From an uncultured bacterium (GTDB lineage Bacteria > Cyanobacteriota > Vampirovibrionia > Gastranaerophilales > Gastranaerophilaceae): a stretch of 64,000 bases of DNA. The stretch is taken from the NCBI GenBank assembly GCA_949290355.1, contig CASERN010000009.1, positions 1 through 64,000 on the forward strand, in the 5' to 3' direction. Positions 1 through 64,000 of the stretch are shown here, piece after piece (position 1 is the first letter of the stretch; every line of letters begins with the position of its first letter). A program made the position numbers and the translations under genes. Under the pieces are notes generated by a model. The model had not been told where the DNA came from. It made no database searches and saw nothing but the letters and a program-made list of their open reading frames with translations.

Positions 1-625
1 ATTGCTTTCTTTCATCCTCTGTTCCACAAACTTGAATAGAAGTTTCTTCCTCATACCACTTACAATAAGGCATACTATAAAAAGTTGTAAAAATTTTATC
101 CGTTGCTGTAAAAAGGAAAATATCTCTTCCACCCTCATTAGGACCTTTTAATCCATTTGTATCGACAAAAACAACAAAACCTGCAACAGGATTTGTTGCA
201 AAAAGAATAATACTACCATCAGCGCTAGTTCCAGAAAGAGTGGGACTGCCTATTGAGCCAGAACTTGCACATTCTGAAAAAGTCGTTCTAGTACCACATA
301 AATCTGTAACTTTTTTTATTTCGTAGTCTAAAATACTTGTATCATTAACATTTGATAATTTGAATGTATTTACAAACTTATTTTTTACTTCGTCATTACT
401 TAAATCCAATACTCCAACAGCACATTCGATATCAGTACAGCCTTCATTGACCATTATTTGCCTATAACCTTCATTCAAAACGGAATAAGTCTTTTTCAAC
501 TTATTTATCCATACCTGCTTTTGGTAATTAGCCATTAATGAAGGGATTGTCATTGCTGCGACAACGCCAATAATCCCTAGAGTAATTAATACCTCTGCTA
601 ATGTGAAACCGAATAATCTTTTCAT
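1..625 (-). CDS. type IV pilin-like prepilin protein, 3' end outside window
   Basis: The protein begins MKRLFGFTLAEVLITLG, the class III prepilin signal: a short basic head, cleavage after the Gly of GFTLAE, Glu at +5 and one hydrophobic helix. About 208 residues are visible before the left edge, with no stop. Further in it has the block VDTNGLKGPNEGGRDIF, shared with the two other prepilins at the right end of the window. Such proteins are inserted in the inner membrane, processed by PilD-type peptidase and assembled as pilins or pseudopilins. The ATG follows GGAGAG by 5 bases and has its own upstream promoter. A poly-G mini-ORF lies 90 bases upstream. The role as major, minor or pseudopilin cannot be told. 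Confidence 0.85.
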   Translation of the reverse strand, partial: MKRLFGFTLAEVLITLGIIGVVAAMTIPSLMANYQKQVWINKLKKTYSVLNEGYRQIMVNEGCTDIECAVGVLDLSNDEVKNKFVNTFKLSNVNDTSILDYEIKKVTDLCGTRTTFSECASSGSIGSPTLSGTSADGSIILFATNPVAGFVVFVDTNGLKGPNEGGRDIFLFTATDKIFTTFYSMPYCKWYEEETSIQVCGTEDERKQ

Positions 626-661
626 AAACTCTCCGCTATAATTGTGATGACATACATTACC

Positions 662-689
662 ATTATAACAGATTTTTTTACTTTTGCAA
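662..689 (-). promoter_or_regulatory. sigma70-type promoter of the left prepilin
   Basis: On the minus strand TTGCAA (684-689) and a perfect TATAAT (662-667) are separated by 16 bases. Transcription would start about 30 bases before the prepilin ATG, so this gene can be expressed independently of the poly-G leader upstream. Confidence 0.55.
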
Positions 690-714
690 CCCCCGAAAAC
701 CTTTGTGGAAAGCC

Positions 715-762
715 TTAAATCGCCCCCCCCCCGAAAGTCTGTAATCCGTCAAATCTTTCCAT
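715..762 (-). CDS. 15-residue leader ORF with G10 tract upstream of prepilin
   Basis: An AAAGGAGCT ribosome-binding site is followed 8 bases later by ATG and a 16-codon ORF, MERFDGLQTFGGGAI, then TAA. Codons 11-14 lie in a run of ten G (C10 at 723-732 on the plus strand). The frame of the downstream prepilin is open from a TGA just upstream of the G run all the way to its ATG. With 11 or 8 G the leader would read straight into the prepilin. The same leader, with related sequence and equal length, lies at 60195-60242. It may be a phase-variable start or a remnant of one; no product is known to me. Confidence 0.55.
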   Translation of the reverse strand: MERFDGLQTFGGGAI

Positions 763-937
763 AAATCTAGCTCCTTTCTTTATATATAAAACATCTGAAT
801 ACTTATTCATTATAAAAGATTTTTCAGGAAATTTCAATACAAAAATTTATAATGTCATATATGAATACATAGGGTAATTTTATAATATTTTTTGTTTAAG
901 TTATAATATAAAAAAAGTTAAAACAAAGGAGCCTTTA

Positions 938-2338
938 ATGAGTTTACAAACAGCAGAACAATTTGAAGAAAACGAACAGTATACACAAGCGTTTGAAGAA
1001 TATCAAAAATTATATAACAGAAATCCTAAAGACTTGAGTCTGCTTGAAAGGTTAGGTCATTTGTCTTTACTTTTAGATAACAAGGAACAGGCTGCTGAAT
1101 ACTATTCAAAAATTCTTGAAGCTGATGCTACAAATATTATTGCATATGAGCAGTTAATGGATATATATGTTACAACTGACAAATACAAATATTATGTGTA
1201 TAGAGGAAACTTACATTCTGTAGAGCACAAACTTGAACATGCAATAAATGATTATAAAAAAGCTATAAATTGCGCTCAGGAAGATAAAGAAATCATTTCT
1301 GCAAGATTTGTTCTTGGAACTTTATATGAACAAATTGGAAATAATTTGAAAGCAATTGATGAGTATTTAAAAGTAATTGAATACGAAGATATCCCTCAAG
1401 ATGCTTTTATCAGATTGTCAAATCTTTATTTGAAAGAAGACGCTGCTCCTAGTGCTATAGAAGTTTTAGAAAGAGCGCTAAAAAATGGAATCAATGGAAC
1501 AAATATCAAAGAAAATTTAGCAGATCTTTATCTTAAAAACGGAAATCCGGAAAAAGCTATTGAAATAACTTCTGATGAATTGACTAAAGTAAAATGTTTG
1601 CTTGATATGGACAAAAAAGAAGAAGCTATTGACAAACTGAATAAAATGGAAGATCAGTATAAGCATATTCCTCAATTTTACTCGCTTAAAGCACAGTATT
1701 ACTATATGATTAAAGAATTTGATAAAGCTCTTGAATGTGTCGAAGAGTTTGATAAAGCAGAAAAAAATTCTCCATTAACATATCAAATGAGAGCGCTTAT
1801 TTTTGAAGAAAGAAAAGATGATTTCAATTCATACTTGAACTGGGGTAAATATAATCTTGTTAGAGGTAATAAAGATATTGCAATAAATGAGTTTTTAAAC
1901 GCTTACCAAGTAAAAGATAATGACATTGATCTTTTAAATACACTTGCTATGCTTCTTGAAGAATCTGGAGATAAAAACCACGCTATGGAGTTTTATGAAA
2001 AAATTTCAAAGCTTGAACCTAATGACAAAAAAGCACTGCAAAAACTTGCTGACTTTCGTGAAAGTATCGGAGATTACAGAGCTCAGGCCGATTATTTGGA
2101 AAAACTTTATATACTCGATAAAAGAAATTCATTAACAGTTAAAAAATTGGCAGAAGCATATGAACATATTCATAACAAACCTGCAGCTGTTGAATTTTAT
2201 CAAAAATACCTTGAAATAGGAAAAGGAAACCCTGATTATTCAAAAATTCAACATAAACTTGAAAAATTAAATAATACCGAAATGCAGGAAGAAGAAGGAC
2301 TGATTGATAAAATATTAAGATGGTTCAACAAAAACTAA
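938..2338 (+). CDS. TPR-repeat protein
   Basis: The 466-residue protein consists almost wholly of tetratricopeptide-like helical pairs, for example QAFEEYQKLYNRNPKDLSLL near residue 18 and HAMEFYEKISKLEPNDKKAL near 345. It ends in a short hydrophobic-basic tail, IDKILRWFNKN. No signal peptide is visible, so it is probably a cytosolic scaffold. AAAGGAGCC precedes the ATG, and a TATAAT-like box lies about 35 bases further up. It converges with the PilC/GspF gene and overlaps its stop codon by 4 bases. Partner proteins are unknown; a link to the pilus genes is only suggested by position. Confidence 0.8.
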   Translation: MSLQTAEQFEENEQYTQAFEEYQKLYNRNPKDLSLLERLGHLSLLLDNKEQAAEYYSKILEADATNIIAYEQLMDIYVTTDKYKYYVYRGNLHSVEHKLEHAINDYKKAINCAQEDKEIISARFVLGTLYEQIGNNLKAIDEYLKVIEYEDIPQDAFIRLSNLYLKEDAAPSAIEVLERALKNGINGTNIKENLADLYLKNGNPEKAIEITSDELTKVKCLLDMDKKEEAIDKLNKMEDQYKHIPQFYSLKAQYYYMIKEFDKALECVEEFDKAEKNSPLTYQMRALIFEERKDDFNSYLNWGKYNLVRGNKDIAINEFLNAYQVKDNDIDLLNTLAMLLEESGDKNHAMEFYEKISKLEPNDKKALQKLADFRESIGDYRAQADYLEKLYILDKRNSLTVKKLAEAYEHIHNKPAAVEFYQKYLEIGKGNPDYSKIQHKLEKLNNTEMQEEEGLIDKILRWFNKN

Positions 2339-3576
2339 AATAATGCTCCCATCATTCCAAAATACAGTTGATAAAATGCTAAAGCTATAAATAATACAAA
2401 ACCACCCATTATTATAATTATAGTTGGTTCAAAAAGTTTTGTTAAAGTATCTAAAGCCATATCAACTTTTTTGTCCATAGCATCAGCAGCTTTGGATAAC
2501 ATCTCACCGATATTACCGGATTTCTCTCCTGTGGAAACCATTGATAGCAAAGTCCCAGGTAAAAAATTCATTCTACTAAAGGCTTCAGTTAAAGACTTGC
2601 CGGCTTTTACTGAATTCACAATATTTGAAGCTTTCTTTTTTATTATATAATTACCAACAGTCTTTTCTGCAAGCTCAAGACAAGATATAATTGGAACTCC
2701 TGCTTCATAAGATATATATAAAACAGTCATAAAATTAGATAAATTTATACATCTTATAAAATCAGATACCCCATAGATTTTTAATATAAAATCATCCCAT
2801 CTTTTTTTTAATGATTCTTGCTTGAATAAATATGAACACCAACCGCAAAATGCTCCAAAACAAATTAATAAAAACCACCAAAAATGATTTAAGAAATTAC
2901 AAAAATCAACTAAAGTTTGAGCTAAAAAAGGTACATCTCCACCGCTATTTTGTATTACTCCATAAAATGCAGGAAAAATTACTCCTGAAAATATAGCTAA
3001 AACTCCAACCATCAAAACAAACAAAATAGCTGGATATATTGAAGCTTTTGTAATTTTTTCTTTTATGCTCTCCTGCTTTTGCAACAAAACAATCAATCTG
3101 CGTAACGTAGCCTCTAAATCACCGGAAGCTTCGCCAGCTTTTAACAAACCTGTATAGACAGGTCCAAATAATGCTCCGTATAACTTTTCAACAGCTTGAG
3201 AAAATGTTTGTCCAGACATAATACTTTGGACTAGTTTTTCACATATCATACTCAATTTTGTATCCAAAACATTTGAAGATATAGAATTTAAAGCTTCTAT
3301 TATTGGAATACCGGCAGACAAAAGAACTTCCAACTCTGATGTAAATAATATCTTACTTTTTAAACTTAAAAAAGTTATATCTTTTTTATCCACATCTACT
3401 TGAGAGAAATTCCCTGAATAATCCTTTGTTGTATTTTCCTTTTCCAGATATATTTTAGCAGGAATATACCCAAGCGCTCTTATTTTTACTCTAGCTTCAC
3501 GTAAATCATGAGCCTCAAGTTCTCCTTTTACTATAATCTTATTATCTTTCAATGCAGTATATATGTATTTAGCCAT
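2335..3576 (-). CDS. type II secretion/type IV pilus inner-membrane protein, PilC/GspF family
   Basis: The 413-residue protein has the PilC/GspF layout. An N-terminal cytosolic part (YIYTALKDNKIIVKGELEA) is followed by two T2SSF domains, at about 70-195 and 275-400, each ending in hydrophobic helices. FLSLKSKILFTSELEVLLSAG and the GEASGDLEATLRRL / STGEKSGNIGEMLSKAADAM motifs are typical of the family. It forms the inner-membrane platform that couples the assembly ATPase to pilin extrusion. No ATPase, secretin or peptidase gene lies beside it, so it is separated from the rest of its machine. It ends at the TPR gene. Confidence 0.9.
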   Translation of the reverse strand: MAKYIYTALKDNKIIVKGELEAHDLREARVKIRALGYIPAKIYLEKENTTKDYSGNFSQVDVDKKDITFLSLKSKILFTSELEVLLSAGIPIIEALNSISSNVLDTKLSMICEKLVQSIMSGQTFSQAVEKLYGALFGPVYTGLLKAGEASGDLEATLRRLIVLLQKQESIKEKITKASIYPAILFVLMVGVLAIFSGVIFPAFYGVIQNSGGDVPFLAQTLVDFCNFLNHFWWFLLICFGAFCGWCSYLFKQESLKKRWDDFILKIYGVSDFIRCINLSNFMTVLYISYEAGVPIISCLELAEKTVGNYIIKKKASNIVNSVKAGKSLTEAFSRMNFLPGTLLSMVSTGEKSGNIGEMLSKAADAMDKKVDMALDTLTKLFEPTIIIIMGGFVLFIALAFYQLYFGMMGALF

Positions 3577-3636
3577 AAATAAATTCCAATATATATACTT
3601 TAATTCATTTTACAAGAAATAGCAATATTTTTTGAT

Positions 3637-3670
3637 AAAAAAAGACCGTCTATAAGACGGTCTTTTTTTA
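3637..3670. terminator. bidirectional intrinsic terminator
   Basis: AAAGACCGTC-TATAA-GACGGTCTTT forms a 10-bp stem with A/T runs on both sides. It sits after the clpC stop codon, which it overlaps, and upstream of the pilC/gspF start. Confidence 0.8.
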
Positions 3671-6163
3671 TTGAGCAACTTCACTTGGTTCACTTTGTTC
3701 TTTTTTAGCTTTCTTTGCTTTTTTTTCAAAAGCAATTTTATCATCAACCAATTTTATAACAATAGTATCACCTGGAGCATACTTGCCAGAAAGAATTTCT
3801 TCTGCAAGCATATCTTCAATTTTACGCTGAATTAATCTTCTCAACGGCCTTGCTCCATATGCCTCAGAATATCCGTTTTTAGCCAAATGATCTTTTACTT
3901 CATCTGTTACTTCAACAGATAATTCTCTTTCTGCAAGACGTTTGAATAAATCTTTTAACATCAAATCAACAATTTGTCTTATTTCTTCTTGTGATAAATG
4001 CGCAAATACGATTGTTTCATCAATACGGTTCAAGAATTCAGGTCTGAAAGCCTTTTTCATTTCTTCAGAAACTGTCTCTTTTAGTTTTTCGTATTTATCT
4101 TTAGATTCATCATCGCTTGTTGAGAATCCTAATCTTGAAGTAGTTGTAATCATGCTTGCTCCAACATTGGATGTCATAATAATAATTGTATTTTTAAAGT
4201 TTACATGACGTCCCTTAGCATCAGTTAAACGACCATCATCCAAAATTTGCAACATTATATTAAATACATCCGGATGAGCTTTTTCTATTTCATCAAATAG
4301 AATTACACTATAAGGCTTTTTACGAACAAGTTCTGTCAAATGCCCGCCATCATCATAACCAACATAGCCTGGAGGAGATCCGATAAGTTTTGCAGTAGAA
4401 TGTTTTTCCATAAATTCTGACATATCTACTCTTATCATATTATCTTCAGAACCAAAAACAGCTTCTGCTAGAGCTTTTGCAAGCTCGGTTTTACCTACAC
4501 CTGTAGGTCCGCAGAATATAAAACTTCCAATAGGTCTGTTTGGACTTTTTAAACCTACACGAGCACGTCTTATTGCCTTAGAAATTGCAACAACAGCATC
4601 GTGCTGTCCAATTACTCTTTGATGAAGTGTATCTTCAAGTTTTAATAATCTTTCACTTTCACCCTCTGTTAATTTTGTAACCGGAACACCTGTCATAGTT
4701 GCAATTACCTCTGCAACATTTTCAGCTGTAACAGTAGGTTTGTTAGCTTCATGTTCTTCTTTATATTTTTGAGCCATTTCTCTTATCTTGTCTTTTAATT
4801 CAGCCTCATCATCTCTTAGTTGAGAAGCCTTTTCAAATTCTTGATTTCTAATAGCATTTTCTTTTTCTTTTATTAAGCTTCTTAATTCTTTTTCTAACTC
4901 TTTACCCTCAGGAGATAAATTAGAAGCCTTTAATCTAACTTTTGAAGAAGCCTCGTCTATTACGTCAATAGCTTTATCAGGTAAAAATCTGTCTGTAATA
5001 TATTTATTTGATAATTTTACAGCAGCAGTAATAGCTTCATCAGAAATTATCAACTTGTGATGTTCTTCATATTTTGGTTTTAAACCTTTGATAATTTCTA
5101 TAGATTCTTCTTCTGTAGGTTCATCAATTATAACGGGTTGAAAACGACGTTCCAAAGCTGAATCTTTTTCTACATATTTTCTATATTCATCTAAAGTTGT
5201 AGCACCAATAACTTGAATTTCACCACGAGAAAGAGCTGGTTTTAATATATTAGCTGCATCAATTGCTCCTTCTGCAGCTCCTGCACCAATCAATGTATGC
5301 ATTTCGTCAATAACAAGAATAATATTCCCTGCTTGACGAATTTCATCCATGATTTTCTTTAGGCGTTCTTCAAACTCTCCGCGATATTTAGTACCTGCAA
5401 CAAGTAGTCCCATATCAAGTTGGATAACTTTTTTTCCATCTAAAATATCAGGAACTTCCGCATTGACAATTCTTGTCGCTAAACCTTCTGCTACAGCTGT
5501 TTTACCAACACCAGGTTCACCTATAAGCACAGGGTTATTTTTAGTACGTCTTGCAAGAATTTGTATTACACGTTCAATTTCTTTTTCCCTGCCTACAACA
5601 GGATCAAGTCTCAATTCTTGAGCCGCAAGAGTTAAGTCTCGTCCAAACTCATCTAAACTTGGAGTTTTGGTCTTCCCGCCACTACTTGAAGATGAACTTG
5701 AAGCTCCTGATGATACTGTCTGAGGTTTAGATTCACCAAGCATCTTTATTACATTACTTCTTATCTTATTTAAGTCAACTCCAAGATTTTCCAAAACTCT
5801 TGCAGCAACACCTTCACCTTCTCTTATCAAACCTAATAAAAGGTGTTCTGTTCCAATATAATTATGACCTAATTGTCTAGCTTCATCCCAAGACAACTCC
5901 AATACTCTTTTAGCACGAGGGGTAAAAGGTATTTCTACAGCAACAAAACCTGAGCCGCGACCAATAATTTTTTCGACTTCAGCTCTTGCATCTTTTAATG
6001 TTACGCCCATTGACTTCAAAGTCTTAGCCGCTACACCTGTACCTTCGCCAATCAAACCAAGCAATACTTGTTCTGTTCCAACGAAATTATGACCAAGTCT
6101 TCGCGCTTCTTCTTGAGCTAACATAATTACTTTTATAGCTTTCTCCGTAAAACGTTCGAACAT
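3668..6163 (-). CDS. clpC: ATP-dependent Clp protease ATP-binding subunit ClpC
   Basis: At 831 residues this has the full ClpC plan. Two Clp-N repeats occupy about 1-145, the first AAA+ module carries GEPGVGKT (about 215), a UVR-type middle segment lies near 430, and the second AAA+ module carries GPTGVGKT (about 553). The ClpB-D2-small domain and a basic/acidic tail follow. ClpC is the hexameric unfoldase that feeds ClpP and, with adaptors, removes misfolded proteins. ClpC is standard in Firmicutes and cyanobacteria, which supports the cyanobacterial-lineage placement. It has its own promoter at 6203-6231 and no mcsA/mcsB/ctsR neighbours, so control differs from the Bacillus scheme. Confidence 0.95.
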
Positions 6164-6202
6164 TTTAATTTATTACTCCTATCTCTCTCAAATTATATAT
6201 AT

Positions 6203-6231
6203 ATTTTACATAAAACATGAAAAAGTTTCAA
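6203..6231 (-). promoter_or_regulatory. clpC promoter
   Basis: On the minus strand TTGAAA (6226-6231), a 17-base spacer and TAAAAT (6203-6208) form a good sigma70-type promoter. AGGAGT lies about 11 bases before the clpC ATG. Confidence 0.55.
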
Positions 6232-6259
6232 GGTCTAAAAAGTTTTTTACACAAAGTAG

Positions 6260-6288
6260 TTGACATTTAATTTTGCTTCATGTAGAAT
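6260..6288 (+). promoter_or_regulatory. tRNA-Glu promoter
   Basis: TTGACA (6260-6265), a 17-base spacer and TAGAAT (6283-6288) place the start site about 15 bases before the mature 5' end of the tRNA. Confidence 0.75.
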
Positions 6289-6310
6289 AAGAAACGTGAA
6301 AGAAATACAA

Positions 6311-6386
6311 GCCCCCATCGTCTAGAGGCCTAGGACAACACCCTTTCACGGTGTAGACAGCGATTCGAATTCGCTTGGGGGTACCA
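6311..6386 (+). tRNA. tRNA-Glu (anticodon TTC)
   Basis: A complete cloverleaf: acceptor GCCCCCA pairs with TGGGGGT, the anticodon loop is CTTTCAC with TTC in the centre, and the T arm contains GATTCGAATTC. CCA is encoded at 6384-6386, unlike the tRNA-Leu further along. A strong promoter lies upstream and a terminator follows directly, so this is a single-gene transcript. Confidence 0.95.
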
Positions 6387-6397
6387 TTTAAAAATAA

Positions 6398-6425
6398 AAC
6401 ACCCACTGGGTGTTATTTTTTTAAT
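6398..6425 (+). terminator. intrinsic terminator after tRNA-Glu
   Basis: AACACCC-ACT-GGGTGTT is a 7-bp stem with a 3-base loop, followed by ATTTTTTTAATTTTTTT. Confidence 0.8.
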
Positions 6426-6578
6426 TTTTTTAGGTTTGTAATTATTCATGGTTAAAATTTGCATATAGCATTGTTAGACTACAATTAAAGTAAAGAGTTT
6501 ACTCATTTAGCAATTAAATATCATAAAATCAGCAAAAATATTTTTTGGAAATTAATTAAGTACTTACGCGCAAAACAC

Positions 6579-6606
6579 TTTACAACAAAAACCTTCATGG
6601 TATAAT
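6579..6606 (+). promoter_or_regulatory. promoter of the IRRN leader region
   Basis: TTTACA (6579-6584), a 16-base spacer and a perfect TATAAT (6601-6606). The predicted start site falls at or next to the ATG at 6613, so the mini-ORF would be read leaderless or nearly so. The 190 bases between the tRNA terminator and this box show nothing else. Confidence 0.6.
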
Positions 6607-6612
6607 AAAACT

Positions 6613-6666
6613 ATGACTAAATTAATCCGACGAAATGTAAGAAAATTTTTGAAAGGCTTGTTATAA
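6613..6666 (+). CDS. putative leader peptide 1 with tandem Arg codons
   Basis: A 17-residue basic mini-ORF, MTKLIRRNVRKFLKGLL, starts right after a TATAAT promoter. Its two adjacent CGA codons (6628-6633) begin the first arm of an RNA stem, and its last codons form one strand of a possible antiterminator. The stop codon is placed so that a finishing ribosome would mask that strand. This is how attenuation leader peptides are arranged. No Shine-Dalgarno is visible because the transcript would begin at the ATG. Alternatively the region is simply a small RNA of about 125 bases. Confidence 0.45.
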   Translation: MTKLIRRNVRKFLKGLL

Positions 6667-6737
6667 GGCGCTTACTTTTTGTCGTAAAAAAGATTTATTA
6701 TTTAACAAGACCTTTCCCCCGAAAGGTCATTTTTTTG
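6628..6737 (+). promoter_or_regulatory. attenuator-like leader with mutually exclusive hairpins
   Basis: Three pairings compete. Stem 1 pairs 6628-6641 (CGACGAAATGTAAG) with 6671-6684 (CTTACTTTTTGTCG), 13 of 14 positions if G-T is allowed. The terminator pairs 6709-6716 (GACCTTTC) with 6721-6728 (GAAAGGTC), followed by A and seven T. The antiterminator pairs 6651-6662 (GAAAGGCTTGTT) with 6704-6716 (AACAAGACCTTTC), 12 bp with one bulged A. The last two cannot coexist. A ribosome held at the CGA pair would favour read-through; one at the stop codon would favour termination. Confidence 0.5.
6709..6737 (+). terminator. intrinsic terminator within the leader region
   Basis: A perfect 8-bp GC-containing stem with a CCCC loop, then ATTTTTTT. 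It lies 209 bases upstream of the next gene's start and downstream of a same-strand promoter. Confidence 0.8.
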
Positions 6738-6816
6738 TTAAAAATCGTAAATATTACCTCAAAAAGCGCAATAAAAAATATTCAGTGTACTTAGGAAAAA
6801 AGAGGAAGGAAAAATT

Positions 6817-6897
6817 ATGCAATACATCCGACGAAACTCAATAATCAAGGCGAACACCCCTATCGTCAGACTTATGAATTTAATATGGGGGCTATAG
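6817..6897 (+). CDS. putative leader peptide 2 (second IRRN mini-ORF)
   Basis: A 26-codon ORF, beginning MQYIRRNSIIKANTPIVRLM and ending NLIWGL, has a strong GAGGAAGG ribosome-binding site. It repeats the 11-base string ATCCGACGAAA and the residues IRRN of mini-ORF 1, about 200 bases downstream of it. It ends 49 bases before the start of the 446-residue membrane protein. CTCAATAA inside it can pair with TTATTGAG at 6905-6912. It is probably a translated leader of the downstream gene; function unknown. Confidence 0.5.
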   Translation: MQYIRRNSIIKANTPIVRLMNLIWGL

Positions 6898-6946
6898 TAC
6901 TGATTTATTGAGAGGCACTTCATATGTGCTACAGAAAGGACAAAAA

Positions 6947-8287
6947 ATGATACCCGCAATTACAGCTGGAAATATATATTCAAGATTAGGAAATAACAAT
7001 TCACTAGTACCAATGGCTATTAAAGATATAGCCAATAGCACAGGACTTACTTTAGGTTCATATATAACAGGAGACGGATTAGAGGGCAAAGACAGATTTT
7101 TAGATGAATTTGGTACTCAAGCCATTTGGTTATTTGGTATACCCGTTTATAAAAAGCTTATGGATTTTACAATGTACAAAGCTTTAAAAATTGATCCAGA
7201 TTTTGATGTTAGAAACCTTTCACAAAAAAGAAGCAATTTACTTAAAAAATCTATTGAATATGCAGATGCATCAATAAAAGAGAGTTTGCTTAAGGCAAGC
7301 AAAAATCCTAAATATACAAAAAATCTTGCCATGACAAAATTTATTATATCTACAGCTTTAACAATCGCATCTTATGCAGGATTAACAAAATACAGACACT
7401 ACAAAACAAAAAAAGATGCTGAAAAAGAAATATTAGCTGAAATGTCAAACAAAAAAAATAATCAAAATAAATTTACATACACAACCCCGATAGCATCAAC
7501 TTTTGATAAATTTAAATTAAACAACAATAAACAAACAACTTTTACAGGGAGTATTCAGGATTTTATGTACAATCCTGTTAAAAACCTTATGATACTTGAC
7601 GGTTCTATAACCGCAGAAAGACTCGCCGAATCCAGAAACAAACAAGAATTACTCGGATATACCATTAAAGAAGGGTCTGTATGGTTATTTATGTACTTTG
7701 CAAGCAAACCTATACAAAAATTTCTGGAAAATGCTGTTGAAAATAATAAGAAAAAACCTGCATCTATAGACCTCGATGCTAGAGTTATAGAAAGTGATGA
7801 ACTTAAAGAAGCTTTCTTAAACAATAAACTTAAAACAAGCACCCAAAAAGTCCTAAAATTAGAGTCTTATATGGAATTATTAGATTTTATCCACAACAAT
7901 CCCGATGATTTTGTCGTAAAAATGGCAAAAAAATCAGATATTATACCAGTACTTAAGAAAGCTAATCAGCCCGATGACGTTGATTATAGAAAATATATAG
8001 ATTTTGAAGAATTTAAAGGAATTGCAAGGAAATTAGATAAACTTCTAAATAAATTTGAAGAATTCAAAAAATCTGATTTAGAAAACAAAACATTAGATGC
8101 GTTCTTAAACAATGTAAAAAAATTAAAAAGAAGATCTATCTTAAAAAACATTGGAGCATGTATCGGTGCATTAGGCATTCTAGCACCTGCGTTGATGGTT
8201 GCATTTAGAAAATTTGATAAAGATAATAATGCTTTCCAAGTTAAAGAAGACCTAAAAAAAGAATTACAGGCCAAGGGCAAAATTTAA
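6947..8287 (+). CDS. membrane protein of unknown function
   Basis: I do not recognise this 446-residue protein. The ATG at 6947 follows AAAGGA by 7 bases; an in-frame TTG 39 bases earlier has no ribosome-binding site. Hydrophobic helices lie near residues 125-145 (FIISTALTIASYAGLTKY), 240-255 (VWLFMYFASKPIQ) and 410-430 (NIGACIGALGILAPALMVAF). Lysine-rich charged regions lie between them. TTFTGSIQDFMYNPVKNLMI occurs near 185. The N-terminal block (DRFLDEFGTQAIWLFGIPVY) resembles in pattern one in the protein at 21071-22285. The long structured leader upstream suggests attenuation control. It converges on the flavoprotein gene with a 24-base overlap. Confidence 0.75.
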   Translation: MIPAITAGNIYSRLGNNNSLVPMAIKDIANSTGLTLGSYITGDGLEGKDRFLDEFGTQAIWLFGIPVYKKLMDFTMYKALKIDPDFDVRNLSQKRSNLLKKSIEYADASIKESLLKASKNPKYTKNLAMTKFIISTALTIASYAGLTKYRHYKTKKDAEKEILAEMSNKKNNQNKFTYTTPIASTFDKFKLNNNKQTTFTGSIQDFMYNPVKNLMILDGSITAERLAESRNKQELLGYTIKEGSVWLFMYFASKPIQKFLENAVENNKKKPASIDLDARVIESDELKEAFLNNKLKTSTQKVLKLESYMELLDFIHNNPDDFVVKMAKKSDIIPVLKKANQPDDVDYRKYIDFEEFKGIARKLDKLLNKFEEFKKSDLENKTLDAFLNNVKKLKRRSILKNIGACIGALGILAPALMVAFRKFDKDNNAFQVKEDLKKELQAKGKI

Positions 8288-9382
8288 GGATTGAGCTACG
8301 ACAAAACCGGTAGACCAACAATTTTGCAAGTTAAATCCTCCGCAGAAACCGTCTATATCCATCACTTCTCCACAAAAATATATATGTGGAATAATTTTTG
8401 ATTCTAAAGTTTTAGAATTTATTTGGTTTAAGTCAACTCCTCCTGATGTAACAACTTCACTATCAGGAGATGGACCTACAATTGTTACCTCAAAATGATG
8501 TAATTTTTCCAAAATTTTATCACGAGTCTTCCCATCTATGTCATGGCATTTTTTTTCAGGATTAATCCCTTCATTTTCCAGACAATACTCTGCAAAAGAT
8601 TTTGGGACATGCTCTCCCAATAAATTTTTTATACTCTTATGAGGATTTGAATTCAATTCAATCTGCAAATCAATGTCCCCAATAAAATCAAAGGTTAATT
8701 TATAAGGATATTTATCTCGTGCTTTCAATGACGAAATTTTATAAACAGCAGGCCCTGATATCCCTTTATGAGTGAATAAAACATCATTCACGGAAACCCC
8801 GCTTAAAGATGAAAAATCCTCAACTGTTCTAAGACCGACAAGTGCTGGTTTCGGCTCTATAATCTTATGTCCCAACATCTTTATCATATCATAAGAAGCA
8901 TGCCCGCCAATTGCGATTATTACATAATCCGCTTTATAAGCTCCCATATTAGTAACAACAGAAAATCCTTGATTTATTCTCAATACTTCCTCTTTTACAA
9001 ATTTTACTTTTTTCAAAGAATTAAGAATTTTTTCTCTGACCTCAGATGAACTATTAGATATAGGGAAAATTCTCATATCATCTTGTATATAAGTCTTAAC
9101 ACCTATACTTTCAAAAAAATCAACAGTATCAGCTGTTCCAAATTTTGAGAATACTGAATATAAAAACTTTTCGCCTCTTGGATAATTCGATGCCAATTCC
9201 TTATTGTCATACTCTGCATGCGCTAAATTACACCTACCACCACCTGTAGGAAGTATAGTCCTTAATATTTTACCTTTTTCAATAATAGTAACATCAAACT
9301 TATCCTGCAAAAAATAGGCACATATACAGCCCGCAGGACCACCACCCACAATTATGATTTTAGATTTCAACTCTTGTTCCAT
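8264..9382 (-). CDS. BaiN/HI0933-family FAD-dependent oxidoreductase
   Basis: This 372-residue flavoprotein opens with the dinucleotide-binding motif IIIVGGGPAGCICAYFLQ, followed by TGGGRCNLAH, the HI0933-family signature. Near the end it has YFCGEVMDIDGFCGGFNLQN, the second FAD contact of the family. The family reduces unsaturated or poorly defined substrates with NAD(P)H; the exact substrate cannot be inferred. It is slightly shorter than typical members (about 400). Its 5' end overlaps folK by 23 bases on the same strand, so the two are probably co-transcribed. Confidence 0.88.
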   Translation of the reverse strand: MEQELKSKIIIVGGGPAGCICAYFLQDKFDVTIIEKGKILRTILPTGGGRCNLAHAEYDNKELASNYPRGEKFLYSVFSKFGTADTVDFFESIGVKTYIQDDMRIFPISNSSSEVREKILNSLKKVKFVKEEVLRINQGFSVVTNMGAYKADYVIIAIGGHASYDMIKMLGHKIIEPKPALVGLRTVEDFSSLSGVSVNDVLFTHKGISGPAVYKISSLKARDKYPYKLTFDFIGDIDLQIELNSNPHKSIKNLLGEHVPKSFAEYCLENEGINPEKKCHDIDGKTRDKILEKLHHFEVTIVGPSPDSEVVTSGGVDLNQINSKTLESKIIPHIYFCGEVMDIDGFCGGFNLQNCWSTGFVVAQSLNFALGL

Positions 9383-9869
9383 ACAAAAATACCATTTCAG
9401 GATTTTCTAAATCATTATGTAATTCTGTAATAGTTTTGTGTAATACCGGATGTTCAAAATTTGGAATTAATTCAAGTAAAGGCACCAAAGTAAATGCTCG
9501 TAAATGTAAAAATTTATGAGGAATAATTAAATCTGACTCATTTATAATTTCCTTATTATAAAAAAGAATATCAATATCAATAGTTCTATCAGAATAGCCT
9601 TTGGAATCAGGATTTCTTTTTCGCCCTAACTGATTTTCAATTCTTTGGCATTCTTTCAAAAGATCTTTAGGAGACAAACTTGTTTTGACTTCTAATACAG
9701 CATTTACAAACCAGTTTTCAGAATCCATATCCCAAGGCTCTGTTTCATAAAAAGCAGAAGTCCTTATTAAAGAAATATTCTCAGAAGCAGAAATCAAACT
9801 CGTTGCCTGCTGAATAAAACCTATACGATCTCCAAAATTTGAACCTAAACTTAAATATACTATTGCCAT
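9360..9869 (-). CDS. folK: 2-amino-4-hydroxy-6-hydroxymethyldihydropteridine pyrophosphokinase
   Basis: Transfers pyrophosphate from ATP to hydroxymethyl-dihydropterin in folate synthesis. The start MAIVYLSLGSNFGDR carries the family GSN-GDR motif, and the middle contains ETEPWDMDSENWFVNAV and SDRTIDIDILFY with the metal-binding DIDI. The 169 residues from the ATG at 9869 match the usual 160-170; a longer reading frame adds 12 unmatched residues. No clear ribosome-binding site is seen. The pabA/pabBC genes 4 kb away belong to the same pathway. Confidence 0.93.
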   Translation of the reverse strand: MAIVYLSLGSNFGDRIGFIQQATSLISASENISLIRTSAFYETEPWDMDSENWFVNAVLEVKTSLSPKDLLKECQRIENQLGRKRNPDSKGYSDRTIDIDILFYNKEIINESDLIIPHKFLHLRAFTLVPLLELIPNFEHPVLHKTITELHNDLENPEMVFLYGTRVEI

Positions 9870-9961
9870 ATAAAATATTTTAAAATTTTTAATACACAAT
9901 GTCAATATAAAAACTTTAATTTGAATGATTGCTATGTTTATAATATAATTTGCTTGGAACT

Positions 9962-11203
9962 ATGTTTATTTACAGAATATTATCTACAATATTATTTTTA
10001 ATTTCTTTACCGTTTTACGCTGTAATAAGAGCATGTCGCGGGAAATTTCTTCCCGGGTGGAAAGCTAAATTTGGTCATTTTAATACTCCTGAAATCGGAA
10101 ATAAAGTTATCATGTTTCATGGTGTATCCGTGGGAGAAGTTATTGCCCTTGAAAATTTAATTAAGAAAGTAAAAGAAGTTTTTCCTGAATACAAAATAGT
10201 AGTAACAACCGGAACAAAAACAGGACAAGAAATCGCACATAAAAAATTTGAAAATATAGCGGACTTTATTACATATTTCCCATTTGATATTACCTTTAGC
10301 GTAAATTCATTTTTAAAAAAAATTAATCCTAGTATTGTATTGATAGCAGAAACTGAACTATGGCCGACTTTTGCATATTATTGTAACAAAAAAAATATTC
10401 CTCTTTTGGTAATTAACGGTAGAATATCTGATTCCACTTACAAAAGCTACCGATTACTAAAAGGATTTTTTAAACAACTATTTAAAAACTATACAAAAAT
10501 CTTAACTCAAAGCGAAGAAGACAAAGAAAAGTTTATTATGATAGGAGCTCCTGTTGAAAGAACTCTTGTTATGAAAAATTTAAAATTTGACGTAAAAAGA
10601 ATTGATGCAAATATTGAGATAGGCAAAGGCTCAAGCAGGATTATAATAGCCGGAAGTACACATAAAGGAGAAGATGAAATAATATTAAATTCTTTTACCA
10701 ATTTAAAAAAAGAATTTCCGGATATTAAACTTTTACTAGCACCTAGACATCTTACAAGAGTTAATAGCGTAAAAGAACTCGTTGAAAAAACAAACTTCCC
10801 ATATGGGCAACGTTCAAAAAATGATGACTTTTCTAAAAATGATATCATTATTTTAGATACATTGGGAGAACTTAGCAAAATGTATCAAATATGTGATTTT
10901 GCTTTTATTGGCGGCAGTTTTAATAAAACTGGCGGTCATAACCCACTTGAAGCTATCGTATATGACAAACCGGTAATTTCAGGGCCATCAATTCACAACT
11001 TTAGAGATATATATTGGATTCTGACAAGAAATAACGCAGGAAAAATTGTTAAAAATCAAAATGAACTAACTGAATATATGCATAAACTTTTATCTGATAA
11101 AGAATTCTATATTAAAAGCTGCAACGATTGTAAAAATGTTTTCTCATCTCAACAAGGAGCAATGGAATTTGTAATCAAAGAATTACAAAGTATTTTAAAG
11201 TAA
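9962..11203 (+). CDS. waaA: 3-deoxy-D-manno-octulosonic acid (Kdo) transferase
   Basis: A 413-residue GT30 enzyme that adds Kdo to lipid A precursor at the inner membrane. It begins with a signal anchor (ILSTILFLISLPFYAVIRA), then HGVSVGEVIALENLIKK with the catalytic Glu, VVTTGTKTGQEIA, and the C-terminal GGSFNKTGGHNPLEAIVYD typical of the family. The ATG at 9962 fits better than a TTG 12 bases upstream. Together with lpxB and lpxI it shows that the cell makes Kdo-lipid A. It is divergent from folK, with only about 90 bases between. Confidence 0.92.
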   Translation: MFIYRILSTILFLISLPFYAVIRACRGKFLPGWKAKFGHFNTPEIGNKVIMFHGVSVGEVIALENLIKKVKEVFPEYKIVVTTGTKTGQEIAHKKFENIADFITYFPFDITFSVNSFLKKINPSIVLIAETELWPTFAYYCNKKNIPLLVINGRISDSTYKSYRLLKGFFKQLFKNYTKILTQSEEDKEKFIMIGAPVERTLVMKNLKFDVKRIDANIEIGKGSSRIIIAGSTHKGEDEIILNSFTNLKKEFPDIKLLLAPRHLTRVNSVKELVEKTNFPYGQRSKNDDFSKNDIIILDTLGELSKMYQICDFAFIGGSFNKTGGHNPLEAIVYDKPVISGPSIHNFRDIYWILTRNNAGKIVKNQNELTEYMHKLLSDKEFYIKSCNDCKNVFSSQQGAMEFVIKELQSILK

Positions 11204-11348
11204 GCTATATAAATGGTTTTGAGAAAAATATATAGTATAAATGAATGATTTTTATTAAGAATTATTAAGTTTTTTGTTATAATTATTAAAGAATTTCTTT
11301 AATATGGTCGTATATCATGTCAAGGAAACAAAGTGAAAGGAAAAAGTC

Positions 11349-12431
11349 ATGGGTATGGCTGCTTCGCAGGCAAGATTCTTAGGTCTTACTGCAAGAAAAT
11401 CAAATGTTGAATATGAAGGACAGCAAGTCAACCAACAAAGAACGACTTTGTCAAACCAATCAGCTAATTATTACAATCAGCTTTTGGGTATGACTGTTCC
11501 TGTTCCGCCATCTGTATCAGATTATACAAAAACTGTATATTCATTTACAGACGGTTCACTTAAAAACTCAATTACTACAATGATTGCTCAACAAGATGGG
11601 ACTTATTTGATTAGTTATACATCTTCTTGGCAAAATGACTTTGCAATGATATCTACAAATCCTACAGTTTATACTAGAACAGGTGAAGAAGGTAATTACG
11701 AATACTATGTTGGAGGTACCAAACTAAGACTTCTTGCTGATGGTAAAAGTATTGATGAAATCAATACAATGACATCTGAAGAATTACAAGCTCTTAGAGA
11801 ATCTGACAATTATCTAAAAACAATTACAGATGACAAACAACTTAAAAATTTACTTATTGAAGAAAGTCAATATATTTCTCAACTAGAAGACAAATATGGT
11901 GAATCTCAAAGTGGTTGGATGGTAAGATACGTACAAAATACAACAACAAATACTTGGACTCCATATTTTGTAAATAAAGATGTATTAGAATCAGAAAGCA
12001 CAACTTATAACAAAGATACCGGAGCTTCTCAAAGCACAATTCCAACATACACAGTTGGTTCTGCAACAGAAACAGAAGAAATCAAAGGTGTAAATGCAAG
12101 ATTAGAATTAGATGCAAGTGGAAGAATTATAAATATCACAATTATAGATGATGCTGATAACGAAAGAACTTATGCAGTATCTACAAGTACAACAACTGAT
12201 CAATCCGCATACGATGATGCAATGAACCAATATGAATACGACAAATATGAATATGATCAATATATCCAAGAAATAAATGCAAAAATCGAAATTGTTCAAG
12301 CTCAAGATAAAAACCTTGAATTAAGATTGAAACAATTAGATACTGAACAAGATGCAATTCAAACTGAAATGGACGCAGTTCAAAAAGTTATTGAAAAGAA
12401 CACTGAATCTACATTCAAAACATTCGGTTAA
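11349..12431 (+). CDS. unknown protein with MGMAASQAR N-terminus and C-terminal coiled coil
   Basis: A 360-residue protein starting MGMAASQARFLGLTARKSNV, without signal peptide, rich in Ser/Thr/Gln and Tyr. Residues 295-345 (EINAKIEIVQAQDKNLELRL) form a coiled coil, and it ends ESTFKTFG. The N-terminal pattern recalls axial proteins of secretion or flagellar-hook type, where terminal helices pack together, but I cannot assign it to one. AAAGGA precedes the ATG by 8 bases. A 145-base spacer separates it from waaA and a terminator follows, so it is probably a single-gene transcript. Confidence 0.7.
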   Translation: MGMAASQARFLGLTARKSNVEYEGQQVNQQRTTLSNQSANYYNQLLGMTVPVPPSVSDYTKTVYSFTDGSLKNSITTMIAQQDGTYLISYTSSWQNDFAMISTNPTVYTRTGEEGNYEYYVGGTKLRLLADGKSIDEINTMTSEELQALRESDNYLKTITDDKQLKNLLIEESQYISQLEDKYGESQSGWMVRYVQNTTTNTWTPYFVNKDVLESESTTYNKDTGASQSTIPTYTVGSATETEEIKGVNARLELDASGRIINITIIDDADNERTYAVSTSTTTDQSAYDDAMNQYEYDKYEYDQYIQEINAKIEIVQAQDKNLELRLKQLDTEQDAIQTEMDAVQKVIEKNTESTFKTFG

Positions 12432-12519
12432 TATACATTTTAAACATTTTTGTAAATCATTTTTAAATATATATACCGAAAAAAAATTTTTTAATAAATT
12501 TCCTTTCCCTTTTTTCCTT

Positions 12520-12547
12520 ACGACTTTTATGAAAAGTCGTTTTTTAT
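12520..12547. terminator. intrinsic terminator
   Basis: ACGACTTTT-AT-GAAAAGTCGT, followed by TTTTTATTA, lies between two convergent genes and is flanked by T-rich and A-rich sequence suitable for the plus-strand gene. Confidence 0.75.
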
Positions 12548-13329
12548 TATTCAGATTGGATAGACAGATTCATGAATTCAATATCGTCATAGTCAATATA
12601 AGCAGTCTGTTTAAGATTCCTACCTGTATGTATAGTTACCTCATTCATCTGTCCTGGACGTAAAAGATTATTTGGAATTTTTATTCTTTGACCATCTCCA
12701 TTCAATTGAATATCTGCAATTTTTATTCCGTTAAAAAATACTTCAGGCGGACTCGCAAAAGAACTTACGATAGAATTTTGTTTCATATTCTTTGCCATAA
12801 GCGTATCAATACCGATAATAGAACCTATGACAAGATAATTCGTTTTTGACAAAGATTCTGCTCCTATTTTAAAAGCTTTTGTAAAAAACGGACCAATTGA
12901 CTTTCCTTTAAACTCCCCAGAGTTCGCTGAATTCGCCGAAAAATTGTCATCTCCTAAATGAAACATTTCAGAAGAAATAATTACATCTTGAACATTACTT
13001 TTTTCAATACCTAAAACAATTGGTTTAGCGGCAATTTTTTCATTAATCGTTAAAGAAAACGGTCTATATCCTTCTTTTTCAACAGAAAGAATTGTTGAAT
13101 CTTCAATATTTGAAGTCAAATTAAAAGCTCCATCACTATCAGTAAGAGTAGAAAAATTTTGTTTCGGCAAACTTACTTTAGCGCCGGCAACAGGTAAATT
13201 TGTAGCATTGTCAACGACCCTGCTTTGATTTCCAATTCCTGTCTTTGAAATTCCACCTTCAACAACAGCTGCTTCTACAGAAGAAATAAAAGAAGAAAAC
13301 AATAACAAAAATATAATAAAATATCTCAT
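12547..13329 (-). CDS. secreted protein with carboxypeptidase-regulatory-like domain
   Basis: The 260-residue protein has a signal peptide (MRYFIIFLLLFSSFISSVEA). Residues 38-100 match a CarboxypepD_reg-like beta sandwich (VVDNATNLPVAGAKVSLPKQ, TDSDGAFNLT). The rest contains an amphipathic segment and ends with a beta-rich domain. It is probably exported to the periplasm or surface and may act as a binding or structural module; no catalytic motif is seen. There is a separate transcript on each side. Confidence 0.7.
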   Translation of the reverse strand: MRYFIIFLLLFSSFISSVEAAVVEGGISKTGIGNQSRVVDNATNLPVAGAKVSLPKQNFSTLTDSDGAFNLTSNIEDSTILSVEKEGYRPFSLTINEKIAAKPIVLGIEKSNVQDVIISSEMFHLGDDNFSANSANSGEFKGKSIGPFFTKAFKIGAESLSKTNYLVIGSIIGIDTLMAKNMKQNSIVSSFASPPEVFFNGIKIADIQLNGDGQRIKIPNNLLRPGQMNEVTIHTGRNLKQTAYIDYDDIEFMNLSIQSE

Positions 13330-13490
13330 GAACCCTCTTTTCTGATTTATAATACGGATATTTTAAATGAATAATCTATTGAATTTAATTAATCAAAAAA
13401 CTTTTTTTGTATTAGTTAAAAAAAATTTATAAATAATATTTGAAATTTTAAATGTTTTTGGTATTATAATTATATAGAAATTGAATATAT

Positions 13491-13574
13491 GCCGAAGTGA
13501 TGAAATTGGTAGACGTGCTAGACTCAAAATCTTGTGTGGGCAACCACGTGCCGGTTCGAGTCCGGCCTTCGGCA
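13491..13574 (+). tRNA. tRNA-Leu (anticodon CAA)
   Basis: Acceptor GCCGAAG pairs with CTTCGGC. The anticodon loop CTCAAAA has CAA in the centre, a long variable arm (TGTGGGCAACCACGT) marks a class II tRNA, and GGTTCGAGTCC forms the T arm. CCA is not encoded. TATAAT at 13465-13470 with TTGAAA 19 bases upstream is a probable promoter. Confidence 0.95.
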
Positions 13575-13579
13575 AATAA

Positions 13580-13610
13580 AAGGACACTCTTTGTATAGAG
13601 TGTCTTTTTA
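13580..13610 (+). terminator. intrinsic terminator after tRNA-Leu
   Basis: GACACTCT-TTGTAT-AGAGTGTC followed by TTTTTATTTT, starting 9 bases after the tRNA. Confidence 0.85.
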
Positions 13611-13700
13611 TTTTATATTACAGCTTAAGCACAAAACAAATACACAATATGCCCCTAAGCAACTTCTGTGTATTTTTAAGACCGTTTTGCTCGGAAGTGG

Positions 13701-13740
13701 TTCTGGCGTTGCGAGGGCGAATCGTCCGAAGCAATCCAGA
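13701..13740. repeat. REP-like GC-rich palindrome
   Basis: In an AT-rich spacer of about 290 bases this 40-base stretch is clearly GC-rich. TCTGG (13702) pairs with CCAGA, GTTGC with GCAAT, and GGGC with GTCC around a GAATC loop. From memory it resembles dispersed intergenic palindromes of the TTGCGAGG...GAAGCAATCC type found in many bacteria. No ORF with a ribosome-binding site covers the spacer; the remainder shows nothing. Confidence 0.55.
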
Positions 13741-13904
13741 TTTTGGGATGTCAGAAGTCTGTTGACTATCTCAATTTCAAAACGGACAAAAAGTAACTTT
13801 TTTTGCACTTTTTTACTCAAAATTTGTACTGTTATTGCAAACTTTTGCACAATATTACACTCTAAAATTTTTGTAGTGTTGAATGTCAATTGTTCAACAC
13901 GACC

Positions 13905-14468
13905 TCAAGTGGCTAATTCAATAAAATTTCTAAAAATATCAATTCCCTTTTCGGTTAAAATTGCTTCGGGGTGGAATTGTACTCCGTAAATATTTTTGTC
14001 TTTTATTTTTATCGCCATTGGGATATTGTCCTCTGTTTTTGCAGTAATTTCAATATCTTTTGTCGGTTCTGTTATCATTAACGAATGGTATCTTGTGGCT
14101 GAAAAACCTTGTTTTAAACCTTTAAATAATAAATAATCTTTATCATAATATATTTTGGAATTTTTACCATGGTATGGTTCAGGTGCATTGACAATTTTAG
14201 CTCCAAAATATTTGGCAATACACTGCATACCTAAACACACACCTAAAATTGCCTTTTTATTCTTATAATAATCTATAACATCCATGCATATCCCTGAATT
14301 ATCAGGATTTCCCCATCCTGGAGAGATTAATATCTTTTCAAAATTAAGTTTTTTTATCTCATCAAGTGCTAATTCGTTATTCTTAATAACAATAGGTTTA
14401 ATGCCAAGTATTTTTATATATTGCACAATATTATAAGTAAAAGAGTCATAATTATCTATAATCAACAT
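13905..14468 (-). CDS. pabA: aminodeoxychorismate/anthranilate synthase glutamine amidotransferase subunit
   Basis: A 187-residue class I glutamine amidotransferase: LIIDNYDSFTYNIVQY at the start, the nucleophile Cys in LGVCLGMQCIAKYFGA and the His/Glu pair in VQFHPEAILTEKG. It releases ammonia from glutamine for the synthase subunit. Its start overlaps the stop of the upstream pabBC gene (ATG within TTATGTTGA), so the two are translationally coupled. The pairing with a PabB-PabC fusion makes the folate role more likely than tryptophan synthesis, although such subunits can serve both. Confidence 0.9.
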   Translation of the reverse strand: MLIIDNYDSFTYNIVQYIKILGIKPIVIKNNELALDEIKKLNFEKILISPGWGNPDNSGICMDVIDYYKNKKAILGVCLGMQCIAKYFGAKIVNAPEPYHGKNSKIYYDKDYLLFKGLKQGFSATRYHSLMITEPTKDIEITAKTEDNIPMAIKIKDKNIYGVQFHPEAILTEKGIDIFRNFIELAT

Positions 14469-16093
14469 AATTCCACCTCTATAATTCCTCTGATAGAATT
14501 AAAACAATAGATTTTATCTGCCTGTTTTAAATCGTCAATGTACAAAACTTTTTCCTTTATTTTTCCAGTTCTTATAAGTTTTTGCCTCATTATTCCGTTC
14601 AATAACCCGCATTCAACAGGTGGAGTGTAGATGTTTTTACCTTGTTTAACCGCAATATTTGTATAGCTGCCCTCTGTTATTTCGCCTTTTTCATTTATTC
14701 CGATTTCATCAAAAACATCTTTTGGAGCCGGAGTTCTTATACTTGTTTTATGATAGCAAAACGGGTTTGATAGATTAACTTTGTGTCCTATTTTTATTTT
14801 GGGATTAGAAACTATATCAGGTATCGGTCTTGTACTAACCTCAAAATCTCCGTTTTTAAAAAGTTCTATTCTTGTTACAATACCATTTTTTATTTGTAAT
14901 TTTTCTATCTTATTATTCCACTTAAACCCTAATTCTTTGGCAGAATTTTTTAATCTTTTTATATGTAATTCAAAATTATCCTTCATTGTTTCAATAAGAG
15001 AAAAATTTGTTTGCAGAAACTTAGTTTTAGTTAAAGTTTCTTCCCATTCATCTTCAGCGGTTGAATCCCAGACTATTGCTCCGCCTGCCCAATATTTATA
15101 ATCTTTTTCGTAGTATTTTCGCTGTAAAATTCTTATAGGAACAGAAAAAACAGATTTATCTTTGTGTAAATATCCTATCGCACCGCAATATACATTTCTC
15201 GAGTCAATTTCAGTTTCTTCTATTACTCTCATTGTTGAAACCTTTGGAGCACCAGTTATAGAGCCACATGGGTAAATTGCGTTAATAATATCATATAGAG
15301 TAATATTTTCTTCTAATTCTGCCGATATTTCTGATGTCATTTGAAAAAGTGTTTTGTGTTCTTCTATATCAAAAAGTTTATCAACATTCACCGTACCTGT
15401 TGTTGAAATTCTCCCTAAATCATTACGCAGTAAATCAACAATCATAATATTTTCTGCTCTGTTTTTTATATCATTGAAAAGAAACTCTTTTAATTTTTTG
15501 TCCTCTTGTTTTGTTTTCCCTCTTTGAATTGTACCTTTCATTGGTTTTGTCAAAATTTTTCTGCCGTCAATAGTAAAAAACATTTCAGGCGAGAAGGATA
15601 AAATTGTTTCATATTTGTTTTGTAAAAAAGCGTTATATTGTGTTGTCTGATTTTGCAAAAAATAATTGTATAAATCAAATTCTTCAGCATTTGTTTTTAA
15701 GGTCGAGGGGTATGTATAATTAACCTCATAAGTAATTCCGTTTTTAATTTTATCTTTTATGTATGCAATTTTTTTTATGTAATTTTCTTTTGTAATCAGA
15801 GGTTCAATTATCGTGCCAATTTTATAGTCTGGAGTTTTTGGAATAAATTGTTCATAATCTTCAAACGCTTCAAAATAAATCAAGGGTAAGTAAATGCTAG
15901 GATAATTATTTGGGCAAATACAATAGTCAGCATTTGCAGATTTTGACAAATCGTATCGCATATAACCAACTAAATGTAAGCCTTTGTTTTGTAATTTTTC
16001 TATTTTGTATAAAGCAGATTTTACAAACTCTGGTTCAAAAACTTCTATGATTTCAACAGGATCTTTAAATAACTTATCTGAATATATTTGCAT
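14462..16093 (-). CDS. pabB: aminodeoxychorismate synthase component I fused to 4-amino-4-deoxychorismate lyase
   Basis: A two-enzyme fusion that makes 4-aminobenzoate from chorismate. Residues 1-360 are a chorismate-binding PabB domain with KPMKGTIQRG, DLLRNDLGRI, PCGSITGAPK and GAIGYLHKDK. The last 185 are a class IV aminotransferase-fold PabC domain ending EITEGSYTNIAVKQGKNI and GLLNGIMRQKLI. The ATG at 16093 gives MQIYSDKLFKDPVEII, the usual N-terminal length for such fusions. In-frame GTG (16132) and TTG (16162) would extend it; none has a ribosome-binding site. A TATAAT box lies just before the ATG, so the message may be leaderless. Confidence 0.88.
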   Translation of the reverse strand: MQIYSDKLFKDPVEIIEVFEPEFVKSALYKIEKLQNKGLHLVGYMRYDLSKSANADYCICPNNYPSIYLPLIYFEAFEDYEQFIPKTPDYKIGTIIEPLITKENYIKKIAYIKDKIKNGITYEVNYTYPSTLKTNAEEFDLYNYFLQNQTTQYNAFLQNKYETILSFSPEMFFTIDGRKILTKPMKGTIQRGKTKQEDKKLKEFLFNDIKNRAENIMIVDLLRNDLGRISTTGTVNVDKLFDIEEHKTLFQMTSEISAELEENITLYDIINAIYPCGSITGAPKVSTMRVIEETEIDSRNVYCGAIGYLHKDKSVFSVPIRILQRKYYEKDYKYWAGGAIVWDSTAEDEWEETLTKTKFLQTNFSLIETMKDNFELHIKRLKNSAKELGFKWNNKIEKLQIKNGIVTRIELFKNGDFEVSTRPIPDIVSNPKIKIGHKVNLSNPFCYHKTSIRTPAPKDVFDEIGINEKGEITEGSYTNIAVKQGKNIYTPPVECGLLNGIMRQKLIRTGKIKEKVLYIDDLKQADKIYCFNSIRGIIEVELC

Positions 16094-16162
16094 TTTGTTA
16101 TTATACAACGAATAAACCGGGCAGTCAGACACTAGGAAAAAAATACTTAGACTCCCTGTCAA

Positions 16163-16533
16163 AAACTATCAAACCGATTGTTATTTTACATTCTGATACA
16201 AATATATACAAGATATATTAGAAGTTTTTTCAAAAAATAAATAGAATTGGAATAAAAAAAACTTTTCTAAATTAAAGATATACGATTAAGATAAAAACTG
16301 AACTAGTCAGTAATTTTTTTGAATTTAGATAAACCTAACAGTTAAGTCTACTCAAACTAATTATTAAATTAGCTTCCGTTATAGATTCGCAATAACATAA
16401 TTAAGGTCGTATATATAAAATATTTTAAAAATTTGTCAGGCAAAGCCTGACCTCCAATTTTTACAATATAATGACTTTGCAAATCAACCTATAATCATAA
16501 ATATAGATGTAATTAATTGAATACAAAAACCTT
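16163..16533. other. AT-rich intergenic stretch
   Basis: About 370 bases between the pabBC gene and a small unknown gene. No ORF with a ribosome-binding site is seen. The only clear structure is the GTCAGGC/GCCTGAC hairpin near its right end, listed separately as a terminator. Confidence 0.6.
16422..16452 (-). terminator. intrinsic terminator for the 89-residue gene
   Basis: On the minus strand GTCAGGC-TTT-GCCTGAC is followed by AAATTTTTAAAATATTTT, 83 bases after the stop codon of the small gene upstream. The stem is perfect (7 bp). Confidence 0.55.
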
Positions 16534-16803
16534 CTATGCTTCGTAATTTATATGCTTCCCGGATTCATCATATTCTTCGTGGATTTTACCTTTCGCATAT
16601 TTTCCATTTACATAAACTAAATCAATTGATGCAATTTTTCCATTTGAATGAAAATTTGTTGTTATTTCCATTGGATGATATTCATCAGGACCAAAATTTT
16701 CAGACCAACTAATTATTTTAGAGTCTTTTGACGGCTCAGAATCACATTCATAACAATCAGATTTAAAAGTCTGTAAATATGGTGATTGTTTGATTATTTT
16801 CAT
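16534..16803 (-). CDS. small unknown protein
   Basis: An 89-residue soluble protein beginning MKIIKQSPYLQTFKSDCYEC, with GAGGTAAG 6 bases before the ATG. It has no signal peptide or membrane helix. The central part (NFHSNGKIASIDLVYVNGKY) has the look of a small beta-sheet repeat like those of MORN or antitoxin-type modules, but the match is too weak to name. It stands alone between two longer AT-rich spacers. Confidence 0.55.
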   Translation of the reverse strand: MKIIKQSPYLQTFKSDCYECDSEPSKDSKIISWSENFGPDEYHPMEITTNFHSNGKIASIDLVYVNGKYAKGKIHEEYDESGKHINYEA

Positions 16804-17025
16804 TTTTTCTTACCTCAAAATATTTTACACTCTGTAATAAGCTAAAAAACATCTCTGAAAATTTTTTTTGCTAAATATTATATTTTATGTAACATTTCTT
16901 AAATGCCAATAATATATAAAAATAGTAAAACTATATTTATATTAATTTCAATATATTATAAATCATGATCTATCATTAAGGTTAAAAGAATATTGATCTT
17001 GGATTGAAACTAGCAAAAAAAAATT

Positions 17026-18093
17026 ATGATGAGTTTTGCATATAATATGCAAATCTCTAGGTTTAATTACAATACATATTATTCTACTTACAACAACAAA
17101 AAATATAATAATTATATTACCCCATTCAATAAAAATACAAAAATTCCATTTGATAAAAATATAAGTTTTTATGGGCATATAAATAAAAATACTTTTATTA
17201 AATTTTTTAATATTGATCCGATTTATGCATTTAAAAACTTTTCAAAAGATGAATATATAAAACTCTCGGAAAAACAAAAAAATAAATTAAGGGAAAATTT
17301 TAGATTACTAGAAGCCGAAAATCCGAAAAATTTAAAAAGTATAGGAGAAATTCACGCATATGCAGCAAATTGCATAAAAAAAACTTTTGACGAAAGATTC
17401 GGAGAGAATAATTATGTAGTAATTCTTATAGGAAGATCATTGTCAAGTATTGGGAAATCACTAGGGGTAAAAATTGGAGAAAATAATGTAATTAATGTCC
17501 CAATGAGTAATTCTTACAGGTATAAGACAGATCCTACTTCATTAACAGAATATAGGCATTTTATAAATAATCTTAAAAGAGATGATGGTATACAGACTAT
17601 GAAAAAATTCCTTGAATTACATAATTTGTCAAGAAAAGATATTGAAACTTCTGGCAAAAATTATATTTTAATGGATTATTGCTTCAAGGGTAATTCTCTG
17701 ATTGGTGCAGAGCAATTCTTTAAGTCTGAAGAAGTATGGGGAAATAAAAACAACAATATTTTTGCAGTAGATTTTCTTCAACTTTTAAATAAATATGATG
17801 AAGAATCAATTACTCCCAAGATTAAATTAATTCCGGAAGGGCAAAACATTTTTAATAGAATACAATCTAAATTATATTCTTGCGGATACAAAAAATACTC
17901 AACTATCAATAAAGCTCCTGAATTAAGAGATACAATGGCTGCTTCAAAAGAAAATCAAAATATATTTCGCATTCCTAAAGAAACAAAATTAGTATGGTTT
18001 AACTTAATAGATTCGATTATGAAAGAAAAGGGTGATTTTCAAGTAAAAATTAAAAAATTGAGCCTTGGCATAACCCAGAATCTCAATATATAA
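17026..18093 (+). CDS. unknown protein, possibly phosphoribosyltransferase-like fold
   Basis: A 355-residue protein with an Asn/Tyr-rich head that ends in ISFYGHINKN. The core contains NYVVILIGRSLSSIGKSLGV and NYILMDYCFKGNSLIGAEQF, which look like a Rossmann-type strand-loop and a PRPP-binding-like loop. This resemblance is loose and the key acidic pair is not certain. Its last residues (KIKKLSLGITQNLNI) look unnatural. One added base in the A6 run at 18052-18057 would exchange them for a coherent C-terminal extension of about 90 residues (next entry). No neighbour indicates a substrate. Confidence 0.55.
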   Translation: MMSFAYNMQISRFNYNTYYSTYNNKKYNNYITPFNKNTKIPFDKNISFYGHINKNTFIKFFNIDPIYAFKNFSKDEYIKLSEKQKNKLRENFRLLEAENPKNLKSIGEIHAYAANCIKKTFDERFGENNYVVILIGRSLSSIGKSLGVKIGENNVINVPMSNSYRYKTDPTSLTEYRHFINNLKRDDGIQTMKKFLELHNLSRKDIETSGKNYILMDYCFKGNSLIGAEQFFKSEEVWGNKNNNIFAVDFLQLLNKYDEESITPKIKLIPEGQNIFNRIQSKLYSCGYKKYSTINKAPELRDTMAASKENQNIFRIPKETKLVWFNLIDSIMKEKGDFQVKIKKLSLGITQNLNI

Positions 18094-18329
18094 ATGACTT
18101 AACAAATATATTAAATGAAATAAATAAAATTTTGATTAAACATAACATATCCACTAATTCAAAACAAAAAAATATCAATCATACATTTCTTGATGAAATT
18201 AATGGAGTCTACAAATATTTGTGCTATTGTTTTCAAAATAGAAAAACATCTTTACAAAGCAGATTCGACTTCTATGAAATCCAAGATGATATTAAAGAAT
18301 TAATTAATAAGATAAATGCAGATTACTAA
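18057..18329 (+). pseudogene. C-terminal part of the preceding gene in a shifted frame
   Basis: After the A6 run the +1 frame reads IEPWHNPESQYINDLTNILN and continues, charged and helical, to NKINADY and a stop at 18327-18329. It has no ribosome-binding site of its own. Joined to the preceding frame by one extra A it would give a protein of about 445 residues. It is a frameshift mutation, a slippage site or an assembly error; the sequence alone cannot tell which. Confidence 0.45.
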
Positions 18330-18438
18330 AATTAATTTTTATACAATTAATTCACTAATAAAAATTAATTCAAAAAGTCAATTGCATATTATGCTAAAAA
18401 TGTTTTTTATATTGGAATATTATGTTCATAAATTTGAA

Positions 18439-19188
18439 TTATTTTTTATTCCTATTCAACTTATAATTCTGTAAATCATGAAAATCCCAGTTTATATTTC
18501 TTTTAACAATTTTAGCAGGATTGCCCGCTATAATTACATTTGTATCATCAAACTTTTTAGTTACAACACTCGCCCAGCCAATTATACTATCATTTGAGAC
18601 TTTTGTATTTTTACCAATTTTTACATCCTTACCTATCCATACATGATCACCAATCTGGATACTTTTTCCAAAATTTAAAGGGTTTCCATCCAAATCAGTA
18701 ATAGTATGAACATCAGTACACCAAATATCAATTCCCCAAGATATCATGCAATCATTTCCTATCGATATAGAAGATTCATCATCTTGCAAAAATAATCTTG
18801 CTCCACAAATAATTACATTATCTCCAATATTTATCTCACAATTACTTGCATATCTGTTAATACCTGGTTCTATAGTATCTTCCGGAGGATTACCGATATT
18901 TATTGTCAGTCCTGTTAGTCCTATAGAATGATTAGTCGGGCACAATATCTTGCCGATATTTACAGAATTATTATTTCCAAATATATATAAAGATAAACCT
19001 TTTTTACTCAAAAATTCTATTATATCTTCTTTTTTAGCAATTTTTATTTTTATAATATTGCCAGCACCATTTACTGATAACGGAAATTTTTCTATTAAAT
19101 CAATTTCTTCATCATTAAATTCTGAAATTTCCTTACCATTATCTAATTCAAATATCAACTTATTATTATCGCCTGTAAAATTTTTCAT
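18439..19188 (-). CDS. hexapeptide-repeat acyltransferase
   Basis: The 249-residue enzyme has an N-terminal region of about 70 residues and then a left-handed beta-helix of hexapeptide repeats (CEINIGDNVIICGARLFLQD, SIQIGDHVWIGKDVKIGKN). It closes with IIAGNPAKIVKRNINW, as in xenobiotic/sugar O-acetyltransferases. CTDVHTI carries the likely catalytic His. It would transfer an acetyl or similar group to a sugar or other small acceptor. Neighbouring genes are unrelated accessory functions, so the acceptor is unknown. Confidence 0.85.
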   Translation of the reverse strand: MKNFTGDNNKLIFELDNGKEISEFNDEEIDLIEKFPLSVNGAGNIIKIKIAKKEDIIEFLSKKGLSLYIFGNNNSVNIGKILCPTNHSIGLTGLTINIGNPPEDTIEPGINRYASNCEINIGDNVIICGARLFLQDDESSISIGNDCMISWGIDIWCTDVHTITDLDGNPLNFGKSIQIGDHVWIGKDVKIGKNTKVSNDSIIGWASVVTKKFDDTNVIIAGNPAKIVKRNINWDFHDLQNYKLNRNKK

Positions 19189-19297
19189 GATTACCTCCGT
19201 ATAAAAAAATTATAAATCTTGATAGCAGCTATCAGTCAAGTAATATTTTTTCATATATTAGCAAAAAATTATATTAACAACACTTATAAAAAATGCT

Positions 19298-20074
19298 ATG
19301 AAAATTAATTTATTTACATCAACCTTAATTCAGTCAAAAAAAAATACCAAAATTTCATTTGGTACATCCGCAAGAGATTATACAAATTCTAAAGGGGAAT
19401 ATATTGGAACAAATACTTGGCTTTTCCGAGATGATGTTGATTGGGCTAAACTTGCAAACTATGAAAAGCAACACTTTAAGAACAAAAATAAAGTTAATAT
19501 AGTTCAATTTGCAGCATCAGACGGTTCTGAAGCATATACAAAAATTATTTCATTGCTTGAAAATAATCCAGCCAAGGATGATTCCAAATTCTTCCCAATC
19601 CAAGCATATGACATTGATCCTGAAATTACCAATGCCGCCAATAAAGGTCTTTTGAATACTAATTTGATGGATAGGATGAATCTTCAAATTAATTGTAAAG
19701 ATTATAACTATCAAAAATACCTAAAAGAAACAAAAAACGTACTACATATAAAAAACGATATAGAAGTAAAAAGTAACAAAACTCTTAAAGCAACAGCAGA
19801 ATTAACACAAAGAGTAAATTTTCATATCGCAGATATGTATGATATTCTAAAGAACCTGGTTGACAAATCTAATACAATATTACTATGCAGAAATATTTTA
19901 GGATATTTTGAAAATAATGTTGTAGAAAATTTTGTAAAACTTGTATCTGAAAAATTGAAACCGGAAAGCTTATTTATCATAGGAGATCATGATACTAAAA
20001 ACAGTTCTATTGAGAAGTTCCTGTTTCAAGATAAATTTCAACAAGTAATGAAAAATGTTTATAAAAAATTATAA
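19298..20074 (+). CDS. CheR-like SAM-dependent methyltransferase
   Basis: This 258-residue protein follows the CheR catalytic domain order. VQFAASDGSEAYTKI (motif I), AYDIDPEITNAANKGLL (motif II), VNFHIADMYDIL, ILLCRNILGYFENNVVE and LKPESLFIIGDHD can all be aligned with it. The usual N-terminal helical receptor-binding domain is replaced by a short head with KISFGTSA. No chemotaxis gene lies nearby. A methyltransferase acting on a protein carboxylate or something else is possible; the substrate is unknown. Confidence 0.7.
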   Translation: MKINLFTSTLIQSKKNTKISFGTSARDYTNSKGEYIGTNTWLFRDDVDWAKLANYEKQHFKNKNKVNIVQFAASDGSEAYTKIISLLENNPAKDDSKFFPIQAYDIDPEITNAANKGLLNTNLMDRMNLQINCKDYNYQKYLKETKNVLHIKNDIEVKSNKTLKATAELTQRVNFHIADMYDILKNLVDKSNTILLCRNILGYFENNVVENFVKLVSEKLKPESLFIIGDHDTKNSSIEKFLFQDKFQQVMKNVYKKL

Positions 20075-20205
20075 TAATTTTTAACATTTATACATACTTT
20101 GTATTTTTTCTGTTTATTTTTGATAACATATAAAAAAATGTAGCAAGTTTTTTTTTGTTCATTTTTTATTAAGTAATAGCAATACATATAAAAGGATTTA
20201 TAAAA

Positions 20206-21081
20206 TTGCAAAATACTATAACTAAAAATTACGAAAAAATTAAACAACCAAATCATTTTCTTCATTCTAATCAAAATCAATTCTCATATATTGAACAGAA
20301 ATTAAATCTTATTTTTTTAGATGAAATAAATTCTGAAGATTCAATATTTAAAAGAGTCAATAAGTCCGCAATACACAAAATGGCATTATTTCTATCTAAC
20401 GGAATACAAAGATCATGCTCTATTGGGATTGCAGGAGAAACAGCAAGCGGAAAGTCGACTATTGCTTTAGATATTATCAATACAATTCAAGATTTTGCAC
20501 AGGAATACTGTATTGAAAATGCAATTACAAGAATTAATACAGATGATTATTACTACGATCGTTCTGATATGGTGAAAAAAGCCGGTAGCTTTGCAGAATT
20601 TGCGAAACACTATGACCTCGATGTTCCGGAAGCTCTAGAACTTGAGTTGATGAAAAAACATATCAAAGCATTATTATTTGGGAATAAAGTGCTTTTACCA
20701 GAATATGATATGTCTGGAACAGCTATCAGAAGAGATAATGTAAAACCTGCATATCCTTCCAAAATTATCATTTCAGAAGGATTATTTACACTAACAGATA
20801 AAGTAGTAGATGCTTTCGATTTTAAAATATATGTAGATGTATCACATGATGTTCAAAAAGAAAGATTTTATAAAAGAGCCGCTGAAAGAGATCTAGGAGA
20901 CTCCGCAGATGAAGTATATGAAAATGCATCCAATAAAGCTAAAACTCATATTCATCCAACTGCTGATAGAGCTGACATAATTTTATCAGGAGAAGCTGAT
21001 AGAGCCTCTTATAGAAAATTTATCAATAAAATACTAATGCTTGTCAAAGAAGTCCATTTTAATGAATTAGTCATTTCTTAA
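20206..21081 (+). CDS. uridine kinase/phosphoribulokinase-family P-loop kinase
   Basis: The 291-residue protein has GIAGETASGKSTIA (Walker A) near residue 70, RINTDDYYYDRSD (substrate loop with two Asp) and LPEYDMSGTAIRRD. It continues with IIISEGLFTL and a lid rich in Arg (QKERFYKRAAERDLGDSADE), all typical of Udk-like kinases. It probably phosphorylates a nucleoside or related sugar. Starts with TTG after AAAGGA. The N-terminal 65 residues are not part of the kinase core. It overlaps the convergent membrane-protein gene by 11 bases. Confidence 0.85.
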   Translation: MQNTITKNYEKIKQPNHFLHSNQNQFSYIEQKLNLIFLDEINSEDSIFKRVNKSAIHKMALFLSNGIQRSCSIGIAGETASGKSTIALDIINTIQDFAQEYCIENAITRINTDDYYYDRSDMVKKAGSFAEFAKHYDLDVPEALELELMKKHIKALLFGNKVLLPEYDMSGTAIRRDNVKPAYPSKIIISEGLFTLTDKVVDAFDFKIYVDVSHDVQKERFYKRAAERDLGDSADEVYENASNKAKTHIHPTADRADIILSGEADRASYRKFINKILMLVKEVHFNELVIS

Positions 21082-22285
21082 TAGATTTCTGTTTTTGATT
21101 TTGCTCCCTATTATATCTTAATTTGGTGAATAAATTTGACGTTCCTGCGATAAAAAATCCCATAACTCCGATACCAAATAGTAATGGTAATCCTGCAATC
21201 AAAACTTTTTGTTTTAATAGTTTTTTGTACATGGAATTAGCCTCTTTACCGTATTTTTTCGAAATCTCTGCTAAATCTTTTAATTTGGGAACTTCCAAAT
21301 TTTCATTTATTAACTCTTTACACTTACCTCTTTTGTACAGAAATTTTCTAAAACCTTTTTCCAATAATTCATTTCCGCAAATAATATAAAAACCAACTAT
21401 TGGGTATCTGAATAATGTCTCTAAGAAATTTTGTTTCCCTCTGTCTTTTGATGCTCCAAAATACCCTGCACCTCCAACTAAAACACAAGAAGTAAGCTGC
21501 CCTCGGCTTAATGCTAATTTACCACTGTTATTGGCGAAATCTATACTTAAATATTTATTAAAAAAATCAGTTTTCTTTTTATTATTTTTAAAGAACTTTG
21601 TTCCAGGAGCCAAAATTAACTCAGAAAGATTCTGTAAAAATTTAGAATTTGCACCCTTTTTTATAAGTATTCCACTCAGTGCTAGGCAGCCAGAATAAAT
21701 ACCGGCGGCCAGTGCAATATGTTTTTTTGCACTTCTTTCAACTTTTTCAGCTTGCTTTTTATCGTTATTTTTGTTTTTATTCAAATTTGCAATATTTTCA
21801 AAATCAGCTTGCTTAAATACTTTCAATGTCATTAAATTTTTAAAATAATTTAGAGTATATTCAAATAACGGTATTGCAAATGCACTAAGAGCCAATGCTG
21901 CTTTTACAGGTAACAATTTTTTATTATCTGATAAATTATTTGATTTCAACAATTCATATGCAGGAGTTGAAATATTTTTTTTCAAATTATTTGGTAATTT
22001 TTTTGAATATAATTTTCTGAAAATATTTTCACCTAAAATAGTTGGGAAATAATAAACAAGAATAGATTCAGATAATTCTAAAAAAGTATTTTCTCCCAAA
22101 TCAGCTTTGCTTCTTGCAAAAACAGCTTTCGGGATAAGACCGGTTGCACTGTCTTGAATAAATCTAATATTAGAAAGTCCAGCTCCGCCTTCTTGGATTC
22201 CTATAATTTTACTCGCAACTTTTAATCCTGTTCCAATATTTCCTGCATTGGTAAATGTTACATTATTAACTTTATTTGTTTTCAT
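21071..22285 (-). CDS. membrane protein of unknown function under attenuator-like leader
   Basis: The ATG at 22285 follows AAAGGG by 6 bases and gives 404 residues; an in-frame TTG upstream lies inside the terminator hairpin and is rejected. The head MKTNKVNNVTFTNAGNIGTG is followed by LSESILVYYFPTILGENIF. Hydrophobic helices lie near 130 (ALALSAFAIPLFEYTL), 190 (LAAGIYSGCLALSGIL), 300 (YPIVGFYIICGNELL) and 375 (LIAGLPLLFGIGVMGFFIAG). The remainder is Lys/Asn-rich. It resembles in pattern the protein at 6947-8287. I cannot name it; a transporter role is not supported by any motif. Confidence 0.72.
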   Translation of the reverse strand: MKTNKVNNVTFTNAGNIGTGLKVASKIIGIQEGGAGLSNIRFIQDSATGLIPKAVFARSKADLGENTFLELSESILVYYFPTILGENIFRKLYSKKLPNNLKKNISTPAYELLKSNNLSDNKKLLPVKAALALSAFAIPLFEYTLNYFKNLMTLKVFKQADFENIANLNKNKNNDKKQAEKVERSAKKHIALAAGIYSGCLALSGILIKKGANSKFLQNLSELILAPGTKFFKNNKKKTDFFNKYLSIDFANNSGKLALSRGQLTSCVLVGGAGYFGASKDRGKQNFLETLFRYPIVGFYIICGNELLEKGFRKFLYKRGKCKELINENLEVPKLKDLAEISKKYGKEANSMYKKLLKQKVLIAGLPLLFGIGVMGFFIAGTSNLFTKLRYNREQNQKQKSIKK

Positions 22286-22309
22286 AAAAAATCCCTTTAT
22301 ATAAACTGA

Positions 22310-22345
22310 CAACAAAAAATAACCTGTATAAATCAAATACAGGTC
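22310..22345 (-). terminator. intrinsic terminator in the leader of the membrane-protein gene
   Basis: On the minus strand ACCTGTAT-TTGATTT-ATACAGGT is followed by TATTTTTTG. It ends about 25 bases upstream of the ATG it precedes, an unusual place unless it acts as an attenuator. Confidence 0.75.
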
Positions 22346-22412
22346 ATAACAAAAACTTAAAATATAATTATCAGCTTATTGCCAACTCAAACGACCTGTA
22401 TTATCATACAGG
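22337..22412 (-). promoter_or_regulatory. attenuator-like alternative hairpins after tandem Trp codons
   Basis: Four complementary segments follow each other on the minus strand. a: CCTGTAT (22412-22406); b: ATACAGGTC (22401-22393); c: GACCTGTAT (22345-22337); d: ATACAGGT (22329-22322). a:b gives 7 bp, b:c 9 bp and c:d 8 bp with a T run. Thus b:c excludes the terminator c:d, as in trp-type attenuators. Segment a lies immediately after two TGG codons of the mini-ORF. Confidence 0.55.
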
Positions 22413-22450
22413 CACCACCAAGATTGATTGTTTAAGTTTAAGATTGACAT
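22376..22450 (-). CDS. putative leader peptide with tandem Trp codons
   Basis: A 24-residue ORF starts MSILNLNNQSWWCLYDNTGR and ends LSWQ, with GAAGG 12 bases before the ATG. It holds three Trp codons, two of them adjacent. A ribosome stalled on the TGG pair would cover hairpin arm a and free arm b to form the antiterminator. This matches the known logic of amino-acid attenuation. The spacing of the ribosome-binding site is longer than ideal, and the gene controlled has no known tie to tryptophan. Confidence 0.5.
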   Translation of the reverse strand: MSILNLNNQSWWCLYDNTGRLSWQ

Positions 22451-22622
22451 AATTAATATTTTCCTTCTCACGTAAAAGCTAACACAAAAAAAATAAATAA
22501 TCAAGAAATAAAAATTTATTTATACTTTAGTTACAAAATATTTACATAGCTTATAGAAATAGCAAGAAATTAAATTTTCAAGTATTATAATAATATTGAT
22601 AAATCAGCTTCAGGAGATAAAA

Positions 22623-23654
22623 TTGCTTAAATTAACCCCTCAAAATTATATATCAAAACAGATAAAATTTGGGAATACAGAAAAAGTTAGTGAAAATAAA
22701 AGTAAAAAAGAGTCATATAATGACCCTTTAATGCAATGGCCGGCTAGAGGACTTGCATATTCAAACGAACTTGGAGCCGCAATTAGTGAAGTCGCCCCAA
22801 GATTAGGGACATTATTATGGTTCCCTGCTATGCTTTATTTTGGAGCTGATATTTATGATAAATATAAAAACGAAAAAACATCATATTCTCCTGATGCAAA
22901 AAGAGGAACAGAACAAGCAATATTCCAACTTTTAGCTAGTGTCTTTCTTCCAACAGGAGCTGTAATTGCAGGGCAGAAAATTGCATCAGCGATTGGTGTG
23001 CTTGGTAAAAATGGCCTTTCGCTACAATCTCAAGAAGAAATAATCAACTTCTTGCAAGATTTCACAAACAGAAGGCATATTGACAAACATCAAAATAATA
23101 TCACAGAATTTAAAAAACATTTTGTTGAATCTATATCTACAAAAAGAGAAAAATTAATTAGAGAAAATAAAATTAAAAATCCATTTAAAGTAATAAAGCA
23201 AGCTATATTCGGAAGACGTCATCCTGAATCTATTGCTATGTCAGAAAAAGACAGAGTTTTAAAATTTGCAGATACTCATATTGATGAAATGTTTACTCTT
23301 TATGATAATCTTATAAGAAATCAAAAACCTAAAGCATTTTCAAACAAAATGTGGAATACATTTGAAAAATTGAAAAACAAATATAAAAAAGATGCTGATT
23401 ATAAACTTACATACCTTAGAGATGCAGCTGAAGATACAATAAAAAAATATCAAAAAAGTAAAATTATGAATGCTAAAATTTTGAAAACTGTAGGAGGCTT
23501 TGTAGCTTTAGGCTTAGCAATAAAACCTATAGATAACTTTGTAGAACATGTTGTTATAAAAAAATATGTGGCTCCAAACCTAAATAGTATGTTTTCAACC
23601 AACAATACCTCAGTAGATAAAAAATCCACATCCTCTGAACAAAATAAAGCTTAA
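22623..23654 (+). CDS. membrane-associated protein of unknown function
   Basis: A TTG start 6 bases after CAGGAG is chosen; the first residues then read LLKLTPQNYISKQIKFGNTE with the initiator Met in place of the first Leu. The 343 residues include hydrophobic stretches near 60-80 (TLLWFPAMLYFGADIY), 105-125 (LLASVFLPTGAVIAGQKIAS) and 295-310 (TVGGFVALGLAIKP). Between them lies a long basic helical part. No family recognised; the pattern is similar to the other unknown membrane proteins here. The stop overlaps the convergent YhcH-like gene's stop. Confidence 0.68.
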   Translation: MLKLTPQNYISKQIKFGNTEKVSENKSKKESYNDPLMQWPARGLAYSNELGAAISEVAPRLGTLLWFPAMLYFGADIYDKYKNEKTSYSPDAKRGTEQAIFQLLASVFLPTGAVIAGQKIASAIGVLGKNGLSLQSQEEIINFLQDFTNRRHIDKHQNNITEFKKHFVESISTKREKLIRENKIKNPFKVIKQAIFGRRHPESIAMSEKDRVLKFADTHIDEMFTLYDNLIRNQKPKAFSNKMWNTFEKLKNKYKKDADYKLTYLRDAAEDTIKKYQKSKIMNAKILKTVGGFVALGLAIKPIDNFVEHVVIKKYVAPNLNSMFSTNNTSVDKKSTSSEQNKA

Positions 23655-24097
23655 ACCAAAATTTTTGCAACAACCTTTTTTACCTGTAATGATTTATCTA
23701 AAGCATTAATCTGGGGCATATGAGCATCAGATGGTTCTAGCATTACAAATTTAAAAGGTTCCAACATAACTTTATCTAAATTTTTCGAAGGAAACTCAAA
23801 AAACATTACATCCTTTTTTGAATCATATTTTTCAGATATATTTAAACCTTGAATGTCGATAAAGTGCAACTGCTCTTGACCGCAAAGCAACATTTGAATA
23901 TCTATATATTTTTTATGAGCTTCTAACTTACATTTTGCAATATCTTTAGTATTATATACATCAATATTTACAAAAGCCCCATCAGAAATTTCATAATGTC
24001 CCGACTTTGAATCAGGAGTCAATGATGACAAGAATTTAGCAACTTCTTTTGGTATTAAATCATATTTATATATATTTTGTATCTTATCTATTATCAT
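23651..24097 (-). CDS. YhcH/YjgK/YiaL-family protein
   Basis: At 148 residues it matches the family in length. HKKYIDIQMLLCGQEQLHFI holds the conserved His/Asp region, and FEFPSKNLDKVMLEPFKFVM with LEPSDAHMPQ carries the metal-binding cupin-like residues. Family members (EbgC, YhcH, YiaL) are found with sugar-acid or sialic-acid catabolism and are suspected sugar isomerases/anomerases. No sugar operon is adjacent, so the substrate is open. Stop codons with the plus-strand gene overlap by 4 bases. Confidence 0.85.
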   Translation of the reverse strand: MIIDKIQNIYKYDLIPKEVAKFLSSLTPDSKSGHYEISDGAFVNIDVYNTKDIAKCKLEAHKKYIDIQMLLCGQEQLHFIDIQGLNISEKYDSKKDVMFFEFPSKNLDKVMLEPFKFVMLEPSDAHMPQINALDKSLQVKKVVAKILV

Positions 24098-24099
24098 AA

Positions 24100-25101
24100 T
24101 TAGAAAAACTTCACAGGTCTAATAGCCTTTAATTGACATGCAGAATTGACAGCAGAACATTCTGCTAACTTTGAGATCCCTCCGCAATAAGGAGTAGTAC
24201 TTGAGATATAGCCAACCTTACAGGCCCCTTCTTTGAAAGTAATACTTTTTTCAATCCAACTAGGATCAATTGAGCCGGAAGAATTTACCTTTTCATTATA
24301 TATGCTCACTTGAAGGTGATAAGGACTATCCCCTCCATATTCTCCAGGATTTGAGCTATCATATGCAGGAATTACTCGACCTGATAATGTTATATAAAAG
24401 GGATAAACATCTTCCCATTTAACAGAATCTCCGCTATTGGCTCCATCCACATCGACATATACAGTATATCCCCATGTATTTGTGTTATCAACTCCAGTAT
24501 AAGAGCCTGTATTTTCATTATTTTGCAAAACGGCAATGTTTGTAGGATCTTGATGAAGATTATAAATTCTAATACCATTACGCAAAACGATATCTGGAGT
24601 TTTTGAAGAAAAATCAGATACAGAATCACTTATAGAACTACCACTACAAGAAGATGTATTAGTATTTATCCGCTGTTCAAACAATTTACAAAACTTTGCA
24701 CCCTTTCGTGGCAAAGTCCTTGGCGTATCTACGCAAGCGCAATTATCCTCACTCCAGACTTCATTTTCAGCACAATTCATATTAACATCCGAACCACATT
24801 CTGCTTTTGCTGGAGGAATAAAATAATTATTAAAAAAATCTACTTTATGTCTCGGGAAATATGCTAAATTCAAATTTCCCTTAAAAGACATATAATCAGA
24901 ATCATCCGGATCAAAATCAGCAACTAAAGATTGAGTTACCGTCCTCAATGTCGAATATGCAGCATAATAAGTATAAGAAATAACCGAATCTAATTTAGCC
25001 TTGGTAACTCTTATTGTAACAGAAACAATAACTGCTATTACAAGCATTACAACAACAACTTCAGCTAAAGTATATGAATTTAAAAATTTATTTTTTTTCA
25101 T
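24100..25101 (-). CDS. type IV pilin-like protein with prepilin N-terminus
   Basis: MKKNKFLNSYTLAEVVVVML begins a 333-residue protein. The hydrophobic helix and the Glu at +5 of the YTLAEV motif are typical, but the usual Gly before the cleavage site is Ser-Tyr, which may slow processing. The C-terminal part is Cys-rich (CGSDVNMNCAENEVW, CACVDTPR) and ends KAIRPVKFF. It lacks the VDxNGxxGPNxxGRDIF block of the other prepilins. TATAAT lies upstream and there is no poly-G tract. It could be a minor pilin or pseudopilin with a disulphide-bonded head. Confidence 0.78.
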   Translation of the reverse strand: MKKNKFLNSYTLAEVVVVMLVIAVIVSVTIRVTKAKLDSVISYTYYAAYSTLRTVTQSLVADFDPDDSDYMSFKGNLNLAYFPRHKVDFFNNYFIPPAKAECGSDVNMNCAENEVWSEDNCACVDTPRTLPRKGAKFCKLFEQRINTNTSSCSGSSISDSVSDFSSKTPDIVLRNGIRIYNLHQDPTNIAVLQNNENTGSYTGVDNTNTWGYTVYVDVDGANSGDSVKWEDVYPFYITLSGRVIPAYDSSNPGEYGGDSPYHLQVSIYNEKVNSSGSIDPSWIEKSITFKEGACKVGYISSTTPYCGGISKLAECSAVNSACQLKAIRPVKFF

Positions 25102-25180
25102 TATTCCCCGCTATTTCATTACGCTTATCTCTATTATAACATATTGTAGCAAGAATTAAAATACTTTGTTATTTTTTATG

Positions 25181-26005
25181 TTAATTTAATTCGGATATCG
25201 CTAATTCGTATTCTTCTTTTTTAGGAGCTTTTCCATGCCAATCAGCATTATTTTCCATAAAACTAACTCCCTTACCTTTTATTGTATTTGCAATAATTGC
25301 AACAGGGCAATCTAATTTTTTTGCATCTTCAATTGCACAATAAATTTGATTTATATCATGCCCATCAATTTCAATTACTTTCCAATTAAAAGCTTTTATT
25401 TTTTCAACTAAAGGATCAAGAGACTTAATAACTTCAGTACATCCATCTATTTGGAGTCTGTTTCGATCTATAATAGCAATAAGATTGTTTAAATTTTTAT
25501 TAGCAATATGCATAAAAGCTTCCCATACACTACCTTCTTGCAATTCACCATCTCCTAACAAACAAAAAACATTTGCAGGATTTCTATCCAATTTCAATCC
25601 TAAAGCCATACCACAAGCTATAGACAAACCTTGACCTAAAGAACCTGTGGCTACATCTATTCCAGGGCAAATAGGAACAGGATGACCTTGCAATCTTGAA
25701 CCAAAGAGCCTGAATGTCATTAATTCTTCTTTTGGGAAATATCCTAATTGAGATAAAACAGAATATAATATTGATGAAGCATGGCCTTTTGATAATACAA
25801 AACGATCTCTTGCTTTAAAATCTTTTGATTTCGTCCACTTAGGACAAATTTTCATACACTTATGATAAAGTACTGTCATAATCTCTACTGATGACATTGC
25901 ACCGCCAATATGACCAGATTGGGCATTATAGACCATATTTAAAATATTTCTGCGATTTTCTTTGCACAAATTTTTTAATTTTTCTATTTCATCTTGACTC
26001 AACAT
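25181..26005 (-). CDS. transketolase, N-terminal subunit
   Basis: A 274-residue thiamine-diphosphate-binding half-enzyme: SAQSGHIGGAMSSVE-like start (NAQSGHIGGAMSS), DRFVLSKGHASSILYSVLSQ, the TPP motif GDGELQEGSVWEAFMHIANK and DRNRLQIDG. Split transketolases use a second, C-terminal subunit gene next to this one, but the downstream neighbour is a prepilin and the upstream one a WecG-type transferase. The partner must lie elsewhere, or this half serves a specialised pathway such as surface-sugar synthesis. It follows the WecG gene by 4 bases. Confidence 0.9.
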   Translation of the reverse strand: MLSQDEIEKLKNLCKENRRNILNMVYNAQSGHIGGAMSSVEIMTVLYHKCMKICPKWTKSKDFKARDRFVLSKGHASSILYSVLSQLGYFPKEELMTFRLFGSRLQGHPVPICPGIDVATGSLGQGLSIACGMALGLKLDRNPANVFCLLGDGELQEGSVWEAFMHIANKNLNNLIAIIDRNRLQIDGCTEVIKSLDPLVEKIKAFNWKVIEIDGHDINQIYCAIEDAKKLDCPVAIIANTIKGKGVSFMENNADWHGKAPKKEEYELAISELN

Positions 26006-26009
26006 ATAT

Positions 26010-26732
26010 TTAAACTCCTTTAGGAATAAATCTTTCTTTTAAAACTTGTAATACAAATAAAGGTAAAGTAGGAAAAATTCTTTTAAATCGTTTTGGTTCT
26101 TTTACAGTTCTATAAAGCCATTCCAAACCTATCTTTTGATAGATTTCAGGAGCTCTTTGAACGCAGCCTGACCAAACGTCAAAACTTCCACCAACTCCAA
26201 TAAATAAACTATCCGGCAACAATTTTTTAGCTTTATAAATAAATTCCTCTTGTCTTGGAGAACCTAAAGCACATAGTACCAAACGAGGCTGTCTGATTTT
26301 AATATCATTTAAAACACTTTCATCATCTTCAAAATAGCCATCTTTTACATATGTAATGTATAAATCAGGGAATTCCTGTTGAATTTTTTCTTTTGCTTTT
26401 TGAACAACTTCAGGTCTAGCTCCAATCAAAGCTAAAGACTGAGAATTTACAGATGTTATTTCTATCATTTTATGAGAAAATTCAATACCTGCAATTCTAT
26501 GAACATTATGACCTAAAATCTTAAGTCCCAACTCCACTCCTATTCCATCAGGAATAACAAGTTCTGCATTATTAATAATTTCAGCAAACTCAGAGTCTTT
26601 TACTGCTCTATCAATCATTTCAGGATTAATAGTTACAACTTGACCTGAAATAGAATTTGCATATTCGACAGCTTCATCAAAACTGAAGGAATCAACATTT
26701 AAACCTTGAATTTTTACTAAATTTCTTTCCAT
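26010..26732 (-). CDS. WecG/TagA/CpsF-family glycosyltransferase
   Basis: The 240-residue protein shows the GT26 family features: VVTINPEMIDRAVKDSEFA, IPDGIGVELGLKILG, LCALGSPRQEEFIYKAKK and IGVGGSFDVWSGCVQRAPEI, ending with the hydrophobic GLEWLYRTVKEPKRFKRIFP. Members add N-acetylmannosaminuronate or N-acetylmannosamine to a lipid-linked sugar at the membrane face. The exact donor cannot be fixed. It sits with the envelope genes of this strand and is closely followed by the half transketolase. Confidence 0.92.
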   Translation of the reverse strand: MERNLVKIQGLNVDSFSFDEAVEYANSISGQVVTINPEMIDRAVKDSEFAEIINNAELVIPDGIGVELGLKILGHNVHRIAGIEFSHKMIEITSVNSQSLALIGARPEVVQKAKEKIQQEFPDLYITYVKDGYFEDDESVLNDIKIRQPRLVLCALGSPRQEEFIYKAKKLLPDSLFIGVGGSFDVWSGCVQRAPEIYQKIGLEWLYRTVKEPKRFKRIFPTLPLFVLQVLKERFIPKGV

Positions 26733-26786
26733 AAGATAATTATAAACTAATTTTCACATTTGGTAAAGAGAAAATTTAAACTTGTA

Positions 26787-27818
26787 CTAATATATCTTAG
26801 CCAACTTAAATAAATAATCCTCTTTTGCTCCTGATTGAAAGCCTTTAGGTATAAAGTTTTCCTTAAATTTTTCAACAGCATATCTATCTGTCATACCGGA
26901 AATATAATCCGTTACAATTCTTTCAATCTTTGACTCTTCACATACAGGTTTTAACATATCACAATATAAAAAGAATAGCTCTTTTATCACATTTCTTGCT
27001 TTTTTCTCTTCTAATTTGGCCAGAGATGAATCTTCATAAACATTTTCAAACATCCATTGCCTTAGTTTTGTTGTATAATGCCAACCTTCTTCACTCATTG
27101 ATACAATGGGTTTGCCAACTGAGTTAACTACTATTTCTCTTATCATCTTTTCAAGTCTCTTACTTTGGACTGATGAAAAATAATTTATACACTCTTTAGG
27201 TAAATCAGTCTCTGCAATTATACCTGCTCTTATTGAATCTTCAATATCATGATTTATATATGCAATTTTATCAGCCAATTGAACTACTTGGGCCTCAGGA
27301 GTCTTAGGGGTATAGCCCCAAGTATGAGTCAAAATACCATCTACAGTTTCTCTACATAAATTTAAATCTTCTAAAATTTCGACAACCCTTACGCTTTGGA
27401 TATTATGATGAAAACCTCCCTTGACAAGCTCATTTAAAACTCCTTCACCACAGTGCCCAAATGGAGTATGCCCAAGATCATGTCCTAAAGAAATAGCTTC
27501 TACCAAATCCTCATTCAAATCAAGCGCTCTTGCAATTGTTCTACCTATTTGAGATACTTCCAATGTGTGTGTTAATCGTGTTCTAAAATGATCATCAAAT
27601 GGAGATAAAAACACCTGCGTCTTATGCTTTAATCTTCTAAAAGCCTTTGAATGAAGAATCCTATCTCTATCTCTTTGAAATTCAGTTCTCATATTACAAG
27701 GTTTTACAGCTTTTTGTCTTCCCTTTGTATATCTGCTTTTTGTCGCAAATTCAGAAAGATTATCAATCTCTCTTTGTTCAAGTTTATATCTTATCGTATC
27801 TTTTAATTGTTCATCCAT
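26787..27818 (-). CDS. dGTP triphosphohydrolase-like HD-domain protein
   Basis: The 343-residue enzyme carries RTRLTHTLEVSQIGRTIARA (first His of HD), SLGHDLGHTPFGHCGEGVL with the HD pair, and HNIQSVRVVEIL, as in dNTPases of the type 2 group. It hydrolyses dGTP or other dNTPs to nucleoside and triphosphate. AAAGGA precedes the ATG by 9 bases. The upstream gene is an unknown membrane protein and the downstream one a WecG-type transferase; no clear functional link. Confidence 0.92.
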   Translation of the reverse strand: MDEQLKDTIRYKLEQREIDNLSEFATKSRYTKGRQKAVKPCNMRTEFQRDRDRILHSKAFRRLKHKTQVFLSPFDDHFRTRLTHTLEVSQIGRTIARALDLNEDLVEAISLGHDLGHTPFGHCGEGVLNELVKGGFHHNIQSVRVVEILEDLNLCRETVDGILTHTWGYTPKTPEAQVVQLADKIAYINHDIEDSIRAGIIAETDLPKECINYFSSVQSKRLEKMIREIVVNSVGKPIVSMSEEGWHYTTKLRQWMFENVYEDSSLAKLEEKKARNVIKELFFLYCDMLKPVCEESKIERIVTDYISGMTDRYAVEKFKENFIPKGFQSGAKEDYLFKLAKIY

Positions 27819-27865
27819 ATAAATAAATCCTTTAAGAAAAATTGTAACAAAAAATTTTTTTATTG

Positions 27866-29503
27866 TTATACTTTATCCGATGTAGGTTTTAAAAGATCTC
27901 GGGGACTAAAAGAAATATTAAAAGAATATTTTTTACGCATATCATCAACCATTGTCCCAATTTTATTCATTACCCAGCCAGAAACAAGACCAAATATCAA
28001 TGCTTTACCTCCTGATACAAGTCTGGCGGTACTGTATAAAGATGTAGCAATTGCTCCAACTGCAGGAATTCCATATTTTAAAGAGACAGAATACCTATCA
28101 TCTTTGTTATCAGCTTTATTTAAATAATACCCGACAGTACCCATTGTAAATAAAATAGACAAAACATCAGTTGGAGCAGATCCTAGTTTTAAATCCCTTG
28201 CTTTATCAAAATATTGAACAGTTTCTGTATCAATTGATTTATCAAGCGATTTAACAGCAGCTTCAACTTTAGATTTTAATGACAAATATTTATCATTAGG
28301 CAAAATTGACTTATATTCAGATAGTAATTCTTGTAATTGACCTTTTGAAGTGTCTTTTAGGATATTTTTCACTTGAAAAATATGATCTTTTATAGAAATT
28401 AGATCTTCGGAATTATAATGATACTTATCAGGATTCAATTTAAAAGAATCATTTAATTTTACAAGGTTAGCTATAATTTTTTCATTCAAGAGTTTTCTAT
28501 CGCTTGCTTCTTTCACTCCTGACAATTTTTTATAAGCCTCAAGATTTTCTCTCAAAGCATTCATTACCTTATTTGTATTTTCATCCAGCGGACTTACGAA
28601 TTTTTGAATATTATTTATAACTTTTAATGTTGATTCATAACTATCAGAAATATCATGAGTTATAATATTCCTCAAAACATTTGTCTCATCCATAAGTTTC
28701 ATTTTAGCAGGAAGCATATAATCTTCTGCGATAAAAGACTGGTACATATTCTTCGATCTGAAATTATTTAAATCTTTCAAGCTGCTATCCCAAAAGAATT
28801 GAAATAACCCGTCAGATGCCTTTCTGATTTTTTTTAATCTGCCTAATCTTGCGTTTATACCAAAGCCTTTATCCAGATTTTCATTTACATTTTGAATTTT
28901 TAAGTTTATCTTTTCAATTTTAGCAGCTAACTCTTTATTTGATGGATTATTTTCAATAATTTTTGCATTCAAATCTGACATATAATCTGTCAAAGTGGCA
29001 AATTTTCTCTGAGTCTTTGCATATGATAAATTTACAGTTTTTCTGCCTATTCTTTCAAAATATTTTGTTACCTTTTGATGAATACTTTTAGTAAGCCCTC
29101 TTTGACCGTTTTTGCCCCACATCAATCTTTGGAAAAATACGTCTTTCAACGTTGTAAAATTATTTATGCTTTCCATTTTTCCAAGAAATAAATCAATTTG
29201 AGATGCAACAAATCTATATAGATTTTTAAAATTATCACCTTTTGCTATTTTTTGTTCTAACTTTTGTTTCCATTTATCTAAAAATTTAACAGAACTTTTG
29301 TTAAAACCTCCTCTTAACAAAGCTAAAGTTCCAAAACCTATTAACAAAGCAGAAACTGTAAGAGTAATCCCTAATTTATGACTTTTATTATCCTTAGTTT
29401 CGTCTAAATATTTTGCATCAAAATAGTAGCCGCTTTTAGGCTGTTTAAAATCACTAAATGACTGACTTTGCCCAGTTTTTGAAACTGTTACTGAATTTAT
29501 CAT
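27866..29503 (-). CDS. large membrane protein of unknown function
   Basis: A 545-residue protein with one hydrophobic helix near 45-65 (LGITLTVSALLIGFGTLALL) and a pair near 455-520 (VLSILFTMGTVGYYLNKAD, ALIFGLVSGWVMNKIGTMVD). Between them lies a 380-residue charged, helical region. Both ends hold short Ser-Phe elements (SQSFSDF; NISFSPRDLLK). No domain recognised. It lies 65 bases downstream of lpxB on the same strand, so it may share the envelope transcript. Its layout matches the other unknown membrane proteins of the window. Confidence 0.7.
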   Translation of the reverse strand: MINSVTVSKTGQSQSFSDFKQPKSGYYFDAKYLDETKDNKSHKLGITLTVSALLIGFGTLALLRGGFNKSSVKFLDKWKQKLEQKIAKGDNFKNLYRFVASQIDLFLGKMESINNFTTLKDVFFQRLMWGKNGQRGLTKSIHQKVTKYFERIGRKTVNLSYAKTQRKFATLTDYMSDLNAKIIENNPSNKELAAKIEKINLKIQNVNENLDKGFGINARLGRLKKIRKASDGLFQFFWDSSLKDLNNFRSKNMYQSFIAEDYMLPAKMKLMDETNVLRNIITHDISDSYESTLKVINNIQKFVSPLDENTNKVMNALRENLEAYKKLSGVKEASDRKLLNEKIIANLVKLNDSFKLNPDKYHYNSEDLISIKDHIFQVKNILKDTSKGQLQELLSEYKSILPNDKYLSLKSKVEAAVKSLDKSIDTETVQYFDKARDLKLGSAPTDVLSILFTMGTVGYYLNKADNKDDRYSVSLKYGIPAVGAIATSLYSTARLVSGGKALIFGLVSGWVMNKIGTMVDDMRKKYSFNISFSPRDLLKPTSDKV

Positions 29504-29567
29504 ACGCTACCTATTATTATTAACGTAAAAAGAGCTAAAATATTGCTATTTTATAAAATTTTATTAA

Positions 29568-30689
29568 CTAAGATAGTGCTTTGATAATTTCATCTGCGAC
29601 TTCATTTGATGAAATTTTATCAGATAAAAGAGCTTTTACCTCTCCTAGTTGAGAAATATTCTTTGCTCTGATCTCTTTTTCAAATAAAAGTTTTTCGATT
29701 TCATACGTGATTTTATGCACATTGACATTGCCTTGAATAATTTCTGGGACAATCAATTTATCAGCAATTATATTCGGTAAAGATACACGTTTTATGCATC
29801 TTACTAAAAGATATATGAAATAAAACAGCCAAGGTCCTCTATACGCAATTATCATTGGAGTTTGGTAAAGACAAGCCTCTAAAGCAACCGTACCTGAAGC
29901 TAAAATTAATGCATCAGAAACACTTAATAGAGCTTGATTTTCTCCTTTTATCACTTTAAAATCACTGTTTTTTAAATACTTATTATAAACTTTATCTGAT
30001 AAATTAGGAGCATGAGAAATACAAAATTGCAAATCAGGGTGTTTTTTCTTCAAATCTTTTGCACTATTTATAAAAACATTCATCAAATACTTCAATTCAA
30101 ATTCCCTTGACCCAGGGAAAATTGAAACTAATTTTTTATTTTTATCAAAACCATGAGCTTCAAAGAATTTATCTCTATCAGCTTTTGGTGGCAATTGTGA
30201 TACTAGAGGATGTCCACAATAATGAGTTTTTATGTCATATTTTTCATACAAAGTTTTTTCAAAAGGGAAAATACATAAAACCTCATCTACATTTTTCTTA
30301 ATTGTGTTAATTCTCCACTTCCTGCTAGCCCAAACTTGAGGAGGAATATAATAATAAACTTTTATTCCTGCTTTTTTCAAGAACTTGGAAATATTGAGAT
30401 TAAATGCACCATAGTCTATAAGCAATACAAGATCAGGTCTATATTCTTTTGTCAGATAATCAACCACTCTCCTGCCTAATTTAAAATGATCTTTTATTAT
30501 TTTCAACGAAAGCCCGACAGCTCCCATCTTCTTTTGATCAGAAAATAATTTTACACCGGCATTACGAAGATTTTCCCCACCTATACCCTGAATTTCAATA
30601 TCAGGATTAGCTAATTTCACAGCCTTTGCAACATGAGATGCGTGGATATCTCCCGAATATTCTCCAGTTATTATAAATAATTTTTTCAT
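29568..30689 (-). CDS. lpxB: lipid-A-disaccharide synthase
   Basis: The 373-residue GT19 enzyme joins UDP-diacylglucosamine and lipid X to form the lipid A disaccharide. FIITGEYSGDIHASHVAKAV is the N-terminal signature, followed by YYIPPQVWASRKWRINTIKK, HYCGHPLVSQLP and SIFPGSREFELKYL, all conserved. SGTVALEACLYQTPMIIAYR near 265 contains the UDP-binding Glu. lpxI ends one base upstream, so the two steps of lipid A synthesis are coupled. Confidence 0.95.
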   Translation of the reverse strand: MKKLFIITGEYSGDIHASHVAKAVKLANPDIEIQGIGGENLRNAGVKLFSDQKKMGAVGLSLKIIKDHFKLGRRVVDYLTKEYRPDLVLLIDYGAFNLNISKFLKKAGIKVYYYIPPQVWASRKWRINTIKKNVDEVLCIFPFEKTLYEKYDIKTHYCGHPLVSQLPPKADRDKFFEAHGFDKNKKLVSIFPGSREFELKYLMNVFINSAKDLKKKHPDLQFCISHAPNLSDKVYNKYLKNSDFKVIKGENQALLSVSDALILASGTVALEACLYQTPMIIAYRGPWLFYFIYLLVRCIKRVSLPNIIADKLIVPEIIQGNVNVHKITYEIEKLLFEKEIRAKNISQLGEVKALLSDKISSNEVADEIIKALS

Positions 30690-30690
30690 T

Positions 30691-31506
30691 CTACACAGCC
30701 ATTATTACAATATTATTAGCATCTGCAAATTTAATAACTTTTTCCTGATCAACAATAATTGTCTCATTAGCCTCAACTGCTATCAAATCTGCTTTATATT
30801 TTTTCATCGTCTTTAAAGTTCTTAAACCTATGGCAGGAATATCAAATCTTTTATCTTGTGAAGGCTTTGAAACCTTTACAATAACAGCATTTTTCTTAGC
30901 TAATTTGGCACCTCTTTTAATACACATATCAGTACCTTCAATAGCCTCTACTGCCATTATCATTTTATCTTTAATTACAACAGATTGTCCTACATCAACT
31001 TTTCCCATTTCTTTTGCGAGCCAAAAGCCGTAATTTACATCTTCCATTTGAGCCTCTGAAGGTTTTAACTTGCCTAAAACTCCTGATGGAATCATTAAAT
31101 TTTTTATAAAAATAGTCTGATCTAAAACTGTAATCCCATGTTTTTCAAACTCTTTTACAATCAAAAGCATAACTTCATCATCATTCAATCTTTTTACAGA
31201 TTGAAGAATCTCTATAGCCCTTTTATCAAATTTATGTAACTGCAACAATACCCTTTTATGTACCTTTCCTAAAAAAGTTACTTGTTTTATTTGTTCATCC
31301 ATAAATATTTTTTCAATTTTATTTACTTCTCCAGGATGACAAGAGTATACTTTTGAACAATATTTTTTTAATTCTTTTAAATTATCATTAGCAAGAGATA
31401 TACATATAACCTCAAAGCCGTTTTCTTTAGCGTATTGAGCCATTTTAACAGGTAAAATACCGTCTCCGGCTATTAATCCTTGTTTATTTTCCAACATTAA
31501 TGACAC
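30691..31506 (-). CDS. lpxI: UDP-2,3-diacylglucosamine diphosphatase LpxI
   Basis: A 271-residue LpxI: GLIAGDGILPVKMAQYAKEN at the start, ITVLDQTIFIKNLMIPSGVL, AVEAIEGTDMCIKRGAKL and FDIPAIGLRTLKTMKKYKAD in the C-terminal catalytic domain. It hydrolyses UDP-2,3-diacylglucosamine to lipid X and replaces LpxH in many lineages. The GTG start at 31506 has AGAGGAT at a good distance, better than the inner ATG. It immediately precedes lpxB. Confidence 0.93.
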   Translation of the reverse strand: MSLMLENKQGLIAGDGILPVKMAQYAKENGFEVICISLANDNLKELKKYCSKVYSCHPGEVNKIEKIFMDEQIKQVTFLGKVHKRVLLQLHKFDKRAIEILQSVKRLNDDEVMLLIVKEFEKHGITVLDQTIFIKNLMIPSGVLGKLKPSEAQMEDVNYGFWLAKEMGKVDVGQSVVIKDKMIMAVEAIEGTDMCIKRGAKLAKKNAVIVKVSKPSQDKRFDIPAIGLRTLKTMKKYKADLIAVEANETIIVDQEKVIKFADANNIVIMAV

Positions 31507-31543
31507 TTTTTTATCCTCTTTTACTAAAATTATTATATCACAA

Positions 31544-32170
31544 CTATTTTTTTAAAGAATTTATCTGCTCGACTTCTTCCTTATTAAACATTACAGCACC
31601 GCCCATCATTTTTGTGTTAAAAACAACCTGAGCATAAGATTCAGCAAGTTCTAACTTTAAAAACGCATCCTTCAATGTTTTATCTCCTACAATAAAACCA
31701 TGATTAGCCATTAGAACCGCGTCATAATCCTTGAAAAACTTAGCAGTTTTATGTACCAAATCCATTGAAGAAGGTAACCCATATTCTGCTAAAGGAATCT
31801 CTCCAAAATAAAAAACATTCTCAGCCATTATCGGTTCATCCAAAGGAATATGACAACAAGCAAAAGAACTTAAATACGGAGAATGAACATGAATGATGTA
31901 GTTAACATCAGGTCTTTGCTTATAAAATTCCACATGCAGCATTTTTTCTGAAGAAGGTTTTTTAACACCGTCTGTCAAATTTCCATTATAATCAATAACA
32001 ACAAGTTCATCTTCTGACAAATAACCATTTGCAGAACCTGAAGATGTAATTAATATTTTATCACCATATCTTGCAGACAAGTTACCAGAATAGCCAGGTG
32101 TAAAATTCTTCAGACCTGCCAATTTTCCATATTCTATGAGTTCTTTTTTTAACTTTATTAATTCATTCAT
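31544..32170 (-). CDS. class II aldolase/adducin-family protein
   Basis: The 208-residue protein fits class II sugar-phosphate aldolases. PGYSGNLSARYGDKILITSS (phosphate-binding loop), HVEFYKQRPDVNYIIHVHSP with the Zn-binding HxH, the catalytic Glu region EIPLAEYGLPSSMD and MANHGFIVGDKTLKDAF with the third His are all there. Substrates of the family are fuculose-, rhamnulose- or ribulose-phosphates; here the location between lptD-like and lpxI suggests a surface-sugar role, but this is only context. Confidence 0.88.
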   Translation of the reverse strand: MNELIKLKKELIEYGKLAGLKNFTPGYSGNLSARYGDKILITSSGSANGYLSEDELVVIDYNGNLTDGVKKPSSEKMLHVEFYKQRPDVNYIIHVHSPYLSSFACCHIPLDEPIMAENVFYFGEIPLAEYGLPSSMDLVHKTAKFFKDYDAVLMANHGFIVGDKTLKDAFLKLELAESYAQVVFNTKMMGGAVMFNKEEVEQINSLKK

Positions 32171-34402
32171 CTATATCTGTTCCTTATCAGGATCTTCTAT
32201 TTCTATAACTTCTGCATAAATCATTTTCTTTGCGTTTTTCTTCATGCTCGTATCAGGATTTTCTGTATCATATACCTTTAATTCTACATCTTCCTGATTA
32301 CTTTTAGCAAGTCTATCGGGATTTTTAATTTCCATCTTATCGAATGATACAGAAGAACCTTTAGTATCCATAGCAACTACAAACGCGAAATAAGTCTGCT
32401 GCCTTACCCAGTCATAACCAAAGTTTATTTTAAAATCATCCGGTCCTAATGCTATTATGAATGAATTTTCTTGAAACATTTCACCATTAGGCGAGTCTCC
32501 TGTAAGAGTCAATGTTCCTGACCAAGCAAGAGTCAAATATTTATGCACACGCAAAGCTTCTCTTATATAAACATTTGCATGTCCATATCTATACATATCA
32601 TACATTTGCATTGGAGTTCCATCTTGGTAAGCTGTTGCAAAAAAGCCTATATCCTGCATCCAATACTTATATTGTGAATGTACCCTTGGACCTATTCTTC
32701 CAACAAATTGAGTATCTCCCGTTCCGTATAAAGCTGCACTTCCCTGCATTACTAAAGATAAATCAAGATATTTCAGTTCCTCTCTATTACCGTATCTTAA
32801 TAAAGCCTGATCTATCTCTGCCATATAACGGGTTCTAAGTGTACCGATATCAGCAGGCTGAATACTTTCTCCATGCCTATTTTGGTCATTGTTTTGCATA
32901 TAACCAAAACTAAAACGATGTCTGAAATTTAAATCCAAGCCATTTCCAATAGTGGAAGGGACAACTGTCTTATCATGGTATATCAATTCTGCAGTATATT
33001 TAGGCATTCTCGGTCCAAACCACCATTCTTCCATATATGAATTTGCACCGTATTGCATATATAATTTATCATCTAAATATTGTTTACCTCTCAATATGAA
33101 TACATCTGCTGACGAACCATATCCAAAATCTGTATAGTTTGTAGCACTTCGATACTTTAACAAGCCACCAAACCCAATACCGCTTTTGTTATTTAATATT
33201 GGCATAATTTTAACAGAAGAGCCATCCTGTAATGGAGTATCAAATACAAAACCAGGTCCTAAAAACATACCTAATTTTCCACGGGAACCAAATTCCGGAT
33301 AGTTTCCTTCAAAATACTCATGCTTTTTATTTGTGTGGACTGTAATTGAAGGTAAAGTGAATAAATTAACATCACCATAATTTATTTGAGCCTTTTTTAA
33401 TGTTATTACATCATTATTCTTTTTAGCATCAACATAGATATCTTTAACTTTTACATTTACAGCAGTATCACCAACTTCATCACTAATTGAAGACCTGTCT
33501 TCATCATCAATAATCATTCTATTAAAATTGTTACCACCAATCATTCTTGATTGAAGATTTAAAATATAAGACTCCTCTGACGAAAATTTACCATCATGAA
33601 GGATTATTTTATCTCCTTCCATTTCAGATTTTCTTGCTCTAACGGTCATCATAGCAGCCTTGGTTTCAATATTATCCATGAAAGCATTTTCTTCGTTCAA
33701 ATTAATCTGCAAATAATCCCCGTAAATGCTTTTTCCATCTCGAATAAGTTCAACTTTACCATAAGCTTTCAAGATATTTGAAGCTTGATTATAGACCATC
33801 TTATCAGCCTTCAAAGTAACTTTTTGAGGAGGAAATACCAAAACTGGAGATCCTGTAGCAATTATATCAAGAGTTTTGTCATCATAATCAATATTGTCAG
33901 CATCTAGTACTACATCATTTGAAGTTACTTGTTGTTTTACTCCGCCTTCTAATTCCAAAGCATTTGTACTTTCAGAAGACACTTCTGCATTATCAGAATC
34001 TTTTTTCTCTTTCTTTTTTTCTGAGTTATTTTGTTTACTATCTTTTGAATTTTTAAAGTTAATATTTAATTCTTTATTTAATTCATCATTTTCTTCTTTT
34101 TCAAGACGCTCCTGTTCAAGCTTTTCTTTTTCAATGAGTTTTTGATAATTTTTATAATCTTTTTCTCTTAAATAATTTGTTATTTTTATCCTTGTCTTTT
34201 TAAATAAAGGCATACCTCTTACAGGCTTTGTCTGGTTTCCATATTTAACCTCAACATTAGGCATAGGACCCACTGGAGACTCATAGAAAGAATTATTAAA
34301 AACTTCTTCTAAATCTTCAGGGCTTTTTATCAATTCCGCAGATAACACCTGCGAAGCTGATGTTGTCAATATTAATGCTGTAATTAATAAAACCTTTTTC
34401 AA
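32171..34402 (-). CDS. LptD-like LPS-assembly outer-membrane protein
   Basis: The 743-residue protein has a signal peptide (MKKVLLITALILTTSASQVLSA split here at Met in place of TTG), a Glu/Lys-rich linker near 90-150, and an OstA/LptA-type jelly-roll at about 165-290 (VVLDADNIDYDDKTLDIIAT). A long C-terminal beta-barrel-like half rich in aromatic strands follows. This is the layout of LptD, which inserts LPS in the outer leaflet; cyanobacterial forms diverge strongly. The TTG start has AGAAGG 7 bases upstream. lpxI and lpxB are downstream, so assembly and synthesis are grouped. Confidence 0.75.
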   Translation of the reverse strand: MKKVLLITALILTTSASQVLSAELIKSPEDLEEVFNNSFYESPVGPMPNVEVKYGNQTKPVRGMPLFKKTRIKITNYLREKDYKNYQKLIEKEKLEQERLEKEENDELNKELNINFKNSKDSKQNNSEKKKEKKDSDNAEVSSESTNALELEGGVKQQVTSNDVVLDADNIDYDDKTLDIIATGSPVLVFPPQKVTLKADKMVYNQASNILKAYGKVELIRDGKSIYGDYLQINLNEENAFMDNIETKAAMMTVRARKSEMEGDKIILHDGKFSSEESYILNLQSRMIGGNNFNRMIIDDEDRSSISDEVGDTAVNVKVKDIYVDAKKNNDVITLKKAQINYGDVNLFTLPSITVHTNKKHEYFEGNYPEFGSRGKLGMFLGPGFVFDTPLQDGSSVKIMPILNNKSGIGFGGLLKYRSATNYTDFGYGSSADVFILRGKQYLDDKLYMQYGANSYMEEWWFGPRMPKYTAELIYHDKTVVPSTIGNGLDLNFRHRFSFGYMQNNDQNRHGESIQPADIGTLRTRYMAEIDQALLRYGNREELKYLDLSLVMQGSAALYGTGDTQFVGRIGPRVHSQYKYWMQDIGFFATAYQDGTPMQMYDMYRYGHANVYIREALRVHKYLTLAWSGTLTLTGDSPNGEMFQENSFIIALGPDDFKINFGYDWVRQQTYFAFVVAMDTKGSSVSFDKMEIKNPDRLAKSNQEDVELKVYDTENPDTSMKKNAKKMIYAEVIEIEDPDKEQI

Positions 34403-34416
34403 TTTCCTGCCTTCTA

Positions 34417-35541
34417 TTAAATATAATTTAACGGATTATTCGGTTTTCCGTTAATTCTAACTTCAAAATGTACATGAGGACCGGTACTATAACCTGTAGT
34501 TCCTTCATATCCTACAACTTCTCCTTTATTCACAAATTGTCCTTGTCCTACTCTTATTGACGACATATGAGCATATAAAGTAGTTGTTGGTTTACCGTTA
34601 ACTACTCCATGGTCAAGGATTACAACTTTTCCATAACCACCATACCAACCGGAATAAATTACCTTTCCGGAATTAGATGCACGTATACTTCCTCGGTTTG
34701 GTCCTGCAATATCAACACCTGAATGGAAAGTTCTACTGTTGAATATAGGATGAGTTCTCCATCCAAAAGGAGATGTAATTCTTCCTCCTATTGGTTTCAT
34801 AAAACCGGACGATGTTATTCTTACATTTGATGAACCTCTATTACGAGCAATCATACTCTGTATACTTGCAGACTGACGAGCAAGTTCTCTTTCTGCTCTT
34901 TCATAGGTCTTTCTGTCGGTCTTATATTTATTAATCATACTTTGATTTTGTGCAATAGCATATTTTATATTTTTTTGTTGAGAATTGATATCCTGAATAG
35001 ACTGAGCTAAAGCTATTTTTTTAGCCTCTATATTCTTTTTCATAAGAGCAATTTTTTGAGATTTTGCTCTAACAGATAAAATTCTTGCATAATCTTTTTT
35101 CAAAACTATTTTTTCAAAATATAGAATATCTAATAATGAATTCAAATCTTTTGCTGTAAAAATCAACTGAAACATACCTGTTCTTTGATTTTTATAAACT
35201 TGTCTTATCCTTTTGCGCATATCAACATTTGCTTGATTAAACTCCGCAACAGATGCTGCCAAATCTTTTTCCATTTGTTTAAGCTGAATTTCAAGACTTG
35301 AATATTGATTTTTTGTTTGTTGAAGATTAGTAGATGCCTGTTCTAATTTTTGTTGATTTTTATACAGCTTATTTTTTTCTAAATGTTCAAGAGCCTTTAA
35401 TCGTTTAATTTTTTCATGCGTAACTCTTTGCTTATGTTGGATAGTTTTAAGTTGATTCGCACTGGCAATCATACTTATATTACCTATAAGCAATGCTAAA
35501 AAAACTATAAATATATTTTTTAATACTTTACTCAGATTCAT
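34417..35541 (-). CDS. EnvC/NlpD-like M23 (LytM) domain protein
   Basis: The 374-residue protein starts with a signal peptide (IFIVFLALLIGNISMIASAN), continues with a coiled coil (about 28-230) and ends in a LytM domain. FHSGVDIAGP, LYAHMSSI and GPHVHFEVRI supply the H-x3-D, H and H-x-H zinc ligands, so it could be an active endopeptidase, unlike the degenerate EnvC activators. It acts in the periplasm on peptidoglycan or on amidases in cell separation. It starts 2 bases after a 34-residue membrane peptide and has no Shine-Dalgarno of its own, which indicates translational coupling. Confidence 0.9.
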   Translation of the reverse strand: MNLSKVLKNIFIVFLALLIGNISMIASANQLKTIQHKQRVTHEKIKRLKALEHLEKNKLYKNQQKLEQASTNLQQTKNQYSSLEIQLKQMEKDLAASVAEFNQANVDMRKRIRQVYKNQRTGMFQLIFTAKDLNSLLDILYFEKIVLKKDYARILSVRAKSQKIALMKKNIEAKKIALAQSIQDINSQQKNIKYAIAQNQSMINKYKTDRKTYERAERELARQSASIQSMIARNRGSSNVRITSSGFMKPIGGRITSPFGWRTHPIFNSRTFHSGVDIAGPNRGSIRASNSGKVIYSGWYGGYGKVVILDHGVVNGKPTTTLYAHMSSIRVGQGQFVNKGEVVGYEGTTGYSTGPHVHFEVRINGKPNNPLNYI

Positions 35542-35543
35542 AC

Positions 35544-35648
35544 CTATTTAACCATAAGAGGCAACATCATTAAACCGACAGTCCATGCAATAAATGTAAC
35601 TGCAATTATTGCTATTATTGCTCTCTGGTGTTTTCTAAAAAATTCCAT
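35544..35648 (-). CDS. 34-residue single-pass membrane peptide
   Basis: The ORF reads MEFFRKHQRAIIAIIAVTFI and then AWTVGLMMLPLMVK. It is a basic head and one membrane helix, with AAGGGG 5 bases before the ATG. It ends 2 bases before the start of the M23 gene, whose own ribosome-binding site is missing; its translation may be needed for the next gene. The head-plus-helix form resembles the N-termini of SurA/PpiD-like periplasmic chaperones, but nothing follows the helix here. Probably a genuine small protein. Confidence 0.6.
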   Translation of the reverse strand: MEFFRKHQRAIIAIIAVTFIAWTVGLMMLPLMVK

Positions 35649-35739
35649 CCGTTCCCCTTTTTATTTCGTTATTATATTAGAATTGTACTATAAAAATATT
35701 TGATTTGCAAAATTTTACAAATTCTATTAATATAGCTTT

Positions 35740-38073
35740 ATGGAATTTATAAAAGAAGTTACGGATAAAAAAAATATTCTCAAACAAGATATAGGTATTA
35801 ATCCGTTTTTTATTGAAAACAACCTGAACCAAATAGAAAAAATACTTCAATTTTTTAAATCACCATCTAAATTACTCCTTGTAAACGGTTTCATGGGAAC
35901 AGGAAAAATTATGGCTGTCAACCAAGCTGTATCATTCCTTGATGAAAACGTAATTACACTCAAATATAACTGTTTTGAAACAACAATACTTGATGATATT
36001 TTGCTTGAATTTTTTGATAATTTTAAAAGATTAACCGCTCAAAATATAATAAAAATTCCAAAAGAAAGAACTGAAAATTTTACACAAAAAATTAATGCAT
36101 ATTTTAACTCTATAGACAAACCGGTCTTAATAATAATTAATTCTTTTGAACAAGTTTTAAAAGATTCAAAACAGGAAATCTTAAATTTTATAGAACATAT
36201 AAAAAAACTTACAAATATAAAAGTCATCATAATTTCAAGAAAATTCGACTATAATGATTTTAATGAAGACTATGACAAAATAGCTATCAGTGCATTAGAT
36301 AAAAGTATTTTTGAAAAATTTTTAAAATCTGAAAATTTCAAACAAATTGGACCATTGTCAGATGAATTATATAAATATTCAAGAGGATATTATTTTTACA
36401 CCGCACTTTCTATTAAAATAATGCAGCATAGAAATCTTAATCTGATGGAATTTTTATCAGGATACACTAAAAGTTTTTTATCTTTCAATGATTTTATTTT
36501 AAGAGAAGCAATGTCCCTTATAGATCCTATTAGCGGGCATTTATTCAGATTTTTAACAATTATAAGACATCCAGTTAATATAAATCTATTAAAAAAATTA
36601 AATCTTTATAATGCAGATAAATTAGCTTTTTTTGTAGACAATTTCGTTATTAACAGAGAAGGATCGCTTATTTATCTGCAAGATTACTACAAAGAAATTT
36701 CAGAGAACTCTATTGCTGAAAATATTGCAAACAAAATACATAAAAGTTGTGTAGAACTGTATAAAACTCAATTACCTCTAAAACCACTTGAAAGAGATAT
36801 GCTTGTTTCAAGACAGACAATGAGAAAAGAAATTGAATATCATAGTCTATTTATACCAAAAAGACCTGTATTTGTGTCAAAATCAACAGTTCCGGAAATA
36901 AATAATACTACTATTAAACCAAAAGAGAAAATACAAAATCTGCATGATCAAAAAGAAAATGAAATTAAAAAAATATCATTTATTTTTGACTCTGAAGAAA
37001 ATGAAACAATTATAATGGATAAAATAGCTGATTCAATAAACAGATTCGTTGATATTTCTGATAAAAATGCCAAAGATTATGATGAAATAAAAAAACTATC
37101 ACTAATCGAACTTATAAATCTTGCAAAAAATGAAGAAGCAAATTTTGATTATAAAAAAGTAATAATGATATATCAAAGAGCATTAACTCTTAATACAGAC
37201 GATGATTATTATACCTTTTTACCAACAATATATACAAAACTTGCACAAAATTTTAATAAATTATCTGATTGGTTTAATGCACTTAAATACTTTGAGTTAG
37301 CTGTTGAATTTTACATATCTACTGGAGATTTAGATAAAATAAATGAATGTAAATATGAAATAGCAAAAATATACTTTAATACATTTAAACGTGATAAAGC
37401 AGAGAAAATTCTTAATGAAATTATAAAAGAAAATATTTCTCTCAATTTAAAAATAAAATCACAACTTCTTTTATATGGAATCACAGGAGCTAACATAAAA
37501 GATATACTCCCACAAAACACAAATGGCATTGAGAAAAATGTTCTTGCAGAATTATATTTTAAATATGCACTAAGCTGTGACGAAGCAGAAGATATTGAAA
37601 CTGCAGTAAAATATTACAAAAAATGCGTAGAAACTTCTCAAAATCCACATATTAATGAATATCTATCATCTGCTTTAACTAACCTTGCAACAATATATGA
37701 AGAAGACGGGAATGCAAGCATCGCTGAAAAATATCTCCAAGAAAGCTTAAGACTTGATGAAATGACTGAAAATTACAATGGAATATATATTTCTGCAATG
37801 AAACTTGCAAATATTAATTCTTCAAAAAATCAACAAAAATGCCTTGTATTTATCAAAAAAGCTAAAGCTTGTGCCGTTGAATTAAATGAAACTTTTTATA
37901 TTGCATCTGCAAATATTGCATTCGGAGATTTTTACTATAAAAACAAAGAATATGAAAATGCTCTTAAATACTACAACGAAGCACACAAACTTGCCATAAA
38001 CAATTTTACAAAAGAAAATATTAAAAAAATTGAAATTAGAATCAACGATATAAAAAAAATAGGAATACAATGA
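35740..38073 (+). CDS. TPR protein with degenerate P-loop ATPase domain
   Basis: A 777-residue protein with two halves. Residues about 15-330 look like a STAND/AAA-type NTPase: LLLVNGFMGTGKIMAVNQA has the Walker A glycine pattern but Ile instead of the usual Ser/Thr after Lys. The Walker B-like strand VLIIINSFEQVLKD lacks the acidic run. Residues about 460-770 form TPR repeats (ALKYFELAVEFYISTGDLDK, AVKYYKKCVETSQNPHINEY). It could be a scaffold or sensory protein that binds but does not hydrolyse nucleotide. rsmG follows with a 4-base ATGA overlap. Confidence 0.72.
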   Translation: MEFIKEVTDKKNILKQDIGINPFFIENNLNQIEKILQFFKSPSKLLLVNGFMGTGKIMAVNQAVSFLDENVITLKYNCFETTILDDILLEFFDNFKRLTAQNIIKIPKERTENFTQKINAYFNSIDKPVLIIINSFEQVLKDSKQEILNFIEHIKKLTNIKVIIISRKFDYNDFNEDYDKIAISALDKSIFEKFLKSENFKQIGPLSDELYKYSRGYYFYTALSIKIMQHRNLNLMEFLSGYTKSFLSFNDFILREAMSLIDPISGHLFRFLTIIRHPVNINLLKKLNLYNADKLAFFVDNFVINREGSLIYLQDYYKEISENSIAENIANKIHKSCVELYKTQLPLKPLERDMLVSRQTMRKEIEYHSLFIPKRPVFVSKSTVPEINNTTIKPKEKIQNLHDQKENEIKKISFIFDSEENETIIMDKIADSINRFVDISDKNAKDYDEIKKLSLIELINLAKNEEANFDYKKVIMIYQRALTLNTDDDYYTFLPTIYTKLAQNFNKLSDWFNALKYFELAVEFYISTGDLDKINECKYEIAKIYFNTFKRDKAEKILNEIIKENISLNLKIKSQLLLYGITGANIKDILPQNTNGIEKNVLAELYFKYALSCDEAEDIETAVKYYKKCVETSQNPHINEYLSSALTNLATIYEEDGNASIAEKYLQESLRLDEMTENYNGIYISAMKLANINSSKNQQKCLVFIKKAKACAVELNETFYIASANIAFGDFYYKNKEYENALKYYNEAHKLAINNFTKENIKKIEIRINDIKKIGIQ

Positions 38074-38663
38074 TAAATAAAGAAAAATTTCAAGATTACA
38101 AAGATGCCTTTTTGGCCCAAAATTCAAAATTAAACTTAATTTCTAAAAACGATGAAAAATTTTTATGGGAAAAACATATTTTTGACAGCCTGTCTATAGA
38201 AAAATTCTTTGATAAATATACAATTCAAGGAAATAAATTACTTGATATAGGTACAGGTGGAGGCTTCCCAGCTATTCCGATTGCAATAATGTACCCAAAC
38301 ATTGAAGTGTATGCTTTAGATAGCATAAGGAAAAAAATTAATGCTATCGAAAATATAAAAACGGAACTCAAACTAAATAATTTACATACAATTTGCAATA
38401 GAGCAGAAAATATAAAAGAATATTTTGATATTATAACTTCAAGAGCAGTAGCTCCATTAAAACTAATTGTGCAATATGCAATCCCTCTTTTAAAAGATAA
38501 AGGATATTTTATTGCCTATAAATCTATAAAAACAGAAGATGAAATAAACGAAGCTAAATCAGCACTTAAAAAATATAACGCTAAAGTTACTGAAATAATA
38601 AAATATGATTTGCCGCTAACAGAAAATCATACAAGAAATTTAATTATTATTGAAAAAATCTAA
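38070..38663 (+). CDS. rsmG: 16S rRNA (guanine-N7)-methyltransferase G
   Basis: The 197-residue protein is a complete RsmG, which methylates N7 of G527 in 16S rRNA. It has KLNLISKNDEKFLWEKHIFD, the SAM loop LLDIGTGGGFPAIPIAIMYP and FDIITSRAVAPLKLIVQYAI, which are family hallmarks. The ATG lies in the stop codon of the TPR gene (ATGA), so they are translated together. Loss of this enzyme in other bacteria gives low-level streptomycin resistance. Confidence 0.94.
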   Translation: MINKEKFQDYKDAFLAQNSKLNLISKNDEKFLWEKHIFDSLSIEKFFDKYTIQGNKLLDIGTGGGFPAIPIAIMYPNIEVYALDSIRKKINAIENIKTELKLNNLHTICNRAENIKEYFDIITSRAVAPLKLIVQYAIPLLKDKGYFIAYKSIKTEDEINEAKSALKKYNAKVTEIIKYDLPLTENHTRNLIIIEKI

Positions 38664-38701
38664 GCCCAAACTCGTTTTTTTTATAATAAATATTTGTATA
38701 T

Positions 38702-38842
38702 AAAAAAAAACCACTCATTTCTGAGTGGGTCGTTTTCTGCATCCTAATGGTCTCTTTTAGTGTTTATTATTTAGGAGTTTATATGTTTTTGGGGTTAATG
38801 AATCTATTTATATTTAGTGTTTCGGCTACACTTAAATCTTAT
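38702..38842 (-). ncRNA. putative small RNA gene
   Basis: In the 440-base gap after rsmG, the minus strand has TTGACA, 17 bases and AATAAT, and about 110 bases later a perfect 7-bp hairpin CCACTCA-GAAA-TGAGTGG followed by nine T. The transcript would be about 140 bases, with a small 5' hairpin (AGTGT/ACACT). No ORF with a ribosome-binding site is seen on this strand. I do not recognise it as 6S, tmRNA or another known RNA. Confidence 0.45.
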
Positions 38843-38848
38843 GTAATT

Positions 38849-38877
38849 ATTATTACATATAACATTTTAAATGTCAA
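38849..38877 (-). promoter_or_regulatory. promoter of the putative small RNA
   Basis: TTGACA (38872-38877) and AATAAT (38849-38854) with a 17-base spacer on the minus strand. It is among the best promoter matches in the window. Confidence 0.5.
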
Positions 38878-39101
38878 TAGAAGTATTTAATATTTTATTT
38901 ATGACTCTGAAAATCCTTATATAGTGTAGAATTTACACTTTACAAAACTTAATATTATGTTAGAGATTTTATTTTTTTGGGTATATAACACTGCAATTAT
39001 ATAATGTTAAATTATATTAAGATTTTATATTTCAAAAAAGCAATTTCTCCTTAAGTATATACTTTATATATATATAGAGAGTATTTAATAGGAAAAATAT
39101 T

Positions 39102-39368
39102 ATGCAATCTATTAGCAAAATAAATTCAGTATCAAGACAATATTTTAACCCCGTTGATGCAGTTAAGTTATACACTGACATTAATAGCAGATCGGTCAAC
39201 CAAAAAAGTGATGAAACAAAAGCTTTTATTGGAGCAAGACAAGGATTAGGCATTGGAGCTTTTTGTTTTGTTGGAGAAGGACAATTAAACGGACAACCAC
39301 CAACAGAGTATACATACAAAAATGGATTTTGCGAAGAGGTAAAAAGAACATTTGATATGTTTGCTTAA
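39102..39368 (+). CDS. small unknown protein, first of a pair
   Basis: An 88-residue protein beginning MQSISKINSVSRQYFNPVDA, with AGGAAA before the ATG. It is polar, with a Gly-rich hydrophobic middle (GARQGLGIGAFCFVGEGQLN), and has no signal peptide. Fourteen bases separate it from a second small gene, with a terminator after that. The pair looks like a compact two-gene unit; function unknown, and I find no toxin or antitoxin motif. Confidence 0.65.
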   Translation: MQSISKINSVSRQYFNPVDAVKLYTDINSRSVNQKSDETKAFIGARQGLGIGAFCFVGEGQLNGQPPTEYTYKNGFCEEVKRTFDMFA

Positions 39369-39382
39369 AAAAAGAGGATATC

Positions 39383-39640
39383 ATGGCATATAATCAAGGA
39401 GGTATACAAGATATAAGAGAAATTTCAGGTGCCCAAGCAATGAATATGTCCTCATTGCAAAGGACAAGTATGCCTGCTTATCATTTTTTGGATATAACAA
39501 GGGCTAATTTTGGCAAAGGTAGTGAAACAGCTGCAACAAGAAGTTTTAATGCTGGTGAATTATTCTTTGACAATAACGCAGTAGGATTAAATCCATTTTT
39601 CAAAGCTCCAGAGACAGCTACTAAAATATTTACGGCATAA
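39383..39640 (+). CDS. small unknown protein, second of a pair
   Basis: An 85-residue protein, MAYNQGGIQDIREISGAQAM at the start, with AAGAGGA before the ATG. It is rich in Ala, Asn, Phe and Gly (DITRANFGKGSETAATRSFN), without membrane helix or signal. It ends one base before a strong terminator. Linked to the preceding small gene by spacing; unrelated in sequence. No function can be proposed. Confidence 0.65.
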   Translation: MAYNQGGIQDIREISGAQAMNMSSLQRTSMPAYHFLDITRANFGKGSETAATRSFNAGELFFDNNAVGLNPFFKAPETATKIFTA

Positions 39641-39673
39641 AAAAAAGGTGATATAAATATATCACCTTTTTTT
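39641..39673. terminator. bidirectional intrinsic terminator
   Basis: GGTGATAT-AAAT-ATATCACC, flanked by A7 and T7, separates the small-gene pair from the convergent aminotransferase gene and suits both. Confidence 0.85.
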
Positions 39674-39697
39674 ATTTATATCTTATTAATAATGATC

Positions 39698-40822
39698 TTA
39701 CACTGCAGCAGCTGTTTTAGATAGTTCAATACATTCCTTAACAGTATTTGCAACAGTTCTTTGTTCTTCTTCTGTTATTTCAGGGAACATTGGTAAAGAA
39801 ATAACCATTTCAGTATTTTTTTCTGAAACAGGTAATGAACCTTTACCAACACCTAAATATTCATGAACTTTTTGTAAGTGTAAAGGAATAGGATAATAAA
39901 GCATTGCACCAATTCCTCTTTCTTGAAGCATTTTGTGAACAACATCTCTATTTGGAATTTTAATAGTATATTGATGGTATACACAATATGTATCATCTAA
40001 TTCTTTCGGAGTTTGAACATCTTTACAATCTGCAAATAATTCATTATAAAAATATGCATGTTTTCTTCTTGCTTCATTCCAAGCTTTTACATGAGGTAAT
40101 TTTACTCTCAATATAGCTGCTTGAATTTCATCTAAACGGCTATTTACACCAATTTCATCATGATGATAACGAATAGCACCACCATGGTTACGTAATGCAA
40201 CAGCTCTATCTCTCAATTTTTCATCATTTGTCATAAGTAGACCGCCATCTCCCATTCCTCCTAAATTTTTAGTAGGATAGAAACTCAAGCAGCCAAAATC
40301 ACCAAATGTACCGACCATTTTACCTTTATACAAAGCACCAACTGCTTGACAGCAATCTTCTATAACATGCAAATTATGACGTTTTGCAACATCCATAATC
40401 ACATCCATATCACAAGGCTGACCATACAAATGAACAGGTATAATTGCCTTTGTTTTTGGAGTAATTGCAGCTTCCAATTTTGATGCATCCAAATTAAAAG
40501 TATCTTTATCAATATCAACAAATACAGGTTTTGCACCTACAATTCCTATAGCTTCTGTTGTAGCTACAAATGTGAATGCAACTGTTATAACTTCATCTCC
40601 TGAACCGATATCTAAAGCTCTTAATGCAATATGTAAAGCATCAGTTCCTGAATTTAACCCGACTGTGTATTTACATCCTATAAAATCTGCCATCTCATTT
40701 TCAAAAGCTTTACAATTTGGTCCTAATATATAAGAACCTGAACGTAAAACTTCGCATACAGCTTTTTCAACTTCTGAACCAATAGTAGCATATTGGCGTT
40801 TTGAATCTAAAATAGGTATCAT
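39698..40822 (-). CDS. DegT/DnrJ/EryC1/StrS-family aminotransferase
   Basis: The 374-residue PLP enzyme has GLNSGTDALHIALRALDIGS, PVHLYGQPCDMDVIMDVAKR, EDCCQAVGALYKGK and the PLP-lysine region SFYPTKNLGGMGDGG. It transfers an amino group to a keto sugar in the synthesis of surface polysaccharides (WecE/ArnB/PglE-like). The neighbouring O-antigen ligase-like and heptose kinase genes fit an LPS or glycan role; the sugar is unknown. It has a separate transcript ending at the shared terminator. Confidence 0.92.
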   Translation of the reverse strand: MIPILDSKRQYATIGSEVEKAVCEVLRSGSYILGPNCKAFENEMADFIGCKYTVGLNSGTDALHIALRALDIGSGDEVITVAFTFVATTEAIGIVGAKPVFVDIDKDTFNLDASKLEAAITPKTKAIIPVHLYGQPCDMDVIMDVAKRHNLHVIEDCCQAVGALYKGKMVGTFGDFGCLSFYPTKNLGGMGDGGLLMTNDEKLRDRAVALRNHGGAIRYHHDEIGVNSRLDEIQAAILRVKLPHVKAWNEARRKHAYFYNELFADCKDVQTPKELDDTYCVYHQYTIKIPNRDVVHKMLQERGIGAMLYYPIPLHLQKVHEYLGVGKGSLPVSEKNTEMVISLPMFPEITEEEQRTVANTVKECIELSKTAAAV

Positions 40823-40919
40823 GCTTAATCTCCTTCTTAATCTACCCTTAATTATAAGTTTAGCACAAGTTTTCCATGCCTTTATATAAGCTTAATAAAT
40901 TTACTCTCTAACACAAACT

Positions 40920-42224
40920 CTAAGCCAAAGTGCTTATAATAGCTGCCATTGTCCAAAATACTAACTGTATTTGCGGTCTGAAAAATACAGTATCAACCAT
41001 ACCATGCACACAAATACCACAAATTGATATCATTGCTGCAGAAACTAAAACAACTGATTTTTCATTCTCAGATTTCAAAATATATAAAACTGCATTTCTT
41101 ATAATAGTAATTACAAAACCTAAAAATGCTATTAATGCAAAAATTCCACTTTCAACAGCAATTTCCAAAAAAATATTATATGCACTTAAAGCATCAAAAC
41201 CGGTTTTCATATACAAACCATATATTTCTCTAAAATTTTGATTTCCAACCCCGATTCCAAGCAACCAATTATCTTTAAACATATTCAAAGAAGATTGATA
41301 AACATTAAATCTAAATGAATTTGATGAATCCTGCCTCATTGCAAAAATTGACAAAACTCTTGCTCTTAAAGACGATACTAAAAGTAAAGCAGAAGTTGCA
41401 AAAGCGACTACACAACCAACCAAAGATAAATATATTTGCTTATAATTTAGCCATAAATATTTCGCAGAAACAGCAAACATACCAAGCATTATAACCATCA
41501 TTCCCATATATGACCCTCTGCAGCCGGTCAAGAATAAAGTTAAAGTAGAAAATAAAGCAAATAATAACCATATAATAGCTGTTTTATATTTTTTATCGAA
41601 TAATTTATATGCAGAAATACCATATATAGAAGGGATACAAGCTACGAAATACCCTCCTAACAAATTTGGATTAAAAGGTTTTAATGTCCCATAGACTCTA
41701 GTCATAACCTCCTCAGGATTTAAAGAGGAAACATCCTGCCAAGTAGAAATTTCTTCTACATGAGAAAAATTCTGCAAGAACCCTGCAACAGCTTCAAAAC
41801 TTGCACAAATACCAATTGTTCCAAGAATAAACGGAATTTTTGATTTATTATTTTTCAAAAATTGAACCATTGAAAAATAAAACCCTAAATATGTTAATGT
41901 CTTCATAAAGCCTTTTAAACTCAAGTGAAACAATGTGGATCCTGCAAGGCTTATAACTACAATCATAAAATAAGCAACAAGCCAAATACCTTGAGTTTTA
42001 AACTCTAACTTTTCGCCTGATTTTGTCAATACTTTAACCACAGTCAAGAAAATTGTAATTAAAGCAATAAATCCAATCATATCAGAAGACATAACAGTAG
42101 ATGACAAAAAAACTGCTATAATTGATATAAATATCAATTTATCAATATTTTGTAAAAATAAACTGTTATTATATAAATATTCTGTTTTACTTTGAGTAAA
42201 TTCTAATATATTATTGAACATCAT
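40920..42224 (-). CDS. O-antigen ligase/polymerase-like membrane protein
   Basis: A 434-residue protein of about ten hydrophobic helices, with a larger loop holding RVYGTLKPFNPNLLGGYFVA and the Wzy_C motif region LTLFLTGCRGSYMGMMVIML plus SFRFNVYQSSLNMFKDNWLL and GVGNQNF, as in the O-antigen ligase (WaaL/Wzy) superfamily. It joins or polymerises surface glycan at the periplasmic side. Its start overlaps the DUF4330-like gene by 14 bases. Confidence 0.85.
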   Translation of the reverse strand: MMFNNILEFTQSKTEYLYNNSLFLQNIDKLIFISIIAVFLSSTVMSSDMIGFIALITIFLTVVKVLTKSGEKLEFKTQGIWLVAYFMIVVISLAGSTLFHLSLKGFMKTLTYLGFYFSMVQFLKNNKSKIPFILGTIGICASFEAVAGFLQNFSHVEEISTWQDVSSLNPEEVMTRVYGTLKPFNPNLLGGYFVACIPSIYGISAYKLFDKKYKTAIIWLLFALFSTLTLFLTGCRGSYMGMMVIMLGMFAVSAKYLWLNYKQIYLSLVGCVVAFATSALLLVSSLRARVLSIFAMRQDSSNSFRFNVYQSSLNMFKDNWLLGIGVGNQNFREIYGLYMKTGFDALSAYNIFLEIAVESGIFALIAFLGFVITIIRNAVLYILKSENEKSVVLVSAAMISICGICVHGMVDTVFFRPQIQLVFWTMAAIISTLA

Positions 42225-42777
42225 TATTACTATTTATTGCGTTATGAAAAGTATCATCATCAGTCTGAGGCATTACTTTTAAATCAGAAACTGTACCTGT
42301 AAATTTATAATTTTGACCTTCCAAAGTTATAGGCAAACCAATTTTAATTTTGTTTCCACCGACAACTGCTCCATCTTTAGTAATTTTTGCTGTATCTGTT
42401 AATGTTACAACAATATCATACATACTTGATTGAGATACATCTTCAACAACCATAACTTTTTTACTATTCAAAATTGGAAGTACAGTCTTTTTACGTTCAG
42501 CTTTTACATCCAAAATATCCAAATCTGAATATGGAACGTTTCTTATACTAATAAAAGTTTTTTCATTTGCTTTTAATGGAATATCACTTCCTGTTAAGGT
42601 TACACCCCTGATAAATACCTGAAAAGATATTTTTGAAGTTGCTTCAATTTGTTTTGCAGCAGTTTGTCTGAAATTTTTATAAGTAAAAAATCCAACCGCT
42701 AATGCAATAATTACACCTAAAACAATAATTAAATCTACTGTTTTAAAATTTTTAAAAATATCTAATAATTTTCTCAT
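42211..42777 (-). CDS. DUF4330-like membrane-anchored protein
   Basis: The ATG at 42777 follows GGAGAG by 5 bases and gives 188 residues. MRKLLDIFKNFKTVDLIIVL leads into one membrane helix, followed by an extracytoplasmic beta-rich domain (ISFQVFIRGVTLTGSDIPLK, KIGLPITLEGQNYKFTGTVS). The pattern matches the DUF4330 family of cyanobacteria and clostridia, found beside polysaccharide genes. No enzymatic motif. It lies between the heptose kinase and the O-antigen-ligase-like gene with which it overlaps. Confidence 0.65.
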   Translation of the reverse strand: MRKLLDIFKNFKTVDLIIVLGVIIALAVGFFTYKNFRQTAAKQIEATSKISFQVFIRGVTLTGSDIPLKANEKTFISIRNVPYSDLDILDVKAERKKTVLPILNSKKVMVVEDVSQSSMYDIVVTLTDTAKITKDGAVVGGNKIKIGLPITLEGQNYKFTGTVSDLKVMPQTDDDTFHNAINSNNDVQ

Positions 42778-42809
42778 AAAATCTCTCCATATCTTATAAG
42801 CCAAAAATC

Positions 42810-43814
42810 TTACAGATTGTCTAAAGCTTCTAAAATTTCATCAATTGTTGTCGTAGCACAACCAAATTGTTTTACGACTAAACTTGCTGCAATATTACCA
42901 ATAATAGCAGCATAAAAAGAATCAGCCCCTGCAGCAAGAGCCAAAGTATATACAGCAGTAACAGTATCGCCAGCACCTGTTACATCAAAAACTTCTGATT
43001 TATTGAATACCGGAATTTTAGAATAATTACCGTTTGGTTTTGCAACAAACATTCCATCAGCACCACAAGTAATTAATACAGATTCAGCATTAGTTTGATC
43101 CAATAACTTATCTCCTGCTCGTTTCAAATCCTCTTCATTTCCGATCTTAAAACCTACTGATTTCTGTGTATCAGGCAAATTTGGAGTCATAGAGGTTATA
43201 TTTTTATAAACATCTAAATCTCTTTGAGCATCAACCACAATAATTTTGTTATATTTATTTGCTAATCTGATTGTTTCTTGAATAACTCGAGGTGTTAATG
43301 TTCCTATATGGTAATTAGAAAGAATTACCGCATCATGTTCAGGAATTGCTCTTTCTAATTGTCGTAACACTTCTTCTTCTATTTCCGGACTCAAAGGCTC
43401 ATTAGTTTGCCTGTCAATCCTTACAATCTGTTGAGTAATAGAAGTAGTTATTGAACCTGAAATTCTTGTTTTTGTTGTAGTTTTTCTTTTTGGATCAACA
43501 ACTAAAAGACCGCAATTTACATTTGCTTTCTCAAAAGTCTCTCTTAGTTGCCCTGCTTGAAAATCATCTCCACAGACACCTATCACGCTAACTTTACCAT
43601 TATTTAAAGTTGCTACGTTATGAGCTGCGTTGGATGCTGCACCTAAAATTAATTTAGTTTCAGAATGCAAAAGAATAAGAACCGGAGCTTCTCTGGAGAT
43701 TCTTTCAGCATCACCGTAAATCATCTCATCTATAGCCAAATCACCAACAACTAATACTTTCGGCTCACTTAATTTTTTTACATAAGAAACAAGTTGTTCT
43801 TTATTTATTTGCAT
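42810..43814 (-). CDS. D-glycero-beta-D-manno-heptose-7-phosphate kinase (HldE N-domain type)
   Basis: The 334-residue PfkB-family kinase has VLVVGDLAIDEMIYGDAERI, LGAASNAAHNVATLNNGKVS and the catalytic region FDVTGAGDTVTAVYTLALAA. Two-domain HldE also has a nucleotidyltransferase half, which is missing here, so this is the separate RfaE1-type kinase. It would make heptose 1,7-bisphosphate for ADP-heptose, used in LPS core. The partner hldC/gmhB-type genes are not in the window. Confidence 0.88.
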   Translation of the reverse strand: MQINKEQLVSYVKKLSEPKVLVVGDLAIDEMIYGDAERISREAPVLILLHSETKLILGAASNAAHNVATLNNGKVSVIGVCGDDFQAGQLRETFEKANVNCGLLVVDPKRKTTTKTRISGSITTSITQQIVRIDRQTNEPLSPEIEEEVLRQLERAIPEHDAVILSNYHIGTLTPRVIQETIRLANKYNKIIVVDAQRDLDVYKNITSMTPNLPDTQKSVGFKIGNEEDLKRAGDKLLDQTNAESVLITCGADGMFVAKPNGNYSKIPVFNKSEVFDVTGAGDTVTAVYTLALAAGADSFYAAIIGNIAASLVVKQFGCATTTIDEILEALDNL

Positions 43815-43867
43815 AAAAAATTCCTTTGCTAATAAAAGTATGTTAACACAAACAAAAATTTTAGCAA

Positions 43868-44602
43868 TTACAGATGTCTAGAGGTTGGATGTAAAAGGAT
43901 TTGAGCTAGTTTATCAGCCCCATCAAAACCTCTTGCAAGCATAATTTTTGAAGCTGTTTCTCTATCATAATCAACAAATCTATGTTCTATTGAGAAACCT
44001 CCGTTTTCAAAATCGGCAATTACATAACAGGCTTTGGGTTCCTGAGTCATAGGACGCCCAACACTTCCGACATTTACAACGGTTTGTTTTTTATTTGTTT
44101 GGTAGCCTGCTGGAATATGCGTATGACCGCAAAACACAAGATCCGCCTTTACACCATTCATAATTTCTTCAATTTTTGATATCGGCATATTTGGAAGAAT
44201 ATCTTCATTATTTTTTCTTGGTGAACCATGCACAAGTAAAATTTTCACCCCTTCAATTTCTAATTCTTTTTGAGGAGGCAAACTTCTTAAAAAATCTTTT
44301 CGTTCATCTTCAATATAATACACATCATCTAAAAGAGCATTTGCCATAACAGGGAAATTATTTTTCATGGGTTCAATTATTTCTTGTGAAAATTCTGCGA
44401 TCATTTTATCGGTATTACCTTGAATAGTTATCCAATCTTTTTGCTGTTTTACATAATCAATTACCATACGAGGCTGAGGGCCAGCCATTGCTAGGTCTCC
44501 TAAGCAAAATATTTTTTCACAATTATTATTTTTAGAATCTGAAATTACACTTTCTAAAGCTTGGAAATTTCCGTGAATATCTGATAATACAGCAACTCTC
44601 AT
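43868..44602 (-). CDS. YfcE-like metallophosphoesterase
   Basis: This 244-residue protein has the calcineurin-like core: VLSDIHGNFQALESVI (D-x-H), CLGDLAMAGPQP (GD), GNTDKMI (GNxD, for GNHE), LVHGSPR and CGHTHIPAGYQTN, with VNVGSVGRP. It is a phosphodiesterase with a wide range of possible substrates. It is divergent from ispG with only about 40 bases between. Confidence 0.9.
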   Translation of the reverse strand: MRVAVLSDIHGNFQALESVISDSKNNNCEKIFCLGDLAMAGPQPRMVIDYVKQQKDWITIQGNTDKMIAEFSQEIIEPMKNNFPVMANALLDDVYYIEDERKDFLRSLPPQKELEIEGVKILLVHGSPRKNNEDILPNMPISKIEEIMNGVKADLVFCGHTHIPAGYQTNKKQTVVNVGSVGRPMTQEPKACYVIADFENGGFSIEHRFVDYDRETASKIMLARGFDGADKLAQILLHPTSRHL

Positions 44603-44643
44603 TTATTTTCTCCTTATAATTATTTTTGTGATATCATCATAAT

Positions 44644-45699
44644 ATGATAAAAAGAAGAAAATCAAAAGGAATTTTAATAGGAAACGTAAAAATAGGAGAT
44701 AATGCTCCAATTAGCGTCCAATCAATGTGCAACACAGATACAAGAGATGTGAATGCAACACTCAAACAAATTAATGAAATGGCTGATAAGGGGTGTGAGC
44801 TTGTAAGGCTTGCTGTTCTCAATAAAGATGCTGCAGATGCAATTAAAGAAATTGTAAAAAAATCACCTGTGCCTTTGATTGCGGATATACATTTTGACTA
44901 CAGATTAGCAATAAAATGCATTAATAACGGTATAAATGCATTAAGATTAAATCCTGGAAATATTGGGAAAAGAGAAAATGTTGAAAAAGTTGTAAAACTT
45001 GCAAAACAACAAAATATTCCTATACGTATAGGTGTAAATGCAGGATCATTAGAAAAAGAATTACAGGAAAAAAATATACCATTGTCTGAAAAAATGGTAA
45101 TAAGCGCAATGGGACATATTAAAATTCTTGAAGATTTAGATTTTGATTTAATAAAAGTATCTTTAAAATCGTCTGATGTATTAACAACTATTGAAGCATA
45201 TAGATTAATTGCTGAGAAAATACCATATCCTCTTCACCTTGGAGTAACAGAAGCTGGAACTTTAAGGGGGGGATTAATAAAATCTTCCGTAGGTCTTGGG
45301 ACATTATTAGCAGAAGGAATAGGAGATACAATAAGAGTATCTTTGACAGAAAACCCTGTTGAAGAGGTCAGTGCTGGATTTGACATATTAAAAAGTCTTG
45401 GATTACGCCAAAACGGAGTAAACTTTATTTCTTGCCCTACTTGCGGAAGAACTCAAATAGATTTAATAAGTTTAGCAAAAAAAGTTGAAGAAAAATTTAA
45501 ATATATAAAAGAACCTATTACAATCGCAACTATGGGATGCGCTGTAAATGGTCCCGGAGAAGCAAAACACGCAGATTTTGGTATTGCGGGCGGAATAAAT
45601 GAGGGGTACATATTTAAAAAAGGTGAAATAGTTGCAAGAGTCCCAGAGGACCAACTTCTTGAAAAGTTAGAAGAGATTATAACAAAATCGTCTAAATAG
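44644..45699 (+). CDS. ispG: 4-hydroxy-3-methylbut-2-en-1-yl diphosphate synthase
   Basis: The 351-residue protein is of the short bacterial type. SVQSMCNTDTRDVNATLKQI at the start, LVRLAVLNKDAADAIKEI, PLIADIHFDYRLAI and RLNPGNIGKRENVEKV come from the TIM-barrel half. SCPTCGRTQIDLI and TMGCAVNGPGEAKHADFGIA supply the three Cys and Glu for the [4Fe-4S] cluster. It catalyses the penultimate step of the MEP isoprenoid pathway with reduced ferredoxin or flavodoxin. Confidence 0.95.
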   Translation: MIKRRKSKGILIGNVKIGDNAPISVQSMCNTDTRDVNATLKQINEMADKGCELVRLAVLNKDAADAIKEIVKKSPVPLIADIHFDYRLAIKCINNGINALRLNPGNIGKRENVEKVVKLAKQQNIPIRIGVNAGSLEKELQEKNIPLSEKMVISAMGHIKILEDLDFDLIKVSLKSSDVLTTIEAYRLIAEKIPYPLHLGVTEAGTLRGGLIKSSVGLGTLLAEGIGDTIRVSLTENPVEEVSAGFDILKSLGLRQNGVNFISCPTCGRTQIDLISLAKKVEEKFKYIKEPITIATMGCAVNGPGEAKHADFGIAGGINEGYIFKKGEIVARVPEDQLLEKLEEIITKSSK

Positions 45700-45791
45700 T
45701 TTATGGATATATTTTTGTTAAGAAATTATAATATTTTTGTAACTACTTTAACAAGTATTATAATAGTTAATGGATACTAACAGAGGTGGAA

Positions 45792-46112
45792 ATGAAAAAA
45801 AGTTTTTTAATTTTTAGTCTTATAGGTTTACTTACTTTACCTGCTTTTGCAGAACTAACAGTTGAAGATGCAGTTAGCAGAGAGTACCTTAAAAATCACG
45901 GATATTCTTCTGCGTTGATTAACGCTACTCAAAAATCTATTACTCAAGCTAATGGAGAAGCCTTAAGTGAACCTATTGAGAAAGAATACTATAACAGACC
46001 GTTTATAAAATTTGTAAGAAGATTTTTTATGTATCTTGACCCTGCATATGATGATCATTCTTTTATGAACGATCACGATATTCATACTGCCCCATCTTAT
46101 GAAGATCTATAA
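45792..46112 (+). CDS. small secreted protein of unknown function
   Basis: The ATG at 45792 follows AGAGGTGG; an in-frame GTG 6 bases earlier is part of that site. The 106-residue product has a signal peptide (KSFLIFSLIGLLTLPAFAEL) and a mature part of about 85 residues, ending DHDIHTAPSYEDL with several His/Asp. It contains EDAVSREYLKNHGYSSALIN. No known domain. It overlaps the next TPR gene by 14 bases and is therefore co-translated with it. Confidence 0.7.
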   Translation: MKKSFLIFSLIGLLTLPAFAELTVEDAVSREYLKNHGYSSALINATQKSITQANGEALSEPIEKEYYNRPFIKFVRRFFMYLDPAYDDHSFMNDHDIHTAPSYEDL

Positions 46113-46758
46113 AAATAAAATATTTCTACTTCTGACAGTTTTCATATTCTTGTTATCGTTTAGCAATATTGCTATTGCAACTCAAGATGATTACATGGAT
46201 TTTAAAACCGATATTTCGGTATATTCTGGATTTGACTATAACATATTGTTGAACGATGCAAATAGGGATTTTACAAAATATTTAAAAAGTCAAAATCAAG
46301 CAGAAAAAGAATTATTTCTTAATTCTGCAATGAGGAAATATTACACAATAACCAAAATAGACAATTCGAAAATACCACCTCTTGTTCAACTTGGCAGAAT
46401 CTATGATGAAAAAGGTAATTATGAATTAGCTGTGGAATATTTTCATAAAGCTTTAAATATGGATTCGAATCATCCATATGCAAATCTTTATTTGGGCGAT
46501 TTTTATTTTAAAAGAAAAGAATACAAAAAAGCAATCAAATATTACAATAAAGCATACAATAACGGCCTTGCCAAACGTTATGAACTTAATTTGAGACTTG
46601 CAATAATTTATGAAAAATTTGCCGATTTAGCTAACGCTAAAAAATATTATGAGATATCATATTCAATGAAACCTGATAATAAAATTAAAGAAAAAATACT
46701 ATTAATAAATGAGCTAAATTACGACAAAACAGAATATTATCATTATATCAGGGAGTAG
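46099..46758 (+). CDS. exported TPR protein
   Basis: The 219-residue protein has a signal peptide (IFLLLTVFIFLLSFSNIAIA). At least three TPR units follow from about 95 on (LVQLGRIYDEKGNYELAVEY, YLGDFYFKRKEYKKAIKYYN, AIIYEKFADLANAKKYYEIS). It is probably periplasmic and mediates protein contacts. It lies between a small secreted protein, which it overlaps, and the glycosidase-like gene 6 bases downstream; the three form one unit. Confidence 0.8.
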   Translation: MKIYKNKIFLLLTVFIFLLSFSNIAIATQDDYMDFKTDISVYSGFDYNILLNDANRDFTKYLKSQNQAEKELFLNSAMRKYYTITKIDNSKIPPLVQLGRIYDEKGNYELAVEYFHKALNMDSNHPYANLYLGDFYFKRKEYKKAIKYYNKAYNNGLAKRYELNLRLAIIYEKFADLANAKKYYEISYSMKPDNKIKEKILLINELNYDKTEYYHYIRE

Positions 46759-46764
46759 AAAAAC

Positions 46765-48735
46765 ATGAATTTTAAAAAGACATTTATCTTAATATTATTA
46801 CTGTTTATAAATATTTTATCAGTAAAAGCAGATGAAATAACTCCAACATTAGTCGCAAGACAAAATACAAACACAAATTCTACAAATAATAATTACGTTG
46901 GAAATAGCAATCCATCGGCAGGAAATGAACAATTAATCCTTGATCCGGAAATTAATATCAATCAAGAAGATACAGCTCCGGTATTCCAACCATACAAACC
47001 TGCAAAAGATGAAGTAGTATTTAGCTACACAAAAAATTGGATTAATGCAATAGACCCTACTGCTTCAACAAATAAAACCGGTAGTTATTTACCCGGAGCA
47101 AGAGGAATAAATCAACTTGTTATATATACCCCAAATTATGGACCAAGGACCAATACTAATGAATTTGGGGCAGAAGCTATAGTTGAAGGTAACACTGTAA
47201 CAGAACTTTCAGGTGCAGACTCTTTAATTCCTCCAAACGGAATTGTTATAAGTGGTCATGGCAAAGCAAAAAATTGGATGAATTCAAGTATTAAAGTTGG
47301 CACCAAAATATATATAGACAAAGAAGCTAACCTTGTATATACATACACAACTTCTGAAAGTTATATATTTGAATCTCAAAAAAAGATTTCAGAAGCTCAA
47401 CAAATGCTGGAATATTATAAATCAATGAGTCCTGAATATAACTGGAAATTACCATACAGCTATATAAATGATGCTGAAAACTATTTAAAAAAAGCAAGAA
47501 AAGATCCAGAAGAAGTTCAAAAATATTCAAAACTCGCAATTGAAGCAGCAAACGATGCAATAAAAAGTGTTGTTCCGTACAAACAAAATGAACTTAAAGG
47601 AGTTTGGATCAGACCAACAGAAAAAACAGAAAATGACATAATTGATACATTAAACAGATTAAAACGTGCAGGAATTGATAATATATTTTTGGAAACATAC
47701 TATCACGGTAAAACAATATTCCCTAGTAAAACTATGGAAGCATATGGTTTTACTCCGCAATATGAACAATTCATAGGGATTGACCCTCTTGAAATCTGGA
47801 TTAGAGAAGCTCACAAACGACATATAAAAGTTCATACCTGGTTTGAAACTTTTTATGTTGGGCCATTCAATCCAAAAGATAACCCTAAAAGTATTCTCGC
47901 TATGAATACATCATGGGGTAATAAAATGAATAAAGATACAAATTCAACTGATCCGTCAAAATCTCCATCAGAACATAACGGATACTTCCTTGACCCGGCA
48001 AATCCTTATGTACAAGATTTTCTTTTAAAATTGGTTGATGAAATAATTACAAGATACAGACCGGATGGAATTAATGTTGATTACATTCGTTATCCTAACA
48101 CTGTAGGTATTAATGAAAATACAAGCTGGGGATATACAGATTATGCTAGAGATGAGTTCAAATTAATATATGGTGTTGATCCAAAAGATATATTAAAAAC
48201 AGACCCGCTATGGCTTGAATGGAACAATTATAGAAGACAAAAAGTAACAGATATGGTGAAAAGGATCGGAGAATTAGGCCGCAAATCAAATACATATATA
48301 AGTGCAGTTATATTCCCTGACCGACTAGCAGCTATGAACAACAAATTACAAGATTGGAGAACATGGTCAACAAGAGATTATATAGATGCATTCACTCCAT
48401 TATTTTTGACTTGCGATTCAAAAACAGCAAACAAAATGATGACTGATGTAATAAATGCCAAATCTGCGAAAACTGATTTTTATGCAGGTTTGTTCGTTAC
48501 ATTTATGGGGGGATCTGATGAAGATTTAATCCGTCAAATTCATGAAGCAAGAAAAGTAAATGCAAAAGGTGTAATACTTTTTGATTATGCTCATCTTAGC
48601 AATAAATACATTAATACTCTATCAAAAAGTGTATTTGCTTCACATTCTCCAATAACAATAAAACCACAATTTACACCACAACCACAGATACAACCTTCTC
48701 AGAAAAAAGGATGGTGGATTTTTAAAAAAGATTAA
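46765..48735 (+). CDS. glycosyl hydrolase-like family 10 (GHL10/DUF187) exported protein
   Basis: A 656-residue protein with signal peptide (TFILILLLFINILSVKA), an Asn/Thr-rich region and a middle domain of about 200 residues. The GHL10 TIM barrel starts near 275: ELKGVWIRPTEKTENDIIDT, IDNIFLETYYHGKTIFPSKT, HIKVHTWFETFYVG, RPDGINVDYIRYPN and VILFDYAHLSN. Family members (YngK-like) are predicted glycan hydrolases; the acids of LFETYY/NVDYIRYP are candidates for catalysis. Likely target is peptidoglycan or a surface glycan. A strong terminator follows. Confidence 0.85.
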   Translation: MNFKKTFILILLLFINILSVKADEITPTLVARQNTNTNSTNNNYVGNSNPSAGNEQLILDPEININQEDTAPVFQPYKPAKDEVVFSYTKNWINAIDPTASTNKTGSYLPGARGINQLVIYTPNYGPRTNTNEFGAEAIVEGNTVTELSGADSLIPPNGIVISGHGKAKNWMNSSIKVGTKIYIDKEANLVYTYTTSESYIFESQKKISEAQQMLEYYKSMSPEYNWKLPYSYINDAENYLKKARKDPEEVQKYSKLAIEAANDAIKSVVPYKQNELKGVWIRPTEKTENDIIDTLNRLKRAGIDNIFLETYYHGKTIFPSKTMEAYGFTPQYEQFIGIDPLEIWIREAHKRHIKVHTWFETFYVGPFNPKDNPKSILAMNTSWGNKMNKDTNSTDPSKSPSEHNGYFLDPANPYVQDFLLKLVDEIITRYRPDGINVDYIRYPNTVGINENTSWGYTDYARDEFKLIYGVDPKDILKTDPLWLEWNNYRRQKVTDMVKRIGELGRKSNTYISAVIFPDRLAAMNNKLQDWRTWSTRDYIDAFTPLFLTCDSKTANKMMTDVINAKSAKTDFYAGLFVTFMGGSDEDLIRQIHEARKVNAKGVILFDYAHLSNKYINTLSKSVFASHSPITIKPQFTPQPQIQPSQKKGWWIFKKD

Positions 48736-48740
48736 CTTAC

Positions 48741-48772
48741 AAAAAGGGGGTTACTATAAAACCCCCTTTTTT
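48741..48772 (+). terminator. intrinsic terminator
   Basis: AAAAAGGGGGTT-ACTATA-AAACCCCCTTTTTT closes the three-gene secreted/TPR/GHL10 unit. Confidence 0.85.
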
Positions 48773-48790
48773 GTTATATGATTTTATATA

Positions 48791-51166
48791 ATGATTCAAT
48801 ATAAAATTAATGAAATTTTGCAAAATAAAAATACATTAATGCTTATAACTGCATTCATTTTTATGGGCGGTATTTTATCATATTTTAATAACACTTCTGT
48901 TATATGTGCAGGAATATTAACTGTTATTGCTATAATAGCAATAATTAAAAATTTATTTCCAATAAAATATATATTTCTTTGGATTGCTATATTTTATTTA
49001 GGATTTTTTAATTCCTTACTTAGAATAAAAACTACTGATGCTCTCGTTGCTTATGCTCCAACAAAAGCAAAAATTCAAGGTCAAATTGTATCAAATCCAA
49101 ATGGAAACGACAAAAAGATAAAATTCTTTTTTAAAGTAAACAAAATAAATGATGAAAATATTAATGGAAAAACTCTTGTAACTCTATCAGAAACTGATTT
49201 CTCCAATATTAAAATAGGTAATTATTATGAATTTACAGGTAAACTAAGAATCCCTTTTAAATCAACTAATCCATCACAATTTGATTATGGGAAATACTTG
49301 CAAAACTTTGGTACATATACAGTATTTTATGCAAACAACGCCTCCAGTATCAATGCAAATTTAACTTTTAAGTGGATTTTTCAACAAAAACTAAATGATC
49401 TTAGAAACAGAATCATAAAAGTTCATTCCAAATATTTAAAAAGCCCAAATCTTGAAATACTTGGTGGAATTGTATTTGGAGATGATGCAGTTAATCCGCC
49501 AGATTATGTAAAAACATCTTTTACAAACTCTGGATTATTGCATATTCTTGCTGCATCAGGAATGAATGTTGCTTTTATATATGGTTTTTGGGTATTTTTT
49601 ATGAGAAGGCTAAAAATTCCTTTTAAAATAACAATAATATCGGGAATATTTCTAATTATCGGATACACTTTTATGACAGGTTTGGGACCTTCTGTAATAA
49701 GAGCTGCCTTAATGTTAATATTTATTCTTTTAGGCAAGTTAATAGATAGAGACGCAAATAGTGTATCTTTACTAGCTTTTGTTGCAATGCTTATGCTAAT
49801 GTATAATCCCGCTCTTATAAATAACGTAAGTTTTCAATTATCATTCATTGTTACTCTTGGATTATTAAGCACTGCAAACATAATATTTGACAAATGTAAA
49901 AATTCAAAAATTCCGAACTGGCTGTTAGGTGTAATACTAATACCTATAATAGCGCAAATATGGGTAATCCCAATCCAAATGTTTTATTTCAACACAATTT
50001 CAACTTATTCAGTAATCGCAAATGTTCTAAGTATGCCATTTTTAAGTGTTGTAAGTTTTGGAGGTTTTCTAACTTCAATTATAGCAATATTTTCTCCGTT
50101 CACAGATAAAATATGTCTATGTTTAGATTTTATTCTTAATTATGTTTTAAAAATAATCATATTTATCTCCGATACATGCGGAAGTTTTTATAACTCAGTA
50201 TTAACAACAATTCATCCAAACATTATGCAAATACTTTTATACTATAGCATAATTTTAATAATTACATACATAATCAAAAACGGCCACAACAAAAAGCTTC
50301 TTGCTACTGCAATATTAATTCTTTTAACTCTTTTTATAAGTGTCATTAAAATACCCGATAATAAACTTGAAATAATCACATTTGATGTTCAAAATGCTGA
50401 CTGTTTCCTTATTAAAACACCTCAAAATAAATATTTCATAATTGATACAGGGAAAGCAGGATATAAAGGAAGTAAAGCTCAAGCAAATTCAATTATTTTA
50501 AAATATCTTAAAGATAATGGAATTAAAGAAATAGAAGGATTAATTTTAACCCATTTCGATAACGATCATACCGGAGGTGCCTGCGATATAATAAAAAACT
50601 TACAAATAAAAGAGGTATACGTAAATTCTTACGATGATACTTCTATAACATCTAAAAATATTTACAAAATCATAAAAGAAAAACATCTTACCTCTAAAAT
50701 TCCTAAAAATAATACATCTATTTATATAGAACCAAATGTAAATATTAAAACATACTTTTCAAATTTAAAAGATGAGAATGAAAAATCAATAATCACCCTT
50801 TTAACTTACAAAAATTTTGATATGATTTTCATGGGAGATGCCGGAACAAAATCGTTTGAAAAAATAAAACATCAAATACCAAGAAATATTGAAGTTCTAA
50901 AAGTTGGTCATCATGGAGGAGCTAACGTAGTAAATAAATCTATGATAGATTATTTAAATACTAAAGTATCAATCATATCAACTGGAACAAACTCATTTGG
51001 ACATCCATATAAAGGAACATTGGATATTTTAAGAGTTACAGATATATATAGAACAGACAGAAACAATTCAATAAAACTAAAATCAAATGGAAATACATAC
51101 AGCATTTATACATATGCTCCTGAAAAGCATAAATATATATTATCAAAACAATTACTAACAAACTAA
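48791..51166 (+). CDS. comEC: ComEC/Rec2-family DNA-uptake channel protein
   Basis: The 791-residue protein has all three ComEC parts. An N-terminal DUF4131-like region with early membrane helices is followed by the competence channel (HILAASGMNVAFIYGFWVFF and GLGPSVIRAALMLIFILLGK). The C-terminal metallo-beta-lactamase domain carries THFDNDHTGGACDII and VGHHGGANVVNKSMIDYLNT. It moves single-stranded DNA through the inner membrane during natural transformation. With the pilin-like genes and a PilC/GspF protein here, competence is plausible. No Shine-Dalgarno is seen; a TATAAT box overlaps the start. Confidence 0.93.
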   Translation: MIQYKINEILQNKNTLMLITAFIFMGGILSYFNNTSVICAGILTVIAIIAIIKNLFPIKYIFLWIAIFYLGFFNSLLRIKTTDALVAYAPTKAKIQGQIVSNPNGNDKKIKFFFKVNKINDENINGKTLVTLSETDFSNIKIGNYYEFTGKLRIPFKSTNPSQFDYGKYLQNFGTYTVFYANNASSINANLTFKWIFQQKLNDLRNRIIKVHSKYLKSPNLEILGGIVFGDDAVNPPDYVKTSFTNSGLLHILAASGMNVAFIYGFWVFFMRRLKIPFKITIISGIFLIIGYTFMTGLGPSVIRAALMLIFILLGKLIDRDANSVSLLAFVAMLMLMYNPALINNVSFQLSFIVTLGLLSTANIIFDKCKNSKIPNWLLGVILIPIIAQIWVIPIQMFYFNTISTYSVIANVLSMPFLSVVSFGGFLTSIIAIFSPFTDKICLCLDFILNYVLKIIIFISDTCGSFYNSVLTTIHPNIMQILLYYSIILIITYIIKNGHNKKLLATAILILLTLFISVIKIPDNKLEIITFDVQNADCFLIKTPQNKYFIIDTGKAGYKGSKAQANSIILKYLKDNGIKEIEGLILTHFDNDHTGGACDIIKNLQIKEVYVNSYDDTSITSKNIYKIIKEKHLTSKIPKNNTSIYIEPNVNIKTYFSNLKDENEKSIITLLTYKNFDMIFMGDAGTKSFEKIKHQIPRNIEVLKVGHHGGANVVNKSMIDYLNTKVSIISTGTNSFGHPYKGTLDILRVTDIYRTDRNNSIKLKSNGNTYSIYTYAPEKHKYILSKQLLTN

Positions 51167-51927
51167 CAAACTACAGAAGAAGCTTTTTCCTGCAAAGCTG
51201 TTTCAATTTCATCTATTATTAAATTTGCAGCCCCAATTTTATCTTCAGCTGTAGTAATCGGACGACCTACAACCATAAAATCAGCACCAGATAAAATTGC
51301 ATCTCTTGGAGTATCAACTCTTACCTGATCATTTACAGAAGCCCAGGTAGGACGGGTTGCAGGACATAAAATTATAAAATCATCACCTATTTCTTTTCTA
51401 ATCCTTCGTGCTTCTTCAGCACTAGCTACAACACCGTCAAGCCCGGATTCCTTCGCAACTTTTGCAAGTTGCAAAACAAAATCTTCAATATTTTTATCAA
51501 CACAAAGCTCTGTTGTTAATGTTTTTTGACCAAAACTGGAAAGCAATGTAACACCTAGTATAGTTGGAGGCTCAATTCCCATTGATTTTGCTGCAGCACG
51601 AGAAGCCTTAACCACAGCAGATGTCATTTTAGAACCACCTTGAATATGTACATTAAAAAAATTTATATTATTTTTCACCAAACTAATACAAGCTTTTTGA
51701 ACTGTATGAGGAATATCATGAAATTTACAATCATAATAACATCTTGCTCCTAATTCCTCCAACAAGCGAAAAGCTTCAAACCCATAATTAACTATCAAAG
51801 GCAAACCGATTTTAAAATAACCGACAAAGTCTTTTAATTCTCTTACAAGCTCACGAGCTTCTTTTAAATTGTCAACATCCAATGCTAAAATAATTCTGTC
51901 TTTAGCTGTTTGCGGTCTATCTATCAT
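51163..51927 (-). CDS. pyrF: orotidine 5'-phosphate decarboxylase
   Basis: The 254 residues from the ATG at 51927 begin MIDRPQTAKDRIILALDVDN, followed by GYFKIGLPLI, YYDCKFHDIPHTVQKA with the catalytic Lys/Asp array (DxKxxDIP) and DFMVVGRPITTAEDK. It converts OMP to UMP in pyrimidine synthesis. An upstream in-frame TTG adds 13 hydrophobic residues that do not belong to the family. Its 3' end overlaps that of comEC by 4 bases. Confidence 0.93.
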   Translation of the reverse strand: MIDRPQTAKDRIILALDVDNLKEARELVRELKDFVGYFKIGLPLIVNYGFEAFRLLEELGARCYYDCKFHDIPHTVQKACISLVKNNINFFNVHIQGGSKMTSAVVKASRAAAKSMGIEPPTILGVTLLSSFGQKTLTTELCVDKNIEDFVLQLAKVAKESGLDGVVASAEEARRIRKEIGDDFIILCPATRPTWASVNDQVRVDTPRDAILSGADFMVVGRPITTAEDKIGAANLIIDEIETALQEKASSVVC

Positions 51928-52016
51928 ATCAAAGAAAAATATAGCACTACAAAAAAATAAAATCAACCCTTAAAAGAATTAGGATTATTGAATAATTTTA
52001 TATATGTCAATAATAA

Positions 52017-53084
52017 CTATAAATCTTCAGGCAATTCAGGTAATTCTTTTGTATATGTGCAACCCAATTTCTCAAGTTTAGAAATTTGATTAATTATATT
52101 GCCTGTACCATTTAATTTCTTCAAAGATGTGTTTAAGTTATCTCTAACTTTTAATAAATCATTCAAAAGAGCTGCAAACTTATCATGAACATTTGTACAT
52201 AATCTTGCCATTTCCAAAACATTCTTATTTTGCCTATCAATAACATGAAAAGAATTAATAATCTTTAATGCAGCCAACAATGTTGATGGAGATACAGGCA
52301 TTACTTTATTTTTCCAAGCATAATCCCATAAAGTACAATCATCACAAAACATCATTGAATAGCAACTCTCAATAGGAATGAACATCAAAACATAATCAGG
52401 AGATGATTCTTCTATAGAATAATCTCTTTTAGCAAGCCCTGTAATATGAGCTTTTGTAGAATCTATAAACTGTTTTAAATGGATTTGCTTTTCACTTTCA
52501 TCATTCGAATTTACAAAGCCATCCCAAGCTGCAAAAGAAGTCTTGCTATCTATATATACACATCTGCCTTCTGGCAAAAATACAGTTGCATCAGGTCTAC
52601 CTTCTGCTGTACCCATTTGAATTTTATATTCTTCGTCTTTTCTCAGACCAGAAGCCTCTAAAACCCTTTCAAGGACTATTTCCCCCCAGCGTCCGGAAGC
52701 TCTGTTATCAGCTTTCATAACATTCACTAGAGAATTTGCATCATGAGAAATTTTATTGCCAGTTTCAAGAAAATTTTTAATATTTAAATCAAAAACTCTA
52801 AAATGGTCTGTTTCTGCTTTGAAATTTTCTTCTGCACGTTTTTCAAAATCTTCAATACGTTCTTTAAAACGTTTAAAAAATTCATCTAATTTTTCACGGT
52901 TTTGAATAGATAACTCAGAAGAGCTCTCTTTAAAAATTTTATTTGCTGTATTTTCAAAATATAGTTTCATCTGATCAAGCATTAAATCTTGAGATGCCTT
53001 ATTATTTTTATTTATAACCTTAAAAGGAATAAACACGCACAAAGCACCAAATAAAAAACCAACTAAAAATATTAAAAATTCCAT
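52017..53084 (-). CDS. rmuC: DNA recombination protein RmuC
   Basis: The 355-residue protein starts with a membrane anchor (MEFLIFLVGFLFGALCVFIP), a coiled coil up to about 120, then the RmuC nuclease-like domain: RWGEIVLERVLEASGLRKDE, PDATVFLPEGRCVYIDSKTS, FIPIESCYSMMF and MPVSPSTLLAALKIIN. It limits DNA inversions and may process branched DNA. The second ATG (53084) fits GAGAGG better than the first at 53090. Confidence 0.92.
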   Translation of the reverse strand: MEFLIFLVGFLFGALCVFIPFKVINKNNKASQDLMLDQMKLYFENTANKIFKESSSELSIQNREKLDEFFKRFKERIEDFEKRAEENFKAETDHFRVFDLNIKNFLETGNKISHDANSLVNVMKADNRASGRWGEIVLERVLEASGLRKDEEYKIQMGTAEGRPDATVFLPEGRCVYIDSKTSFAAWDGFVNSNDESEKQIHLKQFIDSTKAHITGLAKRDYSIEESSPDYVLMFIPIESCYSMMFCDDCTLWDYAWKNKVMPVSPSTLLAALKIINSFHVIDRQNKNVLEMARLCTNVHDKFAALLNDLLKVRDNLNTSLKKLNGTGNIINQISKLEKLGCTYTKELPELPEDL

Positions 53085-53155
53085 ACACATATCCTCTCAA
53101 TAAAAAAATTATACCACAAGCAGATTAGACCAAAAATATTAGTAAAGAAAAAAAT

Positions 53156-53300
53156 CAATCATGCGGCTAAAAACGCAAAAGCATGATTTAGAGCATGATT
53201 GAGGAATAATATCAATCTAAAGATGTAAGACAAATTCTCAAACTATCACCTTGATAATATCAATCGGGGCATGGATGAAAAAGACCCTCTAAAAGTTGTA
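53156..53300. promoter_or_regulatory. repeat-rich upstream region of the response-regulator gene
   Basis: TCAATCATGC (53156) can pair with either of two GCATGATT copies 12 bases apart (53181 and 53193). ATAATATCAATC occurs twice as a direct repeat (53206-53217 and 53254-53265); the second copy lies in the palindrome TTGATAATATCAA. CCCTCTA (53285) pairs with TAGAGGG further down. The region spans 260 bases without a gene. The repeats could be operators for the regulator itself. Confidence 0.4.
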
Positions 53301-53347
53301 GTATTTATAGTGTAGAGGGAAGGTTAAAAAACAGGGAGATAAAAAAA

Positions 53348-54046
53348 ATGAGAGAGTTCAAAAGAAGATCAAGAGTTTTGTTAATTGACGATAACGCAGA
53401 TCACTTAAGAGGAGTAAAAGAACTTATAACTTTAGAAAGCAGTTATGAAGTTGTAGGAGCAACAACAAGTGCTAATATAGGTATAAATCTTGCAAAAAAA
53501 TATCGCCCTGATATCATCTTAATGGATATTAATATGCCTGAAAAGGATGGTCTACAAGCTATTCAAGATATAGAAAAATTGGATTTAGGAATTAAAGTTA
53601 TTGCATTAAGCGGTTATGATGATGCTGATTTAATATTCAGAGCAATGAAAATAGGTGCAAAGGGATATGTATTAAAAACAATGGCATCTGCTCAACTAAT
53701 TTATGCTATGGATGAAGTTGCTTCAGGAAAAATTTATCTTCCAACTGCTCTTACATCAAGATTCTTTGAATATTTTCAACGATCATTCAAAGAAGAAGCA
53801 AATGCAAACTCTCAAGAGAATTTACTTACATATTTAACAGCTAGAGAAGAAGAAGTTTTAGACTTACTCACACAGGGTAATAACTACAAGGGTATTGCAG
53901 GAAAGTTATTTATTTCAGAAACTACAGTTAAGACACACGTTAATAATATTTTTCAAAAATTACAAGTTAATGACAGAACTCAAGCTGTTTTATATGCACT
54001 AAATAACGGCTTTGCAAACAGAAGACATGCTAAGATGGCTGTTTAG
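53348..54046 (+). CDS. NarL/FixJ-family response regulator
   Basis: A 232-residue two-domain regulator. The receiver (about 10-130) has LLIDDNADH with the acid pair, the phosphoacceptor Asp in PDIILMDINMPEKDG and the Lys of GAKGYVLKTM. The LuxR-type DNA-binding domain covers 165-228 (LTAREEEVLDLLTQGNNYKG, ISETTVKTHVNNIFQKLQVN). A GGGAGA ribosome-binding site lies 7 bases before the ATG. The adjacent kinase gene follows after a long hairpin. The upstream repeats suggest autoregulation. Confidence 0.93.
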   Translation: MREFKRRSRVLLIDDNADHLRGVKELITLESSYEVVGATTSANIGINLAKKYRPDIILMDINMPEKDGLQAIQDIEKLDLGIKVIALSGYDDADLIFRAMKIGAKGYVLKTMASAQLIYAMDEVASGKIYLPTALTSRFFEYFQRSFKEEANANSQENLLTYLTAREEEVLDLLTQGNNYKGIAGKLFISETTVKTHVNNIFQKLQVNDRTQAVLYALNNGFANRRHAKMAV

Positions 54047-54074
54047 TTTTAACAATTTTAGTATTACTTAAAAA

Positions 54075-54113
54075 GTTAAAAGGTTCAGCCCATAAAAGGT
54101 TGAACCTTTTAAC
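54075..54113 (+). terminator. 13-bp hairpin between response regulator and kinase genes
   Basis: GTTAAAAGGTTCA (54075-54087) pairs perfectly with TGAACCTTTTAAC (54101-54113) around a 13-base loop. No T run follows, so it may be an attenuating, processing or stability element, not a full terminator. Confidence 0.5.
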
Positions 54114-54130
54114 TATAATATGAGGGTTAT

Positions 54131-54790
54131 ATGAACAATACTAATATGGTCTATGAACAATCAAGATGTATAGTACATGAATTAAGAAATCATCTTTCAA
54201 TATGCGAGCTATACACTCAAATAATAAAAAGGAACCTTGAACAAGAAGGTATTGAAAATCAATCTATAGATAATGCGCTTAATTGTATCAGCAAATCTAT
54301 CAAAATTATGTGTAACTCTCTTATTGATTTAAAATCTTTAAACAATATAGATATTAGAGAATATAACCTTAAAGATATAATTGAACAAGGCGTAGAAATG
54401 TCTAAGGTATATATTCACGATAAAAATATCAAAATAAAATGTAATATAAAAAACAATGCAACAGTACTTATAGACGAAAATAAATTCTTAGCCTGTATCG
54501 TAAATATTATAAAAAATGCAATTGAGGCAATTGATAGAGCCGGCGAAATCAACATAAAACAAGAAATTATTAATAATAAAATTTCAATTAAAATTTCTAA
54601 TAACGGACAAGCAATATCAAAAGAGAAACAAGATGAAATATTTAGAGAAGGCTATACAACAAAATCAACAGGAAGTGGACTCGGATTGCATATTTGTTCT
54701 GAAAATTTAAAAGCACAAAGTGGAATTCTACGCTTAAATAAATCAACTCCAAAAGTTACGGAATTTGAAATTATATTACCTGTTGCTTAA
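54131..54790 (+). CDS. soluble sensor-less histidine kinase
   Basis: The 219-residue protein has only a kinase core. VHELRNHLSICELYTQIIKR carries the phosphoacceptor His, ACIVNIIKNAIEAIDRAGEI the N box, and KSTGSGLGLHICSENL the G2 box. The G1 loop reads ISNNGQAI, with Asn in the place of the usual Asp. No signal peptide, membrane helix or PAS/GAF sensor is present, so the signal must come through a partner or the cytoplasm. It pairs with the preceding regulator; a 13-bp hairpin lies between the genes. Confidence 0.87.
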   Translation: MNNTNMVYEQSRCIVHELRNHLSICELYTQIIKRNLEQEGIENQSIDNALNCISKSIKIMCNSLIDLKSLNNIDIREYNLKDIIEQGVEMSKVYIHDKNIKIKCNIKNNATVLIDENKFLACIVNIIKNAIEAIDRAGEINIKQEIINNKISIKISNNGQAISKEKQDEIFREGYTTKSTGSGLGLHICSENLKAQSGILRLNKSTPKVTEFEIILPVA

Positions 54791-54804
54791 AATTTTACAA
54801 ATAA

Positions 54805-55518
54805 TTATTCATTAAATTCTTGAATAGAAATTGATTCAATACCATTTAGTTTTTGGTAATTTTTATACAAATCCTGAATAGGATGACGACCAACAAAATC
54901 AAGAATTACAACAATTTTAGTCAAATTATCATCTTGTTTGTTTAATTTTCTGGAAATTTCTCTTAAATGTTTGCTGTTTTCAATTATATAATCATAAATA
55001 TCATTTGAATTTTCATTAAGGCAAGAAATACTCATCTTTAAACGTCTTGTATTTTTGGTACTTGAAATAAGAACATTTTTTTCAAAAAGTCTAACTGATA
55101 CAAGAACAAGAATTGATAGAATAGTCGCAACAATCGCTAAGCCATACATACCTGCGCCACAAGCCATTCCAATACTTGCAGAGACCCATAATGTTGCAGC
55201 TGTAGTTAAGCCAAAAACAGTAGCCCCATGTCTTAATACAGTACCACCACCGATAAAACCAATACCGGTTACAACTTGTGCAGCAACACGAGCTGTATCT
55301 CTGGTTCCTAATTCATCACCTGTAACTGATACCTCTGGGAAACCATAAATTGATATAATAGTAAATAAACAAGCTCCAAGACAAACTAAAATATTAGTTC
55401 TCAAACCTGCATATTTATTTGTCATTTCTCGCTCTAAACCGATAGCAAAACCCAAAAGAATTGAGGCTAAAACTCTTATTACTAATGTTATATCAAAAAT
55501 TCCAGAAACAACTTCCAT
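54805..55518 (-). CDS. MgtC/SapB-family membrane protein
   Basis: The 237-residue protein has the MgtC membrane domain: LASILLGFAIGLEREMTNKY, GLRTNILVCLGACLFTIISI, AAQVVTGIGFIGGGTVLRHG and TTAATLWVSASIGMACGAGM. A cytosolic C-terminal domain of about 80 residues ends the protein. In pathogens MgtC inhibits ATP synthase and is needed at low Mg2+; in commensals the role is less clear. It stands between the kinase gene (convergent) and the opp genes (same strand, 11 bases). Confidence 0.9.
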   Translation of the reverse strand: MEVVSGIFDITLVIRVLASILLGFAIGLEREMTNKYAGLRTNILVCLGACLFTIISIYGFPEVSVTGDELGTRDTARVAAQVVTGIGFIGGGTVLRHGATVFGLTTAATLWVSASIGMACGAGMYGLAIVATILSILVLVSVRLFEKNVLISSTKNTRRLKMSISCLNENSNDIYDYIIENSKHLREISRKLNKQDDNLTKIVVILDFVGRHPIQDLYKNYQKLNGIESISIQEFNE

Positions 55519-55529
55519 ACTATACCTTT

Positions 55530-56597
55530 TTATCTTTGCTTACTTTTAGGATCCAATATATCCCTTATTGTATCACCAATTAAGTTAAATGCCAATACAG
55601 CAATAAAAATTAAAAATCCCGGAGTTAAAAGCCAAGGGCGATAAATTATATTTGTATATTCTTGAGCTTCTTTTAACATATTACCCCAACTAGCATCAGG
55701 CTGTTGGATACCAAGACCTAAAAAGCTCAATCCTGACTCAGATAAAATGTAAGAAGGGACAGATAAAGTCATTGCAACAATTACAAAACTCGTAGTCTGC
55801 GGCAAAATATGTTTTACAATAATTCTAAATTTTGAAGCTCCAATTGATTTTGCGGCCTGAACATATTCTTGATTTTTAATTGATAAAACCATTCCTCGAA
55901 CAACTCTGGCAAAACTTGCCCAACCAATAAGAGCAAGAATTACAACAATGAGCATAAACCTTTGTACACTTGTCATTCCTGATGGCAAAATTGACGCTAA
56001 TATAATTAAAAGATAAAAACTCGGAATAGACATTACAGCCTCTGCAAATCGCATCATAATCATATCAACTTTTCCACCAAAATATCCGGCAATCCCCCCA
56101 TATAAAAGACCTATAGGGAAAAGTACAAACAATGCAAGAAATCCAATAGTCATAGAGATTCTACCACCGAAAAGGATTCTGGAAAAAACATCACGACCGT
56201 TTATATCAGTACCTAATAAAAATAATCTTCCATTATCATCAGTTGTTACAAGATGTCGTTTCATAGGTATTATACCTAAGAATTTATATGGCTGACCTTT
56301 AGAGAAGAATTTAACATAATGCTTTTGACTTCGATCAAGAGTATAAACAATTTTTAAATCTAATGGATCAAATTCCCTTTTGTAATTATAAGTATATGGT
56401 CTTGAGAATTTTCCATTTTCATCAATAGTAAAAATCTTAGATGGCGGAACATAAGCCATAGATCTGTCAGAAAAATCTTTAGTATAAGGTGCAATAAAAT
56501 CAGCAAAAAATAACGCTAAATAGATTATTCCAAGTAAAATCAGAGCAATTCTTGCAAATTTATCTTTCCATAATTGTTTAATCAAATCTCTTATCAT
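55530..56597 (-). CDS. oppC: peptide ABC transporter permease, OppC type
   Basis: The 355-residue permease has six predicted helices and the EAA loop (RVVRGMVLSIKNQEYVQAAK, SIGASKFRIIVKHILPQTTS). It ends with the typical LSFLGLGIQQPDASWGNMLK. The N-terminal OppC_N region and a longer periplasmic insert (about 40-110) are present. It overlaps oppB by 4 bases. No oppD or oppF ATPase gene is found beside it. Confidence 0.9.
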   Translation of the reverse strand: MIRDLIKQLWKDKFARIALILLGIIYLALFFADFIAPYTKDFSDRSMAYVPPSKIFTIDENGKFSRPYTYNYKREFDPLDLKIVYTLDRSQKHYVKFFSKGQPYKFLGIIPMKRHLVTTDDNGRLFLLGTDINGRDVFSRILFGGRISMTIGFLALFVLFPIGLLYGGIAGYFGGKVDMIMMRFAEAVMSIPSFYLLIILASILPSGMTSVQRFMLIVVILALIGWASFARVVRGMVLSIKNQEYVQAAKSIGASKFRIIVKHILPQTTSFVIVAMTLSVPSYILSESGLSFLGLGIQQPDASWGNMLKEAQEYTNIIYRPWLLTPGFLIFIAVLAFNLIGDTIRDILDPKSKQR

Positions 56598-57571
56598 GCC
56601 TGATTGCCTCCTCTTATTCTAGGATCAGTAATAATAAGTAATATATCTGCAATCAAATTACCTAAAATCAACATTACCGCCCCCATCATTAAAGAAGCCA
56701 TAACAAGATTTATATCCGATTTCAAAACAGCTTCTAATATTAATCTTCCAAGTCCAGGGTATTGAAAAACATATTCTGTCAGAGCTGCGCCACTTAATAA
56801 TCCGGCAAATTCAAATCCTAAAAGTGTAATCAAAGGATTCACCGCATTTCTCAAAGCATGTTTAAAAATCACCTTAAATTCACTTAGCCCTTTAGCTCTA
56901 GCGAATTTAACATAATCACTGTCTAGCACATCCAATAAATTTCCTCTCATCTGTCTTTGCAATCCGGCTAAAGACAATGTAAATAAAACTGTTACCGGTA
57001 AAACCAAATGATGAGTAACATCAAAAAGTTTTTGAGAAAAAGTCATCTCCATAAAATTAGAACTTGTAAGTCCTCCAACAGGGAACCAACCGGTCTTAAC
57101 CGCAAATATAAGCAATAAAACTGCAAAGAAAAATGATGGAATTGCCATCCCAATACTTGTTAAAACTGTCAAAATCCTATCAAAAGGAGTTCTCCAATTA
57201 ACAGCAGCAAGTATACCTAAAGGAACACCGACAGACCATGATAAAAATATAACGATTAATGTTAACAATAAAGTGTTCGGAATTCTTTCTTTTAGTTTTT
57301 CACTAACCTGCTCACCATTTGAAGTTACTCCCAAATCACCTTTTATAAATGATTTTGCCCATTTCCCATATTGGACAATTATTGGTTTATCAAGTCCTAA
57401 TCTTTCGGTTTCCTTTTGCAAAGTTTCTTTAGAAACTGACGGATTAAGTCTCAGTTCTGCCAAAGGGTCAACAGGAGATAATCTTATTATAAAAAAGCTT
57501 ATCAAAGAAACTATTATAAGCAATGGAATTGTCTGCAATATTCTTTTTAAAATATATATTAGTATTTGCAT
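56594..57571 (-). CDS. oppB: peptide ABC transporter permease, OppB type
   Basis: The 325-residue permease opens with YILKRILQTIPLLIIVSLIS and FFIIRLSPVDPLAELRLNP, the OppB/DppB signature. The EAA loop reads YVKFARAKGLSEFKVIFKHA and the C-terminal part ALTEYVFQYPGLGRLILEAV. With OppC it forms the membrane channel. The start codon overlaps the oppA stop. Confidence 0.92.
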   Translation of the reverse strand: MQILIYILKRILQTIPLLIIVSLISFFIIRLSPVDPLAELRLNPSVSKETLQKETERLGLDKPIIVQYGKWAKSFIKGDLGVTSNGEQVSEKLKERIPNTLLLTLIVIFLSWSVGVPLGILAAVNWRTPFDRILTVLTSIGMAIPSFFFAVLLLIFAVKTGWFPVGGLTSSNFMEMTFSQKLFDVTHHLVLPVTVLFTLSLAGLQRQMRGNLLDVLDSDYVKFARAKGLSEFKVIFKHALRNAVNPLITLLGFEFAGLLSGAALTEYVFQYPGLGRLILEAVLKSDINLVMASLMMGAVMLILGNLIADILLIITDPRIRGGNQA

Positions 57572-59409
57572 TAATTATTATCCTCAATATAAATTTCCTG
57601 AATATTATGAGTAACTCCGCCAAGACTTGTCGGATATATATTTTTAAATTTATTCCTTAAAGCAACAATTCTAATTGGAGAATAAATGTAAATCAAAGGT
57701 TTCTCATCGTACACAATTGCTTGATATTCATCATAATACTTTTTACGATCTTCAAATTTAGTAGCAAGTGCTCCTTGAGTATATAAATAATCTAAACGTT
57801 TTTCAAAAGGATAGCGTTTACTGTTCAAGTCTTTTTCTAATCTTTGATTAAATATATGCAAAGTACCATCTGACAACCAAACGTTTTTCCCTCCATTAGG
57901 CTCCAAAGGAGATCCCGTAAATCCCATTATTACCATATCCCAATCAAGAGTTGCCATCAATTTATTTACAAGAGAATTAAATTCAATAGGCTTAAAATTA
58001 ACTTTCATTCCTAAATCTTCAAGATCCTGCTTTACCATAACACCAATAGCTTCACGTTCTGTATTTCCTGCATTTGTATATAAATCGAATTCAACATGAT
58101 TTCCGAATTTATCAATCAAATGACCTGCCTTATCCCAATGGAAACCTGATTTTTTTAATAGCTCTTTTGATTTTTCAATATCTTTATCATAACCTTTCAA
58201 ATTTTTATTTAAGAATATTGAATTTAATGTTTCCGGTGTAAATAAAGGTTCAGCAAGACCATTTGCAATATTAAACACCATATTTTTTCTATCTATTGCA
58301 TAATCTACTGCTTGACGGAAATTTTTATCTTGAAACCACAATTGTTTTTTAGGATCTACATAATATTTACCCTTATCATTTTTACGGTTATTCATATTCA
58401 TTGCGATATACATAGTTCCTGTATCAGGACCTATGTTATAAACCGTAAAATCGGAGTGTTTTTCCATTTCTTTAAAACGAGCTACATTTGCACCTTGCAG
58501 ACTTATTTCATCTAATTCTCCACCTTCAAACTTTAGCACTTGGTTGTTTATATCCCCGACAATTAAATATACAAGTTTATCTAAGTATGGAACTTTTTTA
58601 TCATTTTTGTTAATTACATAATAATTAGGATTTCTTTCAAATACGACTCTTTGTGCAGGAACGTATTCTCTTAGTTTAAATGCACCTGATATTACAAAAT
58701 CTTTTGGCGGAGTATTTGTTGAAAGGAAACCATCGAAATATGCTTTCCCTCTTTTTACTGCAGGTTCAAAAATATGCTTAGGAGCAATTGGAGACGATAA
58801 CATTCTCAAAAACGGAGCAAAAGGCTCAGGGGTTACAAATTTAACCGTATAATTATCAATTTTTTCTACTGTTGGCAATTTACCGTCAATCACAATAGAA
58901 TCTCTTATTGATGTATTTCCAAACCCGTCAAAGATTATATTTTGCCAAGTAAATACAACATCATCAGCTGTAATAGGTCTTCCATCAGACCATTTTATAC
59001 CATGGCGCAAATTTACAATATAAACACAACCATCAACACTAAAAGATTTTGCAAGTTTAGGTATTGTATCTCCGCTTACAGGATCAGTTGTAACAAGCCC
59101 ATCATACATAATTTCAGACATTTGAGAAGATATATTGTCCTTTGAATTAAATGGATTAAAAGTCTTTGGTCCCTCTCCAATTGTAGAAGATACAAAAGTC
59201 CCTCCAAATTTTCCAATAGGCACTTGAGATTGTAAATAATCAACACCGTTTATTGTAACATTTTTTTCAACAGGGTAACTATTAGCAATAATCTGAGTCT
59301 TAGGACGCAACACAGGCTTTGTTTTTTGTGGAACATCAGCCCTTATACAGGCTCTACTAAGCCCCAAAACTATTAACAAAACTAAGATAACATAAATAAC
59401 CCGTCTCAT
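57571..59409 (-). CDS. oppA: oligopeptide-binding protein, SBP_bac_5 family
   Basis: The 612-residue substrate-binding protein starts with a signal sequence (VIYVILVLLIVLGLSRACIR) whose Cys could be lipidated, though the LSRAC context is not a canonical lipobox. GPKTFNPFNSKDNISSQMSE, LRHGIKWSDGRPITADDVVF and DKNFRQAVDYAIDRKNMVFN are family motifs. It binds peptides in the periplasm and delivers them to OppBC. It is the first gene of the oppABC unit. Confidence 0.9.
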   Translation of the reverse strand: MRRVIYVILVLLIVLGLSRACIRADVPQKTKPVLRPKTQIIANSYPVEKNVTINGVDYLQSQVPIGKFGGTFVSSTIGEGPKTFNPFNSKDNISSQMSEIMYDGLVTTDPVSGDTIPKLAKSFSVDGCVYIVNLRHGIKWSDGRPITADDVVFTWQNIIFDGFGNTSIRDSIVIDGKLPTVEKIDNYTVKFVTPEPFAPFLRMLSSPIAPKHIFEPAVKRGKAYFDGFLSTNTPPKDFVISGAFKLREYVPAQRVVFERNPNYYVINKNDKKVPYLDKLVYLIVGDINNQVLKFEGGELDEISLQGANVARFKEMEKHSDFTVYNIGPDTGTMYIAMNMNNRKNDKGKYYVDPKKQLWFQDKNFRQAVDYAIDRKNMVFNIANGLAEPLFTPETLNSIFLNKNLKGYDKDIEKSKELLKKSGFHWDKAGHLIDKFGNHVEFDLYTNAGNTEREAIGVMVKQDLEDLGMKVNFKPIEFNSLVNKLMATLDWDMVIMGFTGSPLEPNGGKNVWLSDGTLHIFNQRLEKDLNSKRYPFEKRLDYLYTQGALATKFEDRKKYYDEYQAIVYDEKPLIYIYSPIRIVALRNKFKNIYPTSLGGVTHNIQEIYIEDNN

Positions 59410-59466
59410 AGTTTTAGAATAACATAAAAAAACTTTTTGTTTATAGCCGAAATAGGGAAATACTAA

Positions 59467-60156
59467 TTACCAAGGATAATCAGGAGCAATAGTCCAACTA
59501 TCCATTTCTATCAACCTTGAGCAATAACTTCCAGGGCCAAGAACACCACCAGAAGCATTTATATTACATTGCCCGCTAGTTCCGCTGCCTTTGACATCAT
59601 TACGCCTTCTAAACGCATTATTTAAATCATCCGAATACTGATTATATGTATGTAAAGCATTATTGTATACAGAAAATGCAAAAATATCACGCCCTACTTT
59701 ATTTGGTCCTCGATCTCCATTTAAATCTACGAGAATATGATATTTCACTTGTAATCCAGGATAAAGCCAAAAGAATACGTAAGTTCCATCACTTAATACT
59801 AACATCGGGAGTTGCATAACTCGCGTTACCCCAGACAAGTCTGTATAAGTATGTTGATATATTGCCTCGGACTTTCTATCTTCTACAACCTGAAGATATG
59901 GGCGATAGTATTTTTGTTCAAAATCATACCCACTCAAAGTAAAATCCCAATTATTAACATCGCCATATTCATTTTTTGCAAATTCTGTAGCCTGCTTCAA
60001 AGTAGAATATGTCTTTTTTAATTGAGTAACAGTCTGCTCTTTTTGATAATTAGTTATTACTATCGGAATCGTTAGTGCTGCGACAACTCCTATTATTCCA
60101 AGAGTTATAAGAACTTCTGCTAACGTAAATCCCAAGCGTGCCGCTTGACCCGACAC
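59467..60156 (-). CDS. type IV pilin-like prepilin protein, possibly phase-variable
   Basis: From the GTG at 60156 the product is 229 residues: SGQAARLGFTLAEVLITLGI gives the prepilin cleavage site and membrane helix, and VDLNGDRGPNKVGRDIFAF is the block shared with the other prepilins. The GTG has no ribosome-binding site. The frame stays open upstream through a G10 run to a TGA. A well-placed AAAGGAGCT and ATG (60242) lie in another frame that is joined only if the run has 11 or 8 G; the product would then be 258 residues. As given, translation from that start would end early. Confidence 0.82.
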   Translation of the reverse strand: MSGQAARLGFTLAEVLITLGIIGVVAALTIPIVITNYQKEQTVTQLKKTYSTLKQATEFAKNEYGDVNNWDFTLSGYDFEQKYYRPYLQVVEDRKSEAIYQHTYTDLSGVTRVMQLPMLVLSDGTYVFFWLYPGLQVKYHILVDLNGDRGPNKVGRDIFAFSVYNNALHTYNQYSDDLNNAFRRRNDVKGSGTSGQCNINASGGVLGPGSYCSRLIEMDSWTIAPDYPW

Positions 60157-60194
60157 TAATTTTTTAAAGATATCTGAAAACCCTTGATATGGGC

Positions 60195-60242
60195 TCAGAT
60201 ACGCCCCCCCCCCGAAACTGTATACTCGTCAATCTTTTGCAT
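60195..60242 (-). CDS. 15-residue leader ORF with G10 tract, upstream of prepilin
   Basis: AAAGGAGCT, 7 bases and ATG start the ORF MQKIDEYTVSGGGRI, stopping at TGA. The ten G (C10 at 60204-60213 on plus) occupy the end of codon 10 and codons 11-13. Its length, ribosome-binding site and core (AAGATT-GACG, ACAG, TTTC, G10, CG) match the leader at 715-762. A change of one G upwards or two downwards continues the reading into the prepilin below. It is probably the true 5' end of that gene. Confidence 0.65.
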   Translation of the reverse strand: MQKIDEYTVSGGGRI

Positions 60243-60445
60243 TTTCAAGCTCCTTTTGCTTCTTCATTAAAATCTATATATACATAATAAAATATTTTCA
60301 ATAATTTTTCAATAACTAATTTTTCAAATTTAATAAATTTATCCATCAGTATTTTTCTTATGTCAACAATAAATTTACGTAAGATATATTCAATCGTTAA
60401 TTTTTCCTTAAGAAAATTAATTTTTTCTCAATTCCGTTATATAAA

Positions 60446-60451
60446 TATAAT
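60446..60451 (+). promoter_or_regulatory. probable -10 box of groES-groEL
   Basis: A perfect TATAAT about 88 bases before the groES ATG; no good -35 sequence is seen 16-18 bases upstream. The CIRCE inverted repeat (TTAGCACTC-N9-GAGTGCTAA) is absent, so HrcA control is not supported. Confidence 0.4.
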
Positions 60452-60460
60452 GTGCAAGTA

Positions 60461-60510
60461 ATCCTGAATTTGTTTCAGGATCTTATGAGATTCTGAAACA
60501 AGTTCAGAAT
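60461..60510. repeat. paired inverted palindromes upstream of groES
   Basis: ATCCTGAATTTGTTTCAGGA (60461) plus T is an 8-bp hairpin. ATTCTGAAACAAGTTCAGAA (60490) plus T is another of the same geometry. The second is nearly the reverse complement of the first (20 of 21 positions pair, G-T allowed), so they can also fold into one long stem. From memory, this TCCTGAAACAAGTTCAGGA-type unit is a dispersed intergenic palindrome in many bacteria. It would lie in the groES 5' leader. Confidence 0.6.
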
Positions 60511-60538
60511 GAAAGGTTAGGAGAAAAGGAGAAATATT

Positions 60539-60823
60539 ATGTTAAAACCATTAGGAGACAGAATTGTAATCAAAGTAATTGAAGACACTGAACAAACATC
60601 TGGCGGAATTTTCATTCCTGACAGTGCAAAAGAAAAGCCTCAAAAAGGCGAAGTTGTTGCAATTGGTCTTGGAAAATTAAATGAAAAAGGCGAAAGAGAA
60701 CCAATGGATGTAAAAGTAGGCGATACAGTTCTTTATGCTAAATATGCAGGTACTGATATAAAAATGGACGGTGTTGAATACAAAATTTTATCAATTAAAG
60801 ATGCATTAGCAATTATTGAATAA
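60539..60823 (+). CDS. groES: co-chaperonin GroES
   Basis: The 94-residue protein is complete: [20 protein letters not shown], the mobile loop [20 protein letters not shown], and [20 protein letters not shown]. It caps GroEL during folding cycles. AGGAGAAAAGGAG precedes the ATG; groEL follows after 21 bases. The upstream spacer holds the paired palindromes. Confidence 0.97.
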
Positions 60824-60841
60824 TTTTTATAGGAGAAATAA

Positions 60842-62488
<1,647 letters not shown>

Positions 62489-62561
62489 TGGACGAAGTCC
62501 ACTCCTGCTCATCGGCAAGATGTTAATCAAGACCGCTGATTTAAAAAATCAAAAAACTTAT

Positions 62562-62606
62562 AAAAGACATGTATTAGCGCTTTAGTTGGTACATGTCTTT
62601 TGTAAT
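62562..62606 (+). terminator. intrinsic terminator after groEL
   Basis: AAAAGACATGTA (62562-62573) pairs with TACATGTCTTTT (62590-62601). A smaller hairpin, GTGGAC-GAA-GTCCAC, overlaps the groEL stop region. Confidence 0.75.
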
Positions 62607-62630
62607 AAATATAAAAAATTCTTGTGCAAT

Positions 62631-63551
62631 TTATTCAAACAATTCACTTGATAAATATCTTTCACCTGTATCAGGTAAAATCACAACTATATTTTTTCCT
62701 TTGTTTTCTTCTTTTTTTGTAATTTCTAAAGCTGCGTACATAGCTGCTCCTGATGAAATCCCGCATAAAATACCTTCCATAGAAGCTAACTTTCTTGCGA
62801 TATCTAGCGCATCCTCATCCCTTACAGGAAAAATTTCATCAATAACATCTTTATCAAAATTTCCAGGCACAAAATTAGCACCAATTCCTTGTATACCATG
62901 AGTACCAGCACATTTTCCAGAAAGCACTTGAGACGAAAAAGGTTCAACTGCTACTGATTTGATATTAGGATTTTTTGATTTTAAACTTCTTGCAATCCCG
63001 CAAATAGTACCGCCTGTACCAACACCCGCAATCACTATATCAATTTTACCTGACATATCATTCCATATTTCTTGCGCTGTAGTTATTTCATGAACCTGTG
63101 GGTTAGCAGGGTTATCAAACTGTTGAGGAATAAAAGAATTTTTAATTTCTTTATTTAATTCATTTGCTTTATCCACAGCGCCTTGCATTCCTAACTTACC
63201 ATCAGTTAAAACGATTTCGGCACCATAAGCTTTTAAAAGCTTTCTTCTTTCCAAACTCATTGTCTCAGGCATTGTAAGAATCATTTTATATCCTTTTACA
63301 GCACATACCATTGCAAGTCCAATACCTGTATTCCCGCTGGTTGGTTCAATTATTACTGAATCTTTATTAATAAGCCCCTTTTTTTCAGCATCATTAATCA
63401 TATTTAAAGCCGGACGATCCTTTGTAGATCCTCCGGGATTAAAACTTTCAATTTTAGCATAAACATTTGCTAAACCTTTTGCATTTAATTTATTAATCTT
63501 GACAGTTGGAGTATTTCCAATTACTTCCAAAACATTATCATACAAAGCCAT
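62631..63551 (-). CDS. cysK: cysteine synthase A
   Basis: The 306-residue PLP enzyme has VIGNTPTVKINKL, the PLP-lysine in ESFNPGGSTKDRPALNMIND, the substrate loop EPTSGNTGIGLAMVCAVKGY, the phosphate cup GVGTGGTICGIARSL and EGILCGISSGAAMYAALEI. It makes cysteine from O-acetylserine and sulphide. The ATG at 63551 gives the common MALYDNVLEVIGNTP start and follows AAAGAG; a GTG 9 bases upstream is less likely. Confidence 0.95.
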   Translation of the reverse strand: MALYDNVLEVIGNTPTVKINKLNAKGLANVYAKIESFNPGGSTKDRPALNMINDAEKKGLINKDSVIIEPTSGNTGIGLAMVCAVKGYKMILTMPETMSLERRKLLKAYGAEIVLTDGKLGMQGAVDKANELNKEIKNSFIPQQFDNPANPQVHEITTAQEIWNDMSGKIDIVIAGVGTGGTICGIARSLKSKNPNIKSVAVEPFSSQVLSGKCAGTHGIQGIGANFVPGNFDKDVIDEIFPVRDEDALDIARKLASMEGILCGISSGAAMYAALEITKKEENKGKNIVVILPDTGERYLSSELFE

Positions 63552-63610
63552 ATAAATCACTCTTTCTTATTAAAGTACTAAATATATGGCATAATTATAT
63601 AATAAATAAA

Positions 63611-64000
63611 TTAATAATTCATCTGCCAACCATCAACTATGATTTTTTCGGAACAAGTTATTCGAGAGTTTTCATTGCAACCTTGTTCAATGGCTTGTTT
63701 TCTCTCATCCTCTGAAGCAACAACACTAGTTCCTAGCAACTCTGCTAACCAATCCACATGCACTTTGCTTAAATAAGGAGCTATTATTTTATCTGTATAT
63801 ACAAATTCAAAAATATCTCTACCGAACTCATTTGGGCCTTTTGAGCCATTTATATCAACGAAAACCAACCCTCCTACAATAGAACGACCTATAACAATAA
63901 TAGTTCCATCGGCAGTAGTACCCAAAATAGAATCTTCTCTATTTTCTATTCTTAAACAATCAGAAAAAATTACTTCATCACTGCCACATGAACCAGAGGC
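63611..64000 (-). CDS. type IV pilin-like protein, 5' end outside window
   Basis: The frame is open to the right edge, so the prepilin N-terminus is not visible. The visible 129 residues include CGSDEVIFSDCLRIENREDS, then GTTADGTIIVIGRS and VDINGSKGPNEFGRDIFEF, homologous to the left-edge prepilin (CGT...FSEC, GTSADGSIILFA, VDTNGLKGPNEGGRDIF). Both also share the string EDERKQ further on. It ends ISCSEKIIV-like (RITCSEKIIVDGWQMNY). It is a third member of this prepilin family, placed behind cysK on the same strand. Confidence 0.8.
   Translation of the reverse strand, partial: ASGSCGSDEVIFSDCLRIENREDSILGTTADGTIIVIGRSIVGGLVFVDINGSKGPNEFGRDIFEFVYTDKIIAPYLSKVHVDWLAELLGTSVVASEDERKQAIEQGCNENSRITCSEKIIVDGWQMNY

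Follow-up and report, generated by a model that had tools for sequence, protein, structure and literature searches.

A candidate tryptophan-sensing leader-peptide attenuator upstream of a Trp-free membrane protein gene in Gastranaerophilales

Background

Most descriptions of leader-peptide attenuation concern genes for amino acid biosynthesis or for tRNA synthetases, from Proteobacteria, Actinobacteria and some Firmicutes (PMC2965389, PMC1262725). In the trpL class of Escherichia coli and of Corynebacterium/Streptomyces, a short ORF with two or three tandem UGG codons is combined with three mutually exclusive pairings and an intrinsic terminator (PMC1183508, PMC1262725). Cys-codon runs occur in short leader ORFs of Actinobacteria, which precede cysteine metabolism genes and have no conserved hairpins (PMC1262725). 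Ribosome-mediated attenuation also controls a membrane transporter, as documented for bmrB-bmrCD of Bacillus subtilis, where the signal is ribosome-targeting antibiotics and there are no tandem codons for one amino acid matched to product composition (PMC4191407). Finally, biosynthetic enzymes use little of their own amino acid, an effect that is strongest for Trp; this low cognate bias (Alves and Savageau) means that proteins needed during lack of an amino acid avoid it (PMC4209129).

The leader described here lies in a stretch of 64,000 nucleotides from an uncultured member of the Gastranaerophilaceae (contig CASERN010000009.1), which we call the window. It shares the short ORF, the tandem Trp codons, the exclusive pairings and the terminator with the trpL class. 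Unlike that class, it precedes a single membrane protein gene rather than trp biosynthesis genes or trpS, occurs in Gastranaerophilales and has an extra helix. We propose that it acts as a ribosome-mediated attenuator of transcription, with charged tRNA-Trp as its signal, and controls a protein made in Trp starvation; we put the probability of this reading at about 0.88.

Results and discussion

Layout of the leader and proposed mechanism

The leader and the gene that it would control are on the minus strand (Table 1). The leader ORF has 24 codons, a Shine-Dalgarno-like stretch and TGGTGG, and is predicted from these features to be translated. Four arms, here called a to d, allow three mutually exclusive pairings (1:2, 2:3 and 3:4), which are supported by covariation and by shuffled sequences (see below). 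The stem c:d, together with the following run of T, forms an intrinsic terminator in the window, and the ATG of the gene, at 22285, is 29 bases past the six T.

Table 1. Positions of the leader, terminator and gene features in the window
Feature	Positions	Strand	Basis
Shine-Dalgarno-like stretch of leader ORF (GAGAAGGAAAA, contains AAGGA)	22459..22469	minus	Read from sequence
Leader ORF, 24 aa (MSILNLNNQSWWCLYDNTGRLSWQ, then stop)	22376..22450	minus	WW counterpart at 76/76 ortholog loci
Adjacent Trp codons TGG TGG, codons 11-12, proposed stalling site	22415..22420	minus	Invariant across orthologs
Arm a, partner b	22406..22413	minus	Covariation
Arm b, partner a or c	22391..22402	minus	Covariation of a:b and of b:c
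Third Trp codon, codon 23, 11 codons past the Trp pair	22382..22384	minus	Spacing in relatives
Arm e, overlaps leader stop codon, partner f	22367..22379	minus	Covariation
Arm c, partner b (antiterminator) or d (terminator)	22336..22347	minus	Covariation and terminator scan
Arm d, 3' half of terminator stem	22319..22329	minus	Covariation and terminator scan
U-tract of intrinsic terminator, TTTTTT	22314..22319	minus	Terminator scan
Arm f, a few bases 5' of the gene's Shine-Dalgarno	22301..22313	minus	Covariation
Shine-Dalgarno of structural gene, AAAGGGA	22292..22298	minus	Read from sequence
Controlled gene, 404-aa helical membrane protein, no Trp, family unassigned	21071..22285	minus	

An initial annotation of this region had described a 24-residue ORF with TGG TGG directly before four arms, and its coordinates and description hold. 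It had also placed an intrinsic terminator just upstream of the gene start, and the c:d stem with its TTTTTT was indeed recovered in our terminator scan. The helices are the same as those annotated, but the lengths given for them (7, 9 and 8 bp) are slight undercounts: with G-U pairs allowed, a:b has 8 bp, b:c has 12 bp and c:d has 11 bp. Two features were absent from the annotation: a fourth helix, which is conserved and surrounds the terminator, and a third Trp codon in long leaders.

A ribosome that stalls at tandem codons of a leader covers the first arm and leaves the second one free. The positions in the window fit this geometry, with arm a starting 1 base past the Trp pair (22415 vs 22413) and arm b 12 bases past it. 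When Trp is sufficient, the ribosome would pass the Trp pair and leave the leader. Helix a:b would then form, or arm b would be covered at the stop codon; in either case c:d would pair and transcription would end at the U-tract. Under a shortage of charged tRNA-Trp, the ribosome would stall at codons 11-12 and cover arm a, such that b:c could pair, no terminator would form and the gene would be transcribed. Stalling, antitermination and the direction of the response are what we infer from the arrangement of these elements.

All four arms closely resemble a single palindromic motif, CCTGTAT/ATACAGG, so that chance hairpins, or a mobile repeat that encodes WW by accident, could in principle account for them. 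Yet when the 146-nt leader was shuffled 3000 times with its dinucleotides preserved, no architecture of four arms and a U-tract arose, even with arms of only 5 bp. Moreover, arms differ among orthologs and still pair, and strong matches to a model of the leader occur only before this gene (see below). On these three grounds we rejected this explanation, whose probability is negligible. The fold of the leader has a z-score of -4.2, and a scan for terminator-like sites found 2 vs 0.0 expected.

Upstream of the leader, at 22596-23654 on the plus strand of the window, is a divergent gene that encodes a lineage-specific protein with hydrophobic stretches and of no known family.

Conservation and covariation of the leader

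Relatives of the gene were picked on protein similarity only, and their upstream DNA is therefore an independent test of the leader. The best named relatives are metagenome bins of Candidatus Gastranaerophilales / Melainabacteria. The distribution of the gene is patchy, with a family match in 36 of 97 relatives and one copy in its own genome. Three of the loci (L032, L063 and L096) are on contigs labeled as Fusobacterium, Heliobacteriaceae and Clostridia, although they carry this Gastranaerophilales gene; these labels are probably wrong.

Among 80 ortholog loci, 4 are cut by a contig end, which leaves 76 with upstream DNA. At each of the 76, a short ORF that contains adjacent TGG codons precedes the gene (two of these ORFs start with TTG). 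Conservation of these codons in orthologs was one of two checks that had been proposed for the locus at the outset; the other was compensatory changes in the arms, and these were found as well. In an alignment of 26 divergent leaders, helices a:b and c:d together have 53 cells that changed on both sides, vs 14 in shuffles, and b:c has 20, vs 10 in shuffles. Pairing of a:b, b:c and c:d is lost if the partner is slid by 1-3 columns. Shuffles do not reach the covariation of these three helices in most measures. The sequences share descent, and p-values throughout this analysis therefore overstate independence. Orthologs with quite different arms pair in all three ways, for example with GCTTGCA/TGCAAGC (L022) or GTCTGCA/TGCAGAC (L021).

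In a search of 97 genomes with a covariance model of the leader, all strong matches (E < ~1e-7) are upstream of this gene, at one per genome. We read 15 of the weak matches (E > ~1e-6) by eye. One of them is a real leader with Cys codons (L170), in front of a different membrane protein gene, and we discarded the other 14 as terminators or gene ends.

The peptide before the Trp pair differs by clade (SILNLNNQSWW, NIQQQNINNWW, KIKSIVKLNNRWW and KNNILKLNKSWW), whereas the pair itself is constant. This pattern bears on a different kind of sensing, in which free Trp rather than lack of Trp would arrest the ribosome on the nascent leader peptide, as in TnaC. Conserved Trp residues in a leader peptide before a membrane protein gene would suit such arrest. 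However, an arrest peptide is hard to reconcile with a sequence that is conserved between clades in nothing but WW, with a terminator/antiterminator architecture instead of a Rho-dependent one, or with a Trp-free product, which points to scarcity. We consider TnaC-like arrest very improbable. The locus was not classed as a TnaC-type arrest peptide, given the variable peptide outside WW and the intrinsic terminator.

Nor does the leader belong to an established RNA class: a search with Rfam 15 found only two tRNAs in the window, and with E values of up to 10 allowed it gave no meaningful match in 22250-22560. A T-box, a known riboswitch and the Rfam Trp_leader were dismissed, as there was no match to curated RNA models.

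An intrinsic terminator, i.e., c:d (3:4) followed by a U-tract, is present in 46 of the 76 orthologs. For the other 30 (L073, L076, L091, L095 and about 26 other loci with Trp-codon leaders), our scan did not find the complete set of four arms and U-tract terminator. Most of these 30 have short leaders that end inside arm a, such as LNNRWWRL followed by a stop. The mode of control is less certain in these orthologs, and it may operate through translation start or Rho.

Helix e:f and the third Trp codon

The fourth conserved helix is formed by arm e, over the leader stop, and arm f, and it encloses the terminator hairpin. In 21 leaders, e:f is 86.8% paired and has a covariation score of 0.276; the score is 0.147 in shuffles and does not exceed 0.075 when the partner is slid. 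Arm f is only in read-through transcripts, because it lies past the U-tract. The helix might help ribosomes to pass from the leader stop codon to the start of the gene, or might protect the message, but these are guesses.

Among 36 long leaders with Trp codons, 35 have the third Trp codon exactly 11 codons past the Trp pair. A ribosome at this codon would cover arm b, or would hold a second ribosome over arm a. Similarly, 35 of 37 leaders with Met codons (described below) end with a Met near the stop.

Composition of the controlled proteins

The product was initially described as an unknown multi-helix membrane protein rather than the product of a tryptophan gene, and our analysis agrees. An AlphaFold2 model is that of an all-helical membrane protein (pLDDT 80.6, pTM 0.79), and a simple scale gives three strongly hydrophobic segments. 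No relative was found in Pfam, NCBIfam, a PDB sequence search, or a Foldseek search against PDB and BFVD. With the gene in no known family, what links it to Trp is the absence of this amino acid from its product.

Proteins encoded downstream of Trp-codon leaders (W-type) have about 400 residues, and 78 of 80 are Trp-free. A first count gave 77; the Trp of one further protein (L066) sits in an upstream extension through the terminator region, and this protein is hence counted as Trp-free. By comparison, neighboring proteins have a mean of 0.79% Trp, and 12 of 114 with similar length are Trp-free. The two W-type proteins that contain Trp (L072 and L104) have one each, in a site, NW[AV]PKA, that is common to paralogs with Met-codon leaders (M-type). 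In the protein tree, W-type sequences form one clade (100/99), and these two proteins are its first branch.

The M-type paralogs all contain Trp (35 proteins, 0.70%). They are poor in Met instead, with 0.77%, vs 1.39% in W-type proteins and 2.18% in the background (Mann-Whitney p ~2e-9 and ~2e-17, respectively, uncorrected for kinship). W-type proteins are thus somewhat Met-poor too, relative to the background. In a second membrane protein family, products downstream of Cys-codon leaders (C-type) are Cys-free or Cys-poor. They have 0.09% Cys, vs 0.84% in leaderless members (p ~4e-5), which are not Cys-poor.

These depletions resemble low cognate bias. By contrast with the known cases, however, the proteins are membrane proteins outside known biosynthesis, and the effect tracks the class of leader codon within a paralogous family.

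Paralogs with other leader codons

The M-type paralogs belong to the same family as the window protein (family 1), to which they are about 40-45% identical, and have leaders such as MIYTNTMMMQMMMQSLIRGGHCCANRMC. Of the M-type leaders, 34 were scored: a U-tract terminator is present in 33 and a competing b:c helix in 31. Met-codon-rich leaders (MMMQMMMQ...RMC, then stop) with terminators occur before Met-poor family-1 paralogs at L029, L111-L121 and L228-L253. When we searched with the pattern ATGATGATGNNNATGATGATG, most matches beyond M-type leaders of family 1 were parts of longer proteins; one of the others is at L268 (see below).

The second family is perhaps remotely related to the window protein (hhalign probability 89%, E 2.4e-6). 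Many members are leaderless, and one clade has Cys-codon leaders such as MKIKNSKSNNICCCCKIPQGFYGYLC (CCCC), 5 of 8 scored with a U-tract terminator. Leaders of this kind precede Cys-poor products at L198, L199 and L201-L207. They share the Cys-codon run with the actinobacterial leaders noted above, which differ in their lack of conserved hairpins and in their cysteine metabolism genes. One Ser-rich leader precedes a Ser-poor member of the second family (L200). The Ser type and an Ile type are represented by one case each, and the product of the Ile type is not Ile-poor.

Class-level relatives of the window gene (hhalign E 2.4e-35) include two with Met-rich leaders (L189 and L190) and one with a WWW leader (L191), all with terminators. 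The product of the latter is Trp-free, in contrast to its three relatives, which contain 2 to 9 Trp residues. This sequence is outside the W-type clade, though on a long branch, and the coupling of leader and product for Trp may have arisen twice.

Probable specificity for one amino acid

The initial annotation had left a choice between Trp-tRNA charging and general translation stress, and the evidence favors the former and speaks against the latter. Under general stress, the leader would sense a slowing or inhibition of translation, for example by antibiotics as in BmrB-BmrCD, and the Trp pair would be merely a slow spot. The B. subtilis system is a documented precedent for antibiotic-driven, ribosome-mediated attenuation of a membrane transporter (PMC4191407), and the target here is likewise a membrane protein. 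Nonetheless, the adjacent Trp codons are constant while nearby codons vary, paralogs have runs of Met or Cys codons in the same place, and the products are depleted in exactly the amino acid of the leader. Trp scarcity accounts for Trp codons that never vary, for the Met or Cys codons that take their place in paralogs and for the matching depletion; general stress does not, and we regard it as improbable.

The product has no Trp, and its full synthesis would therefore be possible when Trp is missing. The gene is one of several paralogs whose leader codons agree with the amino acid that is depleted in the product (Trp or Met, and Cys in the second family). Since each of these three classes of leader has a matched depletion, each is likely tied to starvation for one amino acid, not to general stress. 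The case for a Trp-sensing attenuator draws on features that are directly observed, namely the conserved leader, the covarying alternative pairings, the terminator and the cognate depletion. We give slightly better than even odds to the broader idea that Gastranaerophilales have a set of membrane proteins, each induced through a leader-codon attenuator when one amino acid (Trp, Met, Cys and perhaps Ser) is lacking, and each purged of that amino acid.

Possible roles of the membrane protein

Two readings of the role of the protein are live. In one, to which we assign somewhat less than an even chance, the protein helps the cell to obtain the missing amino acid by uptake or salvage. In the other, the leader is equally a Trp-specific attenuator and the difference concerns the role only: the protein would be an amino-acid-sparing substitute (Trp-free, Met-poor, Cys-free) and would have no part in uptake or salvage. 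There is reportedly a precedent, described by Mazel and Marliere in 1989, in cyanobacterial phycobilisome proteins that lack Met and Cys and are induced by sulfur starvation. In agreement with a substitute, the second family has leaderless, Cys-containing paralogs that are widespread and occur alongside Cys-poor C-type genes (e.g., in G046), and the gene stands alone: neighbor conservation revealed no partner gene, and no neighbor is shared by more than 13 of the 80 loci. On the other hand, leadered and leaderless proteins of the second family are only about 25-32% identical, which is far for a simple stand-in, and our search found no ubiquitous, leaderless, close paralog of family 1. A sparing role is accordingly a tentative proposal, slightly less probable than uptake or salvage.

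The genome of the window has no trpB above the curated cut-off. In the genomes that we compared for trpB and the gene, presence of the gene does not follow trpB loss, and hence shows no clear link to Trp auxotrophy as judged by trpB. Eight regions with trp operons or lone trpB genes of the lineage had no WW leader. In several Gastranaerophilales, trpB occurs without an adjacent trp operon (L259-L262, L264 and L265), and such lone trpB genes may point to indole salvage.

Relation to known attenuators

The mechanism itself is known. What appears to be new is the lineage, the non-biosynthetic targets, the class with Met codons and the agreement of leader codons with product composition. A literature search, with most subscription journals outside its reach, found no Met-codon attenuators and no leader peptides in Melainabacteria. 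If the proposals above are true, two things would be new: membrane proteins that form a starvation-specific, amino-acid-sparing system, and a class of ribosome-mediated attenuators with Met codons. Attenuation would here govern lineage-specific membrane proteins in uncultured gut relatives of cyanobacteria, with several specificities within one paralogous family.

The identity of the leader codon and the missing amino acid offers a proof of principle, from sequences alone, for determining what a leader senses. This match also suggests when an uncharacterized membrane protein family is used, namely when Trp, Met or Cys runs short in the gut, and makes the function of these families directly testable.

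Additional leader candidates

We also looked in ~1 Mb of flanking sequence for further leaders that combine a codon run with a terminator, and only the Trp-codon leaders of this gene stood out. The remaining candidates in this DNA were set aside as chance-like in appearance. One further locus, L268 (G036:C57), has two tandem Met-codon leaders at a contig end, with a terminator after the first.

Follow-up and report, generated by a model that had tools for sequence, protein, structure and literature searches.

Poly-G/C tracts in prepilin leaders of Gastranaerophilales: a probable genus-wide system of translational phase variation

The best-supported reading of the homopolymeric tracts described here is a genus-wide system of poly-G/C translational phase variation that acts mainly on prepilins, with the prepilin at the right end of our window (the 64,000-nucleotide stretch of contig CASERN010000009.1 that we analysed) as a default-OFF member. 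We put the probability that its run of ten Gs acts as the switch in a contingency locus for translational phase variation, OFF as assembled and one of about 37 in the genome, at roughly 0.75. The bacterium probably switches surface fibres on and off at random, although no switching was observed. The original prediction treated the locus by itself; the target is one member of a system that extends through the genus, not a lone gene, and the single-gene view is corrected accordingly.

A gut lineage of the Cyanobacteria phylum thus appears to hold a large poly-G repertoire aimed at pilins and surface sugars. Switching would account for pilin annotations that are truncated or absent in these genomes, and it predicts strong cell-to-cell surface diversity inside a host. 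Our literature search, which left subscription journals and preprints mostly uncovered, brought up no report of a poly-G pilin system in Gastranaerophilales or Melainabacteria. The Melainabacteria phase-variation literature that we found concerns, in its accessible parts, flagellins. In the portion of PMC4040986 open to us, "homopolymer" refers to read correction and the words "pili" and "pilin" do not occur; that of PMC5877343 mentions type IV pili genes, and the frameshifts that it reports, which may be artefacts, are in hydrogenase genes. A 2025 review, likewise available in part, regards multi-locus phase variation as restricted to pathogens, a restriction that, by its own account, may reflect database bias (PMC11868660).

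The target leader and its relatives in one genome

All window features described here lie on the minus strand. The target locus reads AAAGGAGCTTGAAAATG, with a Shine-Dalgarno sequence (AAAGGAG, 60250..60256) upstream of an ATG at 60242; 29 bases separate this start codon from the tract of ten Gs (60204..60213, located by run search), after which the strand continues CGTATCTGA. As assembled, the start opens a leader ORF of 15 codons followed by a stop (60195..60242; MQKIDEYTVSGGGRI*), and the tract occupies codons 10-13, i.e., the 5' part of the ORF. The prepilin frame (59467..60203) lies 3' of the tract and reaches ATG 60242 only with eight or 11 Gs: when the G count was varied, the ORF comprised 15 codons with ten Gs, 25 with nine, 257 with eight and 258 with 11, in the last two cases extending through the prepilin (GFTLAEVLITLGIIGVVAA), so that the full protein results from a single phase out of three. 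Direct reading therefore bore out the original prediction that ATG 60242 is the good start, closed after 15 codons at ten Gs, and that eight or 11 Gs join the same start to a prepilin of 257 or 258 residues. Its statement that the prepilin's own GTG (60156) lacks a ribosome-binding site also stood, as inspection of the sequence revealed no Shine-Dalgarno before this codon.

The prepilin N-methylation motif (PF07963, 60070..60135) scored 22.9 bits in the genome scan, over the cut-off, so that the target has the cleavage and methylation motif, with a hydrophobic N-terminus, of the type IV class; the GTG-started ORF alone scored 19.9 bits, under the cut-off of 21.2. A promoter-like sequence (TTGAAA-17-TATTAT, 60284..60312) is present 5' of the leader, and promoter-like sites in the target region (eight found, against 5.9 +/- 2.4 expected) are not above chance. 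Within the leader is a hairpin, TCAAGCGGCACGCTTGG (also written AAGCGGCACGCTT; 60132..60148), which by inference could serve as an attenuator while the leader is untranslated; an AAGCG..CGCTT hairpin is present in 25 of 174 leaders of tract-bearing prepilins. The target hairpin falls in a 21-base DNA motif kept across species, which matches 14 stretches in records under the names Fusobacterium sp. CAG:439, Candidatus Gastranaerophilales, uncultured Candidatus Melainabacteria and one "uncultured bacterium". From these relatives we infer that the genome belongs to the Gastranaerophilales, non-photosynthetic Cyanobacteria. Identification of a target orthologue through the groES neighbourhood failed, in that the adjoining prepilins vary between species (30 groES loci), and among the matches listed from a direct DNA search, only partial ones, to the 5' half of the query, came from outside the window's genome.

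In phase variation, translation would start at the ribosome-binding site (RBS) and ATG 60242 and then cross the tract. With ten Gs the ribosome would run into a stop once 15 codons had been read, without making prepilin (OFF); slipped-strand mispairing that added one G or removed two would join the leader to the prepilin frame (ON), and a prepilin peptidase would then remove the leader before FTLAE. With a large pilin repertoire OFF by default at length ten, any one cell would carry on its surface only a few pilins, chosen at random. Surface-sugar genes bear the same kind of tract in the frame in which ten means ON. Slippage, switching, expression states, cleavage, pilus assembly and benefit are thus all inferred, on the basis of anatomy, frames, counts and the length differences among orthologues and paralogues, which were observed.

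G runs of at least eight bases occur twice in the window (six overlapping matches against 0.12 expected, a number reached in none of 100 shuffles), both of them 29-30 bases 3' of a prepilin's RBS and ATG and one base out of frame. The second is a G10 tract of the same kind as the target's (723..732), in a leader ORF that reads as 15 codons plus a stop (715..762; MERFDGLQTFGGGAI*); the prepilin behind it (2..625) continues past the window edge and has its own ATG at 625, preceded by GGAG. Near this locus is an ORF (2335-3576) that we take to resemble the PilC/GspF inner-membrane pilus protein. A third tract-bearing prepilin crosses the right window edge, with its 3' part at 63611..64000 and its G10 at contig positions 64389-64398, 389 bases past the window (L074).

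In the genome as a whole (G000; 1.85 Mb, 14 contigs), 113 overlapping G8 matches resolve into 39 runs of at least eight. A Pfam N_methyl scan returned 55 prepilin-motif matches, 54 of them over cut-off; 37 of the 55 lie directly behind a G or C run of at least eight, and 37 of the 39 runs are at prepilins. As assembled, 28 of these 37 loci are OFF by one base and one by two, one has lost its start at a contig end, and seven are ON (C8, G8, G11, three C11 and one G10 with a differing flank). Near-identical paralogues with similar flanks carry C8, C9, C10 and C11, or G8, G10 and G11. Where prepilins without a tract were read, their leaders were often short and ordinary, e.g., MKRGFTLAEV.

Run lengths and reading frames across the genus

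Thirty-three genomes of the genus contain 2019 runs of at least nine bases (per-genome median 63, maximum 176), with at least 20 runs in 27 genomes and fewer than 12 in six. Length ten accounts for 1621 of these runs, 11 for 150, nine for 148 and greater lengths for 100; without G002, an outlier with long runs, 1609 of 1945 (83%) are exactly ten. A count of ten in all reads and all relatives would have refuted the original prediction: relatives do not all have ten (8-11 in prepilin loci), and ten is strongly preferred. In a tally of 864 kb of DNA, there were 14 G6, one G7, no G8, no G9, 35 G10, five G11 and one G13. The tiles tallied were mostly contiguous and run-blind, one (G026:C6:140001-160000) having been chosen for a known run; some G9 and G11 loci were selected by length, and length proportions rest only on unselected run counts. 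Elsewhere in the family, two genomes of other genera hold 35 (G033) and 13 (G034) runs, and 23 genomes outside the family hold 47 runs of at least nine altogether. The low-run genomes of the genus (0-11 runs) are G013, G021, G023, G027, G029 and G011, and G027, which is 98% complete, has one; the poly-G system may be absent from some lineages of the genus.

Two other causes were rejected. Assembly artefact cannot be general, as orthologous G10 loci recur in the records of different projects (G004, G026), and loss of mismatch repair does not hold for MutS1, to which all 58 of 58 genomes gave a match, 53 of them above the cut-off, with G000 among them. Scans of viral_contigs yielded nothing indicative of viral or mobile spread.

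We read frames in 178 tract-bearing prepilin loci of the main clade (24 genome or record labels), in which run lengths are 8-11 and the flank frame is nearly fixed; omission of rows with N or short flanks left 173 for the flank matrix and 176 for leader classes. An RBS and ATG precede the tract in all but ten of the 178, which have no start by our rule. At length ten, 113 of 116 loci with a start are OFF: 111 need one base, two need two, and the remaining three are ON. One base is needed in 95 of 100 such loci with a near start and in 16 of 16 with a start further upstream (81-85 bases in five printed examples, length ten with ATG). Loci of length 11 are ON in 24 of 30 cases with a start and those of length eight in three of three, and 14 of 19 length-nine loci would require two bases. 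The coding-strand run is G in 127 and C in 46 of 173 loci, and the frame rule is valid for both. A set assembled by similarity to the target, which overlaps partly with the 178 loci (28 loci, with 17 tract-linked prepilins in 16 of them), gave the same picture, one base being needed in 11 of 11 length-ten loci with a start. The rule (ten OFF, 11 or eight ON) implies that the flanks set which length is ON and that length varies around ten.

Two genomes, G002 (L267-L294) and G033 (L266-L290), carry comparable prepilin leaders in which the runs are longer (12-16) and the flanks different. The nine readable prepilins of G002 with runs of 12-16 are all OFF, eight of them sharing one offset, the other OFF offset; of five readable prepilin loci in G033, two are ON and three OFF.

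Thirteen cross-species pairs of orthologous prepilins (at least 82% identity over at least 350 bases) allowed run lengths to be compared directly. Two pairs differ by one G, the first with G11 (ON) in G026 and G10 (OFF) in G004 at 95.7% identity, the second with G9 in G016 and G10 in G007 within nearly identical flanks. In a further pair, both members have G10; a difference in their flanks makes the locus ON in G026 and OFF in G004. A run-length difference between relatives was thus observed for the class and not for the target, which is without a clear orthologue. That the target is phase-variable and OFF as given, the core of the original prediction, has the support of comparative frames, lengths and surface genes, with switching itself an inference; counting against phase variation are the 11 of 13 orthologue pairs equal in length, the presence of MutS1, and the six of 33 genus genomes with fewer than 12 runs.

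Two prepilin pairs of G004 and G026 (L115 18251 / L191 8273; L118 18727 / L194 864) are nearly identical after G10 and have unrelated leader segments before it, with synteny conserved, and leader modules seem to be exchanged between paralogues. Large rearrangement was rejected, since synteny carries on at both sides, and G10 as a site-specific recombination site was demoted, since the other junction is at the RBS/ATG or within the leader and not at the tract. Tandem duplication of a leader segment has also placed two runs in a single prepilin leader, 29 bases apart in L100 and 26-27 in L198; each such leader would hold two switches in series.

Surface-sugar genes, flanks and alternative explanations

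Nineteen runs lie in ORFs of at least 200 aa without the standard prepilin motif. Six of these ORFs are prepilin-like by eye, with G10 OFF in L145, G11 OFF in L185 and L221, G11 ON in L209 and L220, and G9 OFF in L244. Among the 13 others, read in relatives, all 11 genes with a ten-run keep their frame in the assembly, and so does the one with a G9; the one with a G11 is out of frame. In L122 the run is at residue 332 of 353, so that its in-frame state says little. Pfam names among the 13 are GT2 (two), GT9, GT1, polysaccharide pyruvyl transferase (two), radical SAM and mTERF-like; of the rest, four were scanned without a Pfam match and one is a second copy of the mTERF-like gene. The usual length is ten in ON and OFF genes alike, which suggests a default setting of OFF for pilins and of ON for surface-sugar enzymes.

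That ten is kept in both ON and OFF genes argues against recoding as the cause of the run. Programmed recoding would hold that the length is fixed at ten and that RNA polymerase slippage or a ribosomal -1 shift restores the prepilin frame, for low constant expression in every cell. We consider it unlikely, although it accommodates how tightly length ten is held (1621 of 2019 runs of at least nine), the constant offset of one extra base in 111 of 116 length-ten prepilin loci and the single OFF offset in eight of nine readable G002 loci (runs 12-16), and although known recoding sites have an early stop in the starting frame, as these leaders do. The ten-run is already in frame in all 11 non-prepilin ORFs that carry it, however, and changes to eight, nine and 11 are mostly uncompensated by the flanks; moreover, G002 sits on the other OFF offset, and G033 is split between two ON and three OFF loci.

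Other features go beyond what plain slippage would leave behind. In the 13 non-prepilin genes, a C precedes the run in 13 of 13 and follows it in 13 of 13, with a T at -2 in 11 of 13; the C flanks are conserved against a genome G+C of about 30%. The 3' flank of the G strand is alike in both gene orientations: a matrix built from the 127 sense loci scores the 46 antisense loci 2.37 on average, compared with -2.8 for the best of 2000 shuffles. Sliding the matrix by one base gives a similar score (2.70 vs 2.03, positions 4-16), so the register of the flank is loose.

Two glycosyltransferase genes have tracts where orthologues have none. In the single-copy GT2 gene (G026 L126 9576-7969), G026 and G004 have PLYRI-TGGGHS-LHCNL, with G10-CATTCT, and at least 17 readable orthologues have a TDNGYT-like sequence of the same length and no run. 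In the GT9 gene (G026 L122 452-1510), G026 and G004 have NSPPPEEI and the tractless orthologues (at least nine read, one of them cut by a contig end) are mostly NYPKPEEI-like, with no length change in the eight complete ones. The orthologues listed comprise 20 of 30 loci for GT2, two of which (L346, L371) were dropped as aligned to paralogues, and 11 of 30 for GT9. In both genes, tractless sequence gave way to a new G10/C10 tract in the lineage shared by G004 and G026, with gene length unchanged.

Such features might be taken to mean that TC-G10-C with its AGCTT-like flank is a DNA element recognised as a duplex, in binding, recombination or copying, and that its effect on frame is secondary. 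The flanking Cs (13 of 13 on both sides, with T at -2 in 11 of 13), the flank common to both orientations, the absence of G8 and G9 beside 35 G10 in 864 kb, block replacement at constant length in the GT2 and GT9 genes and the swapping of leader segments up to the tract in two orthologous pairs all favour such an element. We nevertheless find it very unlikely as the primary explanation: it leaves the frame rule (111 of 116) and the conserved RBS and ATG without a reason, the flanks and lengths differ in G002 and G033, and the leader exchange can also come from gene conversion among paralogues, the tract simply marking the start of homology.

Plain slippage does not predict the tight length, the conserved C flanks, the orientation-independent flank or the block replacement. 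Gene conversion can explain leader exchange and perhaps part of the shared flank, but neither the C flanks nor the block replacement. A more ambitious proposal, which we hold to be doubtful yet worth stating, is that the Gastranaerophilales switch is, rather than a chance homopolymer, a discrete DNA element, TC-G10-CA(A)TTCT..AGCTT, which works in either orientation and is written as a block into surface genes without change of their length. A dedicated factor, acting in slippage or copying, would keep it at ten bases; it would be a purpose-built, transplantable module for phase variation, by which pilins are default OFF and sugar enzymes default ON. In any event, the system invites the question why a tract should keep to a length of exactly ten.

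Scarcely credible is a dispensable leader, in which case the prepilin would be translated from GTG 60156 or by way of an internal promoter with its own start, and expression would be unaffected by the tract: an ICYN segment with TATAAT codons in 42 of 176 leaders, 23 of the 42 with a Shine-Dalgarno and ATG, speaks for it, but the target is outside this class and its GTG has no Shine-Dalgarno, the other two frames are stopped while the prepilin frame is open, and an RBS and ATG precede the tract in all but ten of 178 loci.

The ICYN-like stretch lies between tract and prepilin, in the second locus of the window (723-732) and not in the target. It reads TGTTATAAT in 26 leaders, and its codons, which spell TATAAT, are AAT in 33 of 33 cases for Asn and TAT in 41 of 42 for Tyr, compared with 117:43 and 98:25 in seven window genes. 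In the second locus, a promoter-like sequence recognised by eye (TTGCAA-16-TATAAT, 662..689) is part of it. With a Shine-Dalgarno and ATG ahead of the prepilin in the 23 leaders, pilins of this class may have a tract-independent promoter and start, their tract being dispensable. Among the 134 leaders without the segment (the target's class), no internal Shine-Dalgarno and start was found by rule in 125. Between tract and prepilin, the other two frames contain stops in 42 of 42 and 42 of 42 ICYN leaders and in 128 and 110 of the 134 others; the prepilin frame is open there, openness in one frame having been a search criterion.

Likeness to known systems

Phase variation of this kind has counterparts elsewhere. 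In Neisseria, poly-G/C homopolymers switch pilus-related genes and pilin paralogues recombine, and both have their likeness here; unlike in Neisseria, tens of paralogues each have the inferred switch within the leader of the prepilin itself, and the exchanges observed are of leader segments. Genes with programmed transcriptional slippage or -1 frameshifting resemble the present tracts in homopolymer, constant offset and early stop, but here the same run is also kept where it is already in frame. In Campylobacter, surface-polysaccharide genes are among the tract carriers, as they are here.

The accessible part of a Campylobacter survey (PMC6321876) permits a closer comparison, within the limits of that part. 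The two share an AT-rich genome, numerous frame-changing G/C runs (about 9-11 long) that lie for the most part in ORFs, and a narrow, genus-specific length mode. Among 1944 Campylobacter poly-G tracts of at least seven in 77 genomes, 53% are nine and 26% ten bases long (PMC6321876); length ten is held tighter here than the Campylobacter mode, the cut-offs being different (at least nine here, at least seven there). Our system differs in having prepilins as its main carriers, a mode of ten and conserved C flanks. It also differs in number, with a median of 63 and a maximum of 176 runs of at least nine per genome, against 5-81 phase-variable genes per Campylobacter strain, and in orientation, coding-strand C runs making up 46 of 173 prepilin loci, against 5% of Campylobacter tracts (PMC6321876).
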